In this document: one piece after another, positions 1 to 64,000 of the stretch | How the letters are laid out: each line of letters begins with the position of its first letter | Numbering within the stretch: position 1 is the first letter of the stretch | The notes under the pieces: model-generated | Database searches by the model: none | The model's input: the letters and a program-made list of their open reading frames with translations, nothing else | Told to the model about the DNA's origin: nothing | Position numbers and translations under genes: made by a program | NCBI RefSeq assembly: GCF_008271365.1 | Contig: NZ_CP043430.1 | Span: 2,666,001 to 2,730,000, forward strand | Length of the DNA: 64,000 bases | Source of the DNA: Microbacterium sp. 1S1 | Lineage (GTDB): Bacteria; Actinomycetota; Actinomycetes; Actinomycetales; Microbacteriaceae | Direction of reading: 5' to 3'

Positions 1-516
1 TGGCATACGCTCTTCCACTTCCCCGACCTCGCGACGAAGAACCTGCGCCCGGAGTTCGACGCATTCCCGTGGCCTCCCCTGGATCCCGCTCGCCTGGACC
101 TCTGGCAGCACGGCGACACCGGTGTGCCTCTCGTCGACGCAGGCATGCGCGAGCTCTGGCACACGGGGTACATGCACAACCGCGTCCGGATGGTCACCGC
201 GTCCTTCCTCGTCAAGAACCTCCTCATCGACTGGCGGCTCGGCGAGGAGTGGTTCTGGGACACTCTGGTGGACGCCGATGACGCGAACAACCCCTTCAAC
301 TGGCAGTGGGTCGCGGGATCCGGCGCCGACGCCGCGCCGTACTTCCGCGTGTTCAACCCGGAGCTGCAGGCCAAGAAGTTCGACGCCGAAGGCCGGTACA
401 TCGGCCGCTGGGCCGCGGACGCCCCGACCGAGCCGATCGTCGACCTCGGTGAGACCCGCAAAGCAGCGCTCGCCGCCTACGAGACCGTGAAGCGCTCCGG
501 CACTCCGAGGCGTTGA
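1..516 (+). CDS. Deoxyribodipyrimidine photolyase/cryptochrome, C-terminal part (5' end outside window)
   Basis: The frame is open from base 1 and ends at TGA 514-516, giving about 171 residues. The sequence shows the FAD-binding helical domain of the DNA photolyase/cryptochrome family: the motif WRxGxTGxPLVDAGMRxL is seen as LWQHGDTGVPLVDAGMREL, followed by HNRVRMVTASFLVKNLLIDW and DANNPFNWQWVAGSG, both hallmark FAD-site segments. Family members repair UV pyrimidine dimers in the cytoplasm using FADH- and light. The N-terminal antenna-binding domain lies upstream of the window, so class and start cannot be judged. The next gene begins about 50 bases downstream with its own -10 element. Confidence 0.93.
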   Translation, partial: WHTLFHFPDLATKNLRPEFDAFPWPPLDPARLDLWQHGDTGVPLVDAGMRELWHTGYMHNRVRMVTASFLVKNLLIDWRLGEEWFWDTLVDADDANNPFNWQWVAGSGADAAPYFRVFNPELQAKKFDAEGRYIGRWAADAPTEPIVDLGETRKAALAAYETVKRSGTPRR

Positions 517-553
517 CACGCAGCCCCACCCGTCACCGCCCCGTCCCGCATGG

Positions 554-559
554 CAGACT
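554..559 (+). promoter_or_regulatory. -10 element CAGACT for a leaderless transcript
   Basis: CAGACT is followed by 7 bases and then GTG at 567, the spacing expected when transcription starts on the start codon. No ribosome binding site precedes the GTG. Confidence 0.45.
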
Positions 560-566
560 GGTGCGC

Positions 567-1172
567 GTGAGCCCGTCCCGCAAGCCCGCCGTCGTGCGGG
601 GCTTCGCGACCTCGTCGCTCGCGATCTTCGTCGCGCTGGCCGGCCACGTGACCGGCGGTGGTGAGATGCCGGGCGCTCTGGGAATCCTCGTGCCCTGGCT
701 GTTCGCCTTCATGGTGAGCGTGCTCCTCGCCGGACGAACGCTCTCGTTCACGCGGCTCAGCCTCTCGGTAGCGCTGAGCCAGTTCCTCTTCCACACGTTG
801 TTCGTCCTCGGGACGGTCTCGCCGTCTGGGGTGACGATCCCGCACGTGCACGGTGCTCCGCTCGTGCTTCCCGCCACCGATGGCGCGGCCGTCGTCGCGA
901 CCGCGGATGCCACGATGTGGCTTGGACACGCCCTCGCCGCCGCCATCACCGTGATGGCGCTCCACCGTGGGGAGCGCCTGCTCCTCACGGTGCGCGATCT
1001 CGCCGTCCGGGTGGTCCGCTGGGTGCGTCGCCGCGCCGATGCGGTGGTCTCTCCTCGCTCCGTCGCCACTCGGCTCCGCCTGCCCGGACTCTTCATCGTG
1101 CGGACGGCCCGAATTCGTCGCCTCCTCGCACCGCTTCTCGGACGCGCCCCGCCCTCTCTCCCCGCGCTCTGA
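567..1172 (+). CDS. Four-helix integral membrane protein, unknown function
   Basis: About 201 residues with four likely membrane segments (near residues 13-33, 37-58, 64-84 and 117-135) and a basic Arg-rich C-terminal tail. I chose GTG 567 because a -10-like CAGACT lies 7 bases upstream; TTG 513 or GTG 561 are alternatives. The loop between helices 3 and 4 carries HVHG, and a further His flanks helix 4, which could bind metal, but this is inference. It sits immediately before a CopC-like gene and a PCuAC lipoprotein, so a role in copper handling is plausible. I do not recognise a named family. Confidence 0.7.
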   Translation: MSPSRKPAVVRGFATSSLAIFVALAGHVTGGGEMPGALGILVPWLFAFMVSVLLAGRTLSFTRLSLSVALSQFLFHTLFVLGTVSPSGVTIPHVHGAPLVLPATDGAAVVATADATMWLGHALAAAITVMALHRGERLLLTVRDLAVRVVRWVRRRADAVVSPRSVATRLRLPGLFIVRTARIRRLLAPLLGRAPPSLPAL

Positions 1173-1282
1173 TCCGCGCCGTACGACTCCGGTCGTGCGG
1201 TGCGTCTTCGCGCTGTCCCCTGTGACGCGCGTCCGAACGCAGGTACCACGTCGCTCGGCGACGTCTGAAGAGAGGCACTTCC

Positions 1283-1915
1283 ATGTCCCCTGTCCGCAGA
1301 TTCGCGGCCGGGGCGGTGCTGGCGGCTGTCGCGATCCTCGCGACGGCAGCGCCGGCGACCGCCCATGACCAGCTCCTCGAAAGCAGCCCCGCCGACGGGG
1401 AACGGCTCGAGGCCCCACCGGCGAGCGTCACGATGACGTTCTCGGGTGAGCTCCTCGTCCTCGACGACTCGACCGCCGGGGCCACCGTCCTCGTCGTCGA
1501 CGCGGAGGGCGAGGACTGGGCGACGGGCGAGGTGGAGGTCCGTGGCCGGAACGTCACCGCCGCCCTCGAAGCCGACATGCCTGCGGGCGGCTACCAGGTT
1601 CGCTGGCAGGTCGTCTCCGAAGACGGACATCCCATCGCCGGAGTCATCCCCTTTGCGATCGGGGACGCCGCTCCGCTGGAGACGACGCGGAACCCGGAGC
1701 CTGAGGCTCCCACCGCCACCGCAGACGCCTCAGACACCGCAGACTCATCGGATCAGAACGCGGACGAGACGGGCGACCCGTTCCGGGCCGTCCTCGTCGG
1801 CGGGACAGGCGCGGCACTCGCCGTCGCCGCCTTCGCCCTCATCCTCATCCTCCGCCGCCGCCGCGCGGCTGCCGTGCCGCCGGACTCCGGCGACGACACG
1901 GCACAGAACTCGTGA
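1283..1915 (+). CDS. copC: CopC domain copper-resistance protein with C-terminal membrane anchor
   Basis: This 210-residue exported protein has a signal peptide (residues 1-27, cleaved after ATAHD), so the mature protein begins with the copper-binding His found at the start of CopC proteins. The CopC beta-sandwich follows (to about residue 125, with the family ending GYQVRWQVVSEDGHPIAGVIPF). A Ser/Thr/Asp-rich linker then leads to one membrane helix and an Arg-rich cytoplasmic tail, the common actinobacterial CopC/YcnJ-like anchored form. CopC binds copper outside the membrane. The start ATG has a GAAGAGAGG-type ribosome site. It overlaps the start region of the PCuAC gene, so the two are probably co-transcribed. 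No CopD domain is present. Confidence 0.9.
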   Translation: MSPVRRFAAGAVLAAVAILATAAPATAHDQLLESSPADGERLEAPPASVTMTFSGELLVLDDSTAGATVLVVDAEGEDWATGEVEVRGRNVTAALEADMPAGGYQVRWQVVSEDGHPIAGVIPFAIGDAAPLETTRNPEPEAPTATADASDTADSSDQNADETGDPFRAVLVGGTGAALAVAAFALILILRRRRAAAVPPDSGDDTAQNS

Positions 1916-1926
1916 AAGGCATCACC

Positions 1927-2460
1927 ATGAACACCCGCACTTCCCTTCCCCGCCTCGGCGCGATGATCGTCCTCTCGCTCGTCGCCCTCACTGGCTGCAC
2001 GGCCACGACGACCACGACTCCGACGAGCACACCCGCCGGGGAGGTGCTCCGCATCGACGACGCCTGGGTCAAGTCCGCCGACGAGGGCATGTCCGCGGTC
2101 TTCGGCACCCTCGTCAACGACGGTGCGGAGGACGTCACCGTGACATCGGTCGCCTCCGCCGCCTCCCCGATGATCGAGCTGCACGAGACCGTGCAGAACG
2201 ATGCCGGCGAGATGGTCATGCGGGAGATCGCCGGGGGCTTCGTCGTCCCGGCCGGCGGCGGCCTCGTCCTCGAGCCCGGCGGGAACCACATCATGATGAT
2301 GGATCTCGCCGAGCCGCTGCGCGCCGGTGACGAGGTCACCTTCACCGTCACTCTGTCGGACGATTCCACCTACGACTTCACCGCGCCGGTGAAGGACTAC
2401 TCGGGCGCGAACGAGAACTACGACGACGGCGGAGACGACGACGAGGGCATGGACCACTGA
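1927..2460 (+). CDS. PCu(A)C-type copper chaperone lipoprotein
   Basis: A 177-residue lipoprotein with signal peptide and lipobox LTGC (Cys at about residue 24). The PCu(A)C fold follows. It contains the expected copper ligand pattern: a HET segment after PMIELHE, then a long spacer and the NHIMMMDLAEPL motif that carries His and Met ligands. Such chaperones deliver Cu(I) outside the membrane, classically to cytochrome oxidase CuA sites. I chose ATG 1927, preceded by GAAAGG, rather than GTG 1912 inside the previous gene. The stop codon overlaps the start of the DyP peroxidase gene, so translation is probably coupled. The C-terminus is Asp/Glu/His-rich. Confidence 0.9.
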   Translation: MNTRTSLPRLGAMIVLSLVALTGCTATTTTTPTSTPAGEVLRIDDAWVKSADEGMSAVFGTLVNDGAEDVTVTSVASAASPMIELHETVQNDAGEMVMREIAGGFVVPAGGGLVLEPGGNHIMMMDLAEPLRAGDEVTFTVTLSDDSTYDFTAPVKDYSGANENYDDGGDDDEGMDH

Positions 2461-3686
2461 TGGCCGCGCGCGTCTCGGGCGCGCGCACCGGCCGCACCGG
2501 CTCGACGCGGCGGCAGTTCCTCCTCGGAGGGGCTGTCGCCGGCGTCGGGGCCGCCGTCGCGGTCGGAGCGGACCTCGCCCTCTCGCGCGGGGATGCCGAG
2601 TCCTCTCCGTCCCCCGCACCCCTCAACGGCACCCGCACCGTGCCGTTCCACGGCGCCCACCAGGCCGGAATCGACACGGCGGCCCAGGCGCACGGCACTT
2701 TCGTCGCGCTCGATCTTCGCCCGGAGGTCGACCGTGATGCGCTCCGCCGGCTCCTGCGGCTCCTCACGGACGACGCCGCTCGGCTCACCCAGGGGCGCTC
2801 GGCGCTCGCGGATTCCGAGCCCGAGCTTGCGCTGTCGCCGGCCCGGTTGACGGTCACCGTCGGCTTCGGTCCCGGGCTCGTGGCGCGAGCGGGAGGCGAG
2901 AGCCCGTCGTGGCTCGCTCCCCTGCCCGCCTTCCGGGTGGACCGCCTCCAGCCGGAGTTCTCCGACGGTGACCTGCTGCTCCAACTCGCCGCCGACGACC
3001 CCCTCACCGTCGCGCACGCGCAGCGCATGCTGCTGAAGGACGCCCGCGGCTTCGCGACCGTCCGGTGGATCCAGCAGGGCTTCCGTCGCGCCCACGGCAC
3101 CGAACGACCGGGGACGACCATGCGGAACCTGTTCGGTCAGGTCGACGGCACGAGCAACCCGCAGCCGGGGTCCGACGAATTCGAGCGCGTGGTGTGGAGC
3201 GCCGACGGGTGGCTCACCGGAGGCACGGGCATGGTGCTGCGCCGCATCCGCATGGACCTCGATTCCTGGGACCGATTGGATCGCGGCGGACGAGAGGCGT
3301 CGGTGGGCAGGACGCTCCATGACGGCGCACCGCTCACGGGGAGATCGGAGTTCGACGAGCCCGACTTCGACGCGAAGACGGCCATCGGCTTCCCCGTCAT
3401 CCCGGCGTTCGCGCACATCCGACGAGCGCGTGGCGAGGGCGTCGAGCGCATCTTCCGCCGGGCGTACAACTATGACGAACGCCCCTCGGGGAGCACGGTG
3501 TCGGAGTCGGGCCTGCTGTTCGTCTCCTTCCAGGCGGACGTCGCGCGTCAGTTCACGCCCATGCAGCGACGGCTCGACGAGCTGGATCTGCTGAACGAGT
3601 GGACGACGCCCATCGGATCCGCGGTCTTCGCGGTGCCTCCGGGGTGCGCCGAAGGCGGCTACATCGGGGAGACGCTGCTCGGCTGA
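2460..3686 (+). CDS. Tat-exported DyP-type heme peroxidase
   Basis: This 408-residue protein starts with a twin-arginine signal (TRRQFLLGGAVAG, about residues 18-30) and matches dye-decolourising peroxidases of the EfeB class. The catalytic GxxDG motif is seen as GQVDG near residue 226, the proximal heme His lies in FAHIRRA near residue 319, and the distal Arg lies in IFRRAYNY near residue 331. The enzyme uses H2O2 to oxidise dyes, phenolics or porphyrins in the periplasm-like space. It overlaps the copper-chaperone gene by one base. EfeB usually travels with the EfeU/EfeO iron importer, which is absent here; the partner is copper handling instead. Confidence 0.93.
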   Translation: MAARVSGARTGRTGSTRRQFLLGGAVAGVGAAVAVGADLALSRGDAESSPSPAPLNGTRTVPFHGAHQAGIDTAAQAHGTFVALDLRPEVDRDALRRLLRLLTDDAARLTQGRSALADSEPELALSPARLTVTVGFGPGLVARAGGESPSWLAPLPAFRVDRLQPEFSDGDLLLQLAADDPLTVAHAQRMLLKDARGFATVRWIQQGFRRAHGTERPGTTMRNLFGQVDGTSNPQPGSDEFERVVWSADGWLTGGTGMVLRRIRMDLDSWDRLDRGGREASVGRTLHDGAPLTGRSEFDEPDFDAKTAIGFPVIPAFAHIRRARGEGVERIFRRAYNYDERPSGSTVSESGLLFVSFQADVARQFTPMQRRLDELDLLNEWTTPIGSAVFAVPPGCAEGGYIGETLLG

Positions 3687-3693
3687 AGCGGCG

Positions 3694-4446
3694 TCAGTGG
3701 GGTCCGCGTCGCCGTGCCGCGGCGACGGCGGGCCCCACACCGTCCAGGATGGGGTCGCCATGTCCGGGAAGGACGACGCGCGCGCCGGTCTGCGCCAGCG
3801 TGTCCAGCGAATCCATCGCCTCCGCGGTGTCGGCCGTGGCCGCGCTCGCGACGATCTGGGGGCCGGTGTCCCCCGTGTACGGGTCGAGGGTCACGAGAGC
3901 GTCTCCGGCGATGAGGACACCGGCCTCCTCGAAGAGGAAGGCGCAGTGTCCCGCCGTGTGTCCCGGCGTCCACAGTGCCAGCGGCGTCCCTGGTGCGTCG
4001 ACCGGATGCCCGTGCGTCACCCGCGCCTGCGCCTCCACGCCGCGGACGTTCAACGCTCCGGCCAGAGCCATCCGGGTGATGGTCGGAATGCCCCGCGGAT
4101 GGCTCAGCACGTAGGGGATGCGCGGCGTCGCGGGACGGTAGCGATACGGGTGGCGGGCCAAGTCGGCATCGCGCGGATGCACGAACACGGACACCCCTTC
4201 CGCCCGGAGCCCGCGCGCGACACCGACGTGATCGAAGTGTCCGTGCGTGAGGACGACTGCATCGATGTCCGCCGCGTGCGCGCCGAGGTGTTCCAGCAGG
4301 TCGCCGAGCACACCGCGACTGCGCGGCAGTCCGGCGTCGAACAGCGTCATCCCGTCCGCGGTCTGCACGAGGTAGCAGTTCACATCCGCGACACCGATGC
4401 GGAAGAAGCCCGGCATGACCTCGACCCACTCCCGTGTTCCGCTCAT
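3694..4446 (-). CDS. Metallo-beta-lactamase fold hydrolase
   Basis: A 250-residue soluble enzyme of the MBL superfamily. The zinc-binding motif HxHxDH is present as THGHFDHVG (about residues 66-74). Further metal ligands follow in TPGHTAGHC, GDALVTLD and PGHGDP, in the normal order. The substrate cannot be told; glyoxalase-II-like and quorum-lactonase-like members look alike at this level. Its ATG start overlaps the stop of the DUF6098 gene (ATGA), so the two form one transcript on the minus strand. It converges on the DyP gene with only 7 bases between the two stops. Confidence 0.9.
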   Translation of the reverse strand: MSGTREWVEVMPGFFRIGVADVNCYLVQTADGMTLFDAGLPRSRGVLGDLLEHLGAHAADIDAVVLTHGHFDHVGVARGLRAEGVSVFVHPRDADLARHPYRYRPATPRIPYVLSHPRGIPTITRMALAGALNVRGVEAQARVTHGHPVDAPGTPLALWTPGHTAGHCAFLFEEAGVLIAGDALVTLDPYTGDTGPQIVASAATADTAEAMDSLDTLAQTGARVVLPGHGDPILDGVGPAVAAARRRGPH

Positions 4447-4943
4447 GGCTGATCCTCCTCATGGTCGGCGGGTCCTCTGCCCGCGTCGAAGTTGCGCTCG
4501 TACCGGTCTCTGGCTTCGAGAAGTGCGTCGTCACCGATGACCGCGACGGGCTCGACCGCTCGCAGCAGCGGTTCGCAGTCGGGCCCCCGCCCGCAGAGCT
4601 CGCCGCGGAGAATCCAGGCGATGCGCTCGGGATCCTTCTCGGCGAGATGCCGGTACTGGCAGAGCTGCCGCGCGAGCCAGTCCTCCAGCGGGCGGGTCCA
4701 CCACCGCTCGGCGTCCAGGGGATTCACCGAGAGACCGGGAAGCTCGAGTCCGCTCTCGGTGTCGATGCTGGAGCGGCGTGCGTCCACGTCGGGACCGTCC
4801 GAGTAACGGACGTGCAGGCCGGGGCAGGCACGGACGACGGCCGCGAGCTGCGCCAGGTGGTCGATGCGACGCAGGCCCGTCGCCGGATCCCGTCCGGGGG
4901 TCGAAGCGGGGCCGCAGGTGCGGTCGAGAGCGGCATCGGTCAT
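4443..4943 (-). CDS. DUF6098-like protein
   Basis: A 166-residue soluble protein that looks like the actinobacterial DUF6098 family, recognised by VRYSDGPDVDARRSS and the GLSVNPLDAERWWTRPLEDWLARQLCQY region. Function is unknown. It carries several Cys residues, two of them close together in GELCGRGPDC, but no clear catalytic motif. The start ATG lies 6 bases after TAACCT, so the transcript is probably leaderless. It is the first gene of a two-gene unit with the MBL hydrolase. Confidence 0.78.
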   Translation of the reverse strand: MTDAALDRTCGPASTPGRDPATGLRRIDHLAQLAAVVRACPGLHVRYSDGPDVDARRSSIDTESGLELPGLSVNPLDAERWWTRPLEDWLARQLCQYRHLAEKDPERIAWILRGELCGRGPDCEPLLRAVEPVAVIGDDALLEARDRYERNFDAGRGPADHEEDQP

Positions 4944-4949
4944 GAGCGA

Positions 4950-4955
4950 AGGTTA
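4950..4955 (-). promoter_or_regulatory. -10 element TAACCT, leaderless start of the DUF6098 gene
   Basis: On the minus strand TAACCT is followed by 6 bases and then the ATG at 4943. No Shine-Dalgarno sequence fits in that gap. Confidence 0.5.
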
Positions 4956-5137
4956 GGAAGCGCTCGCGGCGGTTCCGAGGGGGATTGACAATCCGCGCGT
5001 CGGGCGCATCATCGCGAAGACCGTCGCGGCCCGTTCGCGCAGGCAAACTACCGCGCGGTCCTCCCCGCGTCAATGCCCTCTCAGCCCGCACTCAGGGAGC
5101 TCTACGGTCAGGCAACCGCATCACCTTGGAGGGGATC

Positions 5138-5611
5138 ATGAGCGACACCACCCGCACCACCCGCTACGCCGCCACGCCGATCCAGAAGACGGCGCTGATC
5201 GTCGGCATCGTCTTCCTCATCGTCGGCATCGCCGGCTTCATCCCGGGCCTCACCCACTCGGCCGAACACCTGCACGGCGCCGGGGCCGAGTCCGAAGCCC
5301 TGCTTCTGGGCGTGTTCCAGGTGTCCGTGCTGCACAACCTCGTCCATCTGCTGTTCGCCGTCGCCGGCATCGCGCTCGCCGCCTCGCCCCGCGCCTCACG
5401 GCTGTACCTCATCATCGGCGGACTCGCCTACCTCGTGGTCTGGCTCTACGGACTCATCGCGGTCGGCAACGAGCAGCTGAACTTCCTGCCCGTGAACAAC
5501 GCCGACAACTGGCTGCACCTCGGTCTCGCCATCGGCATGGTGCTGCTCGGGATCTTCGTGAGCCGCGAGCCCCGGGTTCCCCGGAACGGCACGGGTGCCG
5601 CACGCGCCTGA
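5138..5611 (+). CDS. DUF4383 membrane protein
   Basis: A 157-residue protein with four membrane helices and the DUF4383 pattern: an N-terminal QKTALIVGIVFLIVGIAGFIPG helix, the HNLVHLLFAVAGIALA helix, and the closing NNADNWLHLGLAIGMVLLGI segment. Function is unknown; family members are often stress-related in actinobacteria, which is general knowledge rather than something seen here. ATG 5138 is preceded by an ideal GGAGGGG ribosome site, so the longer upstream frame is not used. It stands alone and is followed by a strong hairpin. Confidence 0.92.
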   Translation: MSDTTRTTRYAATPIQKTALIVGIVFLIVGIAGFIPGLTHSAEHLHGAGAESEALLLGVFQVSVLHNLVHLLFAVAGIALAASPRASRLYLIIGGLAYLVVWLYGLIAVGNEQLNFLPVNNADNWLHLGLAIGMVLLGIFVSREPRVPRNGTGAARA

Positions 5612-5652
5612 CGCCAGGCGCCGTCACCGAACCACGATCCCTCGGGATCCTC

Positions 5653-5681
5653 GAGCCCCGCTCCCCCTCGGAGCGGGGCTC
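5653..5681. terminator. Hairpin between convergent genes
   Basis: GAGCCCCGCTCC and GGAGCGGGGCTC form a perfect 12-bp stem with a 5-base loop, 42 bases after the DUF4383 stop. It can serve both converging genes. There is no long T tract. Confidence 0.7.
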
Positions 5682-5708
5682 CTGCCTGTCTGCTCCCGGT
5701 GACCGACC

Positions 5709-6029
5709 TCAACCGTCGTGGGGCTGCACCGCGTTGCCCCACACCCAGCACCGATAGGTCCGGTCTCCGGCTCGGAACTCGATGCCCGCCGCGAGCGGAG
5801 TGGAGCGGACGACCTTCGCCTCCACGCGGATCGCCTCGGGGCCGAAACGCACCCATGCCCGGACCCGCCGCTGGAGAGCGTGCGGATACACCGTGATCGG
5901 GCACTCTCGGAGGGCGAGTTCGCGATCACTGAGAGACTGCAGAGGGCCGTGACGCGCAGCGGCCTCGATCGCCTGATGTTGCGACCGCATGTCGTTGTAC
6001 GCGGAGAGTGCGCGACCCGAGTTCCCCAC
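5709..6029 (-). CDS. Small unknown protein, probably SOS-regulated
   Basis: A 106-residue soluble protein. Start GTG 6029 is set by a very strong GGAGGAAGGAG ribosome site. The C-terminal half looks like a compact beta-rich domain (RVRAWVRFGPEAIRVEAKVV, then GDRTYRCWVWGNAV). I recognise no family and no catalytic residues. A LexA-type box lies 40 bases upstream of the start, so expression is probably raised by DNA damage. The gene ends beside the left boundary of the prophage-like island but its codon use is chromosomal. A role linked to DNA damage is inference from the operator only. Confidence 0.75.
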   Translation of the reverse strand: MGNSGRALSAYNDMRSQHQAIEAAARHGPLQSLSDRELALRECPITVYPHALQRRVRAWVRFGPEAIRVEAKVVRSTPLAAGIEFRAGDRTYRCWVWGNAVQPHDG

Positions 6030-6068
6030 ACCGGCTCCTTCCTCCGGCCAGGTCCAGGATACCGATAC

Positions 6069-6084
6069 TCGAACACATCTTCGA
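6069..6084 (-). promoter_or_regulatory. LexA (SOS) box
   Basis: The plus strand reads TCGAACACATCTTCGA. The actinobacterial/Gram-positive LexA box is TCGAAC, four variable bases, GTTCGA; this differs at one position. It sits 40 bases upstream of GTG 6029, overlapping the expected promoter. Confidence 0.7.
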
Positions 6085-6119
6085 ACTCGACTCTGCAGCA
6101 GCAGTAACCTGCATACAGT

Positions 6120-6188
6120 TTCGATCCCAGTATCGCGCACCACGAAACCCCCGGTTCTCCGGGGTTTTTTGTTGGCCTGGGAGGCTCG
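6120..6188 (+). repeat. Left copy of tRNA-Val 3' end (att-like), inverted relative to the right copy
   Basis: These 69 bases repeat the T-loop, acceptor and CCA end of tRNA-Val(GAC) plus its terminator and about 18 bases beyond. They match 13951-14020 on the opposite strand at about 67 of 70 positions, with one G missing in the terminator stem and a two-base mismatch. The 5' half of the tRNA is absent, so this is not a gene. Recombination att sites should be direct repeats; these are inverted. Confidence 0.85.
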
Positions 6189-6189
6189 T

Positions 6190-7297
6190 GCACTCCGCGA
6201 GACGTCACACTTCCGCGCGATATCGCAGGGATTGCGGGGATCTCTGCGACCGCGGTGCTGAACTGCGACGCTCTGAACGGCGACCAGGAGGCGTTCAACC
6301 GCATCCAGGAGGAGACCGGGATGAACGCGTACGAGACTCGAGCGGCGCTCGAGGCGATGATTGGCGGGATTCAGAAGCAGAACGGTGCGATTGACGACGC
6401 GATCAAGCTGAAGGGCCAGGAGGAGGAAGCCACTTCGACCTCCACGTCTCAGTCTGAGAGTGCCACCGATTCGTACGTCGCGCAGGCCGATGCCGTGCAG
6501 GATCTCAACTCGCAGCTCACTGGCCTGATCGACAAGATCAACGCCGCTAACGGGGTCGCTCAGGATGCGATCACCGCGAACGCGCGGTATCAGGATGCCT
6601 TGGCGGGTTTGTCTGATGTTGTCGCGAAGAACGGCAACTCGCTCGACCAGAGCACCGCAGTGGGATCTGCGGACGCTGCGGCTCTCTCAGAGGTTGCTGC
6701 TGCTGCTCAGACTGCGGCTCAAGCTCAGTCGAGCAGGATCTAGCGACCATGAGCGCGGACGAGGCTGCGAAGAAGTGGAACTCGACGTTGGCGCAGCAGC
6801 GTCAGGCATTCATCGACGCTGCGGTCGCTGCGGGCTACAACGCCGGCGAGGTGAAGGTGTTGGCGGATCGGATCTTCCAGATGCCGAACAAGAAGACCGT
6901 CGACATGCTCGTCCAAACCGCTTCAGCGCAGAATCAGATCGACCGATTCGTGACGTTGAACAACGGTCGGCGCGTGAAGGTGTTTGTGGACGCGGAGGGC
7001 GGTCAGTCGTTCCGCGTAGGGAGCAAGACTGTGGCGCCCGGGATGTCGACGGGTGGCCCTGTTCGGGGCCGTGGGCCTAAGGGCAAAGACTCCGAGCTCC
7101 GGTTGCTCGCGCCAGGTGAGCATGTGATCCCTGCTGATGAGGTTGATGCCGCGGGTGGTCACTCCGCAATCGAGGAGTGGCGGGCAACGCTCGCGGGAAG
7201 GCGCACTGCGAACCTGGTTGCGGCGCCTGACAGCGAGGCAATCTACATGGATGCATCGACGCACCACGAGGCAGCAATGCGGAAGGCATGGAAATGA
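6190..7297 (+). pseudogene. Phage tail tape-measure protein remnant (5'-truncated, frameshifted)
   Basis: Two frames together encode the C-terminal part of a siphophage tape-measure protein. The first (to stop 6741-6743) is an Ala/Gln-rich helical region. The second (from about 6728) continues as VEQDLATMSADEAAKKWNS and ends with the typical GGPVRGRGPKGKDSELRLLA PGEHVIPADEV module. A one-base shift near 6725-6731 breaks the gene. The reading frame runs back into the att-like repeat without a proper start, so the large N-terminal part has been lost at the island edge. A functional tape measure normally exceeds 600 residues. Confidence 0.8.
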
Positions 7298-7935
7298 GTC
7301 TGTTGATGGTCTTTCAGTGGGAAGACTGGGTTGAGCTCGCGGCGGACACCCTTGTCGTCCGCGGAGACGAAGACACACCCGCGATGTATTGCCCCAAGGT
7401 GTATCCGATTCCCGGACTGAACATGGTGATGGCGGCGACGGGAACCGCGGAAGTTGCTGCGGCGCTACTCGCCTTCATCGTCAACAAGCGCGACCTAAGG
7501 GACATCGGCGATGTCGACCACATCGCCCCAGAGAAGTTGCGGGACTTCCGCGCCCAGGTCGCCGAGGAGTATGGCGATGCGGAGACGTCCACCATCTACC
7601 TGTACGGGTTCCCGATCGGGTCAGACCAGTTGGTGTCGTACACGTACACGTCGATGAGGGGCGGTGACTTTGAATCCGAGCGGTTCCGGGGGAACAGGTG
7701 CATGGTGAAGCCCGGGCCGCAGACCTTCACCGCCGACATTCCCTACGAACTCGAGGAAAGGATCGCCCTGGCTTGCCGTCTGCGCGAAGAGCAGCAGCGC
7801 TTCCGGGACCAGGGTGAGAAGTCGGTCGCGATCGGCGGGGAGCTCTTGGCCTTCCGTCTTGAGCGGTCTGGCATTCGCCGGTCTATCTGGCATCGATTCC
7901 CCGACTACGACGAATCACTCCCGTCGTATCTGTGA
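7294..7935 (+). CDS. Unknown phage-associated protein, possible Ntn-hydrolase-like fold
   Basis: A 213-residue soluble protein. ATG 7294 overlaps the tape-measure stop (ATGA) and has GGAAGG seven bases upstream. The pattern of a beta-rich N-terminus with a DTLVVRGDE segment, a MAATGTAEVAAALLAFI helix and a late VAIGGELLAFRLERSG segment recalls proteasome-like Ntn hydrolases, but there is no proven N-terminal nucleophile, so this is a loose impression. Its position directly after the tape measure suggests a tail-module or morphogenesis-linked gene. A hairpin terminator follows. Confidence 0.65.
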   Translation: MSLLMVFQWEDWVELAADTLVVRGDEDTPAMYCPKVYPIPGLNMVMAATGTAEVAAALLAFIVNKRDLRDIGDVDHIAPEKLRDFRAQVAEEYGDAETSTIYLYGFPIGSDQLVSYTYTSMRGGDFESERFRGNRCMVKPGPQTFTADIPYELEERIALACRLREEQQRFRDQGEKSVAIGGELLAFRLERSGIRRSIWHRFPDYDESLPSYL

Positions 7936-7940
7936 CTAAG

Positions 7941-7972
7941 GGGCCCGTGTCGGATGTCGGTGACACGGGCCC
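7941..7972 (+). terminator. Rho-independent-type terminator
   Basis: GGGCCCGTGTC and GACACGGGCCC form an 11-bp perfect stem around a 10-base loop, followed by TTCTC. It ends the tape-measure/unknown gene unit. Confidence 0.75.
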
Positions 7973-8014
7973 TTCTCATCTCTTCCGACACACTCATGAT
8001 TGGAGTACCTACAT

Positions 8015-9514
8015 ATGGTCAATCGACTTGTAGCCGTGGATGACTCGGACTACCGCCTGCCCGAGCCCGTGCGGGAGGGCATCGCGAGAGACGCAACGAA
8101 CAACGAAACCGAACTAGGTGCAACCCTCGCAAGCACGTACACGGATCAGGCGCGCATGGGGATCGTTCTGCCCACGGAGATGACCTTCGAGGGAATCCAG
8201 GCCGCTTGCGACTCCGCAGAAGCGCTGGGGACACGCGTTTTGGCGGCGGGAGAGATCACCACAGACCAGACGTTGCAGATCAAGTGCAACTGCGACCTGT
8301 CCGGGCTAACCATCAACTACACCGGAACCGGGACTGCGGTTCGGGCTGGCACCCAAACGGGCTACGTCATTCACAAGGACATGCGCCTCCCCGTGGTCCG
8401 CAACGCAAACAAGGTCGGCAAAGGATGGGCAAGCGTTGCCGGGAGCATCGGCGTCGACCTAGTGAACATCTACACCGCACAGGTGTTCGTGCCGCGAGTG
8501 ACCGGCTTCGAGGTGGGTCTTCGCGAGTACGGGATGAACGGGAACGGGATCTCCTACGTCACAGTCATGGTCGGGCACCTGGCTGACAACAAGATCAACC
8601 AGAAACTCGACGCCGATTCGACCGGATGGGCCAACCAGATCACTCACATCGGTGGACGGTGGTCGCACAGTTCCGGGGAGGGCCCCAACGCGGCAGGAAC
8701 GCGCCACATCCTTCTGGTGAATCTGACGGGCAACGCCGACCCGAACAACAACGTCTGGCTCAACCCGTCGCTCGAGTCCCCGGCAGTTGTCGAGTACACC
8801 ATCGATGTGGACGGGGGATCGTACAACCAGTGGATCAACCCGCGATTCGAGTTCACCTCCGGGCAGTCGAAGATCAGGTGGGGCTCAGCAGCCGTGCGCA
8901 ACTTCATCTTCGGCGGTAACCAGATCGACAACATTGCCGAGACGTGGGAGACTGGCGCCGTTTCCAACTCGTTCATCGGGACCAACAAGTATCGATTCTT
9001 CGGCTCCGGGAACAACGGGGGAACGATCTTCGAGTCGGAGTCCAGTAGCACCCACCCGGCTTGGTCGATCCTTCGAACGGGTGGGACGGCTGCCGGTGAC
9101 GACCCGGCGACCGCGTACACGCAGCGCTCCGAGTCGAACATCCACAAGCTGAAGAGGTTCAACGACGCCGCCGACCGGGTGAGAATCGACGGGAGTGCAG
9201 GACAGGTGTTGGTGGGCAACGGAACCGCTACACCCGTCGCGGGCCTGTCTGGTGCTGGCGGCGCTCTCTTCACCACCGCAGGCACGACGTCCTTCGGCCC
9301 ACCGGTCACCAACACCATCGACAGCGGAACGCCGACCGGGCGCTGGAGGTACGTGCGAGCCGCCACGGCGGTAGTCACGGGGGTCTTTACCACCGCGTCG
9401 CGGCCCTCGGCGGCTACAGTCGGCGTTGGGGGCAGCATCTACGACTCTGACCTGACGATACCGCTCTATTCAGACGGCTCCGCATGGCGCGACGCCACGG
9501 GAGCTTTGCGGTAG
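8015..9514 (+). CDS. Phage tail-spike/tail-fibre-like protein with predicted beta-helix
   Basis: A 499-residue protein. ATG 8015 has GGAG nine bases upstream. The N-terminal 40 residues look like a virion-attachment region. Residues about 45-330 show a beta-solenoid pattern typical of pectate-lyase-fold tail spikes: repeated short strands rich in Asn, Gly, Thr and Ile, for example CNCDLSGLTINYTGTGTAVR and the WINPRFEFTSGQSKIRWG turn region. The last 100 residues (VGNGTATPVAG through IPLYSDGSAWRDATGAL) match the C-terminal tail seen in many actinophage tail proteins. It probably binds or cleaves host surface glycans. It appears intact although the rest of the tail module is broken. Confidence 0.8.
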   Translation: MVNRLVAVDDSDYRLPEPVREGIARDATNNETELGATLASTYTDQARMGIVLPTEMTFEGIQAACDSAEALGTRVLAAGEITTDQTLQIKCNCDLSGLTINYTGTGTAVRAGTQTGYVIHKDMRLPVVRNANKVGKGWASVAGSIGVDLVNIYTAQVFVPRVTGFEVGLREYGMNGNGISYVTVMVGHLADNKINQKLDADSTGWANQITHIGGRWSHSSGEGPNAAGTRHILLVNLTGNADPNNNVWLNPSLESPAVVEYTIDVDGGSYNQWINPRFEFTSGQSKIRWGSAAVRNFIFGGNQIDNIAETWETGAVSNSFIGTNKYRFFGSGNNGGTIFESESSSTHPAWSILRTGGTAAGDDPATAYTQRSESNIHKLKRFNDAADRVRIDGSAGQVLVGNGTATPVAGLSGAGGALFTTAGTTSFGPPVTNTIDSGTPTGRWRYVRAATAVVTGVFTTASRPSAATVGVGGSIYDSDLTIPLYSDGSAWRDATGALR

Positions 9515-9523
9515 CTCCATGTC

Positions 9524-9561
9524 GGAGATGCCCACCAGAGCGGGAGCAGGTGGGCATCTCC
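9524..9561. terminator. Long hairpin after the tail-spike gene
   Basis: GGAGATGCCCACC pairs perfectly with GGTGGGCATCTCC around a 12-base loop, 10 bases after the stop. There is no T tract. It may stop transcription from either side. Confidence 0.6.
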
Positions 9562-9620
9562 GGTACCGATCAGCTTGTAGCCGTGCATGCTAGGACCTAA
9601 GCTCACTTACTCCGCGACCG

Positions 9621-10475
9621 CTATGCCAACTCGTCTGTGGGTGGGGCGATCTCGATGCCTTCGGCAGCGAACATCATTTCTGCGCATTCCTGAATGGCAC
9701 TCGCTTTGAAGACGATGCCAAGCCCAAGCACCTCCGAACCGACTGCCATCGTGGCGGTCGGCACATCAACGACCTGCCAACTCGACTGACGTACATGCAT
9801 CGCCGCTACGATGCCGAGCAAGTGCAATCGGGCGCCACCGACGTGAACCGTCCCTGCCCGGTCTCTGTATCCGTTGCGGTCATAGATGAAGACCGGGCTT
9901 CCGCTAGACCCGGGGAAGACTGCGGCGTCAATCAGGAACGCGGGCTGCCCACGGTAGTCAATCTGAAGAGGGGTTGCCGTTGCTCCGCTCCTCATGATTG
10001 GCAGGAAATTCTCGGTGTCGAAGATCCCATTGGGGTATCCGACAAACTTGACTTCTTCAATCGCGTCGAGCTCTTCGGCCTGACTCTTGGTTAGAAGCAT
10101 CGAGGACGGAATCTGCACGAAGTACGGCGCGAGACCTTGAGCGGCCATGGAATTGGCGATGGTAGCGAACGGCATGACCGCAACGTCAACTGACGGGTCG
10201 GGATGTCCGTGCCATGGTTTCGCATCCATGCCCTCGACAGGTGTGGTGACCCGAAGATTGGTCGGACGTCCATTTCGAGCGCCGATCATCGAGAAGTCAA
10301 CACGGTCGAACCCCTCGAGAACGTGCTTGTTCGTTACCAGAGTCGTGTACGAGCCGCCGTCCGGGGAGGGATAGTCCACCAGGAATCCTGTTCCCGTGCT
10401 CACCTCGCCATTCGAGCCATGTGCCGTGATGTACACAGTCGTGTAGAACAGTTGCTCCGCGGTTGTCATGCCCAT
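9621..10475 (-). CDS. Trypsin-like serine protease (stand-alone)
   Basis: A 284-residue cytoplasmic protein (no signal peptide) with a chymotrypsin-fold protease domain. The catalytic His lies in TNKHVLEG (residue 51), Asp in VDVAVMPF (near residue 100), and the nucleophile Ser in FPGSSGSPVF (near residue 196). Intracellular trypsin-like peptidases of this type occur as effectors or accessory genes in phage-defence islands, where they are paired with sensors. Here the neighbours are a small unknown gene and an OLD-type ATPase on the same strand, but the spacing is loose, so a joint system is only inferred. Start ATG 10475 or 10469. Confidence 0.82.
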   Translation of the reverse strand: MGMTTAEQLFYTTVYITAHGSNGEVSTGTGFLVDYPSPDGGSYTTLVTNKHVLEGFDRVDFSMIGARNGRPTNLRVTTPVEGMDAKPWHGHPDPSVDVAVMPFATIANSMAAQGLAPYFVQIPSSMLLTKSQAEELDAIEEVKFVGYPNGIFDTENFLPIMRSGATATPLQIDYRGQPAFLIDAAVFPGSSGSPVFIYDRNGYRDRAGTVHVGGARLHLLGIVAAMHVRQSSWQVVDVPTATMAVGSEVLGLGIVFKASAIQECAEMMFAAEGIEIAPPTDELA

Positions 10476-10531
10476 CTCGAAAGCTTGCCAGAGTGCAGCC
10501 CACTACGGATAGCAATACATGGAGAGGAACT

Positions 10532-10903
10532 TCACGTCCTATGGGCAAAGCGCGGAAGGTGAGGCTCGGGGCCGCACGGTGATCGGGTGAGTGCGGCCTG
10601 CCCGTACCCCAGAACGGCCGGCGTGGACGGGTCTGGGCGCGACCGGCGATGCTGACCCAAAGCAATCCACAACTCAAGGCCGGGGAGTGTCCTCAGGGCC
10701 GTGCAGAGGGTCGCCGTGTACTCGCCCTCGAAGTACCCAACCCATGTCCCCACGGCCTCAGCGAGCACATCCGTGCGTTCACCCGCGGCGGCCCTGAGCT
10801 CGTCCAGAACGGGCGCCGGGTCAGTCGTGTACCGGTTCCGCGAACAGATCGCATCTAGCTCGACACTCAACTTCAAGCCTGTAGAAAGCCCTCGAGATGG
10901 CAC
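10532..10903 (-). CDS. Unknown 123-residue protein
   Basis: A small soluble protein. The well-formed part is KLSVELDAICSRNRYTTDPA followed by the helical LDELRAAAGERTDVLAEAVGTWVGYFE, which has amphipathic helix character. A TTG at 10876 directly before KLSVEL is a possible start; ATG 10903 gives nine more residues. I do not recognise the family. It lies between the ATPase and the protease on the same strand. The last 20 residues look low-complexity and may be read-through. Confidence 0.5.
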   Translation of the reverse strand: MPSRGLSTGLKLSVELDAICSRNRYTTDPAPVLDELRAAAGERTDVLAEAVGTWVGYFEGEYTATLCTALRTLPGLELWIALGQHRRSRPDPSTPAVLGYGQAALTRSPCGPEPHLPRFAHRT

Positions 10904-11127
10904 AGCCAGACTGTCCTTCCTCCGGCCGAGACCTGTCGAGTGTACGCCGCAGGAGCGACATCAGCATCCGGGCCAGGAGCGGTGATGGCACTCCCCGGTC
11001 AGACCGGCATACTGGTGTGGCCCCTCCCTGCCTCCCCGCAGGGAGGGGCCTTCGTTCTGGCAGGGGTGGATTTGGGGCATTTCGCCCTCAGCGGCTTAGA
11101 AGGCGGGACGTGTGACGCGATATCGCG
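10904..11127. other. Non-coding gap inside the island
   Basis: I see no convincing gene in these 224 bases. They hold one perfect hairpin (11019-11050) oriented as a plus-strand terminator, although no plus-strand gene precedes it. A CGCGATATCGCG palindrome lies near the end of the ATPase gene. The gap may be the remains of a deleted plus-strand phage gene. Confidence 0.5.
11019..11050 (+). terminator. Orphan plus-strand terminator hairpin
   Basis: GGCCCCTCCCTGC and GCAGGGAGGGGCC form a perfect 13-bp stem with a 6-base loop followed by TTCGTT. There is no intact plus-strand gene upstream. Confidence 0.65.
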
Positions 11128-12810
11128 CTACAACGTCAGATGCGAGTTTGCGGTGTCTATGAGCGAGATGAGATCGGCCATGCGCTTCTTTAGGTCCATT
11201 GGCCAAACTTCCACCGGCTTACTGGTTGCAGCTTTGGCAATCGCCACCTTACTCGGCCGCGAGACGTGAATGCGGTCTTCGCCCAGGGGATTCGCGAATC
11301 TCTCCATAGGGCCGAAGCTCTTACGTTGCCTTCCCGCTCCCCGCCCCGGGTGTGCTGCTTCGATGGCTTTGTTGAGGCGAGACTCTTCGACATAGTTCTC
11401 GATGGTGTAGCCAGCAGTAATCCAGACCATACCTTGTTCAGGGTCTTGCTCGATCGCATCTTTGACGCGCGTCTTGGTGGCGTTGAGGCGTGCCCTCGCC
11501 GATTTGCGGTCAGAGTCGATGACAATAGCGACATAGCGGTTAAGCCGGCGGAGCGATATGAACTCCTCTACCTCTTCCTCATCCATCGGGGAGAGCTGGT
11601 TCAATAAGCTACCCCCATAAAACATGATCGAGTAGTGCAGGCCCTCCACAAACCTCCCGGGCGCAAGTTGATCGAGCCAGCTCTTGATGTAGATGCGGTC
11701 CGACGGTCCTTCGACCCACACCACCGCATTGGACTGAACAAGGTCGGACGGTCGATAACCGAGGTCGCTGGCGACACGAGCGTGCTCCTTGCTGCTTCCC
11801 GCAAGTTGAACAGTCGAGCCACGATCAGGATGGTGTTCCACATGGAAGATTGTCCCGATGTGAGAGTCCAGCAGATGGGCTGAGTGAGTAGCAATGAAGT
11901 ACTGATTGCTGGTGTGATTCGCAAGGTACCGCAGCAGTTGACGCTGAAGTAAAGGATGCATGTGCACTTCTGGCTCCTCGATGCAGACGATCTTGTCTGT
12001 CGTCAGCGTGGCCGCTGCCGCGAGGATGACCACCTCATGTACTCCCGTGCCTAGGTTTGCGATCGGTAGAGTGCGCCCATGCTGCGTCACGTGGATCGTG
12101 GAGAGATCGTGGGGGATGTCGATTGTCACGGCCGGGTCATCGAGAACCGTGCGCACGAATTCCTGAATCTCGGCGAACTGCCTACGATCCGCTAACCGCT
12201 CGGTCGTTGGATTCTGAAGCTCCAGGAGCCGCTTCTTTATGCTTCGACCGTTCAGATCCGGGGACTCATCGTTGGTGTTCGAGATCACCCGCGTACCTTC
12301 GACGTACACCACCTCAGGTATAGGCGGGATTTCGCGTGCAATACTACGTACGAGATTCGCGGCGTTCTCTGCGCTATTCGATGTCCAGGAGTTTAGGACG
12401 GCGCGGACCAGTGTGTCCGTCTTCTGAGGGACTCCTTGATCCAAGTGCGGCCGACTTCCTTTCGTGACCCAGAGTGCACCGTCGATGCCCCTCGAGAGCG
12501 AAGGATGCGAAAGGAAGTCGTCCATGTCCTGCGCGACTGCCGCACCGAACTGCCTTCGCAACGTACTCGTGGTGAGGCCGTGTGCCCTCGCATAGAGAGC
12601 TATGGGCTCGTGATTGGCCTCGCCTTGCGGGCGGTCGTGCAACCCGTTGGCCGCCCCCTGTTCAGGCGTCTGATGAAGTACCCGCAGGATGTTGGACTTG
12701 CCTGAGTTATTCTTGCCAGCGATCAGGTTCACCTTGCTCAGCGGTGCGAGCACAGCAAGCCTGGACGAAGGAAAACTCCGGTATCCACGAAACGCAAAGC
12801 CCATCAGCAT
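11128..12810 (-). CDS. OLD-family ATPase with TOPRIM nuclease domain
   Basis: A 560-residue protein. I chose ATG 12810, since the fold begins at MLMGFAFRGYRSF; an upstream frame to 12954 is basic and unlikely. The N-terminal ABC-type ATPase has Walker A GKNNSGKS (residues 32-39) and the signature/Walker B region CIEEPEVHMHPLLQRQLL. The C-terminal TOPRIM domain has the acidic VWVEGPSDRIYI motif and the DSDRK motif, then a GYTIENYV segment as in OLD and DUF4435-type TOPRIMs. Such proteins act as ATP-gated nucleases in anti-phage systems: OLD itself, GajA of Gabija, and AriA-AriB of PARIS. No GajB helicase is present. A stand-alone defence role inside a degraded prophage is likely but not shown. 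Confidence 0.85.
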   Translation of the reverse strand: MLMGFAFRGYRSFPSSRLAVLAPLSKVNLIAGKNNSGKSNILRVLHQTPEQGAANGLHDRPQGEANHEPIALYARAHGLTTSTLRRQFGAAVAQDMDDFLSHPSLSRGIDGALWVTKGSRPHLDQGVPQKTDTLVRAVLNSWTSNSAENAANLVRSIAREIPPIPEVVYVEGTRVISNTNDESPDLNGRSIKKRLLELQNPTTERLADRRQFAEIQEFVRTVLDDPAVTIDIPHDLSTIHVTQHGRTLPIANLGTGVHEVVILAAAATLTTDKIVCIEEPEVHMHPLLQRQLLRYLANHTSNQYFIATHSAHLLDSHIGTIFHVEHHPDRGSTVQLAGSSKEHARVASDLGYRPSDLVQSNAVVWVEGPSDRIYIKSWLDQLAPGRFVEGLHYSIMFYGGSLLNQLSPMDEEEVEEFISLRRLNRYVAIVIDSDRKSARARLNATKTRVKDAIEQDPEQGMVWITAGYTIENYVEESRLNKAIEAAHPGRGAGRQRKSFGPMERFANPLGEDRIHVSRPSKVAIAKAATSKPVEVWPMDLKKRMADLISLIDTANSHLTL

Positions 12811-12967
12811 GCAGCAATCATGCCGTATTAGGAACCGTGTGCCAGGCATTACGGCCCTGAGACTGACGCCGCGGAGCCACGGGAAGGGTGATCTCTTCAC
12901 CCTGCGCCGCCGGATCTTCTGTAGTCGATGCTTAGCGAGCTCGGAAGCTGCCATTTCGGCCGCTGAT

Positions 12968-13839
12968 TCACTTCAGCACTGGGATCGGCGTGAAGCCCGC
13001 CTGTGGCGAGCCGATCTGAAGCTTCACTAGCTGCTCTCCCTCGCGGAAGGCGTTCCACGTTCGGAACAGGTAGAAGAGCGCCTGCCCGGGGACGATCCGG
13101 CGCGACGCTCCGGCTTGCAGGTCGTTGGAGACTCGCCGCGAGAGAGTGAGGAAGGGGTCTCCCGGGCCGTTCTGGATGCCGTCACGGATGCGGTTGAAGA
13201 ACTCGGCCGCGTCGTCGACGTCGAGCTTGGAGAACTCAAGGAACGCGACCCCGAGGGCACTGACGGGCAGACGTAGGTAGCGATACATCCCGCGCGCACG
13301 GCGGGCAGCGAACTCAATGTCAGGGATTGCGAGTACGGCCTCTGCGAGCTCCGACTTGGTGATGCCGGTACTGCCGCCAGGTTGGATGCTGCGTGCTTCA
13401 CATCGCCGGCCTGATAGGCCGCGTAGAGACGTGCGATCGCCCCGACATCCTTCGCATCCGCTCGATCTGCAAGGCCCGTGATAACGAGCATGTCCCCCGC
13501 GTTCCGCGACGAACCAGAGTCCAGCACGACGAGAGCATCCTCGCTGATGCCCCGGACTACGAGCACCCATGCTCCCTTTCCCGCTGCGACGATCGCCTGG
13601 CACCGGTTCTGGCCGTCCACCAGCCGCCCTGCAGTGTCGAACTTGATCGCTTCCCCGGTGACGACCCATCGGTCACTCTGGATGTCTCGCACGTAGCCGT
13701 TGATTCGACTCTTGCGAACGTTGCGGTTGTTGTCGATGTTCAGCGCGAGCCAGCTCACCGCGAGCTCTGGCGTCACGAACACGTACTCGGCTGTTTCGCC
13801 GCCTGGACCGTGAGCAACGGTCGCTGCTTCGTTCTTCAT
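12968..13839 (-). pseudogene. ParB/DGQNR-type phage protein gene, frameshifted
   Basis: Two overlapping frames encode one protein of about 290 residues. The N-terminal part (start ATG 13839) contains NIDNNRNVRKSRINGYVRDI and GRLVDGQNRCQAIV, the ParB/sulfiredoxin-like nuclease core seen in actinophages. The second frame continues with STGITKSELAEAVLAIPDI and runs to the stop at 12968. The frame changes within about 13373-13380, in a CTGGCGGCAGTACC context. A one-base deletion or a sequencing error would explain it. It is the first minus-strand gene of the island after the tRNA. Confidence 0.75.
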
Positions 13840-13931
13840 GGTCTGCCCCTGTCTGGGCGGAGCATCGTGTGTCTCCGCCGTCGAGACACAGTTGTAACCA
13901 AGAAGTTTTCGGGCCGCACTATTGCCGGATC

Positions 13932-13951
13932 ATGTTGCCCAGATGTTGCCC
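13932..13951 (-). repeat. Two direct repeats ATGTTGCCC, possible integrase arm sites
   Basis: ATGTTGCCC occurs at 13932-13940 and 13943-13951, 11 bases apart and touching the att-like core. Paired short direct repeats beside a core are typical arm-type sites of tyrosine integrases. The left island end has no such pair. Confidence 0.4.
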
Positions 13952-14020
13952 GAGCCTCCCAGAGCAACAAAAAACCCCCGGAGAACCGGGGGTTTCGTGG
14001 TGCGCGATACTGGGATCGAA
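13951..14020 (-). repeat. Right copy of the att-like tRNA-Val 3' repeat
   Basis: This 70-base segment spans the 3' end of the intact tRNA-Val(GAC), its terminator hairpin and 18 bases beyond. It is the inverted partner of 6120-6188. Confidence 0.85.
13968..13990 (-). terminator. tRNA-Val(GAC) terminator
   Basis: On the minus strand CCCCCGG, TTCT, CCGGGGG is followed by TTTTTT, a classic intrinsic terminator just after the tRNA CCA end. Confidence 0.85.
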
Positions 14021-14072
14021 CCAGTGACCTCTTCCGTGTCAGGGAAGCGCGCTACCGCTGCGCCAATCGCGC
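13998..14072 (-). tRNA. tRNA-Val(GAC)
   Basis: A 75-base cloverleaf with encoded CCA. Acceptor GCGCGAT pairs with ATCGCGC, the anticodon stem CTTCC/GGAAG encloses loop CTGACAC with anticodon GAC, and the T-arm is ACTGG TTCGATC CCAGT. Its 3' end is the island attachment site, and the gene is intact. Confidence 0.95.
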
Positions 14073-14099
14073 CCGTTGGGGCTATTCAGTTTTCCCGTG

Positions 14100-14170
14100 A
14101 GGTGGCGACGGGATTCGAACCCGTGTAAACGGCTTTGCAGGCCGGTGCCTAGCCGCTCGGCCACGCCACC
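14100..14170 (-). tRNA. tRNA-Cys(GCA)
   Basis: A 71-base tRNA with acceptor GGTGGCG/CGCCACC, anticodon loop containing GCA and discriminator U; CCA is not encoded. It lies 27 bases upstream of tRNA-Val on the same transcript. Confidence 0.95.
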
Positions 14171-14222
14171 GTGTGGATTGACCCCACGTGCCGCCGATCT
14201 TCGAGAAGACCTACTGCACTCG

Positions 14223-14295
14223 AGCGGATGACGAGACTCGAACTCGCGACCCCAACCTTGGCAAGGTTGTGCGCTACCAACTGCGCTACATCCGC
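14223..14295 (-). tRNA. tRNA-Gly(GCC)
   Basis: A 73-base tRNA with acceptor GCGGATG/CATCCGC and anticodon GCC in loop TTGCCAA; CCA is not encoded. It is the first gene of the Gly-Cys-Val cluster, an order common in actinobacteria. Confidence 0.95.
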
Positions 14296-14446
14296 ATTTC
14301 GTTCCCGGTTGTCCCGGGCACTTATGAAACATTAGCCGAAGATCGGCGCTCCGCCAAACCCGCAGCGAATCTCGCGCGTGTCTCCCGGACTGGTCATCGG
14401 GGCACCCGCGGGTCGGGTAGTATCGGTTGACGTACCCCACGGGTAT

Positions 14447-14522
14447 GGGCGATTGGCGCAGTTGGTAGCGCGCTTCCTTCACACGGAAGAGGTCATCGGT
14501 TCGAGTCCGGTATCGCCCACCA
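14447..14522 (+). tRNA. tRNA-Val(CAC)
   Basis: A 76-base tRNA with encoded CCA. Acceptor GGGCGAT pairs with ATCGCCC, and the anticodon CAC sits in loop TTCACAC. It is divergent from the Gly-Cys-Val cluster. A -10 element TAGTAT lies at 14418-14423. A GC hairpin follows at 14535-14557. Confidence 0.95.
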
Positions 14523-14534
14523 CATCCCGCCGAA

Positions 14535-14557
14535 GGCCCCGACGATCCGGGGCCTGC
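14535..14557. terminator. Hairpin between tRNA-Val(CAC) and the GH13 gene
   Basis: AGGCCCCG and CGGGGCCT form a stem between the convergent tRNA and the end of the GH13 gene, and can serve both. Confidence 0.6.
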
Positions 14558-14573
14558 GGCCTTTCCGTAGCCG

Positions 14574-16235
14574 TTACAGGATCCTCCCGTCGCCCGGGCG
14601 GGAGACGCGCAACCAGCGGTATCCATAGGCCGGCAGCTCCAGTTCCACCACGCCGTCTTCCGCGAGGGGTACCCGCTGCTCGCCGAGGAGGTCCACGAGG
14701 GTCGTGCCCGCTGGTTCCTCCAGTCGGAAGCGCGTCGTCGCCAGCCGCTCCGCGAAGTTGTGGAGGGCGATCGTGCGTCCGATATCGGCCTCGAGGGAAT
14801 GCACGAGCACGGCGTCCTCCGGCTGCGCGATCACGCTGAGCGTGCCCCACCCCAGCTCGGGAGACACCCGATAGCGCGCGATCAGGCCGCGGATGAAGTG
14901 CAGCAGCGATCCCGGGTCCTCGAGTTGCGCGGCGGCGTTCACGTGCGCCGGGGCATAGCCATCCGTGGGAAGCGGTGCCACCAGTCGGGAAGCACGGGCG
15001 TCCGAGAACCCACCGTTGCGGTCCGCCGACCACTGCATCGGCGTCCGCACCGCCTGCCGCCCCTCGATGGAGATGTTCTCCCCCATGCCGATCTCCTCGC
15101 CGTAGAACAGCACCGGGGTGCCCGGCAGCGTGAAGAGCAGGCTGTAGGCCATCCGGACCCTCCGGGGGTCGCCCTCCACCATGGGCGGCAGCCTCCGGGT
15201 GATCCCGCGTCCGAACACCCGCTGCCGCTCATCCGGGGCGAACGCGTCGAACACCTCCTGGCGCTCCGCGTCGGTGAGCTTGTCGAGGGTGAGCTCATCG
15301 TGGTTACGCAGGAAGTTCGCCCACTGCACCTCCGGCCCGAGCAGCGGTCGCGCGGTGAGCGCGGCGACGAGTGGCGCGGGGTCACGACGCGCGAGGGACA
15401 GGTACAGCGACTGCATCGCGACGAAGTCGAACTGCATCGTCAGCTCGTCGCCGTCCGCGCCGCCGAAGTACGTCCGCTGATCCTCGTACGGCAGGTTCAC
15501 CTCGCCGAGCAGGATCGCCTCGCTGGACCGGCGCTGCAGGAACCGCCGGATGTCGCGCAGCAACTCGTGCGGATCGGGGATGTCCGCCGTCTTCGGAACC
15601 TCCAGGAGGAACGGGACAGCGTCGACCCGGAACCCGGAGATGCCGAGCTGCAGCCAGAACCCGATGACCTTCGCGATCTCGTCCCGGACGGCGGGGTTGG
15701 CGATGTTCAGGTCGGGCTGGTGTTCGTAGAAGCTGTGCTGGTACCACTGCCCCGACCTCTCGTCCTTGGTCCAGATCCCGTCGGCCTGACCGGGGAACAC
15801 CGTGTTCTTCTGCCCCTTCGGCGGCGCATCGTCGCGCCACACGTAGTACTCGCGGTAGGGCGAGTCCATGCTGCGGAGAGCCGCACGGAACCACGGATGG
15901 CGGTCGGAGGTGTGGTTGACGACGAGATCCACGATGACGCGTATGCCGCGGTCGCGCGCGGTGCGGATCACCTCCACGAGGTCGCCGTGGGTGCCGAGCC
16001 GGGGGTCGACACCGTAGAAGTCGCTGACGTCGTAGCCGTCGTCGAGGTCCGGCGAGGGATAGAAGGGCATGAGCCACAGGCAGGTCACGCCGAGCTGTGC
16101 CAGATAGTCGATCCGCTGAGCGAGCCCGCGGAGGTCGCCGACTCCGTCGCCGTCCGAGTCCAGGAACGTCTCGACGTCGAGACAGTAGACGACGGCCGTC
16201 TTCCACCACAGGTCGCTCGTGTCCGTGATCTTCAT
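14574..16235 (-). CDS. GH13 alpha-amylase family protein, trehalose-synthase-like
   Basis: A 553-residue cytoplasmic (beta/alpha)8 glycosidase. The catalytic residues are visible: nucleophile Asp in GFRVDAVPF (near 205), acid/base Glu in LLGEVNLP (near 240), and the transition-state Asp in LRNHDELTLDKL (near 311). Segments such as WLMPFYPSPDLDDGYDVSDFY and YGEEIGMGENISI match trehalose synthase (maltose to trehalose isomerase) and its close relatives. It is a little shorter than TreS and has no maltokinase domain. It overlaps the LLM oxidoreductase gene (ATGA) and so is translated with it. The pairing of these two families recurs in actinobacteria, but the joint role is unknown. Confidence 0.85.
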   Translation of the reverse strand: MKITDTSDLWWKTAVVYCLDVETFLDSDGDGVGDLRGLAQRIDYLAQLGVTCLWLMPFYPSPDLDDGYDVSDFYGVDPRLGTHGDLVEVIRTARDRGIRVIVDLVVNHTSDRHPWFRAALRSMDSPYREYYVWRDDAPPKGQKNTVFPGQADGIWTKDERSGQWYQHSFYEHQPDLNIANPAVRDEIAKVIGFWLQLGISGFRVDAVPFLLEVPKTADIPDPHELLRDIRRFLQRRSSEAILLGEVNLPYEDQRTYFGGADGDELTMQFDFVAMQSLYLSLARRDPAPLVAALTARPLLGPEVQWANFLRNHDELTLDKLTDAERQEVFDAFAPDERQRVFGRGITRRLPPMVEGDPRRVRMAYSLLFTLPGTPVLFYGEEIGMGENISIEGRQAVRTPMQWSADRNGGFSDARASRLVAPLPTDGYAPAHVNAAAQLEDPGSLLHFIRGLIARYRVSPELGWGTLSVIAQPEDAVLVHSLEADIGRTIALHNFAERLATTRFRLEEPAGTTLVDLLGEQRVPLAEDGVVELELPAYGYRWLRVSRPGDGRIL

Positions 16236-17197
16236 GTGCGCTCCCTGAGGGCGGGAAGGAGTTCCGAAGCGGCGACCTTCAGGAATCCGGACTGCTCCCG
16301 CCCGACGTGATGGAGGTAGACCCGGTCGAACCCGATCCGGACAAGCTCCGCCACCCGCTCGGCCAGGGACCCGGCGTCGTGGTCGACCAGCACGGCCGCG
16401 CGGAGGGCGCTCTCATCGACGTCGCCCACCGCGGCGTCGAAGTCCTCCGGCTGTTCGATGTTCCAGGCGAGCGGCGGCGTGATGACACCCTGCCGCCACT
16501 GTTCTTCGGCGGTCGCGTACGCCTCCGCGTCACTGGCGGCCCAACTCACGTGCGTCTGCAGGATGCAGGGCCCCTCTCCCCCGGCGGAGCGATACGCCTC
16601 CACCACCCTGCGGAGCGCAGACGGTTCCTGCGCGACGGTGGCGAGCCCGTCCGCCCAATCCGCCGCCCATTCCGCGGTCTCCGGGCTGACCGCGGTCGCG
16701 AGGAGCGGCGGGGGCTGCTCGGGGCGGCTCCAGACGCGAGCCCGGTGCACCCGGACCAGGCCGTCGTGGTCGACCTCCTCACCGTCCAGGAGCCGGCGGA
16801 TCACATCCACGCACTCCCGCAGCCTGTCGTTGCGGATGTCCTTGGCGGGCCACGCCTCCCCCGTCACGTGCTCGTTCATGGCTTCCCCGCTGCCGAGAGC
16901 GGCCCAGAACCGTCCGGGGAACATCTCCTCCAACGTGCCGAAAGCCTGGGCGACGACAGCCGGGTGGTACCGCTGACCCGGGGCGTTCACCATGCCGATG
17001 GGGAACCGTGTGCGGGCCAGCGCTGCCGCGATCCAACTGAACGCGAATCCGGACTCGCCTTGTTCGGGCAGCCACGGTGCCAGGTGATCGGAGCACATCG
17101 CTCCGTCGAAACCCGCCCACTCCGCGTTGACGACGGCTTCCAGCAGGGCACTCGGCGGGATCTGCTCGTGGGAGGCGTGGAATCCGATGAAGACCAT
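16232..17197 (-). CDS. LLM-class flavin oxidoreductase (TIGR03885-like, non-F420)
   Basis: A 321-residue TIM-barrel oxidoreductase of the bacterial luciferase-like family. It begins MVFIGFHASHEQIPPS and contains GFDGAMCSDHLAPW and GRFWAALGSGEAMNEHVTGEAWP, the pattern of the TIGR03885 group, which I recall as probably using flavin rather than F420. ATG 17197 is chosen because CAGACT lies 6 bases upstream. Its stop overlaps the start of the GH13 gene, so the two are one operon. The substrate is unknown; an oxidised sugar or trehalose-linked metabolite is only a guess from context. Confidence 0.82.
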   Translation of the reverse strand: MVFIGFHASHEQIPPSALLEAVVNAEWAGFDGAMCSDHLAPWLPEQGESGFAFSWIAAALARTRFPIGMVNAPGQRYHPAVVAQAFGTLEEMFPGRFWAALGSGEAMNEHVTGEAWPAKDIRNDRLRECVDVIRRLLDGEEVDHDGLVRVHRARVWSRPEQPPPLLATAVSPETAEWAADWADGLATVAQEPSALRRVVEAYRSAGGEGPCILQTHVSWAASDAEAYATAEEQWRQGVITPPLAWNIEQPEDFDAAVGDVDESALRAAVLVDHDAGSLAERVAELVRIGFDRVYLHHVGREQSGFLKVAASELLPALRERT

Positions 17198-17203
17198 AGC
17201 CCG

Positions 17204-17209
17204 AGTCTG
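17204..17209 (-). promoter_or_regulatory. -10 element CAGACT, leaderless start of the LLM gene
   Basis: CAGACT on the minus strand is followed by 6 bases and then ATG 17197. There is no ribosome site. Confidence 0.4.
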
Positions 17210-17271
17210 GCAAGCGAAGACGCCCGACGGCAGTGGTTGACAGGAGGGCGGGAGGCTGCCAGGGCGCGGCG

Positions 17272-18207
17272 TCAGCCCTCCGCGCCGAGGGAGCCTCCGA
17301 GCCGCGGCCCGCTCGGGGTGAAGTCGATACGCCGCACGTGCATCGCCCGTCGCGTGCGGGCGGCGTCCCACGAGTGGAAGACGATGACGTCGCCGCCGTC
17401 GGGTGCGATCGTCAATGAGTTGTGACCGGGCCCGGTGAGGCTACCGCCCGTGGCCAGGAGCGGGGGCACCGTGTCCGGAGCCGGTTCCCACGGGCCGAGC
17501 GGATGATCCGCCACCGCCCATGTCACCGCGTACCCGGGTCCGGTCCAGGCCCCGGCTGAGAACGTCATCCAGTAGCGACCGTGCCGGCGGATGACCGACG
17601 GCCCCTCCATCGTGTGCCACTCCCAGGTGCGTCCGTACATCCAGCGATCCCGCTCGTAGATGTGTGCATCCGCCCACGGTGCGAGCACCGGCACGGGAGG
17701 TGCGGCGAACCGCTGCATCCCGTCCATGACGGCGACGGCCAGATGGGTGCCCGGGCGTTCGGCATCCAGGACGTCCCTGGCGAAGTACAGGTAGCGCGTC
17801 CCGTCGGTGTCGAGGAACGGGTGGGCATCGATGGCGAAGCGCTCGTGCGGCGTGAGCACCACGCCGGTGTCGGCGTACGGTCCGAAGGCGTCGTCGCTGC
17901 GAGCCACCCGGAGGTGATGGCCCTGGATGCCCCGACCGACCGAGTAGTACATCCACCACGCGCCGTCGGCCTCGGCGATCTCCGGCGCCCAGTACGCATC
18001 GCCCAACCCGGGATCGACGCGCTCTAGCGCGCGCCCCCGCGGCTGCCACGTACGGAGGTCGGTCGACTCCAGCACCGGGAACACTCTGCCGCCCTGCGGA
18101 GCGTCCTCCTCCGTTCCGACGGCCACGTACGACCCGTCCGCACGCCGGGAGACGAAAGGGTCGGCGAAGTACCCCTCCCAGGCGGGGCCGGGTTGTGCAT
18201 CAGCCAC
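17272..18207 (-). CDS. Glycoside hydrolase family 43 protein (xylosidase/arabinofuranosidase-like)
   Basis: A 311-residue five-bladed beta-propeller glycosidase with no signal peptide, hence cytoplasmic. The GH43 catalytic set is visible: Asp base in YFADPFVSR (near 15), pKa-modulating Asp in IDAHPFLDTDG (near 135), and Glu acid in TMEGPSVIRRHG (near 205). Start GTG 18207 lies 2 bases after the permease stop and has GAAGG upstream, so it is the last gene of the importer operon. It probably cleaves arabinose- or xylose-containing oligosaccharides brought in by the ABC system. The exact linkage cannot be told. Confidence 0.87.
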   Translation of the reverse strand: MADAQPGPAWEGYFADPFVSRRADGSYVAVGTEEDAPQGGRVFPVLESTDLRTWQPRGRALERVDPGLGDAYWAPEIAEADGAWWMYYSVGRGIQGHHLRVARSDDAFGPYADTGVVLTPHERFAIDAHPFLDTDGTRYLYFARDVLDAERPGTHLAVAVMDGMQRFAAPPVPVLAPWADAHIYERDRWMYGRTWEWHTMEGPSVIRRHGRYWMTFSAGAWTGPGYAVTWAVADHPLGPWEPAPDTVPPLLATGGSLTGPGHNSLTIAPDGGDVIVFHSWDAARTRRAMHVRRIDFTPSGPRLGGSLGAEG

Positions 18208-18209
18208 GG

Positions 18210-19124
18210 TCAGCCCTTCAACCCCGAGCGGGAGACGCCTTCGATGATGAACCGCTGGAGGAACACGAAGAGGGCCAGCACCGGCACGCTCGCGATCACG
18301 GCGCCCGCCATGAGGAGGTCGTAGCGTACGGCGTTGGCGGACTGCAGCGTCGCGAGCCCCGCGGGCAGGGTCTGCACGTCGGCGGTGAACAGCACGTACA
18401 CCGGCCACAGGAAGTCGTTCCAGTTGGTGAGGAAGGCCAGCAGCGCCAGCGTGGCCAGTGCCGGCCGCGAGAGGGGGAGGATCACCCGGAGGAAGATGTC
18501 CCAGCGATTCGCACCGTCGAGGAGCGCGGCTTCCTCCAGTTCCACCGGCAGCGTGAGGAAGAACTGCCGCAGGAAGAACACGCCGAAGGCCGAGGCGGCC
18601 GTGGGCACGATGATCGCGACGAGAGTGTTCAGCCACCCGAGACTCGAGACGATCAGATAGTTCGGGATCACGAGGATCACCGGCGGGATGAGGATCGTCG
18701 CCACCACGACGGCGAAGACGGTGCCGCGGCCACGGAAGCGCATGCGGGCGAGCGGGTAGGCGGCCAGGGACGCCGTCACGACCACGAGGAGCGCGTGCAG
18801 TGCGGCCGCGATCATGCTGTTCGCGAACCAGCGCAGCACCGGCGTGCCCTCGGCCGTCAGGATCGTGTCGTACGCCTGGGTGGTGAAGGGTGCAGGGATC
18901 CACGTCGGAGGCACGCCTGCGGCGTCCGCACCCGTCTTGAACGAGGTCGACACCATGAACAGCACGGGGCTGATGTAGATCAGGGCCAGGAGCAGGAGGA
19001 GCACGTACTGCGCCGCACGCCCCCATCGCTGCCGCGGAGTCCGCTTCCGGTCCGGCCGCTCGTGGTCGATGCCGCCGGAGCCGCGGACCTTCGGGACCGT
19101 GCGCGTGTCCGTCGTCTCGGTCAT
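18210..19124 (-). CDS. Sugar ABC transporter permease, MalG type
   Basis: A 304-residue inner-membrane permease with six predicted helices after a 35-residue cytoplasmic tail. The EAA loop EEAALLDGANRWDIFLRVILPLSRP contacts the ATPase. It overlaps the previous permease gene by 4 bases (ATGA). No ATPase gene is in the operon, so a shared MsiK/MsmX-type ATPase encoded elsewhere probably energises it. Confidence 0.93.
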   Translation of the reverse strand: MTETTDTRTVPKVRGSGGIDHERPDRKRTPRQRWGRAAQYVLLLLLALIYISPVLFMVSTSFKTGADAAGVPPTWIPAPFTTQAYDTILTAEGTPVLRWFANSMIAAALHALLVVVTASLAAYPLARMRFRGRGTVFAVVVATILIPPVILVIPNYLIVSSLGWLNTLVAIIVPTAASAFGVFFLRQFFLTLPVELEEAALLDGANRWDIFLRVILPLSRPALATLALLAFLTNWNDFLWPVYVLFTADVQTLPAGLATLQSANAVRYDLLMAGAVIASVPVLALFVFLQRFIIEGVSRSGLKG

Positions 19125-20104
19125 CGCCGTGCTCCCGTCTTTTCGCCCTTGGCATCCCGCTCTCGGAAGAGCCAGAACACGAAGATGCTGATGAAGAGGA
19201 GGACCACGGTCAGCACATAGCTCATCGCCGCCGCGTCCCCCATCTGGTAGTTCCGCAGACCGGTCTCGGCGATCTGGTAGATCGCGGTCCTCGTCTCGCG
19301 CCCCGGCGCCCCCTGGGTGATGATGTACGACTGCCCGAACATGTTCGCCGACGCGATGAGCGTGTTGATCGTGATGAACGTGAGGATCGGTCGCAGTCCG
19401 GGCAGCGTGACCGCTCGGAACTTCTGCCAGGGCCCTGCGCCGTCCACCGCCGCCGCCTCGTAGAGCTCAGCAGGGATGTCCTGGAGGGCCGCGAGGTAGA
19501 TGACGGCGTTGAACCCGAGCGTCCACCACACCGTCACACCCACCAGGGCCACCCACGCCGCCGGCACGGCGGTCGTCCACGGGATGTCGCTGGGCAACCC
19601 GAACACACCGAGGGTGAAGTTGACCAGCCCGACGTTGCTGTCCAGCAGGTACCTCCAGAGGAGGCCCACCACGGCGACACCGAGCACGTACGGGGCGAAG
19701 TACACGGCGCGGAAGAAGTTGCGGCCAGGAAAGCGGCGGTGCATCAACAACGCCACCAGCAGCGGCAGGACCAGCAGCAGGGGGACGCTGAACAGCGTGA
19801 AGATGCCCGTGGCACGCATGGACTCCCAGAACACGTCGGAGGTCCCGGAGCCGGCCGCGAACAGGTCGGCGTAGTTCTCCCCGCCGACGAACGGCTGCTC
19901 TTCCAGCGTGTAGTCCCACTCGTGCAGGCTGATCCAGAGTCCCAGCACGGCGGGGAGCACGACGAAGACCGCGAAGAGCGTCAGGTAGGGAAGAAGGAAC
20001 AGCCACGGTGTGTAGGGTCGGGCTCGCGTCGGTGACATCGCGCGCGTACGTGGCGCGGCCGCGGTGGGTCGCGGGCGTGCGGCGGTCTCGGTTGCAGCAC
20101 TCAT
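19121..20104 (-). CDS. Sugar ABC transporter permease, MalF type
   Basis: A 327-residue permease with a disordered Ala/Pro/Arg-rich N-terminus and six helices. The EAA loop is ELYEAAAVDGAGPWQKFRAVTLPGL. ATG 20104 follows the binding-protein stop by one base (TGACATG), which rules out the longer frame. It pairs with the MalG-type permease in the membrane channel. Confidence 0.93.
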   Translation of the reverse strand: MSAATETAARPRPTAAAPRTRAMSPTRARPYTPWLFLLPYLTLFAVFVVLPAVLGLWISLHEWDYTLEEQPFVGGENYADLFAAGSGTSDVFWESMRATGIFTLFSVPLLLVLPLLVALLMHRRFPGRNFFRAVYFAPYVLGVAVVGLLWRYLLDSNVGLVNFTLGVFGLPSDIPWTTAVPAAWVALVGVTVWWTLGFNAVIYLAALQDIPAELYEAAAVDGAGPWQKFRAVTLPGLRPILTFITINTLIASANMFGQSYIITQGAPGRETRTAIYQIAETGLRNYQMGDAAAMSYVLTVVLLFISIFVFWLFRERDAKGEKTGARR

Positions 20105-20105
20105 G

Positions 20106-21407
20106 TCACTCTCCGAACCGTTCGAGGTTGGCCTGCAGTTGCGCGTCGGCCCTGGCCGCTTCGGTGTCCAGCACGTCCGCCGGGGGCGCGTTGCCGAGCA
20201 TCGCGCTGGCCACCGCGATCTCCAGCGTGTCCGCCTGGATCGCACCGACGCCCGGGATGGACGGGAGGAAACGCAGCGCGTCGATCTCCTCCGCGATCGG
20301 CTCCTGCACGCTCCCTGGCATCGTCTCCGCGCGCACCGACGCCCGCGCGGGGATCATGCCCGCACCCGCCCATTCAGCGGAGTTCTCGCTCATCCAGGCG
20401 ATGAAGACCTTGGCCGCATCGTTCTTGTCGGCGTCGGTCAGAGCGTGCCGGCCGAGGACGAACTGGTGCGAGTTGGCCCAGACAGCCGGTTCTCCCGCGA
20501 CCGCCGGCAAGGGAGCCGCGGCGAACGGCAGCCCCGAGTCCTTGAGATCGTTGATCTGCCAGATGCCGTCCCAGGTGATCGACGTCTCCCCGTTCTTGAA
20601 GGCCACGTACTGGGCGTCGATGGCGACGGAGTCGGGACTGAAGCCGTCATCGACCATCGAACGCATCCACTCGAGCCCGGCGACGCCCTCTGCCGAGTTC
20701 CACGTGGCCTCGCCGCCGTCCTCGGAGTACGGCTCACCGCCGCCCTGCCAGAGGAGGCTGAGGTCGATGAGGTGGGCGGGCCAGAGCGACGGCATCCAGA
20801 ACGGCGTCTCGTAGCCGGCGGCCTGCAGTCGCTCGAGCGCGTCCTGGAAGGAGGCCGCATCGGTCGGGGGCTCGGTGATCCCCGCCTTCTCGAAGTGCTC
20901 GGTGTTGTAGTACATGGCGAGGGAATGCACATCGAGAGGGATCCCGTATCGGGCATCGTCGTACTCCCCGGCCTCCCACACCTGTTCACTGAAGTCGTCC
21001 GCGTCGAGCTCCAGTGCCTCGGCGAGATCGTCCAGCGGCTCGATCACGTTGCGCTCGACCATGGTGCCGATCTGCTCCACGTGGATCACGGCGACGTCCG
21101 GGCCGGCCCCGGCGAACGACGCCGCAGGGAGCTTCTGGTACAGGTCACCCCACTCCTGGGTCGTCGCTCTGATGTCGATGTCGGGGTGCTCCTTCTCGAA
21201 GTCGGCGATCATCTGACGGATGTAGGGACCGTCTCCGCCGGTGAAGCCGTTCCAGAAGTCGAGCGTGACCGGCGGACCGTCATAGGACCCCGCGAACTCC
21301 CTCAGATCGGAGGCCGGTGCCTGCGGGGAGCCACAGCTCGCCACGAGGACGGTGGCGCCCAGCACAGCAGTCGTCCCGAACATGCGACGATGACGTCGAA
21401 CGATCAT
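20106..21407 (-). CDS. Extracellular sugar-binding lipoprotein
   Basis: A 433-residue family-1 solute-binding protein with an Arg-rich signal peptide and lipobox LVASC (Cys near residue 26). The fold is recognised by VTLDFWNGFTGGDGPYIRQMIADFEKEHPDI and the later ETSITWDGIWQIND segment. ATG 21407 has GGAGGATG eight bases upstream. It is the first gene of a four-gene importer/GH43 operon. A TTGCCG -35-like box and an imperfect inverted repeat (CCCTCGA...TCGAGGG, near 21475-21500) precede it and might be a regulator site. The sugar is probably an arabino- or xylo-oligosaccharide, judged from the GH43 gene. Confidence 0.93.
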   Translation of the reverse strand: MIVRRHRRMFGTTAVLGATVLVASCGSPQAPASDLREFAGSYDGPPVTLDFWNGFTGGDGPYIRQMIADFEKEHPDIDIRATTQEWGDLYQKLPAASFAGAGPDVAVIHVEQIGTMVERNVIEPLDDLAEALELDADDFSEQVWEAGEYDDARYGIPLDVHSLAMYYNTEHFEKAGITEPPTDAASFQDALERLQAAGYETPFWMPSLWPAHLIDLSLLWQGGGEPYSEDGGEATWNSAEGVAGLEWMRSMVDDGFSPDSVAIDAQYVAFKNGETSITWDGIWQINDLKDSGLPFAAAPLPAVAGEPAVWANSHQFVLGRHALTDADKNDAAKVFIAWMSENSAEWAGAGMIPARASVRAETMPGSVQEPIAEEIDALRFLPSIPGVGAIQADTLEIAVASAMLGNAPPADVLDTEAARADAQLQANLERFGE

Positions 21408-21521
21408 GCGGTCATCCTCCTCGATGCGCAGGCCGAGGAAGGAAGGCGACCTCGACCGGACGTCAGCGTCCCGCCCTCGAGGATCCTCGGTCGAGGGGGT
21501 TGCTTTTTCGTCGGCAAGAGT

Positions 21522-21562
21522 GATTCGTGCCGCTGTCCCCGGGGCGAAGTAGATTCGTGCCG
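21522..21562 (+). repeat. GATTCGTGCCG direct repeat, 30-base period
   Basis: GATTCGTGCCG occurs at 21522-21532 and again at 21552-21562. The second copy contains the GTG start of the next gene. It could be a small duplication or a regulator half-site pair in the divergent promoter region. Confidence 0.45.
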
Positions 21563-21987
21563 TGGACCCCGCACCTCTCCTTCCCGGTCCCTGCGCACTG
21601 TGCGGGGCCCTCACCGGAGTCCGCACGGCCGGCGCGTGGCACTGCGCGCTCTGCGGCTGGCGGGTCGGAGACTCCCCCGACCCCGACCTCCCGTTGCCGC
21701 GGATCGATGTCGTGTACTACCTCCGGTTCGACGAGCGCGTGAAGATCGGCACGAGCAGGCGGCCCCGCAGCCGTCTGGCGAGCATCCGCCACGACGAGCT
21801 CCTCGCCTTCGAGCAGGGCGACCGCGCGCTCGAGCAACAGCGACACCGCGAGTTCGCGTCCGCTCGCGAGGGAGGCGAGTGGTTCACACTCACCCCCGAC
21901 ATCCGTGCCCACATCGCGCGCCTGCAACGGGATGGCGACCCCTGGCATCAGTACGCTCGCTGGCTCAGCGCCGCACTCCGCGGCTGA
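21562..21987 (+). CDS. GIY-YIG/T5orf172-type nuclease-like protein with N-terminal zinc ribbon
   Basis: A 141-residue protein. Residues 11-32 hold two CxxC pairs (CALC and CALCGW), a zinc ribbon. Residues 48-130 match the Mug113/T5orf172 branch of GIY-YIG nucleases: VVYYLRFDERVKIGTSRRPRSRL for the GIY-YIG strand pair and its Arg, then RHREFASAREGGEWFTLT with the catalytic Glu. Start GTG 21562 has no clear ribosome site. It diverges from the sugar-importer operon and looks like a house gene rather than cargo. Target DNA is unknown. Confidence 0.78.
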   Translation: MDPAPLLPGPCALCGALTGVRTAGAWHCALCGWRVGDSPDPDLPLPRIDVVYYLRFDERVKIGTSRRPRSRLASIRHDELLAFEQGDRALEQQRHREFASAREGGEWFTLTPDIRAHIARLQRDGDPWHQYARWLSAALRG

Positions 21988-22099
21988 TCACGTCTATCAC
22001 CGCGGAACCGATCGCACCAGGGGATCCCGCGCCTCGGCCGCGAGCGGCAGACTCTCTTCCGAACGGGCGCATCCGACGCCCCGCGTGAGAGGACCGGAC

Positions 22100-22273
22100 A
22101 TGAACGGACGAGAGAACATCCCCGCCGACGACGTCAGCGCGCAGGATCCGCTCGCCGGCGACGGGAGCGGCGACCCGAACAGCGATCGCCAGTTCCTCCA
22201 GGACCTGCCTCCTGCGCAGGTCGACACGGAGCAGCAGCAGGCGCATCAGCAGGAGTCCGACGAGGAGGAGTGA
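22100..22273 (+). CDS. Small acidic hydrophilic protein
   Basis: A 57-residue protein, Asp/Glu/Gln-rich and without hydrophobic core, probably disordered. ATG 22100 has GAGAGGAC upstream. A bidirectional hairpin follows. Function is unknown. Confidence 0.6.
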   Translation: MNGRENIPADDVSAQDPLAGDGSGDPNSDRQFLQDLPPAQVDTEQQQAHQQESDEEE

Positions 22274-22292
22274 TCCTCCCGCATCGACATGT

Positions 22293-22329
22293 CGAGGGGC
22301 GCCCCGGTCAGCGCTCCGGTCGCCCCTCG
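22293..22329. terminator. Bidirectional hairpin
   Basis: CGAGGGGCG pairs with CGCCCCTCG between the convergent small acidic gene and the SPW gene. Confidence 0.65.
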
Positions 22330-22340
22330 GCGTGTTGGGG

Positions 22341-22727
22341 TCAGGTGGTCGCTGCGCGCCCCCGGGCGCTCTCCGGCTGCGGCTGCGAGAAGAGCACGAC
22401 GACGATGACGGCGGCGCCGACGACGACGTGCGGGAGCCAGACGTTCAGTGCCTCGTCCGCGAAGCCGAACAGCCACGGCGACAGCGCGAGGAAGAGACTG
22501 GCGACGATGTCGAAGACGAGGTGCACCGGCATCGGGATCAGGCCGAAGGGACCCCACTCGTACTTCGTGAAGAGGCTGTAGACGATGAGGCCGACGCCGA
22601 GCACGATCGGGATGACGACGGCTGCCCCTCCCACGCCCGCGAAGCCGAAGAGCCAGGGGGCGGCGATGAGAGCGATCCCGACGACGTAGTCGAGAATTCC
22701 GTGGACCTTGGTCGGGATGAAACGCAT
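22341..22727 (-). CDS. SPW-repeat membrane protein
   Basis: A 128-residue membrane protein with four helices arranged as two copies of the SPW repeat: IAAPWLFGFAG near residue 24 and ALSPWLFGFAD near residue 83. Function is unknown. ATG 22727 has a perfect AAGGAGGAATC ribosome site. Monocistronic. Confidence 0.92.
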   Translation of the reverse strand: MRFIPTKVHGILDYVVGIALIAAPWLFGFAGVGGAAVVIPIVLGVGLIVYSLFTKYEWGPFGLIPMPVHLVFDIVASLFLALSPWLFGFADEALNVWLPHVVVGAAVIVVVLFSQPQPESARGRAATT

Positions 22728-22810
22728 GATTCCTCCTTGGGTGCCGCCGGCGGCGACTCACCAGGAGGTTCGGAGCCCTGCCCCTGTCGGATGGGAACGC
22801 GGCGCTCGCC

Positions 22811-23209
22811 TCAGCTCTGCGCCCATCCGTATCGCCGTTGGAGCGCCGCCGCGACCCGTGCATACCGGGTACGGTCCAGCGCTGCCGCCTCACGACGCAG
22901 GCCGCGCTCATGGACGCTGTAGAGCTGCTCGATGTCGACCCACGATTCGCGCCCCTGGGCATCCCACTGCCCGCTCCCGATCGACAGGTAGTCACGGTCG
23001 CCGTCATGCGGCCTGCTGGTCAGCCGCACCGCGTACACGCGCTCGGACGACTGCCGCCCGATCACCAGGACCGGTCGGTCCTTGCCGCGGCCGTCGTTCT
23101 CCTCGTAGGGAACCCAGGTCCAGACCACTTCGCCCGCATCCGGCGCCCCGTCACGTTGCGGCGCGTAGGCCACGCGGACGGCCGGCATGCGGCTGGGATC
23201 GAGCCGCAC
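22811..23209 (-). CDS. PemK/MazF-like protein (N-terminus possibly frameshifted)
   Basis: At least 132 residues with the PemK/MazF core: GEVVWTWVPYEENDGRGKDRPVLVIGRQ, then VYAVRLTSRPHDGDRDYLSIGSG. MazF-type toxins are mRNA interferases, but there is no antitoxin gene beside this one. GTG 23209 has no good ribosome site. A different frame from GTG 23409 encodes a plausible N-terminus (MGTTSNGILKTLAGLLRRAV), and this frame stays open upstream with plausible coding through RTDVERESPSATAADAGVE. A one-base shift in the linker between about 23300 and 23370 would join them into a protein of about 198 residues. Confidence 0.7.
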   Translation of the reverse strand: MRLDPSRMPAVRVAYAPQRDGAPDAGEVVWTWVPYEENDGRGKDRPVLVIGRQSSERVYAVRLTSRPHDGDRDYLSIGSGQWDAQGRESWVDIEQLYSVHERGLRREAAALDRTRYARVAAALQRRYGWAQS

Positions 23210-23428
23210 GGTCTCCGTTCCGCGGGCACGCCCCGGTTCGACTCCCGCATCCGCCGCGGTCGCGGACGGGCTCTCACGCTCGACGTCCGTCCGCAGACGC
23301 GCGTCCGGGCGCCGCGGACCGGGAGAGGTCCGCGACGCCCGGGGGAGCCCACTGCTCGACGCAGGAGGCCCGCGAGTGTCTTCAGGATGCCGTTGCTGGT
23401 CGTGCCCACACGGTCACCCTAACCGTCG

Positions 23429-24667
23429 TCACGCATCCGCGAGAGCGTAGCCCTCCTCGCCGTGTACGACCTGGTCGACACCGGCGATCTCGTCCTCGTT
23501 CGTGATGCGGAACCCGATCGTCTTCTGGATCACGAAGCCGATCACCCACGCCACCACGAAGGAGTAGATCAGCACGCCCGCGGCCGCGATCACCTGGACG
23601 GCGAGCTGGCGGGCGTCACCGCCGACGAACAGTCCGGTGCCGGTGGCGAAGAAGCCGAGGTACACGGTGCCGATGAGGCCGCCGACGAGGTGGATGCCGA
23701 CCACATCGAGCGAGTCGTCGAAGCCGAGGCGGAACTTCAACTCGACCGCGAGAGCGCAGACGACTCCGGCCACCGCTCCGAGCAGGAGGGACCAGCCAGG
23801 AGTGAGGTTCGCGCACGCCGGGGTGATCGCGACGAGACCCGCCACGGCGCCGGAGGCGGCACCGACCGAGGTGGGCTTCCCGTCCTTGATGCGCTCGATG
23901 AGGATCCAGCCGAGGATGGCGGCCGCCGTCGCGCCGAGCGTGTTCAGACCGATGAGGCCCACCCCGCCCATGTCCTCCGCGAGCCACTCCGCACCGGCGT
24001 TGAAGCCGAACCAGCCGAACCACAGCAACGCGGCGCCCAGCAGGGTCAGCGGCACGTTGTGCGGCTTCAGGATGCCCTTCTGGAAGCCGATGCGCTTGCC
24101 GAGGACGAGGGCGAGGGCGAGGGCCGCGGCGCCCGCGTTGATGTGCACGGCCGTGCCGCCGGCGTAGTCGATCACGCCGATCCCGCTGTCCTCGCCGAAC
24201 AGGGTCGTCCCGAGGTTCATGATCCAGCCGCCACCCCAGACCCAGGCCGCGACCGGGAAGTAGCCGACCGTGGCGAAGACGCCGGCGAAGATCAGCCAGC
24301 TACCGAACTTCGCCCGATCGGCGATCGCCCCGGAGATGAGGGCGACGGTGATGATCGCGAACGTGGCGCCGTAGGCGACGCTGAGGAGCGCGACGTTCGA
24401 GCCCTCCCCCGACGCCAGGCTCGACAGACCGATGTCGGCGAACGGGTTGCCCGCGAAGGCGGTCGGGCTGTCGACGGCGCTCATCGAGAAGCCGAAGAGA
24501 ATCCACAGCACGGCGACGAGGCCGATCGAGCCGAAGCTCATCATCATCATGCTGACGACGCTCTTCGCCTTGACGAGACCGCCGTAGAAGAAGGCGACGC
24601 CGGGCGTCATGAGCAGCACCAGTGCCGTCGCGGTGATCGCCCACGAGATGTTGCCGGGAGCATCCAT
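23429..24667 (-). CDS. amtB: Ammonium transporter AmtB
   Basis: A 412-residue protein with 11 membrane helices typical of Amt/MEP channels. It contains the conserved pore histidines in GGTAVHINAGAAALAL and VVGIHLVGGLIGTVY and the signature DYAGGTAVH. It imports ammonium under nitrogen limitation. No glnK or glnD follows, unlike the usual actinobacterial amtB-glnB-glnD operon; the next gene is the PemK-like one. A GlnR-type operator lies upstream. Confidence 0.95.
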   Translation of the reverse strand: MDAPGNISWAITATALVLLMTPGVAFFYGGLVKAKSVVSMMMMSFGSIGLVAVLWILFGFSMSAVDSPTAFAGNPFADIGLSSLASGEGSNVALLSVAYGATFAIITVALISGAIADRAKFGSWLIFAGVFATVGYFPVAAWVWGGGWIMNLGTTLFGEDSGIGVIDYAGGTAVHINAGAAALALALVLGKRIGFQKGILKPHNVPLTLLGAALLWFGWFGFNAGAEWLAEDMGGVGLIGLNTLGATAAAILGWILIERIKDGKPTSVGAASGAVAGLVAITPACANLTPGWSLLLGAVAGVVCALAVELKFRLGFDDSLDVVGIHLVGGLIGTVYLGFFATGTGLFVGGDARQLAVQVIAAAGVLIYSFVVAWVIGFVIQKTIGFRITNEDEIAGVDQVVHGEEGYALADA

Positions 24668-24718
24668 AGGAAAACCTCACATCCGAAGTAATTGAGAGCT
24701 TCAGTGTGACCACGCACG

Positions 24719-24756
24719 GTTTCGCCCATGCGTGAGGTTTGTTTCCCTGCTGTTAC
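24719..24756 (-). promoter_or_regulatory. GlnR-type binding site upstream of amtB
   Basis: On the minus strand GTAAC (24756-24752), six bases, GAAAC (24745-24741), six bases, CACGC (24734-24730), six bases, GAAAC (24723-24719). This is the actinobacterial a1-b1-a2-b2 GlnR layout (GTNAC and GAAAC boxes at 11-base steps) with one weak a2 box. It ends 52 bases before the amtB start. Confidence 0.75.
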
Positions 24757-24801
24757 AGGCGCGCTCCGCGTGTGAACATCGCGTTACGCGGGCCTGCGGG
24801 C

Positions 24802-25839
24802 TTACGCAGAATGCGTGAGCGCGTTGAGCCGGGAGATGGCGCGCAGGTACTTCTTGCGGTAGCCACCGGCGAGCATCTCGTCGGAGAACACGCCGTCGAG
24901 CCCGAGGCCCGTCGCGAGGATCGGGATCTGGGCGTCGTAGACGCGGTCGACGAAGGCCACGAAACGCAGGGCCTCCGACTGATCGGTGAGCTGCCGCACG
25001 CCCCGCAGCCCGACTCGGTGCAGGCCGTCGATGAGCCGGATGTAGCGCGAGGGATGCACCTGGGCCAGGTGCCGGATGAGGTCGTCGAACGCGTCGTCCG
25101 AGACGGCGCCGTCAGCCGCGGCCGCGTCCAGGGCGGCGCCGTAGGCGACATCGTCCAGTGCCACGGCGTGGCCGTCGATCGCGCGCTGCCGGAAGTCGAC
25201 GCCGTCGATGCGCAGGGTCTGGAAGCTGTCCGCCATCGCGTGGATCTCGCGGAGGAAGTCCTGCGCGGCGAAGCGTCCCTCTCCGAGGGCGTTCGGCGGC
25301 GTGTTGGATGTCGCCGCGAGTCGAGTGCCTGTCGGCACGAGCTCGCCCAGCAGCCGCGTCATGACCATGGTGTCGCCCGGGTCGTCGAGCTCGAACTCGT
25401 CGATGCACAGGAGATCGGCACCCTTGAGGAGGTCCACGGTGTTCTTGTATCCGAGGGCGCCCACCAGTGCGGTGTACTCGATGAACGACCCGAAGTACTT
25501 CCGCCGGGCGGGCATCGCGTGGTAGATCGATGCGAGCAGATGGGTCTTGCCCACGCCGAAGCCGCCGTCGAGGTAGACCCCGGGCTTGAGCTCCGGCTCC
25601 TTCTTCGCCCGACTGAACAGACCGCCGCGCTTGACGGGAGCACCGCGACCTGCGAAGCGGAGCAGCGTCTGCTTCGCCTCCTCCTGCGAGGGGTAGGCGG
25701 GGTCCGCCCGGTAGCTGTCGAACGTGGCGTCGTCGAACTGTGGCGGCGGCACCAGGCTCGCAAGCATCTCAGGTCCGCTGACCGTCGGCATACGGTCGGT
25801 GAGCTGGACGGTTCCGGTGCGGGTGGTCGGGTCGGTCAT
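24802..25839 (-). CDS. zapE: Cell division protein ZapE (AFG1-like ATPase)
   Basis: A 345-residue AFG1/ZapE P-loop ATPase. Walker A is [11 protein letters not shown] (near residue 100) and Walker B is [16 protein letters not shown]; a FADLCEQP-type motif is replaced by the [10 protein letters not shown] segment near the middle. ZapE acts on the division ring in proteobacteria; in actinobacteria the role is less clear. ATG 25839 is preceded by AGGA at five bases. Monocistronic. Confidence 0.9.
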
Positions 25840-25983
25840 CACGGTCCTGAATCAGGCAACGGCCTGTGTCGAAGTCTTACGGATCGGGTCCCGGGGGCGC
25901 GCGGAGGATCTATCGTCGAAGGGACGGATCCACACTACGCCGTCCGCACCACCCGCTCGCCCGCTCACCGCTACGGAGACCCC

Positions 25984-26877
25984 ATGGCCATCGAGTTCGA
26001 CTCCTCCTCCCCGAAGTTCGCCGAGTACGCCGAGCCCGGCCGCCTGGTGACGACCGAGTGGCTCGCCGCCCACCTGGGTGAACCCGGCCTCGTGGTCGTC
26101 GAGTCCGACGAGGACGTCCTGCTCTACGAGACGGGCCACATTCCCGGCGCGGTGAAGGTGGACTGGCACACCGAGCTCAACGACCCGGTCGTGCGCGACT
26201 ACGTCGACGGCGAGGGGTTCGCGGAGCTGCTGAGTCGCAAGGGCATCGCCCGCGACGACACGGTGGTCATCTACGGCGATAAGAACAACTGGTGGGCAGC
26301 CTACGCACTGTGGGTGTTCTCGCTGTTCGGCCACGAGGACGTCCGCCTTCTCGACGGCGGTCGTGACCGCTGGATCGCGGAGGGGCGTGAGCTCACGCGC
26401 GAGGCGACGAACCGTCCGGCCACGGAGTACCCGGTGGTGGAGCGTGACGACTCCGTCATCCGCGCGTACAAGGAGGACGTGCTCGCCCACCTCGGCAACC
26501 CCCTGATCGATGTGCGCTCGCCGGAGGAGTACAGCGGCGAGCGGACCACCGCTCCCGCCTACCCGGAAGAGGGGACGCTGCGGGCCGGCCACATCCCCAC
26601 CGCGCAGAGCGTGCCGTGGGCGAAGGCCGTCGCCGAGGACGGCGGCTTCAAGAGCCGCGCGGAACTCGATGCCATCTACCGTGACGGCGCCGGGCTGCAG
26701 GACGGTGACGATGTCGTGGCATACTGCCGCATCGGGGAACGCTCCAGCCACACCTGGTTCGTACTCAAGCACCTGCTCGGCTTCGAGAACGTCCGCAACT
26801 ACGACGGCTCGTGGACCGAGTGGGGCAGCGCCGTGCGCGTCCCCATCGTGACGGGTACGGAGCCCGGCACGGTCTGA
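25984..26877 (+). CDS. sseA: Thiosulfate/3-mercaptopyruvate sulfurtransferase (rhodanese)
   Basis: A 297-residue protein with two rhodanese domains. The C-terminal one has the active-site Cys loop YCRIGERS (near residue 245); the N-terminal one (YGDKNN in the matching place) lacks Cys, as is usual. It closely resembles the mycobacterial SseA/CysA2 group. A -10 TATCGT lies at 25912-25917, and GGAG precedes ATG 25984. The sufE gene follows after 18 bases, the same pairing as in mycobacteria. Confidence 0.93.
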
Positions 26878-26882
26878 GGTGG

Positions 26883-26888
26883 GAGAAT
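26883..26888 (+). promoter_or_regulatory. -10-like GAGAAT before sufE
   Basis: GAGAAT is followed by 7 bases and ATG 26896. It may give sufE a leaderless transcript of its own. Confidence 0.3.
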
Positions 26889-26895
26889 GGCGGGG

Positions 26896-27327
26896 ATGAA
26901 CGCGCCCGCACTGCCCGAGACCCTCGCCGAGATCCGCGACGGATTCCTGGAGACCCCGGAGTCGGACCGCCTGCTGCTCCTACTCGAGTACGCCGACGAG
27001 CTGCCCTCCGTGTCCGACGAGGTGGCCGCTCATCCGGAGATGTGCGAGCGTGTCGCGGAGTGCCAGTCACCCGTGTACATCTACGTCGAAGTGCACGACG
27101 ATGTGGTGACGATGCACGCGACCGCACCGGAGGAGGCGCCGACGACGCGCGGCTTCGCGAGCATCCTCGTGCAGGGAATCAGCGGGCTGACCGCGGACGA
27201 GGTGCTGGCGATCCCCGAGGACTACCCCCAGTCGATCGGGCTCACCAAGGCGGTGTCGCCGCTGCGGATCGGCGGAATGACGGGGATGCTGATGCGAGCG
27301 AAGAACCAGGTCAGGCAGAAGCGCTGA
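26896..27327 (+). CDS. sufE: SufE-family sulfur acceptor protein
   Basis: A 143-residue SufE-like protein with the conserved Cys in RVAECQSPVYI (near residue 56). SufE takes sulfane sulfur from a cysteine desulfurase and passes it on for Fe-S cluster assembly. Its place after a rhodanese suggests it may also take sulfur from that enzyme. ATG 26887 is an alternative, but it overlaps the -10-like element. The end overlaps the convergent hydrolase gene by 17 bases. Confidence 0.9.
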   Translation: MNAPALPETLAEIRDGFLETPESDRLLLLLEYADELPSVSDEVAAHPEMCERVAECQSPVYIYVEVHDDVVTMHATAPEEAPTTRGFASILVQGISGLTADEVLAIPEDYPQSIGLTKAVSPLRIGGMTGMLMRAKNQVRQKR

Positions 27328-28468
27328 AGCCCTGCTCCGCGAGCCACTCCGCGATCGCCGTCGTCCAGCCCTTCTCGTCGTAGTTCCAGAGCTTCGTGTG
27401 CCGGGCGACCGTGAAACGTGGCATCGTCACCAGGTCAGGTCGAGCCTCCTGCAGCGCGTGCGAGGCGTCCGCCGGCACGAAGCCGTCGTCGTCGCTGTGC
27501 AGGATGAGGATCGGGCACTGCAGCTCGTCGGCGCGCGCGACCATGTCGAGGCGGTCGAACAGGATCGGCTCATCGGCACCGCTCAGCTTCGCCGTCAGCG
27601 GGAGCTGCAGCGCGCCCATCGCCAGCTCCGGCAGCGGCGCGCGTACGCGCGCGACCTTCGCCTGGAAGCGCAGCACGGTCCGCCAGTCGACGACCGGCGA
27701 CTCGAGGATGATCCCGGCGATGCGGTCGCGGTGACCGGAGTTGACGGCCACCTGGAGCGACACTGCGCCGCCCATGGACCACCCCATGAGGATGACCCGT
27801 TCGGCGCCGTGGCGCAGCGCGTAGGCGATGCCCGCGTCCACGTCCCGCCATTCCGCCGCTCCGAGCGCGTACGCCCCCGCCCGCGTCCGCGGGGCCTCGC
27901 CGTCGTTCCGGTACGACACCACGAGCGTCGGCAGTCCAGCCGCGTGGAGCGCGGGCACGGCACGAAGGCACTCTGAGCGCGTGGCACCGCGGCCGTGTAC
28001 CTGGATGACCCAGGCCGACGAATCACCGGGGAAAAACCACGCGGGGCATGGGCCGGCCGGTGAGCCGATGAGGACGTTCTCCCACCGCAGGTGCAGCTCG
28101 CTCGGCGAGGTGTAATAGCTCCCGCTGAAGGATGCTCCGCGGTCCACCCGCGCGCCCGGCTCGACCTTCGTGAGGAGCTTCCGCCGTACCGTCGTGCCGT
28201 CCGCGCTGAGGACGGCTCCGAGCTTCAGGTACCCGTAGGTGCCCGTGGTGAAGAGCCCGTACCGGCCGGGCAGCTCGGTGTCACGGGTACGGCGGAGCTC
28301 GATCGTCTGCGCGCCGGTATCGATCGCGAGGATCTCGGTGTCCTGGATGCGGCTCCGCAACGGGGTCACGACCCGTCTGGCCACCGCGAGCACGAGGAAT
28401 CCGGCGGCGGTCCCCAGGGCGAGGAGCGCGGGGACAAGGATCGCAACGGCGTGCCTGAGACTCTTCAT
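27311..28468 (-). CDS. Membrane-anchored alpha/beta hydrolase
   Basis: A 385-residue protein with one N-terminal membrane helix (residues 7-27), then an accessory beta-rich region, then an alpha/beta-hydrolase domain. Nucleophile Ser sits in ILMGWSMGGAVSL (near residue 223), the acid in ILHSDDDGFVP (near 326), and His in VARHTKLWNYDEKG (near 358). The substrate is unknown. ATG 28468 has GGAAGG upstream. It diverges from DUF3000 across a 25-base gap. Confidence 0.88.
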   Translation of the reverse strand: MKSLRHAVAILVPALLALGTAAGFLVLAVARRVVTPLRSRIQDTEILAIDTGAQTIELRRTRDTELPGRYGLFTTGTYGYLKLGAVLSADGTTVRRKLLTKVEPGARVDRGASFSGSYYTSPSELHLRWENVLIGSPAGPCPAWFFPGDSSAWVIQVHGRGATRSECLRAVPALHAAGLPTLVVSYRNDGEAPRTRAGAYALGAAEWRDVDAGIAYALRHGAERVILMGWSMGGAVSLQVAVNSGHRDRIAGIILESPVVDWRTVLRFQAKVARVRAPLPELAMGALQLPLTAKLSGADEPILFDRLDMVARADELQCPILILHSDDDGFVPADASHALQEARPDLVTMPRFTVARHTKLWNYDEKGWTTAIAEWLAEQGFSASA

Positions 28469-28477
28469 CGCCTTCCG

Positions 28478-28487
28478 ACTCTAGCCT
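28478..28487. promoter_or_regulatory. Overlapping divergent -10 elements
   Basis: On the plus strand TAGCCT (28482-28487) lies 6 bases before GTG 28494. On the minus strand TAGAGT (28483-28478) lies 9 bases before ATG 28468. The two share two bases, so the promoters may exclude each other. Confidence 0.45.
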
Positions 28488-28493
28488 GTTGCC

Positions 28494-29075
28494 GTGACCG
28501 CACACCCCGAGGCCGGGACGCCCTTCGACGCCGCCGTCGCCGAACTGCGCGCGACCGCGTTCCGCGACGATATCGCGGTCCGCGAGATCCCGACGCCGCA
28601 GAATCTCGCTCCCTTCGCCATCGCGTTGTCGGCGGACGTCCGTCCCGGCGAGGACGGCGACTCGGTTTACGGGACAGGGCGGTTCATCCTGCTCCACGAC
28701 CCCGAGGAGCCCGACGCGTGGGGCGGCGCCTGGCGTATCGTGATCTTCGCCCAGGCACCCCTCGAGACCGAGATCGGCACCGACCCCCTGCTCGCCGATG
28801 TCACCTGGTCCTGGCTGGTCGATGCGCTCGACTCCCGGGACGCGGTCTACCACTCCCCCTCCGGCACCTCGACCAAGACGCTGTCGAAGGGATTCGGTGG
28901 GCTCGCCGACGAGGGGGACGGGGCACAGATAGAATTGCGGGCGTCCTGGACTCCGGATGGCCCGTTCCGACCGCACGTCGAAGCATGGGCCGAGCTGGTC
29001 GGAATGCTGGCGGGACTTCCGCCGGGTTCCGAGGGCATCGCCGTGATCGGCGCGCGAAAGGCTGTACGTGACTGA
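28494..29075 (+). CDS. DUF3000 protein
   Basis: A 193-residue protein of the actinobacterial DUF3000 family, recognised by PFAIALSADV near residue 41, the WRIVIFAQAPLETEIGTDPLL segment, and FGGLADEGDGAQIELRASWTP. Function unknown. GTG 28494 is 6 bases after TAGCCT, so the transcript is probably leaderless. It overlaps the RNase D gene by 8 bases, the conserved neighbour. Confidence 0.92.
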   Translation: MTAHPEAGTPFDAAVAELRATAFRDDIAVREIPTPQNLAPFAIALSADVRPGEDGDSVYGTGRFILLHDPEEPDAWGGAWRIVIFAQAPLETEIGTDPLLADVTWSWLVDALDSRDAVYHSPSGTSTKTLSKGFGGLADEGDGAQIELRASWTPDGPFRPHVEAWAELVGMLAGLPPGSEGIAVIGARKAVRD

Positions 29076-30261
29076 ATACTCCGTGATCTCCGATACCGAG
29101 GAGTTCCGTGCGGCTTGCGTCGCGCTCGCCGCGGGCACCGGCCCCGTGGCGGTCGACGTCGAACGGGCATCCGGCTTCCGCTACTCTCAGCGCGCCTACC
29201 TGGTTCAGGTCTTCCGGCGCGACGCCGGCGTGTTCCTGTTCGACCCGCCCGCCATCGGCGACTTCGCGCCCCTGCAGGAGGCGATCGGCGATGCAGAGTG
29301 GGTTCTCCATGCCGCCAGTCAAGACCTGCCGTCGCTGCGGGAGCTGCACCTGGAGCCGAAGGAGATCTTCGACACCGAGCTCGCCGCCCGCCTGCTCGGG
29401 CACGACAGGGTGGGACTCGCCGCGGTCGTCGAGGACACGCTGGGCATCACGTTGAAGAAGGAGCACTCCGCCGCCGACTGGTCCACGCGTCCGCTGCCGG
29501 ATGCCTGGCTGGAGTACGCCGCACTGGACGTCCTTCACCTCGTGGACGTGCGTGACGCCCTCGTCGCAGAGCTCGCCGAGCAAGGCAAGACCGAGTTCGC
29601 CGCCCAGGAGTTCGCCGCGACTCTCTCCCGCGCGCCGAAAGCTCCGCGGGAGGATCCGTGGCGTCGGCTCAGCGGGCTCCACCAGGTCCGTGGCGCCCGC
29701 AATCTCGCCGTCGCCCGCGCGCTGTGGGAAGCCCGTGAGATGTACGCGCAGCAGCAGGACATCTCGCCCGGGCGCCTCGTGCCCGACCGCTCGCTCGTCG
29801 CGGCGGTCCTCGCCAACCCCACCTCCAAACAGGCGCTCGCCGGTGTCAAGGAGTTCCAGGGTCGCGCGAGCCGCACGCAGCTGGACCGCTGGTGGCAGGC
29901 CATCGTGGAGGGCCGCGCCGCCGAGACTCTGCCCCGCGAACGGGTGCCGAGCGACGCGCTTCCGCCGCCCCGCGCCTGGGGCGACCGCAACCCGGAGGCG
30001 GATGCGCGCCTGAAGGCCGCCCGTCCCGCGGTGGAGGCCGTCGCCGAGCAGCTGGGCATGCCCACCGAGAACCTCCTGACGCCCGACTTCCTCCGCCGCG
30101 TTGCCTGGGACTTCCCCGGCAGCACCGCCGCGGACGTCGGTGCCGCGTTGTCCACCCTCGGGGCGCGCCCCTGGCAGGTTGAACAGACTGCACAGAAGAT
30201 CGCCGACGCCTTCGTAGAGGCAGCACAATCGCCCGACACGACCTCCGCGACCGCTTCGTAG
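29068..30261 (+). CDS. rnd: Ribonuclease D with HRDC domain
   Basis: A 397-residue protein. The DEDDy 3'-5' exonuclease domain is complete: VAVDVERASGFRYSQRA (Exo I), HAASQDLPSLREL (Exo II) and DWSTRPLPDAWLEYAALDVLHL (Exo III with its Tyr). An HRDC domain follows at about residues 205-285. It trims tRNA and other structured RNA 3' ends. GTG start; the gene is translationally coupled to DUF3000. Confidence 0.93.
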   Translation: MTEYSVISDTEEFRAACVALAAGTGPVAVDVERASGFRYSQRAYLVQVFRRDAGVFLFDPPAIGDFAPLQEAIGDAEWVLHAASQDLPSLRELHLEPKEIFDTELAARLLGHDRVGLAAVVEDTLGITLKKEHSAADWSTRPLPDAWLEYAALDVLHLVDVRDALVAELAEQGKTEFAAQEFAATLSRAPKAPREDPWRRLSGLHQVRGARNLAVARALWEAREMYAQQQDISPGRLVPDRSLVAAVLANPTSKQALAGVKEFQGRASRTQLDRWWQAIVEGRAAETLPRERVPSDALPPPRAWGDRNPEADARLKAARPAVEAVAEQLGMPTENLLTPDFLRRVAWDFPGSTAADVGAALSTLGARPWQVEQTAQKIADAFVEAAQSPDTTSATAS

Positions 30262-30301
30262 GTTCGATCCAACCGATTCCTCCCGGTTTCCGGCGGTTCA
30301 T

Positions 30302-30307
30302 AGACTG
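30302..30307 (+). promoter_or_regulatory. -10 element TAGACT upstream of the thiolase gene
   Basis: TAGACT lies 28 bases before the GTG at 30335, whose GGAGG ribosome site is at 30324-30330, giving a normal leader for the fatty-acid degradation operon. Confidence 0.4.
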
Positions 30308-30334
30308 AGGCCACCGCACTAATTTGGAGGCAGA

Positions 30335-31540
30335 GTGGCCGAGATCTCGGACGTCTTCTTCGTCGATGGAGTGCGCACCCCCTTCGGGCGCGCCGGCGAA
30401 AAGGGCATGTACTGGAACACCCGCGCGGATGACCTCGCCGTGAAGGCGACCATCGGCCTGATGGAGCGCAACGCGGCCGTCCCGGCGGACCGTATCGACG
30501 ATGTCGCCATCGCGGCGACGAGCCAGACCGGAGACCAGGGGCTCACCCTGGGGCGGTCGGTGGCGATCCTCGCCGGGCTCCCCCAGACCGTTCCCGGCCT
30601 CGCCGTCGAGCGCATGTGCGCCGGCGCGATGACGAGCGTCACGACGATGGGTGCCTCGATCGGCGTCGGCATGTACGACCTCGCGCTCGCTGGCGGCGTC
30701 GAGCACATGGGACACCACCCGATCGGAGGGAACGCGGACCCGAACCCCCGCTTCGTCGCGGAGAAGATGGTCGACCCGGGCGCGCTGAACATGGGCGTCA
30801 CCGCCGAGCGCATCTTCGACCGCTTCCCGCACCTCACCAAGGAGCGCTCGGACCGCTACGGCATGCGCAGCCAGCAGAAGGTGCAGGCCGCCTACGACGC
30901 CGGAAAGATCCAGCCGGACCTCGTACCGGTCGCGATCAAGGGTGCAGACGGCGCCTGGGGACTCGCCACGGAAGACGAGGGCCGCCGCCCGCAGACGACG
31001 ATGGAGGACCTCGCCGGCCTCAAGACGCCGTTCCGTCCGCACGGGCGCGTCACCGCCGGAACGTCTTCCCCGCTCACCGACGGTGCGACGATGTCGCTGC
31101 TCGCCGGAGGTGGCGCCGTCAAGGAATTCGGCCTCGCACCGAAGATGCGCATGGTGTCCTTCGCCTTCGCCGGCGTCCAGCCCGAGATCATGGGCATCGG
31201 CCCGATCCCGTCGACCGAGAAGGCGCTCAAGAAGGCCGGCCTCGACATCTCCGACATCGGGCTGTTCGAGCTCAACGAGGCGTTCGCGATCCAGGTCATC
31301 TCGTTCCTGGACCACTTCGGGATCGACGACGACGACCCGCGCGTGAACCCGTGGGGCGGCGCGATCGCCGTCGGCCACCCGCTGGCCGCCTCCGGCGTCC
31401 GCCTCATGATCCAGCTCGCGGCGCAGTTCGCCGAGCGCCCCGACGTGCGCTACGGCCTGACGGCGATGTGCGTCGGTCTCGGTCAAGGCGGCTCGGTCAT
31501 CTGGGAGAACCCGCACTACGACGGAAAGAAGAAGAAGTGA
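30335..31540 (+). CDS. fadA: Acetyl-CoA acyltransferase (thiolase)
   Basis: A 401-residue thiolase. The nucleophile Cys lies in VERMCAGAMTS (residue 95), the second-site motifs are NEAFAI and GHPLAASG, and the proton-donor Cys is in MCVGLGQGGS. It performs the last step of beta-oxidation. GTG start with GGAGG. It overlaps the fadB start (GTGA), so the two subunits of a beta-oxidation complex are made together. Confidence 0.94.
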   Translation: MAEISDVFFVDGVRTPFGRAGEKGMYWNTRADDLAVKATIGLMERNAAVPADRIDDVAIAATSQTGDQGLTLGRSVAILAGLPQTVPGLAVERMCAGAMTSVTTMGASIGVGMYDLALAGGVEHMGHHPIGGNADPNPRFVAEKMVDPGALNMGVTAERIFDRFPHLTKERSDRYGMRSQQKVQAAYDAGKIQPDLVPVAIKGADGAWGLATEDEGRRPQTTMEDLAGLKTPFRPHGRVTAGTSSPLTDGATMSLLAGGGAVKEFGLAPKMRMVSFAFAGVQPEIMGIGPIPSTEKALKKAGLDISDIGLFELNEAFAIQVISFLDHFGIDDDDPRVNPWGGAIAVGHPLAASGVRLMIQLAAQFAERPDVRYGLTAMCVGLGQGGSVIWENPHYDGKKKK

Positions 31541-33678
31541 GCTACGACGACGTCGACTTCTCGCCCATCCAGGCACTCACCGAGGGAGAGGTCGTCACGC
31601 ACTCCCCCGTGCGCGACATCCGACTCGCGTCCGGCAAGGTCCTCGCCCTGATCACGCTGGACAACGGTCGCGATCACACCCGACCGAACACGCTCGGGCC
31701 GGCCACGCTGACCGAGCTCGGTGAGACATTGGACGGTCTCAAAGCCCGTGCGGCAGCCGGCGAGATCCAGGCGGTGGGCATCACCGGCAAGCAGTACATC
31801 ATGGCGGCCGGCGCCGACCTCTCGGACATCAGCAAGGTCGGCTCGCGGGACAACGCGCGTCTGATCGCCCAGCTCGGCCACAAGGTGCTCGGGAAGCTGA
31901 GCGAGCTCGGCGTGCCCTCCTTCGCGTTCGTCAACGGCCTGGCGCTGGGAGGCGGTCTGGAGATCGCCCTGAACTCCACGTACCGGACGGTCGACGCGTC
32001 GGCCGCGGCCGTGGCGCTCCCCGAGGTCTTCCTCGGCATCATCCCCGGCTGGGGAGGGGCGTACCTCCTGCCGAACCTCATCGGCATCGAGAACGCCCTC
32101 GAGGTCGTCATCTCCAACCCGCTCAAGCAGAACCGTATGCTGAAGCCCCAGCAGGCCTTCGATCTCGGCATCTTCGATGCGATCTTCCCCGCTGCGAACT
32201 ACCTCGAGAACTCGCTCGCCTGGGCGGACGCCGTCCTCGGCGGCAAGAGGGTCGAGCGCAAGAACGAGCCGGGCAAGATCGAGCGTCTGACCAAGTGGCC
32301 GATCGCGATCAAGATGGCACGCGGCATGCTGGAGTCCAAGATCGGCACCGTCCCGAAGTCTCCTTACGCCGCCCTCGAGCTGCTCGACAAGGCGAAGAGC
32401 GGAACCAAGGCGGAGGGTTTCGCGCGCGAGGACGAGGCGCTCGCCGAGCTCGTGACGGGCGACCAGTTCGCGGCCTCGATGTACGCTTTCGACCTCGTGC
32501 AGAAGCGTGCGAAGCGCCCCGTCGGCGCCCCTGACAAGCAGCTCGCGAAGAAGGTCACGAAGGTCGGGATCATCGGCGCGGGTCTCATGGCCAGTCAGTT
32601 CGCGCTGTTGTTCGTGCGCAAGCTGCAGGTTCCGGTGCTCATCACCGACCTCGACCAGGCACGCGTCGACAAGGGCGTCGCCTACATCCACGAGGAGATC
32701 GGCAAGCTGGAGGCCAAGGGCCGTGTCGACGCGGACACCGCGAACAAGCTGCGCGGCCTCGTCACGGGCACGACCGACAAGAGCCTCTACGCGGACTGCG
32801 ACTTCGTCATCGAAGCCGTGTTCGAGGAGGTCGGCGTCAAGCAGCAGGTGTTCGGGGAGATCGAGAAGATCATCGCGGAGGACGCCGTGCTCGCCACGAA
32901 CACCTCGTCGCTGTCGGTGGAGGAGATCGGCGCGAAGCTCGCCCACCCCGAGCGGCTCGTCGGCTTCCACTTCTTCAACCCGGTCGCGGTGATGCCGCTG
33001 ATCGAGATCGTGAAGACGCCGTCCACCGCCGACACCGCGCTCTCGACCGCTTTCGTCGTCGCCAAGAACCTCGGCAAGAACGCGGTGCTCACCGCCGACG
33101 CCCCGGGCTTCGTGGTGAATCGTCTGCTCGCGAAGGTCATGGGCGAAGCGGCACGCGCCGTCTACGAGGGCACTCCGATCGCCGAGGTTGAGAAGGCGTT
33201 CGCGCCCCTCGGGCTGCCGATGGGGCCCTTCCAGCTCATCGACCTCGTCGGCTGGAAGGTCGCCGCGCACGTGCAGGACACCATGGTGCGGGCGTTCCCC
33301 GACCGGTTCTATGCCAACGAGAACTTCCACGCCCTGGCCGAGCTCGACCAGGTGGTGGAGAAGGACAAGGGCGGCCGCGTGGTCGGGTGGACGAAGCAAG
33401 CCGAGAAGGTCCTCAAGCCGGCCGTCGGCAAGGCTCCGGCGTCGCCGGCCACCATCCTGCAGCGCGTGCAGGACGGGCTTGCTACCGAGATCAAGCTGAT
33501 GCTGGACGAGGGCGTCGTTCCGGAGGTCGAGGACATCGACCTGTGCCTCATCCTCGGAGCCGGCTGGCCTTTCATCGACGGCGGGGCATCGCCGTACCTC
33601 GACCGCGAGGGTGCGTCCGAGCGTGCGTTCGGCGGCTCCTTCCACACCCCGCAGATCCGGGGCGTGGAGAGCCGCTGA
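31537..33678 (+). CDS. fadB: Multifunctional enoyl-CoA hydratase / 3-hydroxyacyl-CoA dehydrogenase
   Basis: A 713-residue protein. Crotonase domain: residues about 20-230, with the oxyanion-hole GLALGGGLEIAL and the catalytic-Glu segment PEVFLGIIPGWGGAY. NAD-binding 3-hydroxyacyl-CoA dehydrogenase domain: from GIIGAGLMASQF (near 346). The catalytic HxxNP motif is HFFNPVAVMPLIE, and the C-terminal helical domain runs to the end. It carries out steps 2 and 3 of beta-oxidation. Start GTG 31537 overlaps the thiolase stop. A hairpin at 33688 ends the operon. Confidence 0.93.
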   Translation: MSYDDVDFSPIQALTEGEVVTHSPVRDIRLASGKVLALITLDNGRDHTRPNTLGPATLTELGETLDGLKARAAAGEIQAVGITGKQYIMAAGADLSDISKVGSRDNARLIAQLGHKVLGKLSELGVPSFAFVNGLALGGGLEIALNSTYRTVDASAAAVALPEVFLGIIPGWGGAYLLPNLIGIENALEVVISNPLKQNRMLKPQQAFDLGIFDAIFPAANYLENSLAWADAVLGGKRVERKNEPGKIERLTKWPIAIKMARGMLESKIGTVPKSPYAALELLDKAKSGTKAEGFAREDEALAELVTGDQFAASMYAFDLVQKRAKRPVGAPDKQLAKKVTKVGIIGAGLMASQFALLFVRKLQVPVLITDLDQARVDKGVAYIHEEIGKLEAKGRVDADTANKLRGLVTGTTDKSLYADCDFVIEAVFEEVGVKQQVFGEIEKIIAEDAVLATNTSSLSVEEIGAKLAHPERLVGFHFFNPVAVMPLIEIVKTPSTADTALSTAFVVAKNLGKNAVLTADAPGFVVNRLLAKVMGEAARAVYEGTPIAEVEKAFAPLGLPMGPFQLIDLVGWKVAAHVQDTMVRAFPDRFYANENFHALAELDQVVEKDKGGRVVGWTKQAEKVLKPAVGKAPASPATILQRVQDGLATEIKLMLDEGVVPEVEDIDLCLILGAGWPFIDGGASPYLDREGASERAFGGSFHTPQIRGVESR

Positions 33679-33687
33679 TCACGCCGC

Positions 33688-33722
33688 CGAAGGGGGTCGC
33701 GCCATGGGCGCGGCCCCCTTCG
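33688..33722 (+). terminator. Terminator of the fadA-fadB operon
   Basis: CGAAGGGGGTCGCGCC pairs, with one bulge, with the GCGCGGCCCCCTTCG arm, 10 bases after the fadB stop and between convergent genes. Confidence 0.65.
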
Positions 33723-33782
33723 TCGTGCGGACGGGGCCTGTCGAGCGGCCCACGCGTCTCGTCCGCGTGAAGCGAACCGTCG

Positions 33783-35723
33783 TCAGTGGCGCTCGTGCAG
33801 CGGGAGCTCGATCGCGCCGGTCTCCCCGGCGTGGCGCGCCTTGGGGACGCGGGTGCCCAGGACCTGCGCCACGACGTCCTGTGCGATCTTCGACGCGGTG
33901 AGACCGGCGTCGGCGAGGATCTGGTCGCGGGAAGCGTGATCGATGAACTCGTCGGGAAGCCCAAGCTCGTCCACCGCCGTGTCGATGCCGGCCTCGCGGA
34001 GCACCTGCCGCACGCGCGTGCCGATGCCGCCGACGCGGATGCCGTCCTCCAGCGTGATCACCAGGCGATGCCGTGCGGCGAGCTCCACGACGGAGGGCTG
34101 CACGGGGATCGCCCAGCGGGGATCGATCGCCGTGGCTCCGATGCCCTGGGCCCGCAGTCGATCCGCCACGTCGACCGCCAGCGCAGCGAAAGGGCCGACG
34201 GCGACGATGAGGACGTCTTCGCCCTCGCCACGCGCCAGCACGTCAACACCGTCGGCGAGCCGCTCGAGCGCCGGCAGGTCGGCGGAGACGTCTCCCTTCG
34301 GGAAGCGGATGACGGTCGGGGCGTCCTCCACCGCGACGGCCTCGTCCAGCGCTTCGGTCAGACGCGCGCCATCGCGGGGAGCGGCGATGCGGATGTGGGG
34401 GACGATCTGCAGCATCGCGAGGTCCCACATGCCGTGGTGGCTCGGGCCGTCCGGACCGGTGACCCCGGCGCGATCGAGCACGAACGTGACGCCGGCCCGA
34501 TGCAGCGCCACGTCCATGAGGACCTGATCGAACGCACGGCCCATGAACGTCGCGTAGACGGCGACGACCGGGTGCAGACCGCCGTACGCGAGTCCGGCGG
34601 CCGAGGCCACCGCATGCTGTTCGGCGATGCCCACGTCGTAGACACGGTCGGGGAAGCGCTCCGCGAAGGGCGCGAGGCCGGTGGGCCGGAGCATGGCGGC
34701 GGTGATGGCGATCACGTCCGCGCGACGCTCCCCCACCTTCACGAGCGCGTCGGAGAAGACGTCGGTCCAGCCGCGGCCTCCCGAGGAGAGCGTCTCCCCC
34801 GTCGTCGGGTCGATCTTGCCGACCGCATGGAACTGGTCGGCCTCGTCATCGCGCGCCGGCTGGTACCCGCGGCCCTTCTCGGTGATCGCGTGCACGATGA
34901 CCGGCGCGCCGTAGGACTTCGCGAGCTCCAGCGTCTCCAGCAGGGCGGGCAGGTCATGGCCGTCGACCGGGCCGAGATACTTGATGTCGAGGTTGGAGTA
35001 CAGTGCCTCGTTGTTCGTGAACCGCGAGAGGAAGCCGTGCGTGCCGCCGCGAACGCCGCGGAACACCGCGCGCCCCACCGGTCCGAACGCACGGAACAGT
35101 CGATCGGACTTGTGGTGGAGGTCCTTGTAGGCCGCGGCCGTGCGGACCCGGTTGAGGAAGCGGGACATGCCGCCGATGGTCGGGGCGTACGAGCGACCGT
35201 TGTCGTTGACGACGATGACGAGGTTGCGGTCGTTGTCATCCGAGATGTTGTTCAGCGCCTCCCACGTCATGCCGCCGGTCAGGGCACCGTCACCGACGAC
35301 CGCGACCACATGCCGATCGGAGCGCCCCGTCGCGGTGAGAGCACGGGAGACGCCGTCGGCCCAGCTCAGCGAGCTGGAGGCATGCGACGACTCGACGACG
35401 TCGTGCGGGCTTTCCGCTCGCTGCGGGTAGCCGGCCAGGCCGCCGCGGACGCGCAGCTTCGAGAAGTCCTGGCGGCCGGTGAGGATCTTGTGCACGTAGG
35501 ACTGGTGGCCGGTGTCGAAGATGAAGGGGTCGTCCGGCGACGAGAACACGCGGTGCAGGGCGATCGTCAGCTCCACGACACCGAGGTTCGGACCGAGGTG
35601 TCCGCCCGTCTGCGAGACGTTCTCGACGAGGAAGGTGCGGATCTCGGAGGCGAGTTCTTCCAGTTGCTCCGGTGAGAGTCGATCAAGATCGCGCGGTCCA
35701 GAGATGCTCGGAAGAATGGGCAT
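33783..35723 (-). CDS. dxs: 1-deoxy-D-xylulose-5-phosphate synthase
   Basis: A 646-residue thiamine-diphosphate enzyme. The TPP motif begins VGDGALTGGMTWEALNN (near residue 140). The N-terminal FDTGHQSYVHKILTGR and the middle transketolase domain DRAGVTGPDGPSHHGM are full matches. It makes DXP from pyruvate and glyceraldehyde-3-phosphate, the first step of the MEP isoprenoid pathway. ATG 35723 has GGAGG six bases upstream. Monocistronic. Confidence 0.97.
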   Translation of the reverse strand: MPILPSISGPRDLDRLSPEQLEELASEIRTFLVENVSQTGGHLGPNLGVVELTIALHRVFSSPDDPFIFDTGHQSYVHKILTGRQDFSKLRVRGGLAGYPQRAESPHDVVESSHASSSLSWADGVSRALTATGRSDRHVVAVVGDGALTGGMTWEALNNISDDNDRNLVIVVNDNGRSYAPTIGGMSRFLNRVRTAAAYKDLHHKSDRLFRAFGPVGRAVFRGVRGGTHGFLSRFTNNEALYSNLDIKYLGPVDGHDLPALLETLELAKSYGAPVIVHAITEKGRGYQPARDDEADQFHAVGKIDPTTGETLSSGGRGWTDVFSDALVKVGERRADVIAITAAMLRPTGLAPFAERFPDRVYDVGIAEQHAVASAAGLAYGGLHPVVAVYATFMGRAFDQVLMDVALHRAGVTFVLDRAGVTGPDGPSHHGMWDLAMLQIVPHIRIAAPRDGARLTEALDEAVAVEDAPTVIRFPKGDVSADLPALERLADGVDVLARGEGEDVLIVAVGPFAALAVDVADRLRAQGIGATAIDPRWAIPVQPSVVELAARHRLVITLEDGIRVGGIGTRVRQVLREAGIDTAVDELGLPDEFIDHASRDQILADAGLTASKIAQDVVAQVLGTRVPKARHAGETGAIELPLHERH

Positions 35724-35833
35724 CTGCGCCTCCTCACAGGCCTCGACAGAGCGTCACGAGCGGGTGCGGACGCCTCCACGATCCTACCGCTCGGAGCCGG
35801 GAATCTACCGAGCGCGTGAGCCCCTTGACACGG

Positions 35834-35869
35834 CGGAGGGGCTCCCGTCCGTAGACAGGAGCCCCTCCG
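35834..35869. terminator. acnA terminator hairpin
   Basis: CGGAGGGGCTCC and GGAGCCCCTCCG form a 12-bp stem just beyond the acnA stop. Confidence 0.7.
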
Positions 35870-35879
35870 TCGATGCGAC

Positions 35880-38714
<2,835 letters not shown>

Positions 38715-38840
38715 GAATCCGTCTCCTTCTATTCGGATGGGAGCGACAGGCGCCTCCATCTTGCTCGCCGGTGTGGCCGCGCGGCTAGCAAGGGGGACCT
38801 AACCAGTCTGCTCCGCGCCGGTCACCGGCGAAAGCCCGTG

Positions 38841-38864
38841 ATTTATCTTGATGTCGAGATAAAT
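38841..38864 (-). promoter_or_regulatory. 24-bp palindrome upstream of acnA, probable regulator operator
   Basis: Arms ATTTATCT and AGATAAAT are perfect, with TGATGTCG between them. It is AT-rich in a 70% GC context. A minus-strand -10-like TAGATT (38867-38862) overlaps one arm, so a bound protein would block the promoter. Streptomyces controls aconitase through the MarR-type regulator TamR; whether this site is related I cannot test. Confidence 0.6.
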
Positions 38865-38867
38865 CTA

Positions 38868-39602
38868 TCACGCCGCCGCGACGTCGTCGTGCGACGACGC
38901 GCGGGGATAGAGCGCGCGGACGACGAGCCAGGTCACGGCGATCAGCGGCGCGAACAACGGAAGTCCCATCACGAGCTTGAGGGTGCCGAGGGCGGTGACG
39001 TCGCCGGCCAGATACAGCGGGAACTGGACCGCCAGCCGCGCGATGAAGAGCCCCGCCCAGGCGATGCCAAGCCAGAAGAATGCTCGCCGCTTGCGGCGGT
39101 CGGCACGCCAGGCGGTTCCCTCCCCCATCAGGAAGCCGACCGCGAGACCGATGATCGACCACCCGATGAGAGCCGAGATGAGGATCGCCGAGCCGTAGAC
39201 CGCGTTCGTGATGAGGCCGGGGACGAAGTTGTCCTCCCCACGGCCGGTCCACAGCGCGAGACCGGCGGCGGCCACGGCCGCGATCAGTCCGCCGAGGGCG
39301 GCCGAGGGCGGAGACTTCTGCACGAGCCGGACGACCGTGAACACGGCAGCCAGACCGACCGACACCCCGAGGGGCAGCAGCAGGGGTTCCGGCCGGAGGG
39401 TGAACAGGATGACGAACGCGAGGCTCGGCAGCACCGACTCCAGGATCCCGCGCCAGCCGCCCATGGCCGACCAGACGACCCTGCGCGTGCTCGCGCTCTC
39501 GGATGGATCGAGTCCGGCCTTGCGCGCCGCTCCGCCGAGGGCTGCTCCGAGGATCTCCGACGCGCTCTGCGTCCGCGGCTCCTCGGCGTCCGGGGAGGTC
39601 AC
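38868..39602 (-). CDS. DUF3159 membrane protein
   Basis: A 244-residue membrane protein with five or six helices and the DUF3159 pattern (GGWRGILESVLPSLAFVILF and KLVMGLPLFAPLIAVTWLVVRALYP). Function unknown. Its GTG start overlaps the DUF3710 stop by 4 bases. Third gene of the dut-DUF3710-DUF3159 operon, an order kept across actinobacteria. Confidence 0.92.
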   Translation of the reverse strand: MTSPDAEEPRTQSASEILGAALGGAARKAGLDPSESASTRRVVWSAMGGWRGILESVLPSLAFVILFTLRPEPLLLPLGVSVGLAAVFTVVRLVQKSPPSAALGGLIAAVAAAGLALWTGRGEDNFVPGLITNAVYGSAILISALIGWSIIGLAVGFLMGEGTAWRADRRKRRAFFWLGIAWAGLFIARLAVQFPLYLAGDVTALGTLKLVMGLPLFAPLIAVTWLVVRALYPRASSHDDVAAA

Positions 39603-40186
39603 GCGGAGCCCGGCGTCGCCGGCATCTTCAGCGGGATGAGGTCTCGTGGCGGCATGGGCGCCCCGCCTCGGACGACGACGATCGACCGGAAGAGGTCTTC
39701 CACCTTCGCCCCGGCCTCGGGGTCGGACGCGGCCGCGCCGCCGATGACACCACGGAGGAACCAGCGCGGACCGTCGATGCCGATGAAGCGCGCCAGGCGG
39801 AGACCGGAGCCCTCGCTGGCCGCCGCGGGCACCTCTGCGAGAAGCTCCTTGCCGAGCGGGCCCTCGCGCTCCTCGACGCGCCCCCCCTGAGCCTTCACCT
39901 GATCACGGAGCTGCACGCGCGTCTCGTCCCAGAGGCCACCGCTGCGCGGGGCTGCGAACGGCTGCACCTGGAGCGAGGACTCGGCGTAGTCGAGGCCGAC
40001 CGCCACGATCCGCTTGCTCTGCTCTTCCACCTCGAGTCGGAGGTTCAATCCCTCGCGCGGAAGGATCTTGATCCCGCCGAGATCGATGTAGGGGCGGACG
40101 GGATTCGCCTCGGAGTCGTCGAACGGGCCTTCGGTGGCGCGGTTCGCCGGCGCCGACTTGGAAGGAGTGTCGTTGGTGTCGGTCAT
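39599..40186 (-). CDS. DUF3710 protein
   Basis: A 195-residue soluble protein of the DUF3710 family (PYIDLGGIKILPREGLNLRLEVEE, then ESSLQVQPFAAPRSGGLWDE and IDGPRWFLRGVIGGAA). Function unknown. ATG 40186 overlaps the dut stop (ATGA), so translation is coupled. Confidence 0.92.
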   Translation of the reverse strand: MTDTNDTPSKSAPANRATEGPFDDSEANPVRPYIDLGGIKILPREGLNLRLEVEEQSKRIVAVGLDYAESSLQVQPFAAPRSGGLWDETRVQLRDQVKAQGGRVEEREGPLGKELLAEVPAAASEGSGLRLARFIGIDGPRWFLRGVIGGAAASDPEAGAKVEDLFRSIVVVRGGAPMPPRDLIPLKMPATPGSA

Positions 40187-40653
40187 TTCGCCTGTCCTGC
40201 TGGGGTCTGAGGGGTCTGGGCCTGATAGCCGGTCGATCCGAATCCGCCGGCGCCGCGGGCGCTGTCCGGCAGTTCCTCGACCGGCAGGAACCGCGCCCGC
40301 GTGACGGGCATCACGATCAGTTGCGCGATGCGATCGCCGACGGCGACATCGTACGCGCTGTGGATGTCCGTGTTGATCAGGCTCACCTTGATCTCACCCC
40401 GGTACCCCGCGTCGACGGTGCCGGGGGAGTTCACGATCGATATCCCGTGCTTCGCCGCGAGACCGCTGCGCGGTACGACGAAGGCCGCATAGCCGTCGGG
40501 CAGCGCGATCCGGACGCCGGTCGGCACCAGGGCCCGCTCCCCCGGCTCCAGCCGCACCGCCTCGGCCGCGACGAGATCGGCTCCCGCGTCACCCGGATGC
40601 GCATAGCCGGGGACCACTGCGGCGATAATGGGGACATCAACGGAATCGGTCAC
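40183..40653 (-). CDS. dut: dUTP diphosphatase
   Basis: A 156-residue trimeric dUTPase. All five motifs are visible: GDAGADLVAAE, VPRSGLAAKHGI, GTVDAGYRGEIKV (with the catalytic Asp), RIAQLIVMPV and the mobile RGAGGFGSTG arm. It hydrolyses dUTP to dUMP and keeps uracil out of DNA. GTG 40653 follows TAGCCT by 6 bases, so the transcript is probably leaderless. It is head-to-head with DUF3093 with only 3 bases between start codons. Confidence 0.96.
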   Translation of the reverse strand: MTDSVDVPIIAAVVPGYAHPGDAGADLVAAEAVRLEPGERALVPTGVRIALPDGYAAFVVPRSGLAAKHGISIVNSPGTVDAGYRGEIKVSLINTDIHSAYDVAVGDRIAQLIVMPVTRARFLPVEELPDSARGAGGFGSTGYQAQTPQTPAGQAK

Positions 40654-40656
40654 CCC

Positions 40657-41130
40657 ATGAGGCTAATGCAGAACCCCGCAACGGACGCACGTCCCCGCTA
40701 CCGCGAACGACTCGCCCCCAGCCTGTGGCTGCTGGTCACCGTCGCCCTCGCCGGGCCCATGGTGTCCCTGATCTTCGTTCCGGTGGGCTCCACCTTCGCG
40801 CTGCTTCTCGGCGGCGCGGTCTCGGCGCTCCTCGTCGTGGCCGCGATCGTTCTCGCTCCCGTCGTGTCCGTGGAGGACGGCGTGCTGCGGGCCGGACGCG
40901 CCCACATCGACGCCCGGTACCTCGGCGATCCCGTCGCTCTGTCCGGCGCGGAAGCGCGGAACGCACGGGGGCCCGAGCTCCCCGCGCGCGGATGGCACCT
41001 CATCCGCGGCGGTATCGACGGGGTGGTCGTCGTGCCGAACACCGACCAGGACGATCCCGTCGTGGCCTGGACGATCTCGACCCGCACCCCCGACCGTCTC
41101 GCGGCGGCCATCCGCGCCGCTCGGGACTGA
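40657..41130 (+). CDS. DUF3093 membrane protein
   Basis: A 157-residue protein with two N-terminal membrane helices (LWLLVTVALAGPMVSLIF and LLLGGAVSALLVVAAIVL) and a cytoplasmic beta domain ending AWTISTRTPDRLAAAIRAA, the DUF3093 pattern. Function unknown. ATG 40657 or 40666 are possible; neither has a good ribosome site. A plus-strand GATAAT at 40624-40629, inside dut, may be its -10. Confidence 0.88.
   Translation: MRLMQNPATDARPRYRERLAPSLWLLVTVALAGPMVSLIFVPVGSTFALLLGGAVSALLVVAAIVLAPVVSVEDGVLRAGRAHIDARYLGDPVALSGAEARNARGPELPARGWHLIRGGIDGVVVVPNTDQDDPVVAWTISTRTPDRLAAAIRAARD
40660..40665 (-). promoter_or_regulatory. -10 element TAGCCT of dut
   Basis: On the minus strand TAGCCT is 6 bases from GTG 40653. 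It lies inside the first codons of the divergent DUF3093 gene. Confidence 0.5.
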
Positions 41131-41150
41131 GCCCACCCGGAGACGACAGC

Positions 41151-41179
41151 GCGCCCCTGACCAGGACGGTCGGGGGCGC
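41151..41179. terminator. Hairpin between DUF3093 and DUF4193 genes
   Basis: GCGCCCCTGACC pairs with GGTCGGGGGCGC (one mismatch) around a 5-base loop, between convergent stops. Confidence 0.6.
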
Positions 41180-41203
41180 GTGAGGCGTCGCTCGGAGGGC
41201 TGC

Positions 41204-41497
41204 TCAGGCAGCGCACTCCTTGCAGATGGGGCCGTCGGGTCCCTCGTGGTCGAGCTGCGAGCGGTGCTTCACCAGGAAGCAGCTCATGCACGTGAACTCG
41301 TCCTGCTGCGCGGGCAGCACGACGACGTCGAGCTCGAGGTCGGAGAGGTCCGCGCCCGGGAGATCGAAGTTCGACGGGTTGTCGGAGTCCTCGTCTCCGG
41401 TCGTACCGGACAGCTTGTCCGGCACACGCTCCTTCAGGGCTTCGATCGACTCGGAGTCGTCTTCACTCTTTCGGGGAGCGTCGTAATCGGTTGCCAT
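41204..41497 (-). CDS. DUF4193 zinc-ribbon protein
   Basis: A 97-residue acidic protein with a C-terminal CMSC...CKEC zinc-ribbon pair and the DUF4193 core LPGADLSDLELDVVVLPAQ. Function unknown but conserved in actinobacteria next to sepH and dut. ATG 41497 has GGAG upstream; the longer frame is not supported. Confidence 0.92.
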   Translation of the reverse strand: MATDYDAPRKSEDDSESIEALKERVPDKLSGTTGDEDSDNPSNFDLPGADLSDLELDVVVLPAQQDEFTCMSCFLVKHRSQLDHEGPDGPICKECAA

Positions 41498-41696
41498 GCG
41501 GTGAATCTCCACTTTCATGGTGCGAGTGGGCGGGTGCGCCGTCGGGTAATCGGCGGCCATAGTTTGCATGACCGGCGGGCGTTTCGCAAATGCCCTCCCA
41601 TGCAGCAGGGCAAACTCACGGCACGCCCGCCGTATTCCCTGTTCCGCACCGTCTGCCGTGACACCATGAACGCACACCCATCAGAGGGGCATTCGC

Positions 41697-42749
41697 ATGG
41701 AAAACGTCACCATCGTCGGCACTGAAGCAGGAGTGCTCGTCCTCGCGACCGAGGCGGGCGAGCGGTTCGCGCTGCCCATCGACGCCGTGCTGCAGCGGGA
41801 GATCCGCCGCGCGACCCGCCAGGCCGAACCCACCGCCCAGAAGCTCGCCGCGAGCCCGCGCGACATCCAGGCGCAGATCCGCGCGGGGCTCACCGCCGCC
41901 GAGGTCGCGGAGCTCCTGGGGATCAGCGTCGACGACGTCGCCCGCTTCGAGGGCCCCGTCCTCGCGGAGCGGGAGCACATCATCGGCCAGGCGCTCGCCG
42001 TGCCCGTCCTCATCGGCAGCGAGGTCGAGCCGGACGCGCAGCCCACTTTCGGCGCCGCGGTCCGCGCCAAGCTCGCCGAGGTGGCGGCATCGTCGGAGCG
42101 CTGGGCCAGCTGGAAGGAGGAGTCCGGCTGGGTGATCAAGCTCGAGTTCTCGGCGAATGACGTCGACCACGACGCCCGGTGGAGTTTCGATCCACGGCGC
42201 AGCGCGCTCTCTCCGCTGAACGCCGATGCCACGCAGCTCTCTCGCCAGGGCTCTCTGCCGGAGGGCCTGATCCCGCGCCTGCGTGCCGTGGAGGCTGACC
42301 GCGCCACCTCCCCGTACAAGGACGACAGCCGCTTCGACTCCGGCGCCTTCGGGCCGCGCCTCGTGCCTGCGCCTGCGGCGGACGCGGACGAGCCCGCACA
42401 GCCGGAGCGTTCCGCGCCCGCCGTCCAGGATGCCGCGATCAACCGCGCGCCGGACGCGGGATCGACGAGTCCTGAGACGGCCGACCTGCTCGAGGCCCTG
42501 CGCCGCCGCCGCGGACAGCGCGAGGCCGCGCCGATCGAGCACGACATCGAGGACGACTCGCCGGACGACACCGACCCGATCGCCCTCTTCGCCGCGCTGG
42601 AGGAGCCGGACGACGAGCCCGCGGCCCCGGAGCCTGCGCCGCGTCAGCCAGCCTCGAACGACGCCGGCGACAGCGGCGGCCGCCGGCGCCGCCGGAACGC
42701 CATGCCGTCGTGGGACGAGATCGTCTTCGGGGCTCGTACCGACGAGTGA
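41697..42749 (+). CDS. sepH: Septation protein SepH
   Basis: A 350-residue protein with the DUF3071 N-terminal domain, including the HTH TAAEVAELLGISVDDVARFEGPVLAERE (near residues 64-92) and WVIKLEFSANDVDHDARWSFDP. The C-terminal third is disordered, Pro/Asp-rich and ends in an RRRRNAMPSWDEIVFG peptide. SepH stimulates FtsZ assembly in actinobacteria. The ATG follows AGAGGGG. Divergent from DUF4193. Confidence 0.93.
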   Translation: MENVTIVGTEAGVLVLATEAGERFALPIDAVLQREIRRATRQAEPTAQKLAASPRDIQAQIRAGLTAAEVAELLGISVDDVARFEGPVLAEREHIIGQALAVPVLIGSEVEPDAQPTFGAAVRAKLAEVAASSERWASWKEESGWVIKLEFSANDVDHDARWSFDPRRSALSPLNADATQLSRQGSLPEGLIPRLRAVEADRATSPYKDDSRFDSGAFGPRLVPAPAADADEPAQPERSAPAVQDAAINRAPDAGSTSPETADLLEALRRRRGQREAAPIEHDIEDDSPDDTDPIALFAALEEPDDEPAAPEPAPRQPASNDAGDSGGRRRRRNAMPSWDEIVFGARTDE

Positions 42750-42764
42750 CCGCGGTCCTTCGCC

Positions 42765-43886
42765 TCAGGAGGCGAAGGCTCCGAGACGGAGGAACGGCAC
42801 CCTGGTCTCCTCGGGTGTGAGTGCGCCGTGCTGCCCGATCATGCCGCGGTTACGCTGGTCCTCGGCGGTGCCGTCGTACAGCGCCCACACGCCCGTGGCG
42901 ATGACGAGCAGATCGCCGATCCGGGCGAGGACCTCGTCGCGCACGACGGGACCGAAGAGTCCGCCCCGGACCGCCTCCTCTCGGCTGACGACATCGGCGG
43001 CCCCTTCGAGGTCGCTCCGCAAACGGGCCGTCGTCCGCTCCATGTCGGCGTCGGGCTCGCTGTAGAGATGCAGCATGCGGGGCTCTCCGCCGACGTGGCG
43101 GATGCCGACGAGATGCTCCGCCTCCAGCACCACCTGCCGGTGGTGCGGCACGTCGACCATGCCGTGGTCCGAGGTCACGACCACGCCCACCCGCGGCGGG
43201 ACGCGGACGGAGAGAGCGCCGTCGAGCCGTTCGAGCGCGGACACCCATTCCGCCGACGCGACCCCGTGCTTGTGCCCGGCCTTGTCGACCTCGGGCAGGT
43301 AGCAGTACACGAGAGAGCCGGGGTGCTCCTCGGCCAGGGCGTACGCGACCTCGACGCGTTCCTCCGGTGTCGCGGCGGGGACGAACCGCGAGCCCCGGAG
43401 CGTCGCACGCGTGAATCCGCTGTGCGCATAGGCCGCAAGCCCGACCGCGAACGTCTCGCGCCCGGCCGCGGCGGCGCGCTCGAACACCGTGGGCGCTCCC
43501 TGCCAGGTGAGCGGGTCGAGACCGTCGGTCTCCCATCCGCTGAGCTGGTTCACCAGGACGCCGCGCTCCGGGTCGCGGACCCGGTACCCGACGAGGCCGT
43601 GCTCCCCCGGCCACACACCGGTCGTGATGCTGGTGAGGGCTGCGGCCGTGGTCGTCGGGAACACGGTCTGCGCGACGTCCTTCTTCGTCATCGCCGCGGT
43701 CAACGACCGGGCGTGACCTGCGTGTGAGCGAAGGTTGATCGCGCCGAGACCGTCGATCACAACGAGTACCGCCGATTCGGCGCGCTGCAGCGTCTCGGAT
43801 TCGCCTCGGAGAGCGGCGCACAGGTCGTCCGCCACCCCGACGACGCTCCGGGTGCTGGACGGCGCGGACGGTAGCATGAAGGACAT
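42765..43886 (-). CDS. Alkaline-phosphatase-like nucleotide pyrophosphatase/phosphodiesterase
   Basis: A 373-residue member of the alkaline phosphatase superfamily (NPP type). Metal ligands appear in VIDGLG near residue 46, the nucleophile Thr in FPTTTAAALTSI, and later YLPEVDKAGHKHG and VTSDHGMVDVPHHR. It lacks a signal peptide. ATG 43886 follows CAGACT by 7 bases; ATG 43877 is an alternative. Divergent from parC. Confidence 0.88.
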   Translation of the reverse strand: MSFMLPSAPSSTRSVVGVADDLCAALRGESETLQRAESAVLVVIDGLGAINLRSHAGHARSLTAAMTKKDVAQTVFPTTTAAALTSITTGVWPGEHGLVGYRVRDPERGVLVNQLSGWETDGLDPLTWQGAPTVFERAAAAGRETFAVGLAAYAHSGFTRATLRGSRFVPAATPEERVEVAYALAEEHPGSLVYCYLPEVDKAGHKHGVASAEWVSALERLDGALSVRVPPRVGVVVTSDHGMVDVPHHRQVVLEAEHLVGIRHVGGEPRMLHLYSEPDADMERTTARLRSDLEGAADVVSREEAVRGGLFGPVVRDEVLARIGDLLVIATGVWALYDGTAEDQRNRGMIGQHGALTPEETRVPFLRLGAFAS

Positions 43887-43893
43887 CCGAGCC

Positions 43894-43899
43894 AGTCTG
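43894..43899 (-). promoter_or_regulatory. -10-like CAGACT of the phosphodiesterase gene
   Basis: CAGACT on the minus strand, 7 bases before ATG 43886. A plus-strand TAGCAT at 43872-43877 may serve parC. Confidence 0.35.
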
Positions 43900-43930
43900 A
43901 CACAGGCTCCCGTACGCCCTCAGGACCTCC

Positions 43931-46372
<2,442 letters not shown>

Positions 46373-46383
46373 TCCCTTCGACG

Positions 46384-46420
46384 AAAGAGGGGGCCCGGCA
46401 CCGCCGGGTCCCCTCTCTCG
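46384..46420. terminator. Bidirectional terminator between parC and parE
   Basis: AGAGGGGGCCCGGC and GCCGGGTCCCCTCT form a long stem with a 3-base loop between the convergent stops. Confidence 0.75.
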
Positions 46421-46432
46421 TTCCCGCCCCGC

Positions 46433-48544
46433 TCAGGCGTCGATCGACTCGCGGGAGAGCTGGTCCGCGGAATCGATGATGAACTCGCGCCGCGGGGCGA
46501 CCTCGTTGCCCATGAGCAGCTCGAACACGCGACCCGCGGCCTCGGCGTCCTCCATCCGCACGCGGCGGAGGAGCCGACCGGAACGGTCCATCGTGGTGTT
46601 CGCGAGCTGCTCGGCATCCATCTCCCCGAGACCCTTATAGCGCTGGATCGGCTCATGCCAGCGCTTGCCTGCCTTGCGGAGCTTCGCGAGCAGCGCGTGC
46701 AGCTCCTGCTCGCTGTACGTGTAGATCGTCTCGTTCGGCTTCGAGCCCGGGTTGATCACGATGATCCGGTGCAGCGGCGGCACCGCGGCGAAGACGCGTC
46801 CATGCTCGATCAGCGGCCGCATGTATCGGAAGAACAGCGTCAGCAGAAGCGTGCGGATGTGCGCACCGTCGACGTCGGCGTCGCTCATGAGGATGATCTT
46901 CCCGTAGCGCGCTGCCTCGATGTCGAAGGTGCGTCCCGACCCGGCGCCGATCACCTGGATGATGGACGCGCACTCCGCGTTGGACAGCATGTCGCCGACC
47001 GAGGCCTTCTGCACGTTCAGGATCTTCCCGCGGATGGGGAGCAGCGCCTGGAACTCGCTGTTGCGTGCGTTCTTGGCCGTGCCCAGCGCCGAGTCGCCCT
47101 CGACGATGAAGAGCTCGCTGCGCTCCACGTCGTTCGTGCGACAGTCGACGAGCTTGGTCGGCAGCGTCGATGATTCGAGAGCGTTCTTGCGCCGCTGGGT
47201 CTCCTTGTGCGCACGGGCCGACACCCGTGCCTTCATCTCCGACACGATCTTGTCGAGGAGTTGCGTCGCCTGGCTCTTGTCGTCGCGCTTGGTGGAGGTG
47301 AAGCGCTGCTGGAGATCCTTGCGCATCACCTGGGCGACGATCTGGCGCACGGCCGGGGTGCCGAGCACCTCCTTGGTCTGCCCCTCGAACTGCGGCTCGG
47401 GCACGTTGACCGTGAGGACGGCGGTGAGGCCGGCGAGGACGTCGTCCTTCTCGAGCTTGTCGTTGCCGACCTTCAGCCGGCGAGCGTTCTGCTCGACCTG
47501 ACTGCGCAGCACCTTCAGGAGCTCCTGCTCGAAGCCCTGCTGATGCGTGCCGCCCTTCGGGGTGGAGATGATGTTGACGAACGAGCGGATCCGCGTGTCA
47601 TAGCCCGTCCCCCAGCGCAGAGCGATGTCGACGGCGCACACGCGCTCGACCTCGGTGGCCACCATGTGCCCGTCGGGCTGCAGGACGGGCACGGTCTCGG
47701 TGAAGGTCCCCTCCCCCTGGATCCGCCAGGTGTCGGTCACGGGAGGGTCGACCGCCAGGTACTCCACGAACTCGGAGATGCCGCCCTCATAGAGATACGA
47801 GGTCTCCACGGGGCCGGTCGGGGTGCCGTCCTCGCCCGTGACCGCGCTCGCCGCGCGCTCGTCGCGCACCACGATCTCCAGGCCGGGCACGAGGAAGGCG
47901 GTCTGCCGCGCCCGCGTTTCGAGCTCGGCGAGCTGGAAGGCCGCGTCCTTGGTGAAGATCTGACGGTCGGCCCAGTAGCGCACGCGGGTGCCGGTCACGC
48001 CTCGCGGCGTCTTTCCGACGACCCGCAGCTCGCTGTTCTCCTCGAACGGGGTGAAGGGCGCATCGGGCCGCTTCTCCCCGGAGTCCTGGAAGATGCCCGG
48101 CTCTCCGCGGTGGAAAGACATCGCGTACGTCTTGCCGCCGCGGTCGACCTCCACGTCGAGACGCTCGGAGAGGGCGTTCACGACAGAGGCGCCGACGCCG
48201 TGCAGACCGCCCGAGGCCGCGTAGGACCCGCCGCCGAACTTTCCGCCCGCGTGCAGCTTCGTGTAGACGACCTCGACGCCCGTGAGCCCGGTCCGGGGCT
48301 CGACATCGACGGGGATGCCGCGACCGCGGTCGTGTACCTCGACGCTGCCGTCGTCATGCAGGATGATGTCGATCCGCGAGCCGTTACCGGCGACGGCCTC
48401 GTCGACGGAGTTGTCGATGATCTCCCACAGGCAGTGCATGAGCCCGGGCGAACCGTTCGAGCCGATGTACATGCCGGGGCGCTTGCGGACCGCTTCGAGC
48501 CCTTCGAGCACCTGGAGATGATGGGCGGAGTACTCGGCATTCAC
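46433..48544 (-). CDS. parE: DNA topoisomerase IV subunit B
   Basis: A 703-residue type IIA topoisomerase B subunit. The GHKL ATPase is seen in EIIDNSVDEAVAGNG, GGLHGVGASVVNALS and the Tyr of the N-terminal arm. The TOPRIM has IVEGDSALGTAKNARN and DADVDGAHIRTLLLTLFF, and the C-terminus contains the QRYKGLGEMDAEQL motif. I chose GTG 48544 because TAGACT lies 8 bases upstream; GTG 48589 is the alternative. Confidence 0.95.
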   Translation of the reverse strand: MNAEYSAHHLQVLEGLEAVRKRPGMYIGSNGSPGLMHCLWEIIDNSVDEAVAGNGSRIDIILHDDGSVEVHDRGRGIPVDVEPRTGLTGVEVVYTKLHAGGKFGGGSYAASGGLHGVGASVVNALSERLDVEVDRGGKTYAMSFHRGEPGIFQDSGEKRPDAPFTPFEENSELRVVGKTPRGVTGTRVRYWADRQIFTKDAAFQLAELETRARQTAFLVPGLEIVVRDERAASAVTGEDGTPTGPVETSYLYEGGISEFVEYLAVDPPVTDTWRIQGEGTFTETVPVLQPDGHMVATEVERVCAVDIALRWGTGYDTRIRSFVNIISTPKGGTHQQGFEQELLKVLRSQVEQNARRLKVGNDKLEKDDVLAGLTAVLTVNVPEPQFEGQTKEVLGTPAVRQIVAQVMRKDLQQRFTSTKRDDKSQATQLLDKIVSEMKARVSARAHKETQRRKNALESSTLPTKLVDCRTNDVERSELFIVEGDSALGTAKNARNSEFQALLPIRGKILNVQKASVGDMLSNAECASIIQVIGAGSGRTFDIEAARYGKIILMSDADVDGAHIRTLLLTLFFRYMRPLIEHGRVFAAVPPLHRIIVINPGSKPNETIYTYSEQELHALLAKLRKAGKRWHEPIQRYKGLGEMDAEQLANTTMDRSGRLLRRVRMEDAEAAGRVFELLMGNEVAPRREFIIDSADQLSRESIDA

Positions 48545-48552
48545 AATCTCCG

Positions 48553-48558
48553 AGTCTA
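48553..48558 (-). promoter_or_regulatory. -10 element TAGACT of parE
   Basis: TAGACT on the minus strand, 8 bases before GTG 48544, fits leaderless initiation. Confidence 0.4.
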
Positions 48559-48725
48559 TTCGCGGGACCGACCCGCCCTCCGCAGACACTCCCCGGCGGA
48601 CCGCACTCGCGGGCGCGCGCGTACGCGCTGAGCGAAACACGCCGCCGACCGGGCATGCCCACAGGTGCAGCGTGGTTGTATTGAGCACGACCAACAAGGA
48701 CGCCGACACCCGAGGAGGCCCCGAG

Positions 48726-48944
48726 ATGAATGCAACGACCGAACGTGAGACCTCCGCTGTCGAGTACCGCCTGACCGCGATGGACCGCTGCGACTCGTGT
48801 GGAGCGCAGGCTTACATCGCCGCCGAGGTCAACGGCTCCGAGCTGCTCTTCTGCGCCCACCACGGCCGCAAGTACGAAGAGAAGCTGCGCAGCGTGGCCA
48901 CGAGCTGGCACGACGAGACCGCTCGTCTCATCGAGACGGTCTGA
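48726..48944 (+). CDS. Small zinc-ribbon-like protein (DUF7455-like)
   Basis: A 72-residue protein conserved in actinobacteria next to topoisomerase or sigA genes. It has CDSCGAQAY and FCAHHGRKYEEKL, a Cys/His pattern that fits a small zinc ribbon. Function unknown. ATG 48726 has GAGGAGG eight bases upstream. It diverges from parE. Confidence 0.85.
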   Translation: MNATTERETSAVEYRLTAMDRCDSCGAQAYIAAEVNGSELLFCAHHGRKYEEKLRSVATSWHDETARLIETV

Positions 48945-48970
48945 TCAGCGGCTGACCCGGTCGAGCCGGG

Positions 48971-50011
48971 TCACTCCACGACCCTCCGCCGAATCCGCGG
49001 ACCGAGACGGGTGAGGATCTCCTCCCCGACCGTGTCGATCCGCTCGGCGAGGGTCGTTGCCGTCTCCTCCCCGTGCACGCCCGGTCCGAAGACGGTGACC
49101 TCGTCGCCGACGGCCATCCCCGGCCACCCGGCGACCGTCGTCGTCGCCAGCTCGACCGCGTTGGCCACGCGGGGGCCTGCGGGAGTACCCACCGGCATCC
49201 CGGCGAGCGTCGAGGGAAGCCCGTCAAGGCTGCCCACGGCCACGACCGCGCAGTCGCCGTCGAGCCGGACGACGGGGGCGCCGAGGCTCGCGGCCGGGCG
49301 GACGCCGTCGAGTTCGGGACCGTCCGCCGAACGGATGCCGTAGCAGAAGGCGCCGATCCGCGACACCGTGCCACGCAGTTCCGGCCGCCACCACGACGCG
49401 GCCGAGGCGGTCAGGTGCAGGGCCGCGGGCACGGCTCCGGACGCGCCGGTCTCCCGCACGGCGTCGAGGAACACCGCTTGGGCATCGTCGTCCTCGGCGT
49501 CGCTCGCTTCGGCGATGTGACTCCAGATCCCGACGAGCGCGAGCGAGCCGCTCCGCTCGGCCGCCCTGGCCTCGGCCACCGCGGCCGGCCAGTCCTCCGG
49601 GCGGACGCCGTTGCGGTGCAGCCCCGTGTCGATCTTGAGATGCACGCGCGCACGCACGCCGAGCACTCCGGCGCGCGCCACGACGCGTCGGAGGTACTCG
49701 ACCGTCCCGATCCCGAGCTCGATGTCCTGCAGGAGGGCCTCATCGATCTCCTCGTCCGTCGAGGTCGCCCAGGCGAACACGGACACGGCGCCGCCCGCGA
49801 TACGCCGAACGTCGAGGCCGCCGCGCACGTCATAACTGCCGAACGCGGTCACCCCTGCCTCGAGGGCGGTCTCCACCGCCCAGCGGAGTCCGTGGCCGTA
49901 CGCGTCGTCCTTGAGGACGAGCATCAGCGCGGAGTCGCCCAGCCGGTCCCGCACCGCCGCGATGTTGGCGCGGAAAACGGAGCTGTCCAGACGGAGTTCC
50001 GGTCGCATCAT
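48971..50011 (-). CDS. Alanine-racemase-like subunit A: intact PLP barrel, catalytic Tyr segment missing
   Basis: A 346-residue fold-type III PLP protein. By eye it keeps every barrel residue of classical Alr: PLP Lys34 in LVLKDDAYGHG, Arg133 in DTGLHRNG, His165 in WSHIAEASD, Ser203 in HLTASAASW, Arg218 in VSRIGAFCYGI. The C-terminal domain is degenerate. The segment carrying the catalytic Tyr (KVSYGxTY in Alr) is deleted, GYADG has become GSLDG, and the CMD substrate motif has become AVELA. Alone it should lack the second acid/base. The ATG overlaps the stop of the next racemase-like gene (ATGATG), so the two are made together. Confidence 0.9.
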   Translation of the reverse strand: MMRPELRLDSSVFRANIAAVRDRLGDSALMLVLKDDAYGHGLRWAVETALEAGVTAFGSYDVRGGLDVRRIAGGAVSVFAWATSTDEEIDEALLQDIELGIGTVEYLRRVVARAGVLGVRARVHLKIDTGLHRNGVRPEDWPAAVAEARAAERSGSLALVGIWSHIAEASDAEDDDAQAVFLDAVRETGASGAVPAALHLTASAASWWRPELRGTVSRIGAFCYGIRSADGPELDGVRPAASLGAPVVRLDGDCAVVAVGSLDGLPSTLAGMPVGTPAGPRVANAVELATTTVAGWPGMAVGDEVTVFGPGVHGEETATTLAERIDTVGEEILTRLGPRIRRRVVE

Positions 50012-50712
50012 GCCTCCCAGCCGCGTACGGCGTGCGCTCCGGGAACGGCGACGAGCTCCGCGGGTGTCATCCCGGTGACCTCGGCCCAGCGGGCGATCGA
50101 GTCCGAGGCGGGTCCGGTCCCGCCGAAGAAGGTCACGGTATCCCCCACCTCCGCGGCGAGTCCCTGGAGGTCGATCACGCAGACGTCCATCGCGACACGC
50201 CCGACGATCGGACGCAGTGCGCCATGGATCTCGACGTCGGCATGATTGCCGAGCGCGCGGACCACGCCCTGAGCGTACCCGCCGGTCACAAGCGCGACCA
50301 TCGTGTCCTCCGCGGCCCGGAAGGTGTAGCCGTAGGAGACGGCCTCCCCCGCCCGCAACCGTTTGGTGGACATCACGCGACCGACCAGACGCATGACCGC
50401 TGGCGTCGCCGAGGCTCCCGCGGCGGTCGGCAGCCCATAGAGGAGACCGGGGTCGAGGTCGGGGGTGCCGGCGGTCGTCGCGTCGATGCCTTCGAGGCGC
50501 ATCGCCTCCACTTGCCCCGTGGAGTCCACGAGGACCCTCTCTGCGCCGGCGGCGGTGACAGCGTGGGCGACGGCGAGCAGTCCGTGACCCCACGCATCGC
50601 GCCGCAGATCCGCGAGACGGCCGCCCGCCCTGATCGCCGCGGATGCGCCGGCGGCGAGGGCCGAACGCGAGATCATCGCCCGCGGAAGCGCACTCGAACT
50701 CGTGTCACACAC
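50008..50712 (-). CDS. Alanine-racemase-like subunit B: intact Tyr-bearing beta domain, PLP Lys lost
   Basis: About 234 residues. The N-terminal barrel is cut to about 90 residues; the PLP motif reads LRRDAWGHG, so Lys is replaced by Arg37 and Tyr by Trp41. Most of the barrel (strands 3-8) is missing. The C-terminal beta domain is complete and conserved: catalytic Tyr127 in AVSYGYTF, Tyr146 in GGYAQG and the substrate-binding Met175-Asp176 in VGRVAMDVCVIDL. It thus carries exactly the residues that subunit A lacks. GTG 50712 is chosen because TAGGCT lies 7 bases upstream; ATG 50733 or 50676 are alternatives. Confidence 0.88.
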   Translation of the reverse strand: MCDTSSSALPRAMISRSALAAGASAAIRAGGRLADLRRDAWGHGLLAVAHAVTAAGAERVLVDSTGQVEAMRLEGIDATTAGTPDLDPGLLYGLPTAAGASATPAVMRLVGRVMSTKRLRAGEAVSYGYTFRAAEDTMVALVTGGYAQGVVRALGNHADVEIHGALRPIVGRVAMDVCVIDLQGLAAEVGDTVTFFGGTGPASDSIARWAEVTGMTPAELVAVPGAHAVRGWEA

Positions 50713-50719
50713 GTCCACC

Positions 50720-50725
50720 AGCCTA
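50720..50725 (-). promoter_or_regulatory. -10 element TAGGCT of the racemase pair
   Basis: TAGGCT on the minus strand, 7 bases before GTG 50712, is a textbook leaderless layout. Confidence 0.5.
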
Positions 50726-50796
50726 GCTTGCATGCTCCCAGGAGCCTGGGGGCTCCCCGCGTAGACTGGGACGTCGATCCCTAGACCCGGAGCTCC

Positions 50797-51813
50797 ATGT
50801 CTCGTCTCTCTCTCGCGCCCCGTATCCGCTACCTCCTCGGCCGTGCCCGTCGCATCGACGTCGGCTCGGTGCTCGAACGGGCCAAAGAGGCCTCCGCGCA
50901 GCACCACCGGCCCGTGCCGACGATCGTCGCGGACATGCTCTGGTCGGCGGCCCGCCACAACGTGGGCTTCCAGGACTACATCGACTACGACTTCGCCATG
51001 CTGAACCGCGCCGAGCGCGAGACGTACATGACGCACCCGGTGTCCAATCAGCTCTCGCAGAAGTACGACCACCCCGACTTCCGCTGGATCTTCCAGGACA
51101 AGATCGAGTTCAACCGGAAGTTCTCCGCGCACCTGCACCGCGAATGGATGGTGGTCGAGGAGGGGAACGCCGACGAGGTCCGCGCCCTCACAGAGCGTCT
51201 CGGCACCATCGTCACGAAGGAGCCGGTCGGCCAGGCCGGCACCGGCGTGCACCGATACCACGCGGCCGACATCACGGACTGGGCCGAGTTCCACCGGGGG
51301 CTGCTCGACCGCGGCGAGCTGCTCATCGAGGAGGTCATCCGTCAGCACGACGACCTGGCGGCCATCTGCCCCGGGACCGTGAACACCACTCGCATCACGG
51401 CGTTCTTCGACGGCGAGAAGGCACACATCCTGGCGATGGCACAGAAATTCGGCCGCGGCGCGGTGAGCGACCAGATGACCTTCGGCGGTTTCTACACGAT
51501 GCTCGATGAGAACGGTCGCGCGGTGGGGGCGGGCTACGACTCGCACGGCCACGTCCACGAGACCCACCCGGACTCGGGCTTCCGCATCGCCGACTTCCAG
51601 CTGCCCCACATGGATCAGGTGCGCGCGTTCATCGACCAGGTCGCCCGTGTCGTCCCGCAGGTGCAGTACGTCGGGTGGGACGTCGTCGTCACCCCGGACG
51701 GTCCCGTGCTCGTCGAGGGCAACTGGGGCGCGGGCGTCTATGAGAACAAGCCCAGCGTCACCGGCATCCGTACCGGTCACAAGCCGCGCTACCGCGAGGT
51801 CATCGGCTTCTGA
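50797..51813 (+). CDS. ATP-grasp protein of the sugar-transfer-associated type
   Basis: A 338-residue ATP-grasp enzyme: GTIVTKEPVGQAGTGVHRY forms the nucleotide loop, LLIEEVIRQHDDLAAICPGTVNTTRI the second half, and VGWDVVVTPDGPVLVEGNWGAG the metal-binding end. It matches the family often annotated as sugar-transfer-associated ATP-grasp or hexapeptide-linked ligase. The substrate is unknown. A -10 TAGACT at 50762-50767 and GGAG precede ATG 50797. It is divergent from the racemase pair, so a ligase acting on a D-amino acid or cell-wall sugar is an idea from context only. Confidence 0.85.
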   Translation: MSRLSLAPRIRYLLGRARRIDVGSVLERAKEASAQHHRPVPTIVADMLWSAARHNVGFQDYIDYDFAMLNRAERETYMTHPVSNQLSQKYDHPDFRWIFQDKIEFNRKFSAHLHREWMVVEEGNADEVRALTERLGTIVTKEPVGQAGTGVHRYHAADITDWAEFHRGLLDRGELLIEEVIRQHDDLAAICPGTVNTTRITAFFDGEKAHILAMAQKFGRGAVSDQMTFGGFYTMLDENGRAVGAGYDSHGHVHETHPDSGFRIADFQLPHMDQVRAFIDQVARVVPQVQYVGWDVVVTPDGPVLVEGNWGAGVYENKPSVTGIRTGHKPRYREVIGF

Positions 51814-51830
51814 CCCTCGGCAGGCGCACC

Positions 51831-51874
51831 CTTCGACAGGCTGGACCCAGCCTGGGTCGCTGAGCCTGTCGAAG
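51831..51874. repeat. Long palindromic repeat (REP-like)
   Basis: CTTCGACAGGCT (51831-51842) pairs perfectly with AGCCTGTCGAAG (51863-51874), and GACCCAG/CTGGGTC form an inner stem. CTTCGACAGGCT is a motif that recurs between genes in Microbacteriaceae genomes. It may also terminate the ATP-grasp transcript. Confidence 0.7.
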
Positions 51875-51898
51875 CGTTGACCCGGCCCCTTTCGCGCA

Positions 51899-51934
51899 AA
51901 CCGGCCCCGTGCGGTCGCACGCAAGGGGCCGGTT
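51899..51934. terminator. Hairpin terminator
   Basis: AACCGGCCCC and GGGGCCGGTT form a 10-bp stem with an inner GTGCG/CGCAC stem, between convergent genes. Confidence 0.6.
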
Positions 51935-51961
51935 CGTTCGTAAGGGGGTGGGTCGACCCGC

Positions 51962-52653
51962 TCAGACCGCGCGGACGATACCGAGCGGCGTGGACTCGAG
52001 GCCTTGGCCGAGCGGGTTGTCGCCGAGGATCTTCACCAGCCGCAGCTCCCCCGCCTTGTCCAGCGTCGACCCGAGGATGTTGCCGCCGAGGTCGTTGATG
52101 TCGACCACCGCCACCTCGGCCCGACCACCGATCAGCGCCTTCAGATGTGCCGCGACGCCGCGCGGGTCCCTCGGGCCGAGGACGACCGCCTCGTTGTAAG
52201 GCGGGATGGTGTGCTTCGTCGGTCCGTCGATCGCGCGCGCCTTGTCCCCCGCGATGCGGTAGAAGTCGCCCTTGCGCCCGAAGGCCTTGGTGACCGCCGA
52301 GACCGCCGCCGCGAAGAGGATGCGTGGCGTACCGCACTCCCGCAGCGCCATCTCCATCGTCTCCGGCATGCCGAGACCGATGCCGTACGGCGTGCGAGTG
52401 ACGTACTTCGACAGGAACAGCGCGAGCTTCCGCGGCTTGATCTCATCCAGGCGGTACGAGCGGCCCTGCGTGATCGCGACGATCTTCTCGGTCACGAACA
52501 GCAGGTCACCCGGCTGCACGGCGTCCTTCGCATACTCCGTGATGATGGCGTCGAGATCATCGTCCGGCATCACGACGCGGGTACGCAGCGGGATCCGTGC
52601 GTAGCTCTTTCCGTCAACGCTCGTCTCGAGCGCCTTGCCCTCGTTCGCCTGCA

Positions 52654-52654
<1 letters not shown>
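51962..52654 (-). CDS. CofE-like (F420-0:L-glutamate ligase) domain protein
   Basis: A 230-residue stand-alone CofE-type ligase domain. Seen: VVMPDDDLDAIITEYAKDAVQPGDLLFVTEKIVAITQGR at the front (the GDLLFVTEKIVAI core of CofE) and VAVVDINDLGGNILGST, the metal-binding end. In F420 pathways CofE/FbiB adds glutamates. It has no FbiB nitroreductase domain. Start ATG 52654 shares one base with the sigA stop (TGATG), so it is translated right after sigA. Whether this organism makes F420 cannot be seen here. Confidence 0.85.
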
Positions 52655-53895
<1,241 letters not shown>

Positions 53896-54062
53896 GTTTC
53901 GCCTTTCACGGGGCCGCTGGGAGACCCCGGGACATTTCGGACACTAGTAAGACCCTTGTCAAGTCCGGTGCTCGAAAACACCGATTGACAACGGGTCGGA
54001 CTCCTAGTATCGCACACGTATGGCGAGGGAGACGCATTCCCACACGATCGAGGGCGAATGCG

Positions 54063-55004
54063 TCAGCCTCGGCCGGGCTTGTCCTCGTCTCCGGACGGGC
54101 GCGAGGCGAGGTAGCGCTCGAGTTCGGCCGCGAGTTCATCGGCGCTGGGCAGGTCGCGCTCGTTGAATCCACCCTCGTCGTACGAGTCGTCCTCGGGGTC
54201 GCGGCCGGCCATGTAGGCGTCGTACCGACGTTCGAGGTTGTGCACCATCTGCTGCAACTCGTCGTTCGCCGCGACCTGCTCGTCGACCCGGGCGACGTAG
54301 TCCGCCCGCCGCTCCTGCACCGCGTCCAGCATGAGCACGAGGCCCGTCGACGCCATGAGCTTCTCCGCCGCCGCGCTGACCGCTTCAGGGTTCTCGGTCT
54401 CGGCGAGGTAATGCGGCACCAGGAGCACGAAGCCGACGACACGCTCGCCGCGCTCCGCGAACCGGAACTCGAGCAGGTGGCCGGCGGTCGCGGGGACCTG
54501 CGTACGCGGCCGCCATACCGAGTGCGACACCACGAGATCGCGCCGGTTCCCGCTCACCGTCGTCCCGATGGGGCGCGTGTGCGGCACGGGCATCGCGATG
54601 GAGTGGACCCAGTGCAGACCCGAGGCCTCGAACTCCGCGGCCAGGTCCAGCACCGTCTCCGCGAAAGCGTTCCAGGCGAAGTCGGGCTCGTATCCCGTGA
54701 GGAGGAGGAACGGGCGCCCCAGCGCGTCCGTGGCGAGGGAGAGCTCGAGCCGCGGTGGTCGGAACTCGGCGAGGTGATCCTGATCGAAAGAGATGACGGG
54801 GCGGCGCGCCCGATAGTCGAGCAGAACGTCGTTGTCGAAGATCGCCAGCGGCTGCGGAGACGTCGTCTCGCGCAGATGGTCGATCAGACCGGACACCGCG
54901 CTGCCCGCGTCCGTGAAACCGGTGAGCAGCATCACGAGAGGCAGGCCGTGGGGCACCGTGGGGGCGTTCGCGACGCGTTCGTGGATCTCACCGGAGAAGG
55001 GCAT
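54063..55004 (-). CDS. PAC2-family protein
   Basis: A 313-residue protein of the PAC2 (proteasome assembly chaperone) superfamily: VMLLTGFTDAGSAVSGLIDHL near residue 24, LTGYEPDFAWNAFAETV, and HSIAMPVPHTRP. Actinobacterial PAC2 proteins are linked to the proteasome region, though function is unproven. ATG 55004 is 6 bases after TAGCAT, so it is probably leaderless. The C-terminus is acidic and basic in turn. Confidence 0.9.
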   Translation of the reverse strand: MPFSGEIHERVANAPTVPHGLPLVMLLTGFTDAGSAVSGLIDHLRETTSPQPLAIFDNDVLLDYRARRPVISFDQDHLAEFRPPRLELSLATDALGRPFLLLTGYEPDFAWNAFAETVLDLAAEFEASGLHWVHSIAMPVPHTRPIGTTVSGNRRDLVVSHSVWRPRTQVPATAGHLLEFRFAERGERVVGFVLLVPHYLAETENPEAVSAAAEKLMASTGLVLMLDAVQERRADYVARVDEQVAANDELQQMVHNLERRYDAYMAGRDPEDDSYDEGGFNERDLPSADELAAELERYLASRPSGDEDKPGRG

Positions 55005-55010
55005 GTCTCC

Positions 55011-55016
55011 ATGCTA
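55011..55016 (-). promoter_or_regulatory. -10 element TAGCAT of the PAC2 gene
   Basis: TAGCAT on the minus strand, 6 bases before ATG 55004. Confidence 0.45.
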
Positions 55017-55105
55017 CGAGCCGCACCCGGGGCGGGGCTCCGGCGTGTCTCGCTGAGAGCGAACACACCCGCTCCCCCGGGCCGCTGACCGTCGAGCGGA
55101 GATCC

Positions 55106-55111
55106 TAGGAT
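55106..55111 (+). promoter_or_regulatory. -10 element TAGGAT of pepA
   Basis: TAGGAT is 7 bases before ATG 55119; an upstream ATG at 55110 lies inside it and is therefore unlikely to be the start. Confidence 0.5.
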
Positions 55112-55118
55112 GGAGAGC

Positions 55119-56597
55119 ATGACGCTTCCCGTGCTCTCGCACACCACTGATCAGTTCCCCGGAAGCGCTGCCGATGCCGCAGTGCTCGTCGTCCCCGATC
55201 TCTCCGAGTCGGCCGAGTCGCTGGCGGCTCACCCCGGTCTCGCCGACGTCCTGGCGGGCATCGGCTTCACCGGTGCCGCCGGAGCGTTCGCTCGGGTCTA
55301 CGCACCGGAGGTGACGACCCTCCCCTTCGCCGTGGTCGGCGTCGGTTCCACCATCGACGACGCGTCCGTCCGCAGCGCCGCCGGCACGGCCCTCCGTTCC
55401 CTGACCGGCTTCGACACCGTCTCACTCGGCCTCGCGGCCGGGCTCGAGGAGCACGCCGCCGCTGCGGCTGAGGGCGCCGTCCTCGGCGGCTACCGCTTCG
55501 ACGACTACCGGGCCGAGCACGGCAAGAAGAAGCGGGCGACGGCGGTCGTCGTCCACGCCTCGCTCGACGACGCGACGATCGCCCGCGCCCACGCCACCGG
55601 CGAGGCCGTCGCGCTCATCAAGGACCTCGTGAACGTACCCGCCGAGTGGCAGAGCCCCGCGCAGCTCGCCCAGAGCGCCGCCGACAGCGTCGCAGACCTC
55701 GACGTCACCGTGGAGATCCTCGACGAGGCAGCCCTCGCCGAGCAGGGCTTCGGAGGCATCCTCGGCGTCGGACAGGGCTCCGACCGGCCGCCGCGCCTCG
55801 TCCGCCTCGACTATGCGCCGGCCGACGCGCGACGCCACATCGCCCTCGTGGGCAAGGGCATCACGTTCGACACCGGCGGTCTCTCCCTCAAGCCCGCGGC
55901 CTCGATGGTCGGTATGAAGTTCGACATGGCCGGCGCGGCGACCTCTCTCGCGGCGCTGCGCGCCATCGCCGCCCTCCGCCTCCCCGTCCACGTGACCGCC
56001 TGGCTCTGCATCACCGACAACATGCCGTCCGGTCGCGCTCTCCGTCCGGGCGACGTCATCCGCATCCTCGACGGCACGACGGTCGAGGTGCTGAACACCG
56101 ATGCGGAAGGGCGCCTCGTCCTCGCCGACGGCCTGGTCGCGGCGAGCCGGGAGAACCCGGATGTCATCATCGACGTCGCGACGCTGACGGGCGCGATCGT
56201 CGCGGCCCTCGGCCACCGCCACACCGGCGTCTTCGGCGACGACGACACGGTCGCGGAGTTCCTCGCCGCCGCCGCCCGCACGGGCGAGCCCGCCTGGCAC
56301 ATGCCGCTTCCCGCGTATATGGAGGAGACGCTGGACTCCCCCATCGCCGACATGATCAACGCCAACATGGGTGACCGGATGGGCGGCGCGTCCTTCGCCG
56401 GCCTCTTCCTGCGGCGCTTCGTCGGCCGCACCTCGGACGCGGACGACGCCCCGCGCATCCCCTGGGTGCACCTCGACATCGCGGGGTCCGGCGAACACGC
56501 CGGCGCCCCCTACGGCTTCACCGAAAAGGGCCCCACGGGGGCGATGGTCCGATCGATCATCGCCTTCGCCGAAGCAGCATCCCACACGGAGGCATGA
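55119..56597 (+). CDS. pepA: Leucyl aminopeptidase
   Basis: A 492-residue M17 aminopeptidase. The C-terminal catalytic domain has ALVGKGITFDTGGLSLKP, the Asp/Lys/Glu metal site, and the signature NTDAEGRLVLADGL (near residue 327). It releases N-terminal residues from peptides in the cytoplasm. The start is set by the leaderless -10. It overlaps lpdA by 4 bases. Confidence 0.94.
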   Translation: MTLPVLSHTTDQFPGSAADAAVLVVPDLSESAESLAAHPGLADVLAGIGFTGAAGAFARVYAPEVTTLPFAVVGVGSTIDDASVRSAAGTALRSLTGFDTVSLGLAAGLEEHAAAAAEGAVLGGYRFDDYRAEHGKKKRATAVVVHASLDDATIARAHATGEAVALIKDLVNVPAEWQSPAQLAQSAADSVADLDVTVEILDEAALAEQGFGGILGVGQGSDRPPRLVRLDYAPADARRHIALVGKGITFDTGGLSLKPAASMVGMKFDMAGAATSLAALRAIAALRLPVHVTAWLCITDNMPSGRALRPGDVIRILDGTTVEVLNTDAEGRLVLADGLVAASRENPDVIIDVATLTGAIVAALGHRHTGVFGDDDTVAEFLAAAARTGEPAWHMPLPAYMEETLDSPIADMINANMGDRMGGASFAGLFLRRFVGRTSDADDAPRIPWVHLDIAGSGEHAGAPYGFTEKGPTGAMVRSIIAFAEAASHTEA

Positions 56598-57976
56598 CAC
56601 CCATGACAACCCACACCTTCGACATCGTCGTCCTGGGCGGCGGCAGCGGCGGTTACGCCGCGGCACTGCGAGCCAGCGAGCTCGGCAAGTCCGTCGCACT
56701 GATCGAGAAGGACAAGGTGGGAGGCACGTGCCTGCACCGCGGGTGCATCCCGACGAAGGCGCTGCTGCACGCCGCCGAGGTGGCGGACCATGTGCGCGAC
56801 GCCTCCTCCGTGGGGGTCACGGCCTCGTTCGGCGGGATCGACCCGGCGGGAGTGCGCAGCTACCGCGAGGGCATCGTCGCGAAGAAGTACAAGGGCCTCG
56901 AGGGGCTCGTCAAGGCGCGAGGCATCACCACCGTCGCCGGACTCGGCCGCCTCAACGCGGACCGCAGCGTCAGCGTGGGCGACGACGTCTATGTCGGTAC
57001 GGACGTCATCCTCGCCACCGGGTCGTACAGCCGGTCGTTGCCGGGACTGGAGATCGGCGGACGCATCCTGACCAGCGAACAGGCACTCGCTCTGGACGTG
57101 GTACCCGAGCGGGTCCTCATCCTCGGAGGCGGGGTCATCGGTGTGGAGTTCGCCAGCGTCTGGCGCTCGTTCGGAGCGGAGGTCACCATCGTGGAGGCCC
57201 TCCCCCACCTGGTCCCGAACGAGGACATCGCGATGAGCAAGGGACTCGAGCGTGCGTTCCGCCGTCGCGGCATCCAGTACTCCCTCGGGGTGCGGTTCCA
57301 GAGCGCGACGCAGGACGACTCGTCCGTCACCGTCACCCTGGAGGACGGTAAGGAGTTCACCGCCGACTACCTCCTCGTCGCCGTCGGCCGCGGCCCGGCC
57401 ACCGCGGACCTGGGCTTCGAGGACGCGGGGGTGAGTCTTGACCGCGGTTTCGTCACCGTGGACGACGACCTCCGCACCGGCGTGCCCGGCGTGTGGGCGG
57501 TCGGCGACATCGTTCCGGGTCTCCAGCTGGCGCACCGCGGGTTCCAGCAAGGCATCGCGGTCGCCGAGCGCATCGCGGGCCTCTCCCCGGTGAACGTGCC
57601 CGACCTCCAGATCCCGAAGGTCACCTACTCCAGCCCCGAGGTCGCATCCGTCGGTCTCACGGAGGAGGCGGCGACCGCCACCCATGGGTCCGATGCGATC
57701 CACTCGTACGAGTACAACCTCGCGGGGAACGGGAAGAGCGAGATCATCGGCACCGGCGGTCTCGTGAAGATCGTCCGCCTCAAGGACGGCCCCGTCCTCG
57801 GCGTCCACCTCCTCGGCGATCGTGTCGGCGAGCTCATCACCGAGGGACAGCTCGCGGTCGCCTGGGAAGCGCATCCGGAGGACATCGCTCCCCTCATCCA
57901 CGCCCACCCGACCCAGAGCGAAGCCCTCGGCGAGGCGTTCCTCGCGCTGGCCGGAAAGCCCCTGCACGCCCTCTGA
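56594..57976 (+). CDS. lpdA: Dihydrolipoyl dehydrogenase
   Basis: A 460-residue FAD disulfide oxidoreductase. FAD motif VVLGGGSGGYAAALRASELG, redox pair GTCLHRGCIPTKALLHAAE, NAD motif ILGGGVIGVEFASVW, and the C-terminal catalytic His-Glu pair in HAHPTQSEALGEAF. It reoxidises the lipoyl groups of the E2 encoded next. ATG 56603 may be the true start, since GGAGG lies about ten bases before it. Confidence 0.95.
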   Translation: MTPMTTHTFDIVVLGGGSGGYAAALRASELGKSVALIEKDKVGGTCLHRGCIPTKALLHAAEVADHVRDASSVGVTASFGGIDPAGVRSYREGIVAKKYKGLEGLVKARGITTVAGLGRLNADRSVSVGDDVYVGTDVILATGSYSRSLPGLEIGGRILTSEQALALDVVPERVLILGGGVIGVEFASVWRSFGAEVTIVEALPHLVPNEDIAMSKGLERAFRRRGIQYSLGVRFQSATQDDSSVTVTLEDGKEFTADYLLVAVGRGPATADLGFEDAGVSLDRGFVTVDDDLRTGVPGVWAVGDIVPGLQLAHRGFQQGIAVAERIAGLSPVNVPDLQIPKVTYSSPEVASVGLTEEAATATHGSDAIHSYEYNLAGNGKSEIIGTGGLVKIVRLKDGPVLGVHLLGDRVGELITEGQLAVAWEAHPEDIAPLIHAHPTQSEALGEAFLALAGKPLHAL

Positions 57977-58042
57977 GCACCAACCGGTGCCCGAGTCACT
58001 AAGCTAGACAAGCGTCATACAACTTCTGAAGGAGACTCAGTC

Positions 58043-59815
58043 ATGAGCACATCCGTGGTCCTCCCCGCTCTCGGTGAGAGCGTCACAGAGGGTACGGTCA
58101 CCCGCTGGCTCAAGCAGGTGGGAGACACCGTCCAGGCGGACGAGGGCCTGCTCGAGATCTCGACCGACAAGGTCGACACCGAGATCCCCTCCCCGGTCAC
58201 CGGCGTGATCGAGGAGATCCTCGTGGCCGAGGACGAGACCGTCGAGGTCGGTGCTCTGCTGGCCCGCATCGGCGATGGCAGCGGCGCGGCACCGGCCGAC
58301 AACGCCCCTGCCGCGGAAGAAGCAGCCCCCGCTGAGGCTGCCGCTCCGGAGGCCGCCGCGGCCCCCGCGCCGGCCGAGCAGCAGGCTCCCGCCGCGTCCG
58401 CTCCGGCCGAATCCGCGGCGCCGGCTCCGTCGGGCGACGCCACCGACATCGTGCTCCCCGAGCTGGGTGAGAGCGTCACGGAGGGAACGGTCACCCGCTG
58501 GCTGAAGCAGGTCGGCGACTCCGTCGAGGTCGACGAGGCCCTCCTCGAGATCTCCACCGACAAGGTCGACACGGAGATCCCCTCGCCGGTCGCCGGAGTG
58601 CTCCAGGAGATCGTCGCTGGAGAGGACGAGACAGTCGAGGTCGGCGCCGTGCTGGCTCGCGTCGGTTCCGGCGCCGCTCAGGCTGAAGCTCCCGCTCCGC
58701 AGGCCGAGGCTCCGGCCCCGCAGGCCGAGGCTCCCGCCGCACCGGCTCCCGCTCCGCAGGCCGAGGCTCCCGCTGCACCGGCTCCCGCTCCGCAGGCCGA
58801 GGCTCCCGCCGCACCGGCTCCCGCTCCGCAGACCGCGGCTCCGGCAGCGCCCGCCCAGCCGGCCGCTCCGGCCTCCGCTGAAGCTCCCAAGCTCGCTCTG
58901 CCGACCGAGAGCGACAACCTCTACGTGACCCCGCTCGTGCGTCGGCTGGCTGCGCAGCAGGGTGTCGACCTGGCCACGGTCAAGGGCACCGGCGTCGGCG
59001 GGCGCATCCGCAAGGAGGACGTCCTCAAGGCTGCCGAGTCGGCCACGGCCGCACCGGCGGCCGCCGCGGCCCCCGCTCCGGCCCCGCTGGAGGTGTCGCC
59101 GCTGCGCGGGACCACCCAGCCGATGTCGCGCCTGCGCAAGGTCCTCGCCAAGCGCGCGGTCGAGTCGATGCAGCAGACGGCCCAGCTGACCACCGTGGTC
59201 GAGGTCGACGTCACTGCTCTTGCCGAGTACCGCGACAGCGTCAAGGCCTCGTTCCTCGAGAAGACCGGCGACAAGCTCTCGTTCCTGCCGTTCTTCGCGC
59301 TGGCGGCGGCGGAGGCCCTCCAAGCCTTCCCGATCATCAACGCCACGGTCGACGGCGAGCAGATCGTCTACCCGGCCTCGGAGAACGTCTCGATCGCGGT
59401 CGACACCGAGCGGGGCCTGCTCACGCCGGTGCTCCGCGACGCCGCGTCGAAGAACATCGCCGAGATCGCCCACGAGATCGCCGATCTCGCGGCGCGGACG
59501 CGCGACAACAAGCTGAAGCCCGACGAGCTCGCCGGCGGCACGTTCACGCTGACCAACACGGGGTCGCGCGGCGCGCTGTTCGACACCCCCGTCGTGTTCC
59601 TGCCGCAGTCGGCGATCCTCGGAACCGGCACGGTCGTCAAGCGCCCCGGCCTGGTCAAGGTCGGCGGCACCGACGCGATCGCGGTCCGCTCGTACGTCTA
59701 CCTGGCGCTGTCCTACGACCACCGCATCATCGACGGTGCCGACGCGGCGCGCTTCCTCGGCGCGGTGAAGGCTCGTCTCGAGGCTGCGCAGTTCAGCGGT
59801 CAGCTCGGCGCCTGA
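58043..59815 (+). CDS. sucB: Dihydrolipoamide acyltransferase (E2), two lipoyl domains
   Basis: A 590-residue E2. Two lipoyl domains (near residues 1-80 and 135-215), each with [14 protein letters not shown] and the lipoylated Lys, an Ala/Pro-rich linker built of PAPQAEAP repeats, a peripheral-subunit-binding domain ([20 protein letters not shown]), and the acyltransferase domain ending in [17 protein letters not shown] (catalytic His and Asp). It is the core of a 2-oxoglutarate or pyruvate dehydrogenase complex. The E1 gene is not in the window. A strong terminator follows. Confidence 0.94.
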
Positions 59816-59828
59816 CGACGGCTCCGTC

Positions 59829-61271
59829 TCATCTCGGCTGGTCCGCGACGCGATACGCGTCGCGGACCAGCCATTTTTCTTCGACACGAACGAGCACGAC
59901 GATCGTCGCCGCCTCTGGCGCGGCCCCGTCGATGAGCGGCGGGAGCTCCAGGACGGCGATGTCTCCGTACCGATCCACGAGCGCCGCGTCCCCCGCGGCG
60001 CCGACCTCGGCCACGAGATCCACGATCTGCGGGGATCCGTCCGCCATGGCAGGAGCGCACACGTCATCACCCCGCTCCGCGCACGCCCTGATCTCTGCGA
60101 TCAGCGCGGCCAGGGACCGCACGGGATCGTCTTCCGGCGCTGAGGGTACTGGCGCGGTTTCGGACGGGGCGGGGGACGGCGACGTCCGCTGCTCGGGTGC
60201 GCCCTCGTCCGGCGGGCGCCGAGCGACCGTCGACTCGCCGCCCGCGGAGCCGACAGCAGGATCCTCGCCCCCGCTCGGCCACAGGAGGCCCGCGAGCAAC
60301 ACGGCGGCGGCGCACGCACCGGCCAGGACGAAGGCGCGACCACGCCGTGGCGGCGTCCGATTTCCCGTGCTCTCTCGCGACGTGTCGTGCACCCGACGGC
60401 CCACGACCGCTCCCAGGGCCGACGTGAGGAGTTCGTACTTCTCAGACGCGACCGTATGAAGGGCCCTCCGCGATCGCCTTCGTGCCCCCCGTGGCCGCTC
60501 GACCTCCCTCGCGGGCTCCCGTCGGAGCGCCCGCGCAGCGGACTCTCCGCGATCCCGCCGCCGGAGCGCACCGGCTCCGGCGGTGAGAGCCACCGGAGCC
60601 GGGGCGTCCTCGTCCCGCTCTAGCGGGCGAGGCGCGGCGACCTCGAGCAGCTCCCGCTCCCCCTCGTCGAGCAGCCGGCGCGGCACCCGCCGCTGTCCCG
60701 CCGCCGTGCTCACACGACCGGCGATCCGGTCGAGCACGCGGGCGAGCGTCTTGTCGGCGGACTCCTCCTGCAGCCTGGCCACGATCTCCCGTGCGGAGAG
60801 CGCCGCCTGCCGCCCCTGCCCCAGCACGAACACGGGACGCCCGCCGTCGGTGAGCCACCAGATCCCCGTCGTGGTGGCGGCCTCCACAGCCCCCAATTCC
60901 CCGAGGCCCCGCAGCAGGCTGACGACGACCGTGATGGTCTCGCCGGCTGAGAGCCCCCCGCTGCTCCGGACCCTGCGATCGATGAAGGTGTCCAGCCGCT
61001 CCGTGCACCACGGAAGAAGCACGTCGTGGCCGCGCGCACGTCGGACGACGTCGACCGGAGCGCCGACGTGCTGGGCTCCGGCGTATCGCCATCCGCCCCA
61101 TCCCGCGACGCGCTCGGCCTCCTGACGGACCAGAGGGCCCTGCGGTGCGGTCACGAGAGCGCCGGGAAAAGGAGAGTCCACGGAGTCCAGGAACCGGATC
61201 GTCCGATGCGCGTGCGTCAGGACGGAGGGCTCTGCCGCCACATCCTCTGGTTCGTCTGCCATGCGGACCAT
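59829..61271 (-). CDS. Membrane-anchored protein with a possible pseudokinase-like N-terminus
   Basis: A 480-residue protein. The N-terminal cytoplasmic 200 residues contain LPWCTERLDTFIDRR, ITVVVSLLRGLGELGAVEAATTTGIWWLTDGGRPVFVLGQG, and LARVLDRIAG, laid out like the C-lobe of a Ser/Thr kinase but without the HRD or DFG catalytic residues. A basic linker leads to one membrane helix (AFVLAGACAAAVLLAGLLW) and an external Pro/Ser/Glu region, then a small alpha/beta domain. The start is unsure (ATG 61271 or 61262). I know no family name; the kinase likeness is inference. Confidence 0.65.
   Translation of the reverse strand: MVRMADEPEDVAAEPSVLTHAHRTIRFLDSVDSPFPGALVTAPQGPLVRQEAERVAGWGGWRYAGAQHVGAPVDVVRRARGHDVLLPWCTERLDTFIDRRVRSSGGLSAGETITVVVSLLRGLGELGAVEAATTTGIWWLTDGGRPVFVLGQGRQAALSAREIVARLQEESADKTLARVLDRIAGRVSTAAGQRRVPRRLLDEGERELLEVAAPRPLERDEDAPAPVALTAGAGALRRRDRGESAARALRREPAREVERPRGARRRSRRALHTVASEKYELLTSALGAVVGRRVHDTSRESTGNRTPPRRGRAFVLAGACAAAVLLAGLLWPSGGEDPAVGSAGGESTVARRPPDEGAPEQRTSPSPAPSETAPVPSAPEDDPVRSLAALIAEIRACAERGDDVCAPAMADGSPQIVDLVAEVGAAGDAALVDRYGDIAVLELPPLIDGAAPEAATIVVLVRVEEKWLVRDAYRVADQPR
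59836..59872 (+). terminator. Strong intrinsic terminator of sucB, inside the convergent gene
   Basis: GGCTGGTCCGCGACGCG and CGCGTCGCGGACCAGCC form a 17-bp stem with a 3-base loop, followed by ATTTTT. It lies within the last codons of the minus-strand gene that ends at 59829. Confidence 0.85.
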
Positions 61272-61413
61272 CACAGCCGACGCGCGCCGTGCCCGGGTGC
61301 GGATCGAGGACCCCGGCGACGGATTCGCCACCGGCGGCAACTGTGCAGGAAGGACGCGGCGCAGTGCGCTCCGCTGCACGCGAACGACGGCGTCAGGAGC
61401 GCCACGGACTCGG

Positions 61414-61419
61414 TAGGCT
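61414..61419 (+). promoter_or_regulatory. -10 element TAGGCT of the DUF4191 gene
   Basis: TAGGCT is 7 bases before ATG 61427. Confidence 0.5.
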
Positions 61420-61426
61420 GGTCTCC

Positions 61427-62137
61427 ATGGCAAAGCGTGCTCCCGAACCCGAGAAGCGTCCTGGGTTCTTCTCCCAGATCAAGTCCCTCTTCCGGTTCAC
61501 GCGCGAGGCCTATCCGTGGCTGCCGTGGGCGCAGCTCGCGATCCTCGTCGGAGGCGTCCTGCTCGGCCTCGTCGCCGGCTACCTGATCCCGCCGTTCCAG
61601 ATCTGGACGCTCGTGCTCTGGGCCATCACCGGTCTCATGCTCGGTGTGCTCGGCGCCCTCTTCCTGATGACCCGTCTGTCGACCTCGGCGATGTACACCA
61701 AGATCGACGGCATGCCGGGTGCCACCGGACACGTGCTCAGCACGAGCCTCGGTCGCCGCTGGCAGGCCTCCGACACCCCCGTCGGAATCAACCCGAAGAC
61801 CCAGGAAGCCGTCTACCGCACGGTCGGACGCGGCGGCATCGTCGTCGTCGGAGAGGGCGCTCGTGGGCGGCTCACGCGCCTCGTCAACGAGGAGCGGAGC
61901 CGGGCGCAGCGCGTCGCCCACGGCGTTCCGATCACGGTGCTCTACGTCGGACATGGCGAGGACGAGGTGCCGATCGCCGACCTCGCGAAGACCATCAAGA
62001 AGCTGCCGAAGGCCATCGACAAGGCGACCATGGCCGCGGTCATCCGCCGCATCGAGTCGGTCTCGCAGTCGCTGTCGTCGCTTCCCATCCCGAAGGGCAT
62101 CGACCCGACCAAGGTGCGCGCTCAGCGCCCCCGCTGA
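61427..62137 (+). CDS. DUF4191 membrane protein
   Basis: A 236-residue protein with two membrane helices near residues 38-80 and a soluble C-terminal domain (GHVLSTSLGRRWQASDTPVGIN, then NEERSRAQRVAHGVPITVLYVGHG), the DUF4191 pattern. Function unknown. Leaderless start at ATG 61427. A hairpin at 62158 ends it. Confidence 0.93.
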   Translation: MAKRAPEPEKRPGFFSQIKSLFRFTREAYPWLPWAQLAILVGGVLLGLVAGYLIPPFQIWTLVLWAITGLMLGVLGALFLMTRLSTSAMYTKIDGMPGATGHVLSTSLGRRWQASDTPVGINPKTQEAVYRTVGRGGIVVVGEGARGRLTRLVNEERSRAQRVAHGVPITVLYVGHGEDEVPIADLAKTIKKLPKAIDKATMAAVIRRIESVSQSLSSLPIPKGIDPTKVRAQRPR

Positions 62138-62157
62138 TCCCCCCTCGAACCCGCGGA

Positions 62158-62187
62158 GCGCGGCCGTCCTCACCAGGACGGCCGCGC
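62158..62187. terminator. Bidirectional terminator
   Basis: GCGCGGCCGTCCT and AGGACGGCCGCGC form a perfect 13-bp stem with loop CACC, followed by TTCTC, between the convergent DUF4191 and RimK genes. Confidence 0.8.
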
Positions 62188-62190
62188 TTC

Positions 62191-63378
62191 TCACTCCGAG
62201 AGCGGCTGCTTGGGGAGGCGGCGCACCTTGGCGCGACGCCGGCGACGCTCGGGGATCATCGAGCGCATCTCGTCGAGCTTGCCGAAGCAGAACAGCCGGT
62301 CGTCCGGCTCCAGCACGACATGCTTGCGCGGGTTGGGGATGACGCTGACGCCACGGTGCAGCGTGAGCACCGTGATGTCGCGCTCCCACAGTCCCGCCTC
62401 ACCCAGCGTCTTGCCGACGAGGTCGGCGGCACCGTGCACCATGAGCTCGGCGACACCGTAGCCGGTGGAGACGGTGAGGCGCTGGCGGACATCGATCTCC
62501 GGGAACGCCACCTGTCCGGCGATGTAGTCGATGATCGCGCCGGCGACGTCGAGCTTCGTCGCGGTCTCGATTCCCTGCAGACCCGGCGAGGAGTTCACCT
62601 CCATCACCAACGGCCCCTCGTCACCCTCGAGCATGTCCACACCGGCGACGCGAAGGCCCATGATCTGCGCGGATCGGACGGCGGCCCGCTCATAGACCGG
62701 GTCCAGCTCGATCGCCTCGACCGATCCGCCGCGGTGGACGTTGGAGCGGAACTCATCCCCCGCCGCGGAACGACGCATCGCGGCGACGACGCGGTCACCG
62801 ACGACGAGCGCCCGGATGTCGCGGCCCCGGCTCTCCGAGATGAACTTCTGGATCAGCACGTTCTGCTTGGTCGAATGCAGCGTCTCGATGATCGCCTCGG
62901 CCACCTTGACCTGGGGCGCGAGGATGACACCGATCCCCTGGGTACCCTCGAGCAGCTTGATCACGACGGGAGCTCCGCCGACCCGCTCGATCGCCGGACG
63001 CACGTCGGCGCGGTTGCGCACGAAGGCCGTCGGCGGCATCGCGATGTTGTGGCGGGAGAGGATCTGGTTCGCCCGCAGCTTGTCCCGCGCGCTGGAGATG
63101 CCGTTCGCGGTGTTGGGCGTGTAGACGTCCATCTGCTCGAACTGTCGCACGACGGCGGTGCCGAAGTACGTGATGGAGTTCCCGATGCGCGGCAGGATCG
63201 CGTCGTAGTCGCTGAGCTGCCGCCCGCGGTAGTGCAGGTCGGGCTCGTCGGAGGTCAGGTCGATCGCGAACCGCAGCGTATTGAGCACCTTCACGTTGTG
63301 CCCCCGCTGCAGTGCGGCCGCGCGGAGGCGTTGGGTGGAGTACGCCTGCGGCGCACGGGACAGCACTGCGATCTTCAC
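62191..63378 (-). CDS. rimK: RimK-type ATP-grasp glutamate ligase fused to a TrkA-C (RCK_C) domain
   Basis: A 395-residue protein. The RimK ATP-grasp ligase covers residues 1-300: MKIAVLSRAP start, PVVIKLLEGTQGIGVILAP loop, ALVVGDRVVAAMRR and VDMLEGDEGPLVMEVNSSPGLQGIE metal end. The last 90 residues (VRQRLTVSTGYGVAELMV, then LTLHRGVSVIPNPRKHVVLEPDDRLFCFGK) form a TrkA-C regulatory domain. RimK adds glutamates to ribosomal protein S6 in proteobacteria; here the target is unknown, and the RCK_C domain suggests control by a small ligand. GTG 63378 has AGGAAA upstream. It diverges from a retropepsin-like gene. Confidence 0.88.
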   Translation of the reverse strand: MKIAVLSRAPQAYSTQRLRAAALQRGHNVKVLNTLRFAIDLTSDEPDLHYRGRQLSDYDAILPRIGNSITYFGTAVVRQFEQMDVYTPNTANGISSARDKLRANQILSRHNIAMPPTAFVRNRADVRPAIERVGGAPVVIKLLEGTQGIGVILAPQVKVAEAIIETLHSTKQNVLIQKFISESRGRDIRALVVGDRVVAAMRRSAAGDEFRSNVHRGGSVEAIELDPVYERAAVRSAQIMGLRVAGVDMLEGDEGPLVMEVNSSPGLQGIETATKLDVAGAIIDYIAGQVAFPEIDVRQRLTVSTGYGVAELMVHGAADLVGKTLGEAGLWERDITVLTLHRGVSVIPNPRKHVVLEPDDRLFCFGKLDEMRSMIPERRRRRAKVRRLPKQPLSE

Positions 63379-63392
63379 GGGGGATTTCCTGC

Positions 63393-63398
63393 CAGGAT
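63393..63398 (+). promoter_or_regulatory. -10-like CAGGAT of the retropepsin-like gene
   Basis: CAGGAT is 7 bases before GTG 63406; ATG 63397 lies inside it. Confidence 0.35.
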
Positions 63399-63405
63399 GT
63401 ATCAG

Positions 63406-63885
63406 GTGAGTAGGTCTACCCATTCAAACACCCTTACCGGGTGGCGCGAGTGGGTGAGCCTGCCCGATCTCGGCGTCGACTGGATCAAAGCCAAGATCGA
63501 CACCGGCGCACGGACGTCATCTCTCCACGCGTTCGACATCCAGGAGTTCACGCGCGACGACGAGGCGTGGGTGCGGTTCCGGGTCAAGCCGTGGCAGGAC
63601 AGCCAGGAGGACGCGGTCGTCGTCGAGTCGCCGGTCCACGACCGGCGTGCCGTGCGCAGCTCGTCAGGACACGCGCAAGAGCGCTTCGTCGTGCAGTTGA
63701 TGATCCGTCTGGTCGACCGGGAAGTGCTGGCCGAGGTGACGTTGAGCAATCGTGATGAGATGGGCTTCCGGATGCTGATCGGACGAGAGGCGCTGCGACA
63801 GGGATACGTCGTCGACCCGGCGCGGTCTTTCCTCGGCGGCCGGGCCCCGCGGGAGGCGCGCCGCCGCAACCGTGGTCGCGCCTGA
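63406..63885 (+). CDS. Retropepsin-like aspartic protease (RimB/PF05618 type)
   Basis: A 159-residue protein of the family once annotated as ATP-dependent zinc protease. The aspartic motif DTGA is seen in IKAKIDTGARTSSLHA, with the second-lobe segment NRDEMGFRMLIGREAL. In Pseudomonas such a protease (RimB) works with RimK on glutamate-tagged S6; here the gene is head-to-head with rimK, 27 bases apart. Start GTG 63406 from the -10 spacing, or ATG 63397. Confidence 0.82.
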   Translation: MSRSTHSNTLTGWREWVSLPDLGVDWIKAKIDTGARTSSLHAFDIQEFTRDDEAWVRFRVKPWQDSQEDAVVVESPVHDRRAVRSSSGHAQERFVVQLMIRLVDREVLAEVTLSNRDEMGFRMLIGREALRQGYVVDPARSFLGGRAPREARRRNRGRA

Positions 63886-63899
63886 GGGTCGGACGTCGA

Positions 63900-64000
63900 T
63901 CAGGCCCGGATGAGGACGGTGCCGACGGCCTTGTCGTGCAGGCCCCGCTGGTCCGGGTCCCACACGACGGCGGGGATGACGACGATGAGCAGCAGCGTCC
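63900..64000 (-). CDS. RDD-family membrane protein, C-terminal end (partial)
   Basis: The minus strand reads a helix TLLLIVVIPAVVW and then DPDQRGLHDKAVGTVLIRA before TGA, the classic end of an RDD-family protein. The gene continues beyond the window. Confidence 0.75.
   Translation of the reverse strand, partial: TLLLIVVIPAVVWDPDQRGLHDKAVGTVLIRA

Follow-up and report, generated by a model that had tools for sequence, protein, structure and literature searches.

Two overlapping genes, A and B, on the minus strand of a 64,000-nucleotide stretch of the Microbacterium sp. 1S1 genome (the window) very probably each encode one subunit of a PLP-dependent racemase that has the alanine racemase (Alr) fold and is an obligate heterodimer; we infer its physical pairing and activity from the sequences. 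That A and B would form an obligate heterodimer around one composite site is strongly supported by their complementary residues, their co-occurrence, the purifying selection on both genes and the existence of natural fusions. In the proposed mechanism, the barrel would come from A, together with the PLP lysine and the residues that bind PLP and substrate, whilst the C-terminal domain of B would cross the dimer interface and contribute the catalytic tyrosine, a second tyrosine and Arg, Met and Asp residues. Each dimer would thus contain one active site, and the second site would be inactive, since the tyrosine strand has been lost from A and most of the barrel from B.

Gene B (50712-50008, GTG start, 234 aa) is the tyrosine half, consisting of a barrel remnant and a complete Ala_racemase_C domain, and lies 5' of gene A (50011-48971, 346 aa), the lysine half, which consists of a complete Ala_racemase_N barrel and an incomplete C domain. 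The two minus-strand ORFs overlap by 4 nt (ATGA, 50008..50011) and lie where the first-pass annotation had placed them. In some relatives B is called as a protein of 222 aa, which an ATG at 50676 would fit. Searched against Pfam, A matches Ala_racemase_N over profile positions 2-219 of 220 (139.4 bits) and Ala_racemase_C over 32-126 of 127, its C domain lacking the first 31 positions of that profile. B matches Ala_racemase_C over positions 1-119 of 127 (106.7 bits), and Ala_racemase_N is not matched in B at E≤1 in the same search. The Alr fold, a barrel followed by a C-terminal domain, is therefore satisfied jointly, with N in A and C in B. Each protein can be aligned to solved alanine racemase structures, and the closest named homologues of both are Microbacterium proteins. 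An AlphaFold2 model of B alone is of low confidence (pLDDT 69.2, pTM 0.51).

The residues of the active site are divided between the two proteins, as judged by equivalences in Geobacillus Alr numbering and by the residue functions described in PMC3485190 and PMC4517790 (both in excerpt). A retains the PLP lysine (Lys34, equivalent to Lys39; codon 49910..49912, minus strand) together with the remaining own-site ligands Tyr38, Arg133, His165, Ser203 and Arg218, and the Tyr265 segment is missing. B has little barrel and no catalytic lysine, with Arg37 in place of Lys39 (50602..50604, minus) and Trp41 in place of Tyr43, and retains Tyr127, the equivalent of the catalytic Tyr265' within an SYG motif (50332..50334, minus), Tyr146 (Tyr284) and Met175-Asp176 (Met312'-Asp313'; 50185..50190, minus). 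Together A and B hold every residue of one composite active site, and the residues that the first-pass annotation had assigned to the two halves proved correct. Among the best 120 listed homologues of each gene, the residues of that gene's half are kept in 120 of 120, including the lysine of A and the tyrosine of B.

Alr variants at Tyr265 are reported to gain aldolase activity, and A has kept its PLP ligands, so A might act as a Tyr-less homodimer in another PLP reaction such as aldol cleavage or decarboxylation, with B as a regulator or stabiliser. This is very unlikely, since B keeps the partner-site residues Tyr265, Tyr284, Arg290, Arg309 and Met312, which would be superfluous in a regulator, and since both halves are retained in the fusions described below.

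The divided site recurs throughout the family. When 150 genomes of the same family were searched with A and with B, and the loci then read and classified for a subset of these genomes, 38 adjacent B-A pairs were read in 38 genomes representing 24 genus codes (hand count), and at least three further pairs are present in genomes G038, G067 and G104. All 38 adjacent pairs have complementary halves, with the lysine solely in A and the tyrosine solely in B. One A protein ends at a contig edge and was used for the Lys and Tyr43 counts only, which leaves 37 for the remaining positions. The lysine motif is found in 38/38 A proteins and Arg136, His166, Ser204 and Arg219 in 37/37, and Tyr265 is missing in all 37. 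In B, Tyr265 and Met312 are present in 38/38, the Tyr284 position is Tyr in 34 and Phe in 4, and the Asp313 position is Asp in 33 and Asn in 5. The partner-site residues Tyr265, Arg290, Arg309 and Met312 are invariant or almost invariant in B and drifting or missing in A, and the own-site residues are fixed in A and drifting or missing in B. B starts were set by script for the residue counts; the key Lys/Tyr test was repeated on whole stop-to-stop frames, in which neither the lysine motif nor the TGxxR (Arg136) motif was found in any of the 38 B genes. The genes overlap in 33 of the 38 pairs, by exactly 4 nt in 28. One locus (L051) with two full-length racemases was left out of these counts. 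In a search across the order, 103 of 198 genomes gave a match at E≤1e-90 and the other 95 gave none at that cut-off; each of the matches listed from outside the family is at least 1098 nt long and hence full length, compared with 1017-1044 nt for the A genes of pairs.

Within the genus the two genes occur together. Best E-values for A in 247 Microbacterium genomes are bimodal, lying either at or below 1e-55 or between 1e-24 and 1e-39, the level of canonical Alr, and our own cut for the presence of A was placed between the two modes. With this cut, A and B are both present in 206 genomes, neither is present in 39 and B appears alone in 2. The two apparent exceptions (G239 and G299, 68 and 72% complete) are explained by poor assembly: in G239, A is present in broken frames next to B, and in G299 a contig edge ends B. 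In two pair-positive genomes (G238 and G316) the match to B is weak. The occurrence of A or B alone in many genomes, which the first-pass annotation had named as evidence against a split racemase, was not seen in this sample. A canonical Alr was found in all 37 of the 39 pair-less genomes that were searched for it, and the gate tyrosine in all 30 of the canonical Alr proteins read from such genomes. These counts bear on the idea that B partners the cell's own canonical Alr instead of A. Any Alr barrel could accommodate the C domain of B, yet B is absent where A is absent despite the canonical Alr there, A and B usually overlap, and the fusions join A to B, which makes such a partnership highly improbable.

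Both genes are under purifying selection. Comparisons with ten relatives give dN/dS values of 0.13-0.25 in A and 0.10-0.26 in B, with dS of 0.49-1.11 and the distant comparisons near saturation, and no stop codon was found in A or B of the ten. The first-pass annotation had considered two decayed or repurposed homologues, which would have no joint catalysis, and essential residues are indeed missing from each gene taken singly. This is hardly credible in view of the low dN/dS and intact frames, the catalytic residues conserved in all 120 listed homologues, the co-occurrence, the recurrent changes of architecture on the barrel tree and the fusions that are the sole Alr found in some genomes.

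A divergent ATP-grasp gene (PF14397; 50797-51813, plus strand) lies upstream of B and is well conserved within Microbacterium, with 98% identity in near relatives. It was rejected as a pathway partner, as it matches 208 of the 247 Microbacterium genomes but out of step with the pair, with no match in the pair-bearing G106 and G159 and a match of 2.3e-156 in the pair-less G157. Elsewhere in the same genome, a second full-length Alr-like protein with a His gate (L002, G000:C1:1188439-1189080 and on) is encoded in a long frame that follows a possible D,D-carboxypeptidase-like ORF, a VanT-like arrangement; His-gate relatives are present in Agromyces sp. Root81 and Okibacterium as well. Microbacterium-type racemase genes were also seen in Stenotrophomonas maltophilia, Aneurinibacillus and Streptomyces records (L099, P0024, P0220), which are probably contaminated or misnamed assemblies.

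In Gulosibacter and Pseudoclavibacter both halves are present in one chain, in the order A-B and with a Tyr gate, and these records (P0241-P0281) are annotated as 'alanine racemase'. In three of the four genomes examined, no Alr other than the fused form was found; a D-amino-acid transaminase, another possible source of D-alanine, was found above the cut-off in none of seven genomes, with weaker matches in six of the seven. A model of the fusion has a pTM of 0.89; Foldseek rows, with 601 columns and an rmsd of about 17, were not used as evidence. Two further genomes (G077 and G140) have a split Alr with a Tyr gate. To judge by their sequences, the Tyr-gate fusions and these split forms show that the architecture would work for alanine, and do not show the substrate of the window pair.

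Related single chains are also found. At nine loci a full-length racemase with an Asp or Glu gate stands beside a canonical, mostly Tyr-gate one, and the same full-length acid-gate arrangement occurs in Herbiconiux, Planctomonas, Clavibacter, Subtercola and three more. In Marisediminicola senii and G080, B is nearly full length with a dead barrel (Lys to Ser and other changes). At some loci (L215, L216 and L220; partial in L055 and L065) a full-length Alr with a Tyr/Trp gate beside an acid-gate paralogue has Asn for Asp313, a substitution also seen in the five B proteins mentioned above and corresponding in position to D322N, a variant that appears in titles of M. tuberculosis Alr structures.

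A tree of the barrels (91 rows, with the L189 rows, near copies of L218, left out) requires six changes between split or fused and full-length forms. The fusions form one clade among Tyr-gate Alr (support 98/90), apart from the acid-gate pairs, and the A proteins of G077 and G140 form another among Tyr-gate Alr (100/99). The acid-gate split A proteins alone involve at least three changes on well-supported branches. Such counts do not separate gain from loss, but a single origin of all split forms is unlikely.

The substrate of the window pair is probably not alanine, as there is an intact alr in the same genome and the residue corresponding to Tyr354 is Asp or Glu in every A of a readable pair. 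The intact gene (L001) encodes a full-length protein of 368 aa in which the Lys, SY and MDQ motifs are all present; its presence counts against alanine activity of the pair and not against the heterodimer. At the Tyr354 position the 37 readable pairs have Asp in 20 and Glu in 17, and A of the window has Glu330 (49022..49024, minus), a feature that was not in the first-pass annotation; Glu is kept in 120 of 120 listed close homologues. Tyr354 is the inner gate and is bonded to the PLP phosphate, and its change accompanies wider or different specificity, according to excerpts of PMC3485190 and PMC4517790; the gate residue is Thr or Ala in Lyr and Bar and Asn in VanT in the excerpted PMC3485190.

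The same heterodimer could be an alanine racemase, as first proposed, acting as a back-up to the intact alr. Alanine racemase is the family matched in profile searches, and the fused Gulosibacter form and the split form of G077/G140 must supply D-alanine if no other source exists. Those forms have a Tyr gate, however, which the 37 acid-gate pairs lack, and a canonical alr is present in the window genome and in the 37 pair-less Microbacterium genomes tested, so that a pair acting on alanine would be redundant. A back-up alanine racemase is thus unlikely, and of the original proposal of a heterodimeric alanine racemase the heterodimer is supported whilst alanine is not.

An acid at the gate would suit a substrate with a second amino group. 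Because the gate is Asp or Glu in the pairs, the heterodimer may be a racemase of a basic diamino acid (ornithine, diaminobutyrate or lysine) whose D-enantiomer goes into the interpeptide bridge of B2-type murein, a role for and against which we see the case as about evenly balanced. An acid so close to the PLP phosphate is unusual, which is a point against it. As far as the excerpted sources go, D-ornithine or diaminobutyrate is found in the group-B murein of many Microbacteriaceae, and D-Orn versus L-Lys differs between sister Microbacterium species (PMC10757982, in excerpt). In that paper M. imperiale and M. arborescens (L-Lys) contrast with M. radiodurans (D-Orn), and the diamino acid likewise separates M. 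enclense from M. testaceum and M. gubbeenense from the other members of its cluster.

Among 37 genomes with species names, 18 have the split pair (confirmed from residues in 16 and from gene adjacency alone in M. commune and M. testaceum), 7 have a full-length acid-gate racemase and 12 have neither; this set overlaps the other sets (same coordinates, for example G147/G427 and G033/G424), and the counts were not summed. Consistent with a diamino-acid role, the pair is present in M. oxydans, M. sufflavum and M. hydrocarbonoxydans (D-Orn, cluster V) and in M. testaceum (D-Orn, cluster IV), and absent from Compostimonas (L-DAB, B1) and from M. flavum of cluster II, which we take to be an L-lysine cluster. 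M. thalli also lacks the pair. Against this role, no acid-gate racemase was found in Agromyces sp. Root81, whose murein is presumably B2-gamma. Nor was one found in Cryobacterium, which has DAB and B2-gamma, and Lacisediminihabitans has a pair with a Glu gate though its murein is B1-alpha with DAB (both after PMC7033078, in excerpt); one Microbacterium with L-ornithine, in the excerpted PMC10978784, also counts against the role. The D-ornithine Microbacterium pairs carry a Glu gate and the Leifsonia pair an Asp gate, a suggestive tracking of DAB or Orn by Asp or Glu that is broken by Lacisediminihabitans (Glu, DAB). In M. sufflavum (G400) and G350 the pair is present in two copies per genome; those of G350 look identical and may be an assembly duplication.

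Taken more widely, heterodimeric racemases of the Microbacteriaceae may have arisen more than once from single chains by complementary loss of half-sites, with acid-gate members producing D-ornithine or D-diaminobutyrate for group-B murein and Tyr-gate members, whether split or fused, serving as the cell's alanine racemase, a scheme to which we give an even chance. Single chains, duplicates with a dead barrel, truncated pairs and fusions would form a natural series in which an obligate heterodimer is seen to evolve as one active site is divided up. Should the acid-gate pair make D-diamino acids, an enzyme could be named for a step of group-B peptidoglycan to which searches of open papers assigned none, and the pair would provide a genome marker for the chemotaxonomic distinction between D-ornithine and L-lysine in Microbacterium. 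A search of the open-licence literature found no description of a split or heterodimeric alanine racemase, in line with the first-pass annotation, nor of an ornithine or diaminobutyrate racemase in Microbacteriaceae.

Textbooks describe alanine racemase as a homodimer, and the enzyme is a target of antibiotics. The pair shares with homodimeric Alr (TIGR00492; Geobacillus, M. tuberculosis and Streptomyces structures) the fold, the PLP ligands and the Lys/Tyr two-base layout across the interface, but has its Lys and Tyr in separate genes, one site where Alr has two, and Asp or Glu in place of the gate Tyr354; A and B score 103.6 and 94.3 bits against TIGR00492, both below the curated cut-off of 168 bits. 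VanT is a membrane-bound single chain, unlike the pair, and A scores far below the cut-offs of the VanT profiles (97.7 bits against 460 for NF033131 and 36.9 against 900 for NF033132). This serine racemase is an Alr-fold paralogue with a changed gate residue like the pair, but Asn, and Lyr and Bar/Bsr likewise have the Alr fold, a replaced gate Tyr and larger or basic substrates, but are homodimers with a Thr or Ala gate in contrast to the acid gate of the pair (PMC3485190, in excerpt). The Gulosibacter and Pseudoclavibacter fusions have the same complementary halves as the pair and differ from it in their single chain, their Tyr gate and their place in the tree among canonical Alr.
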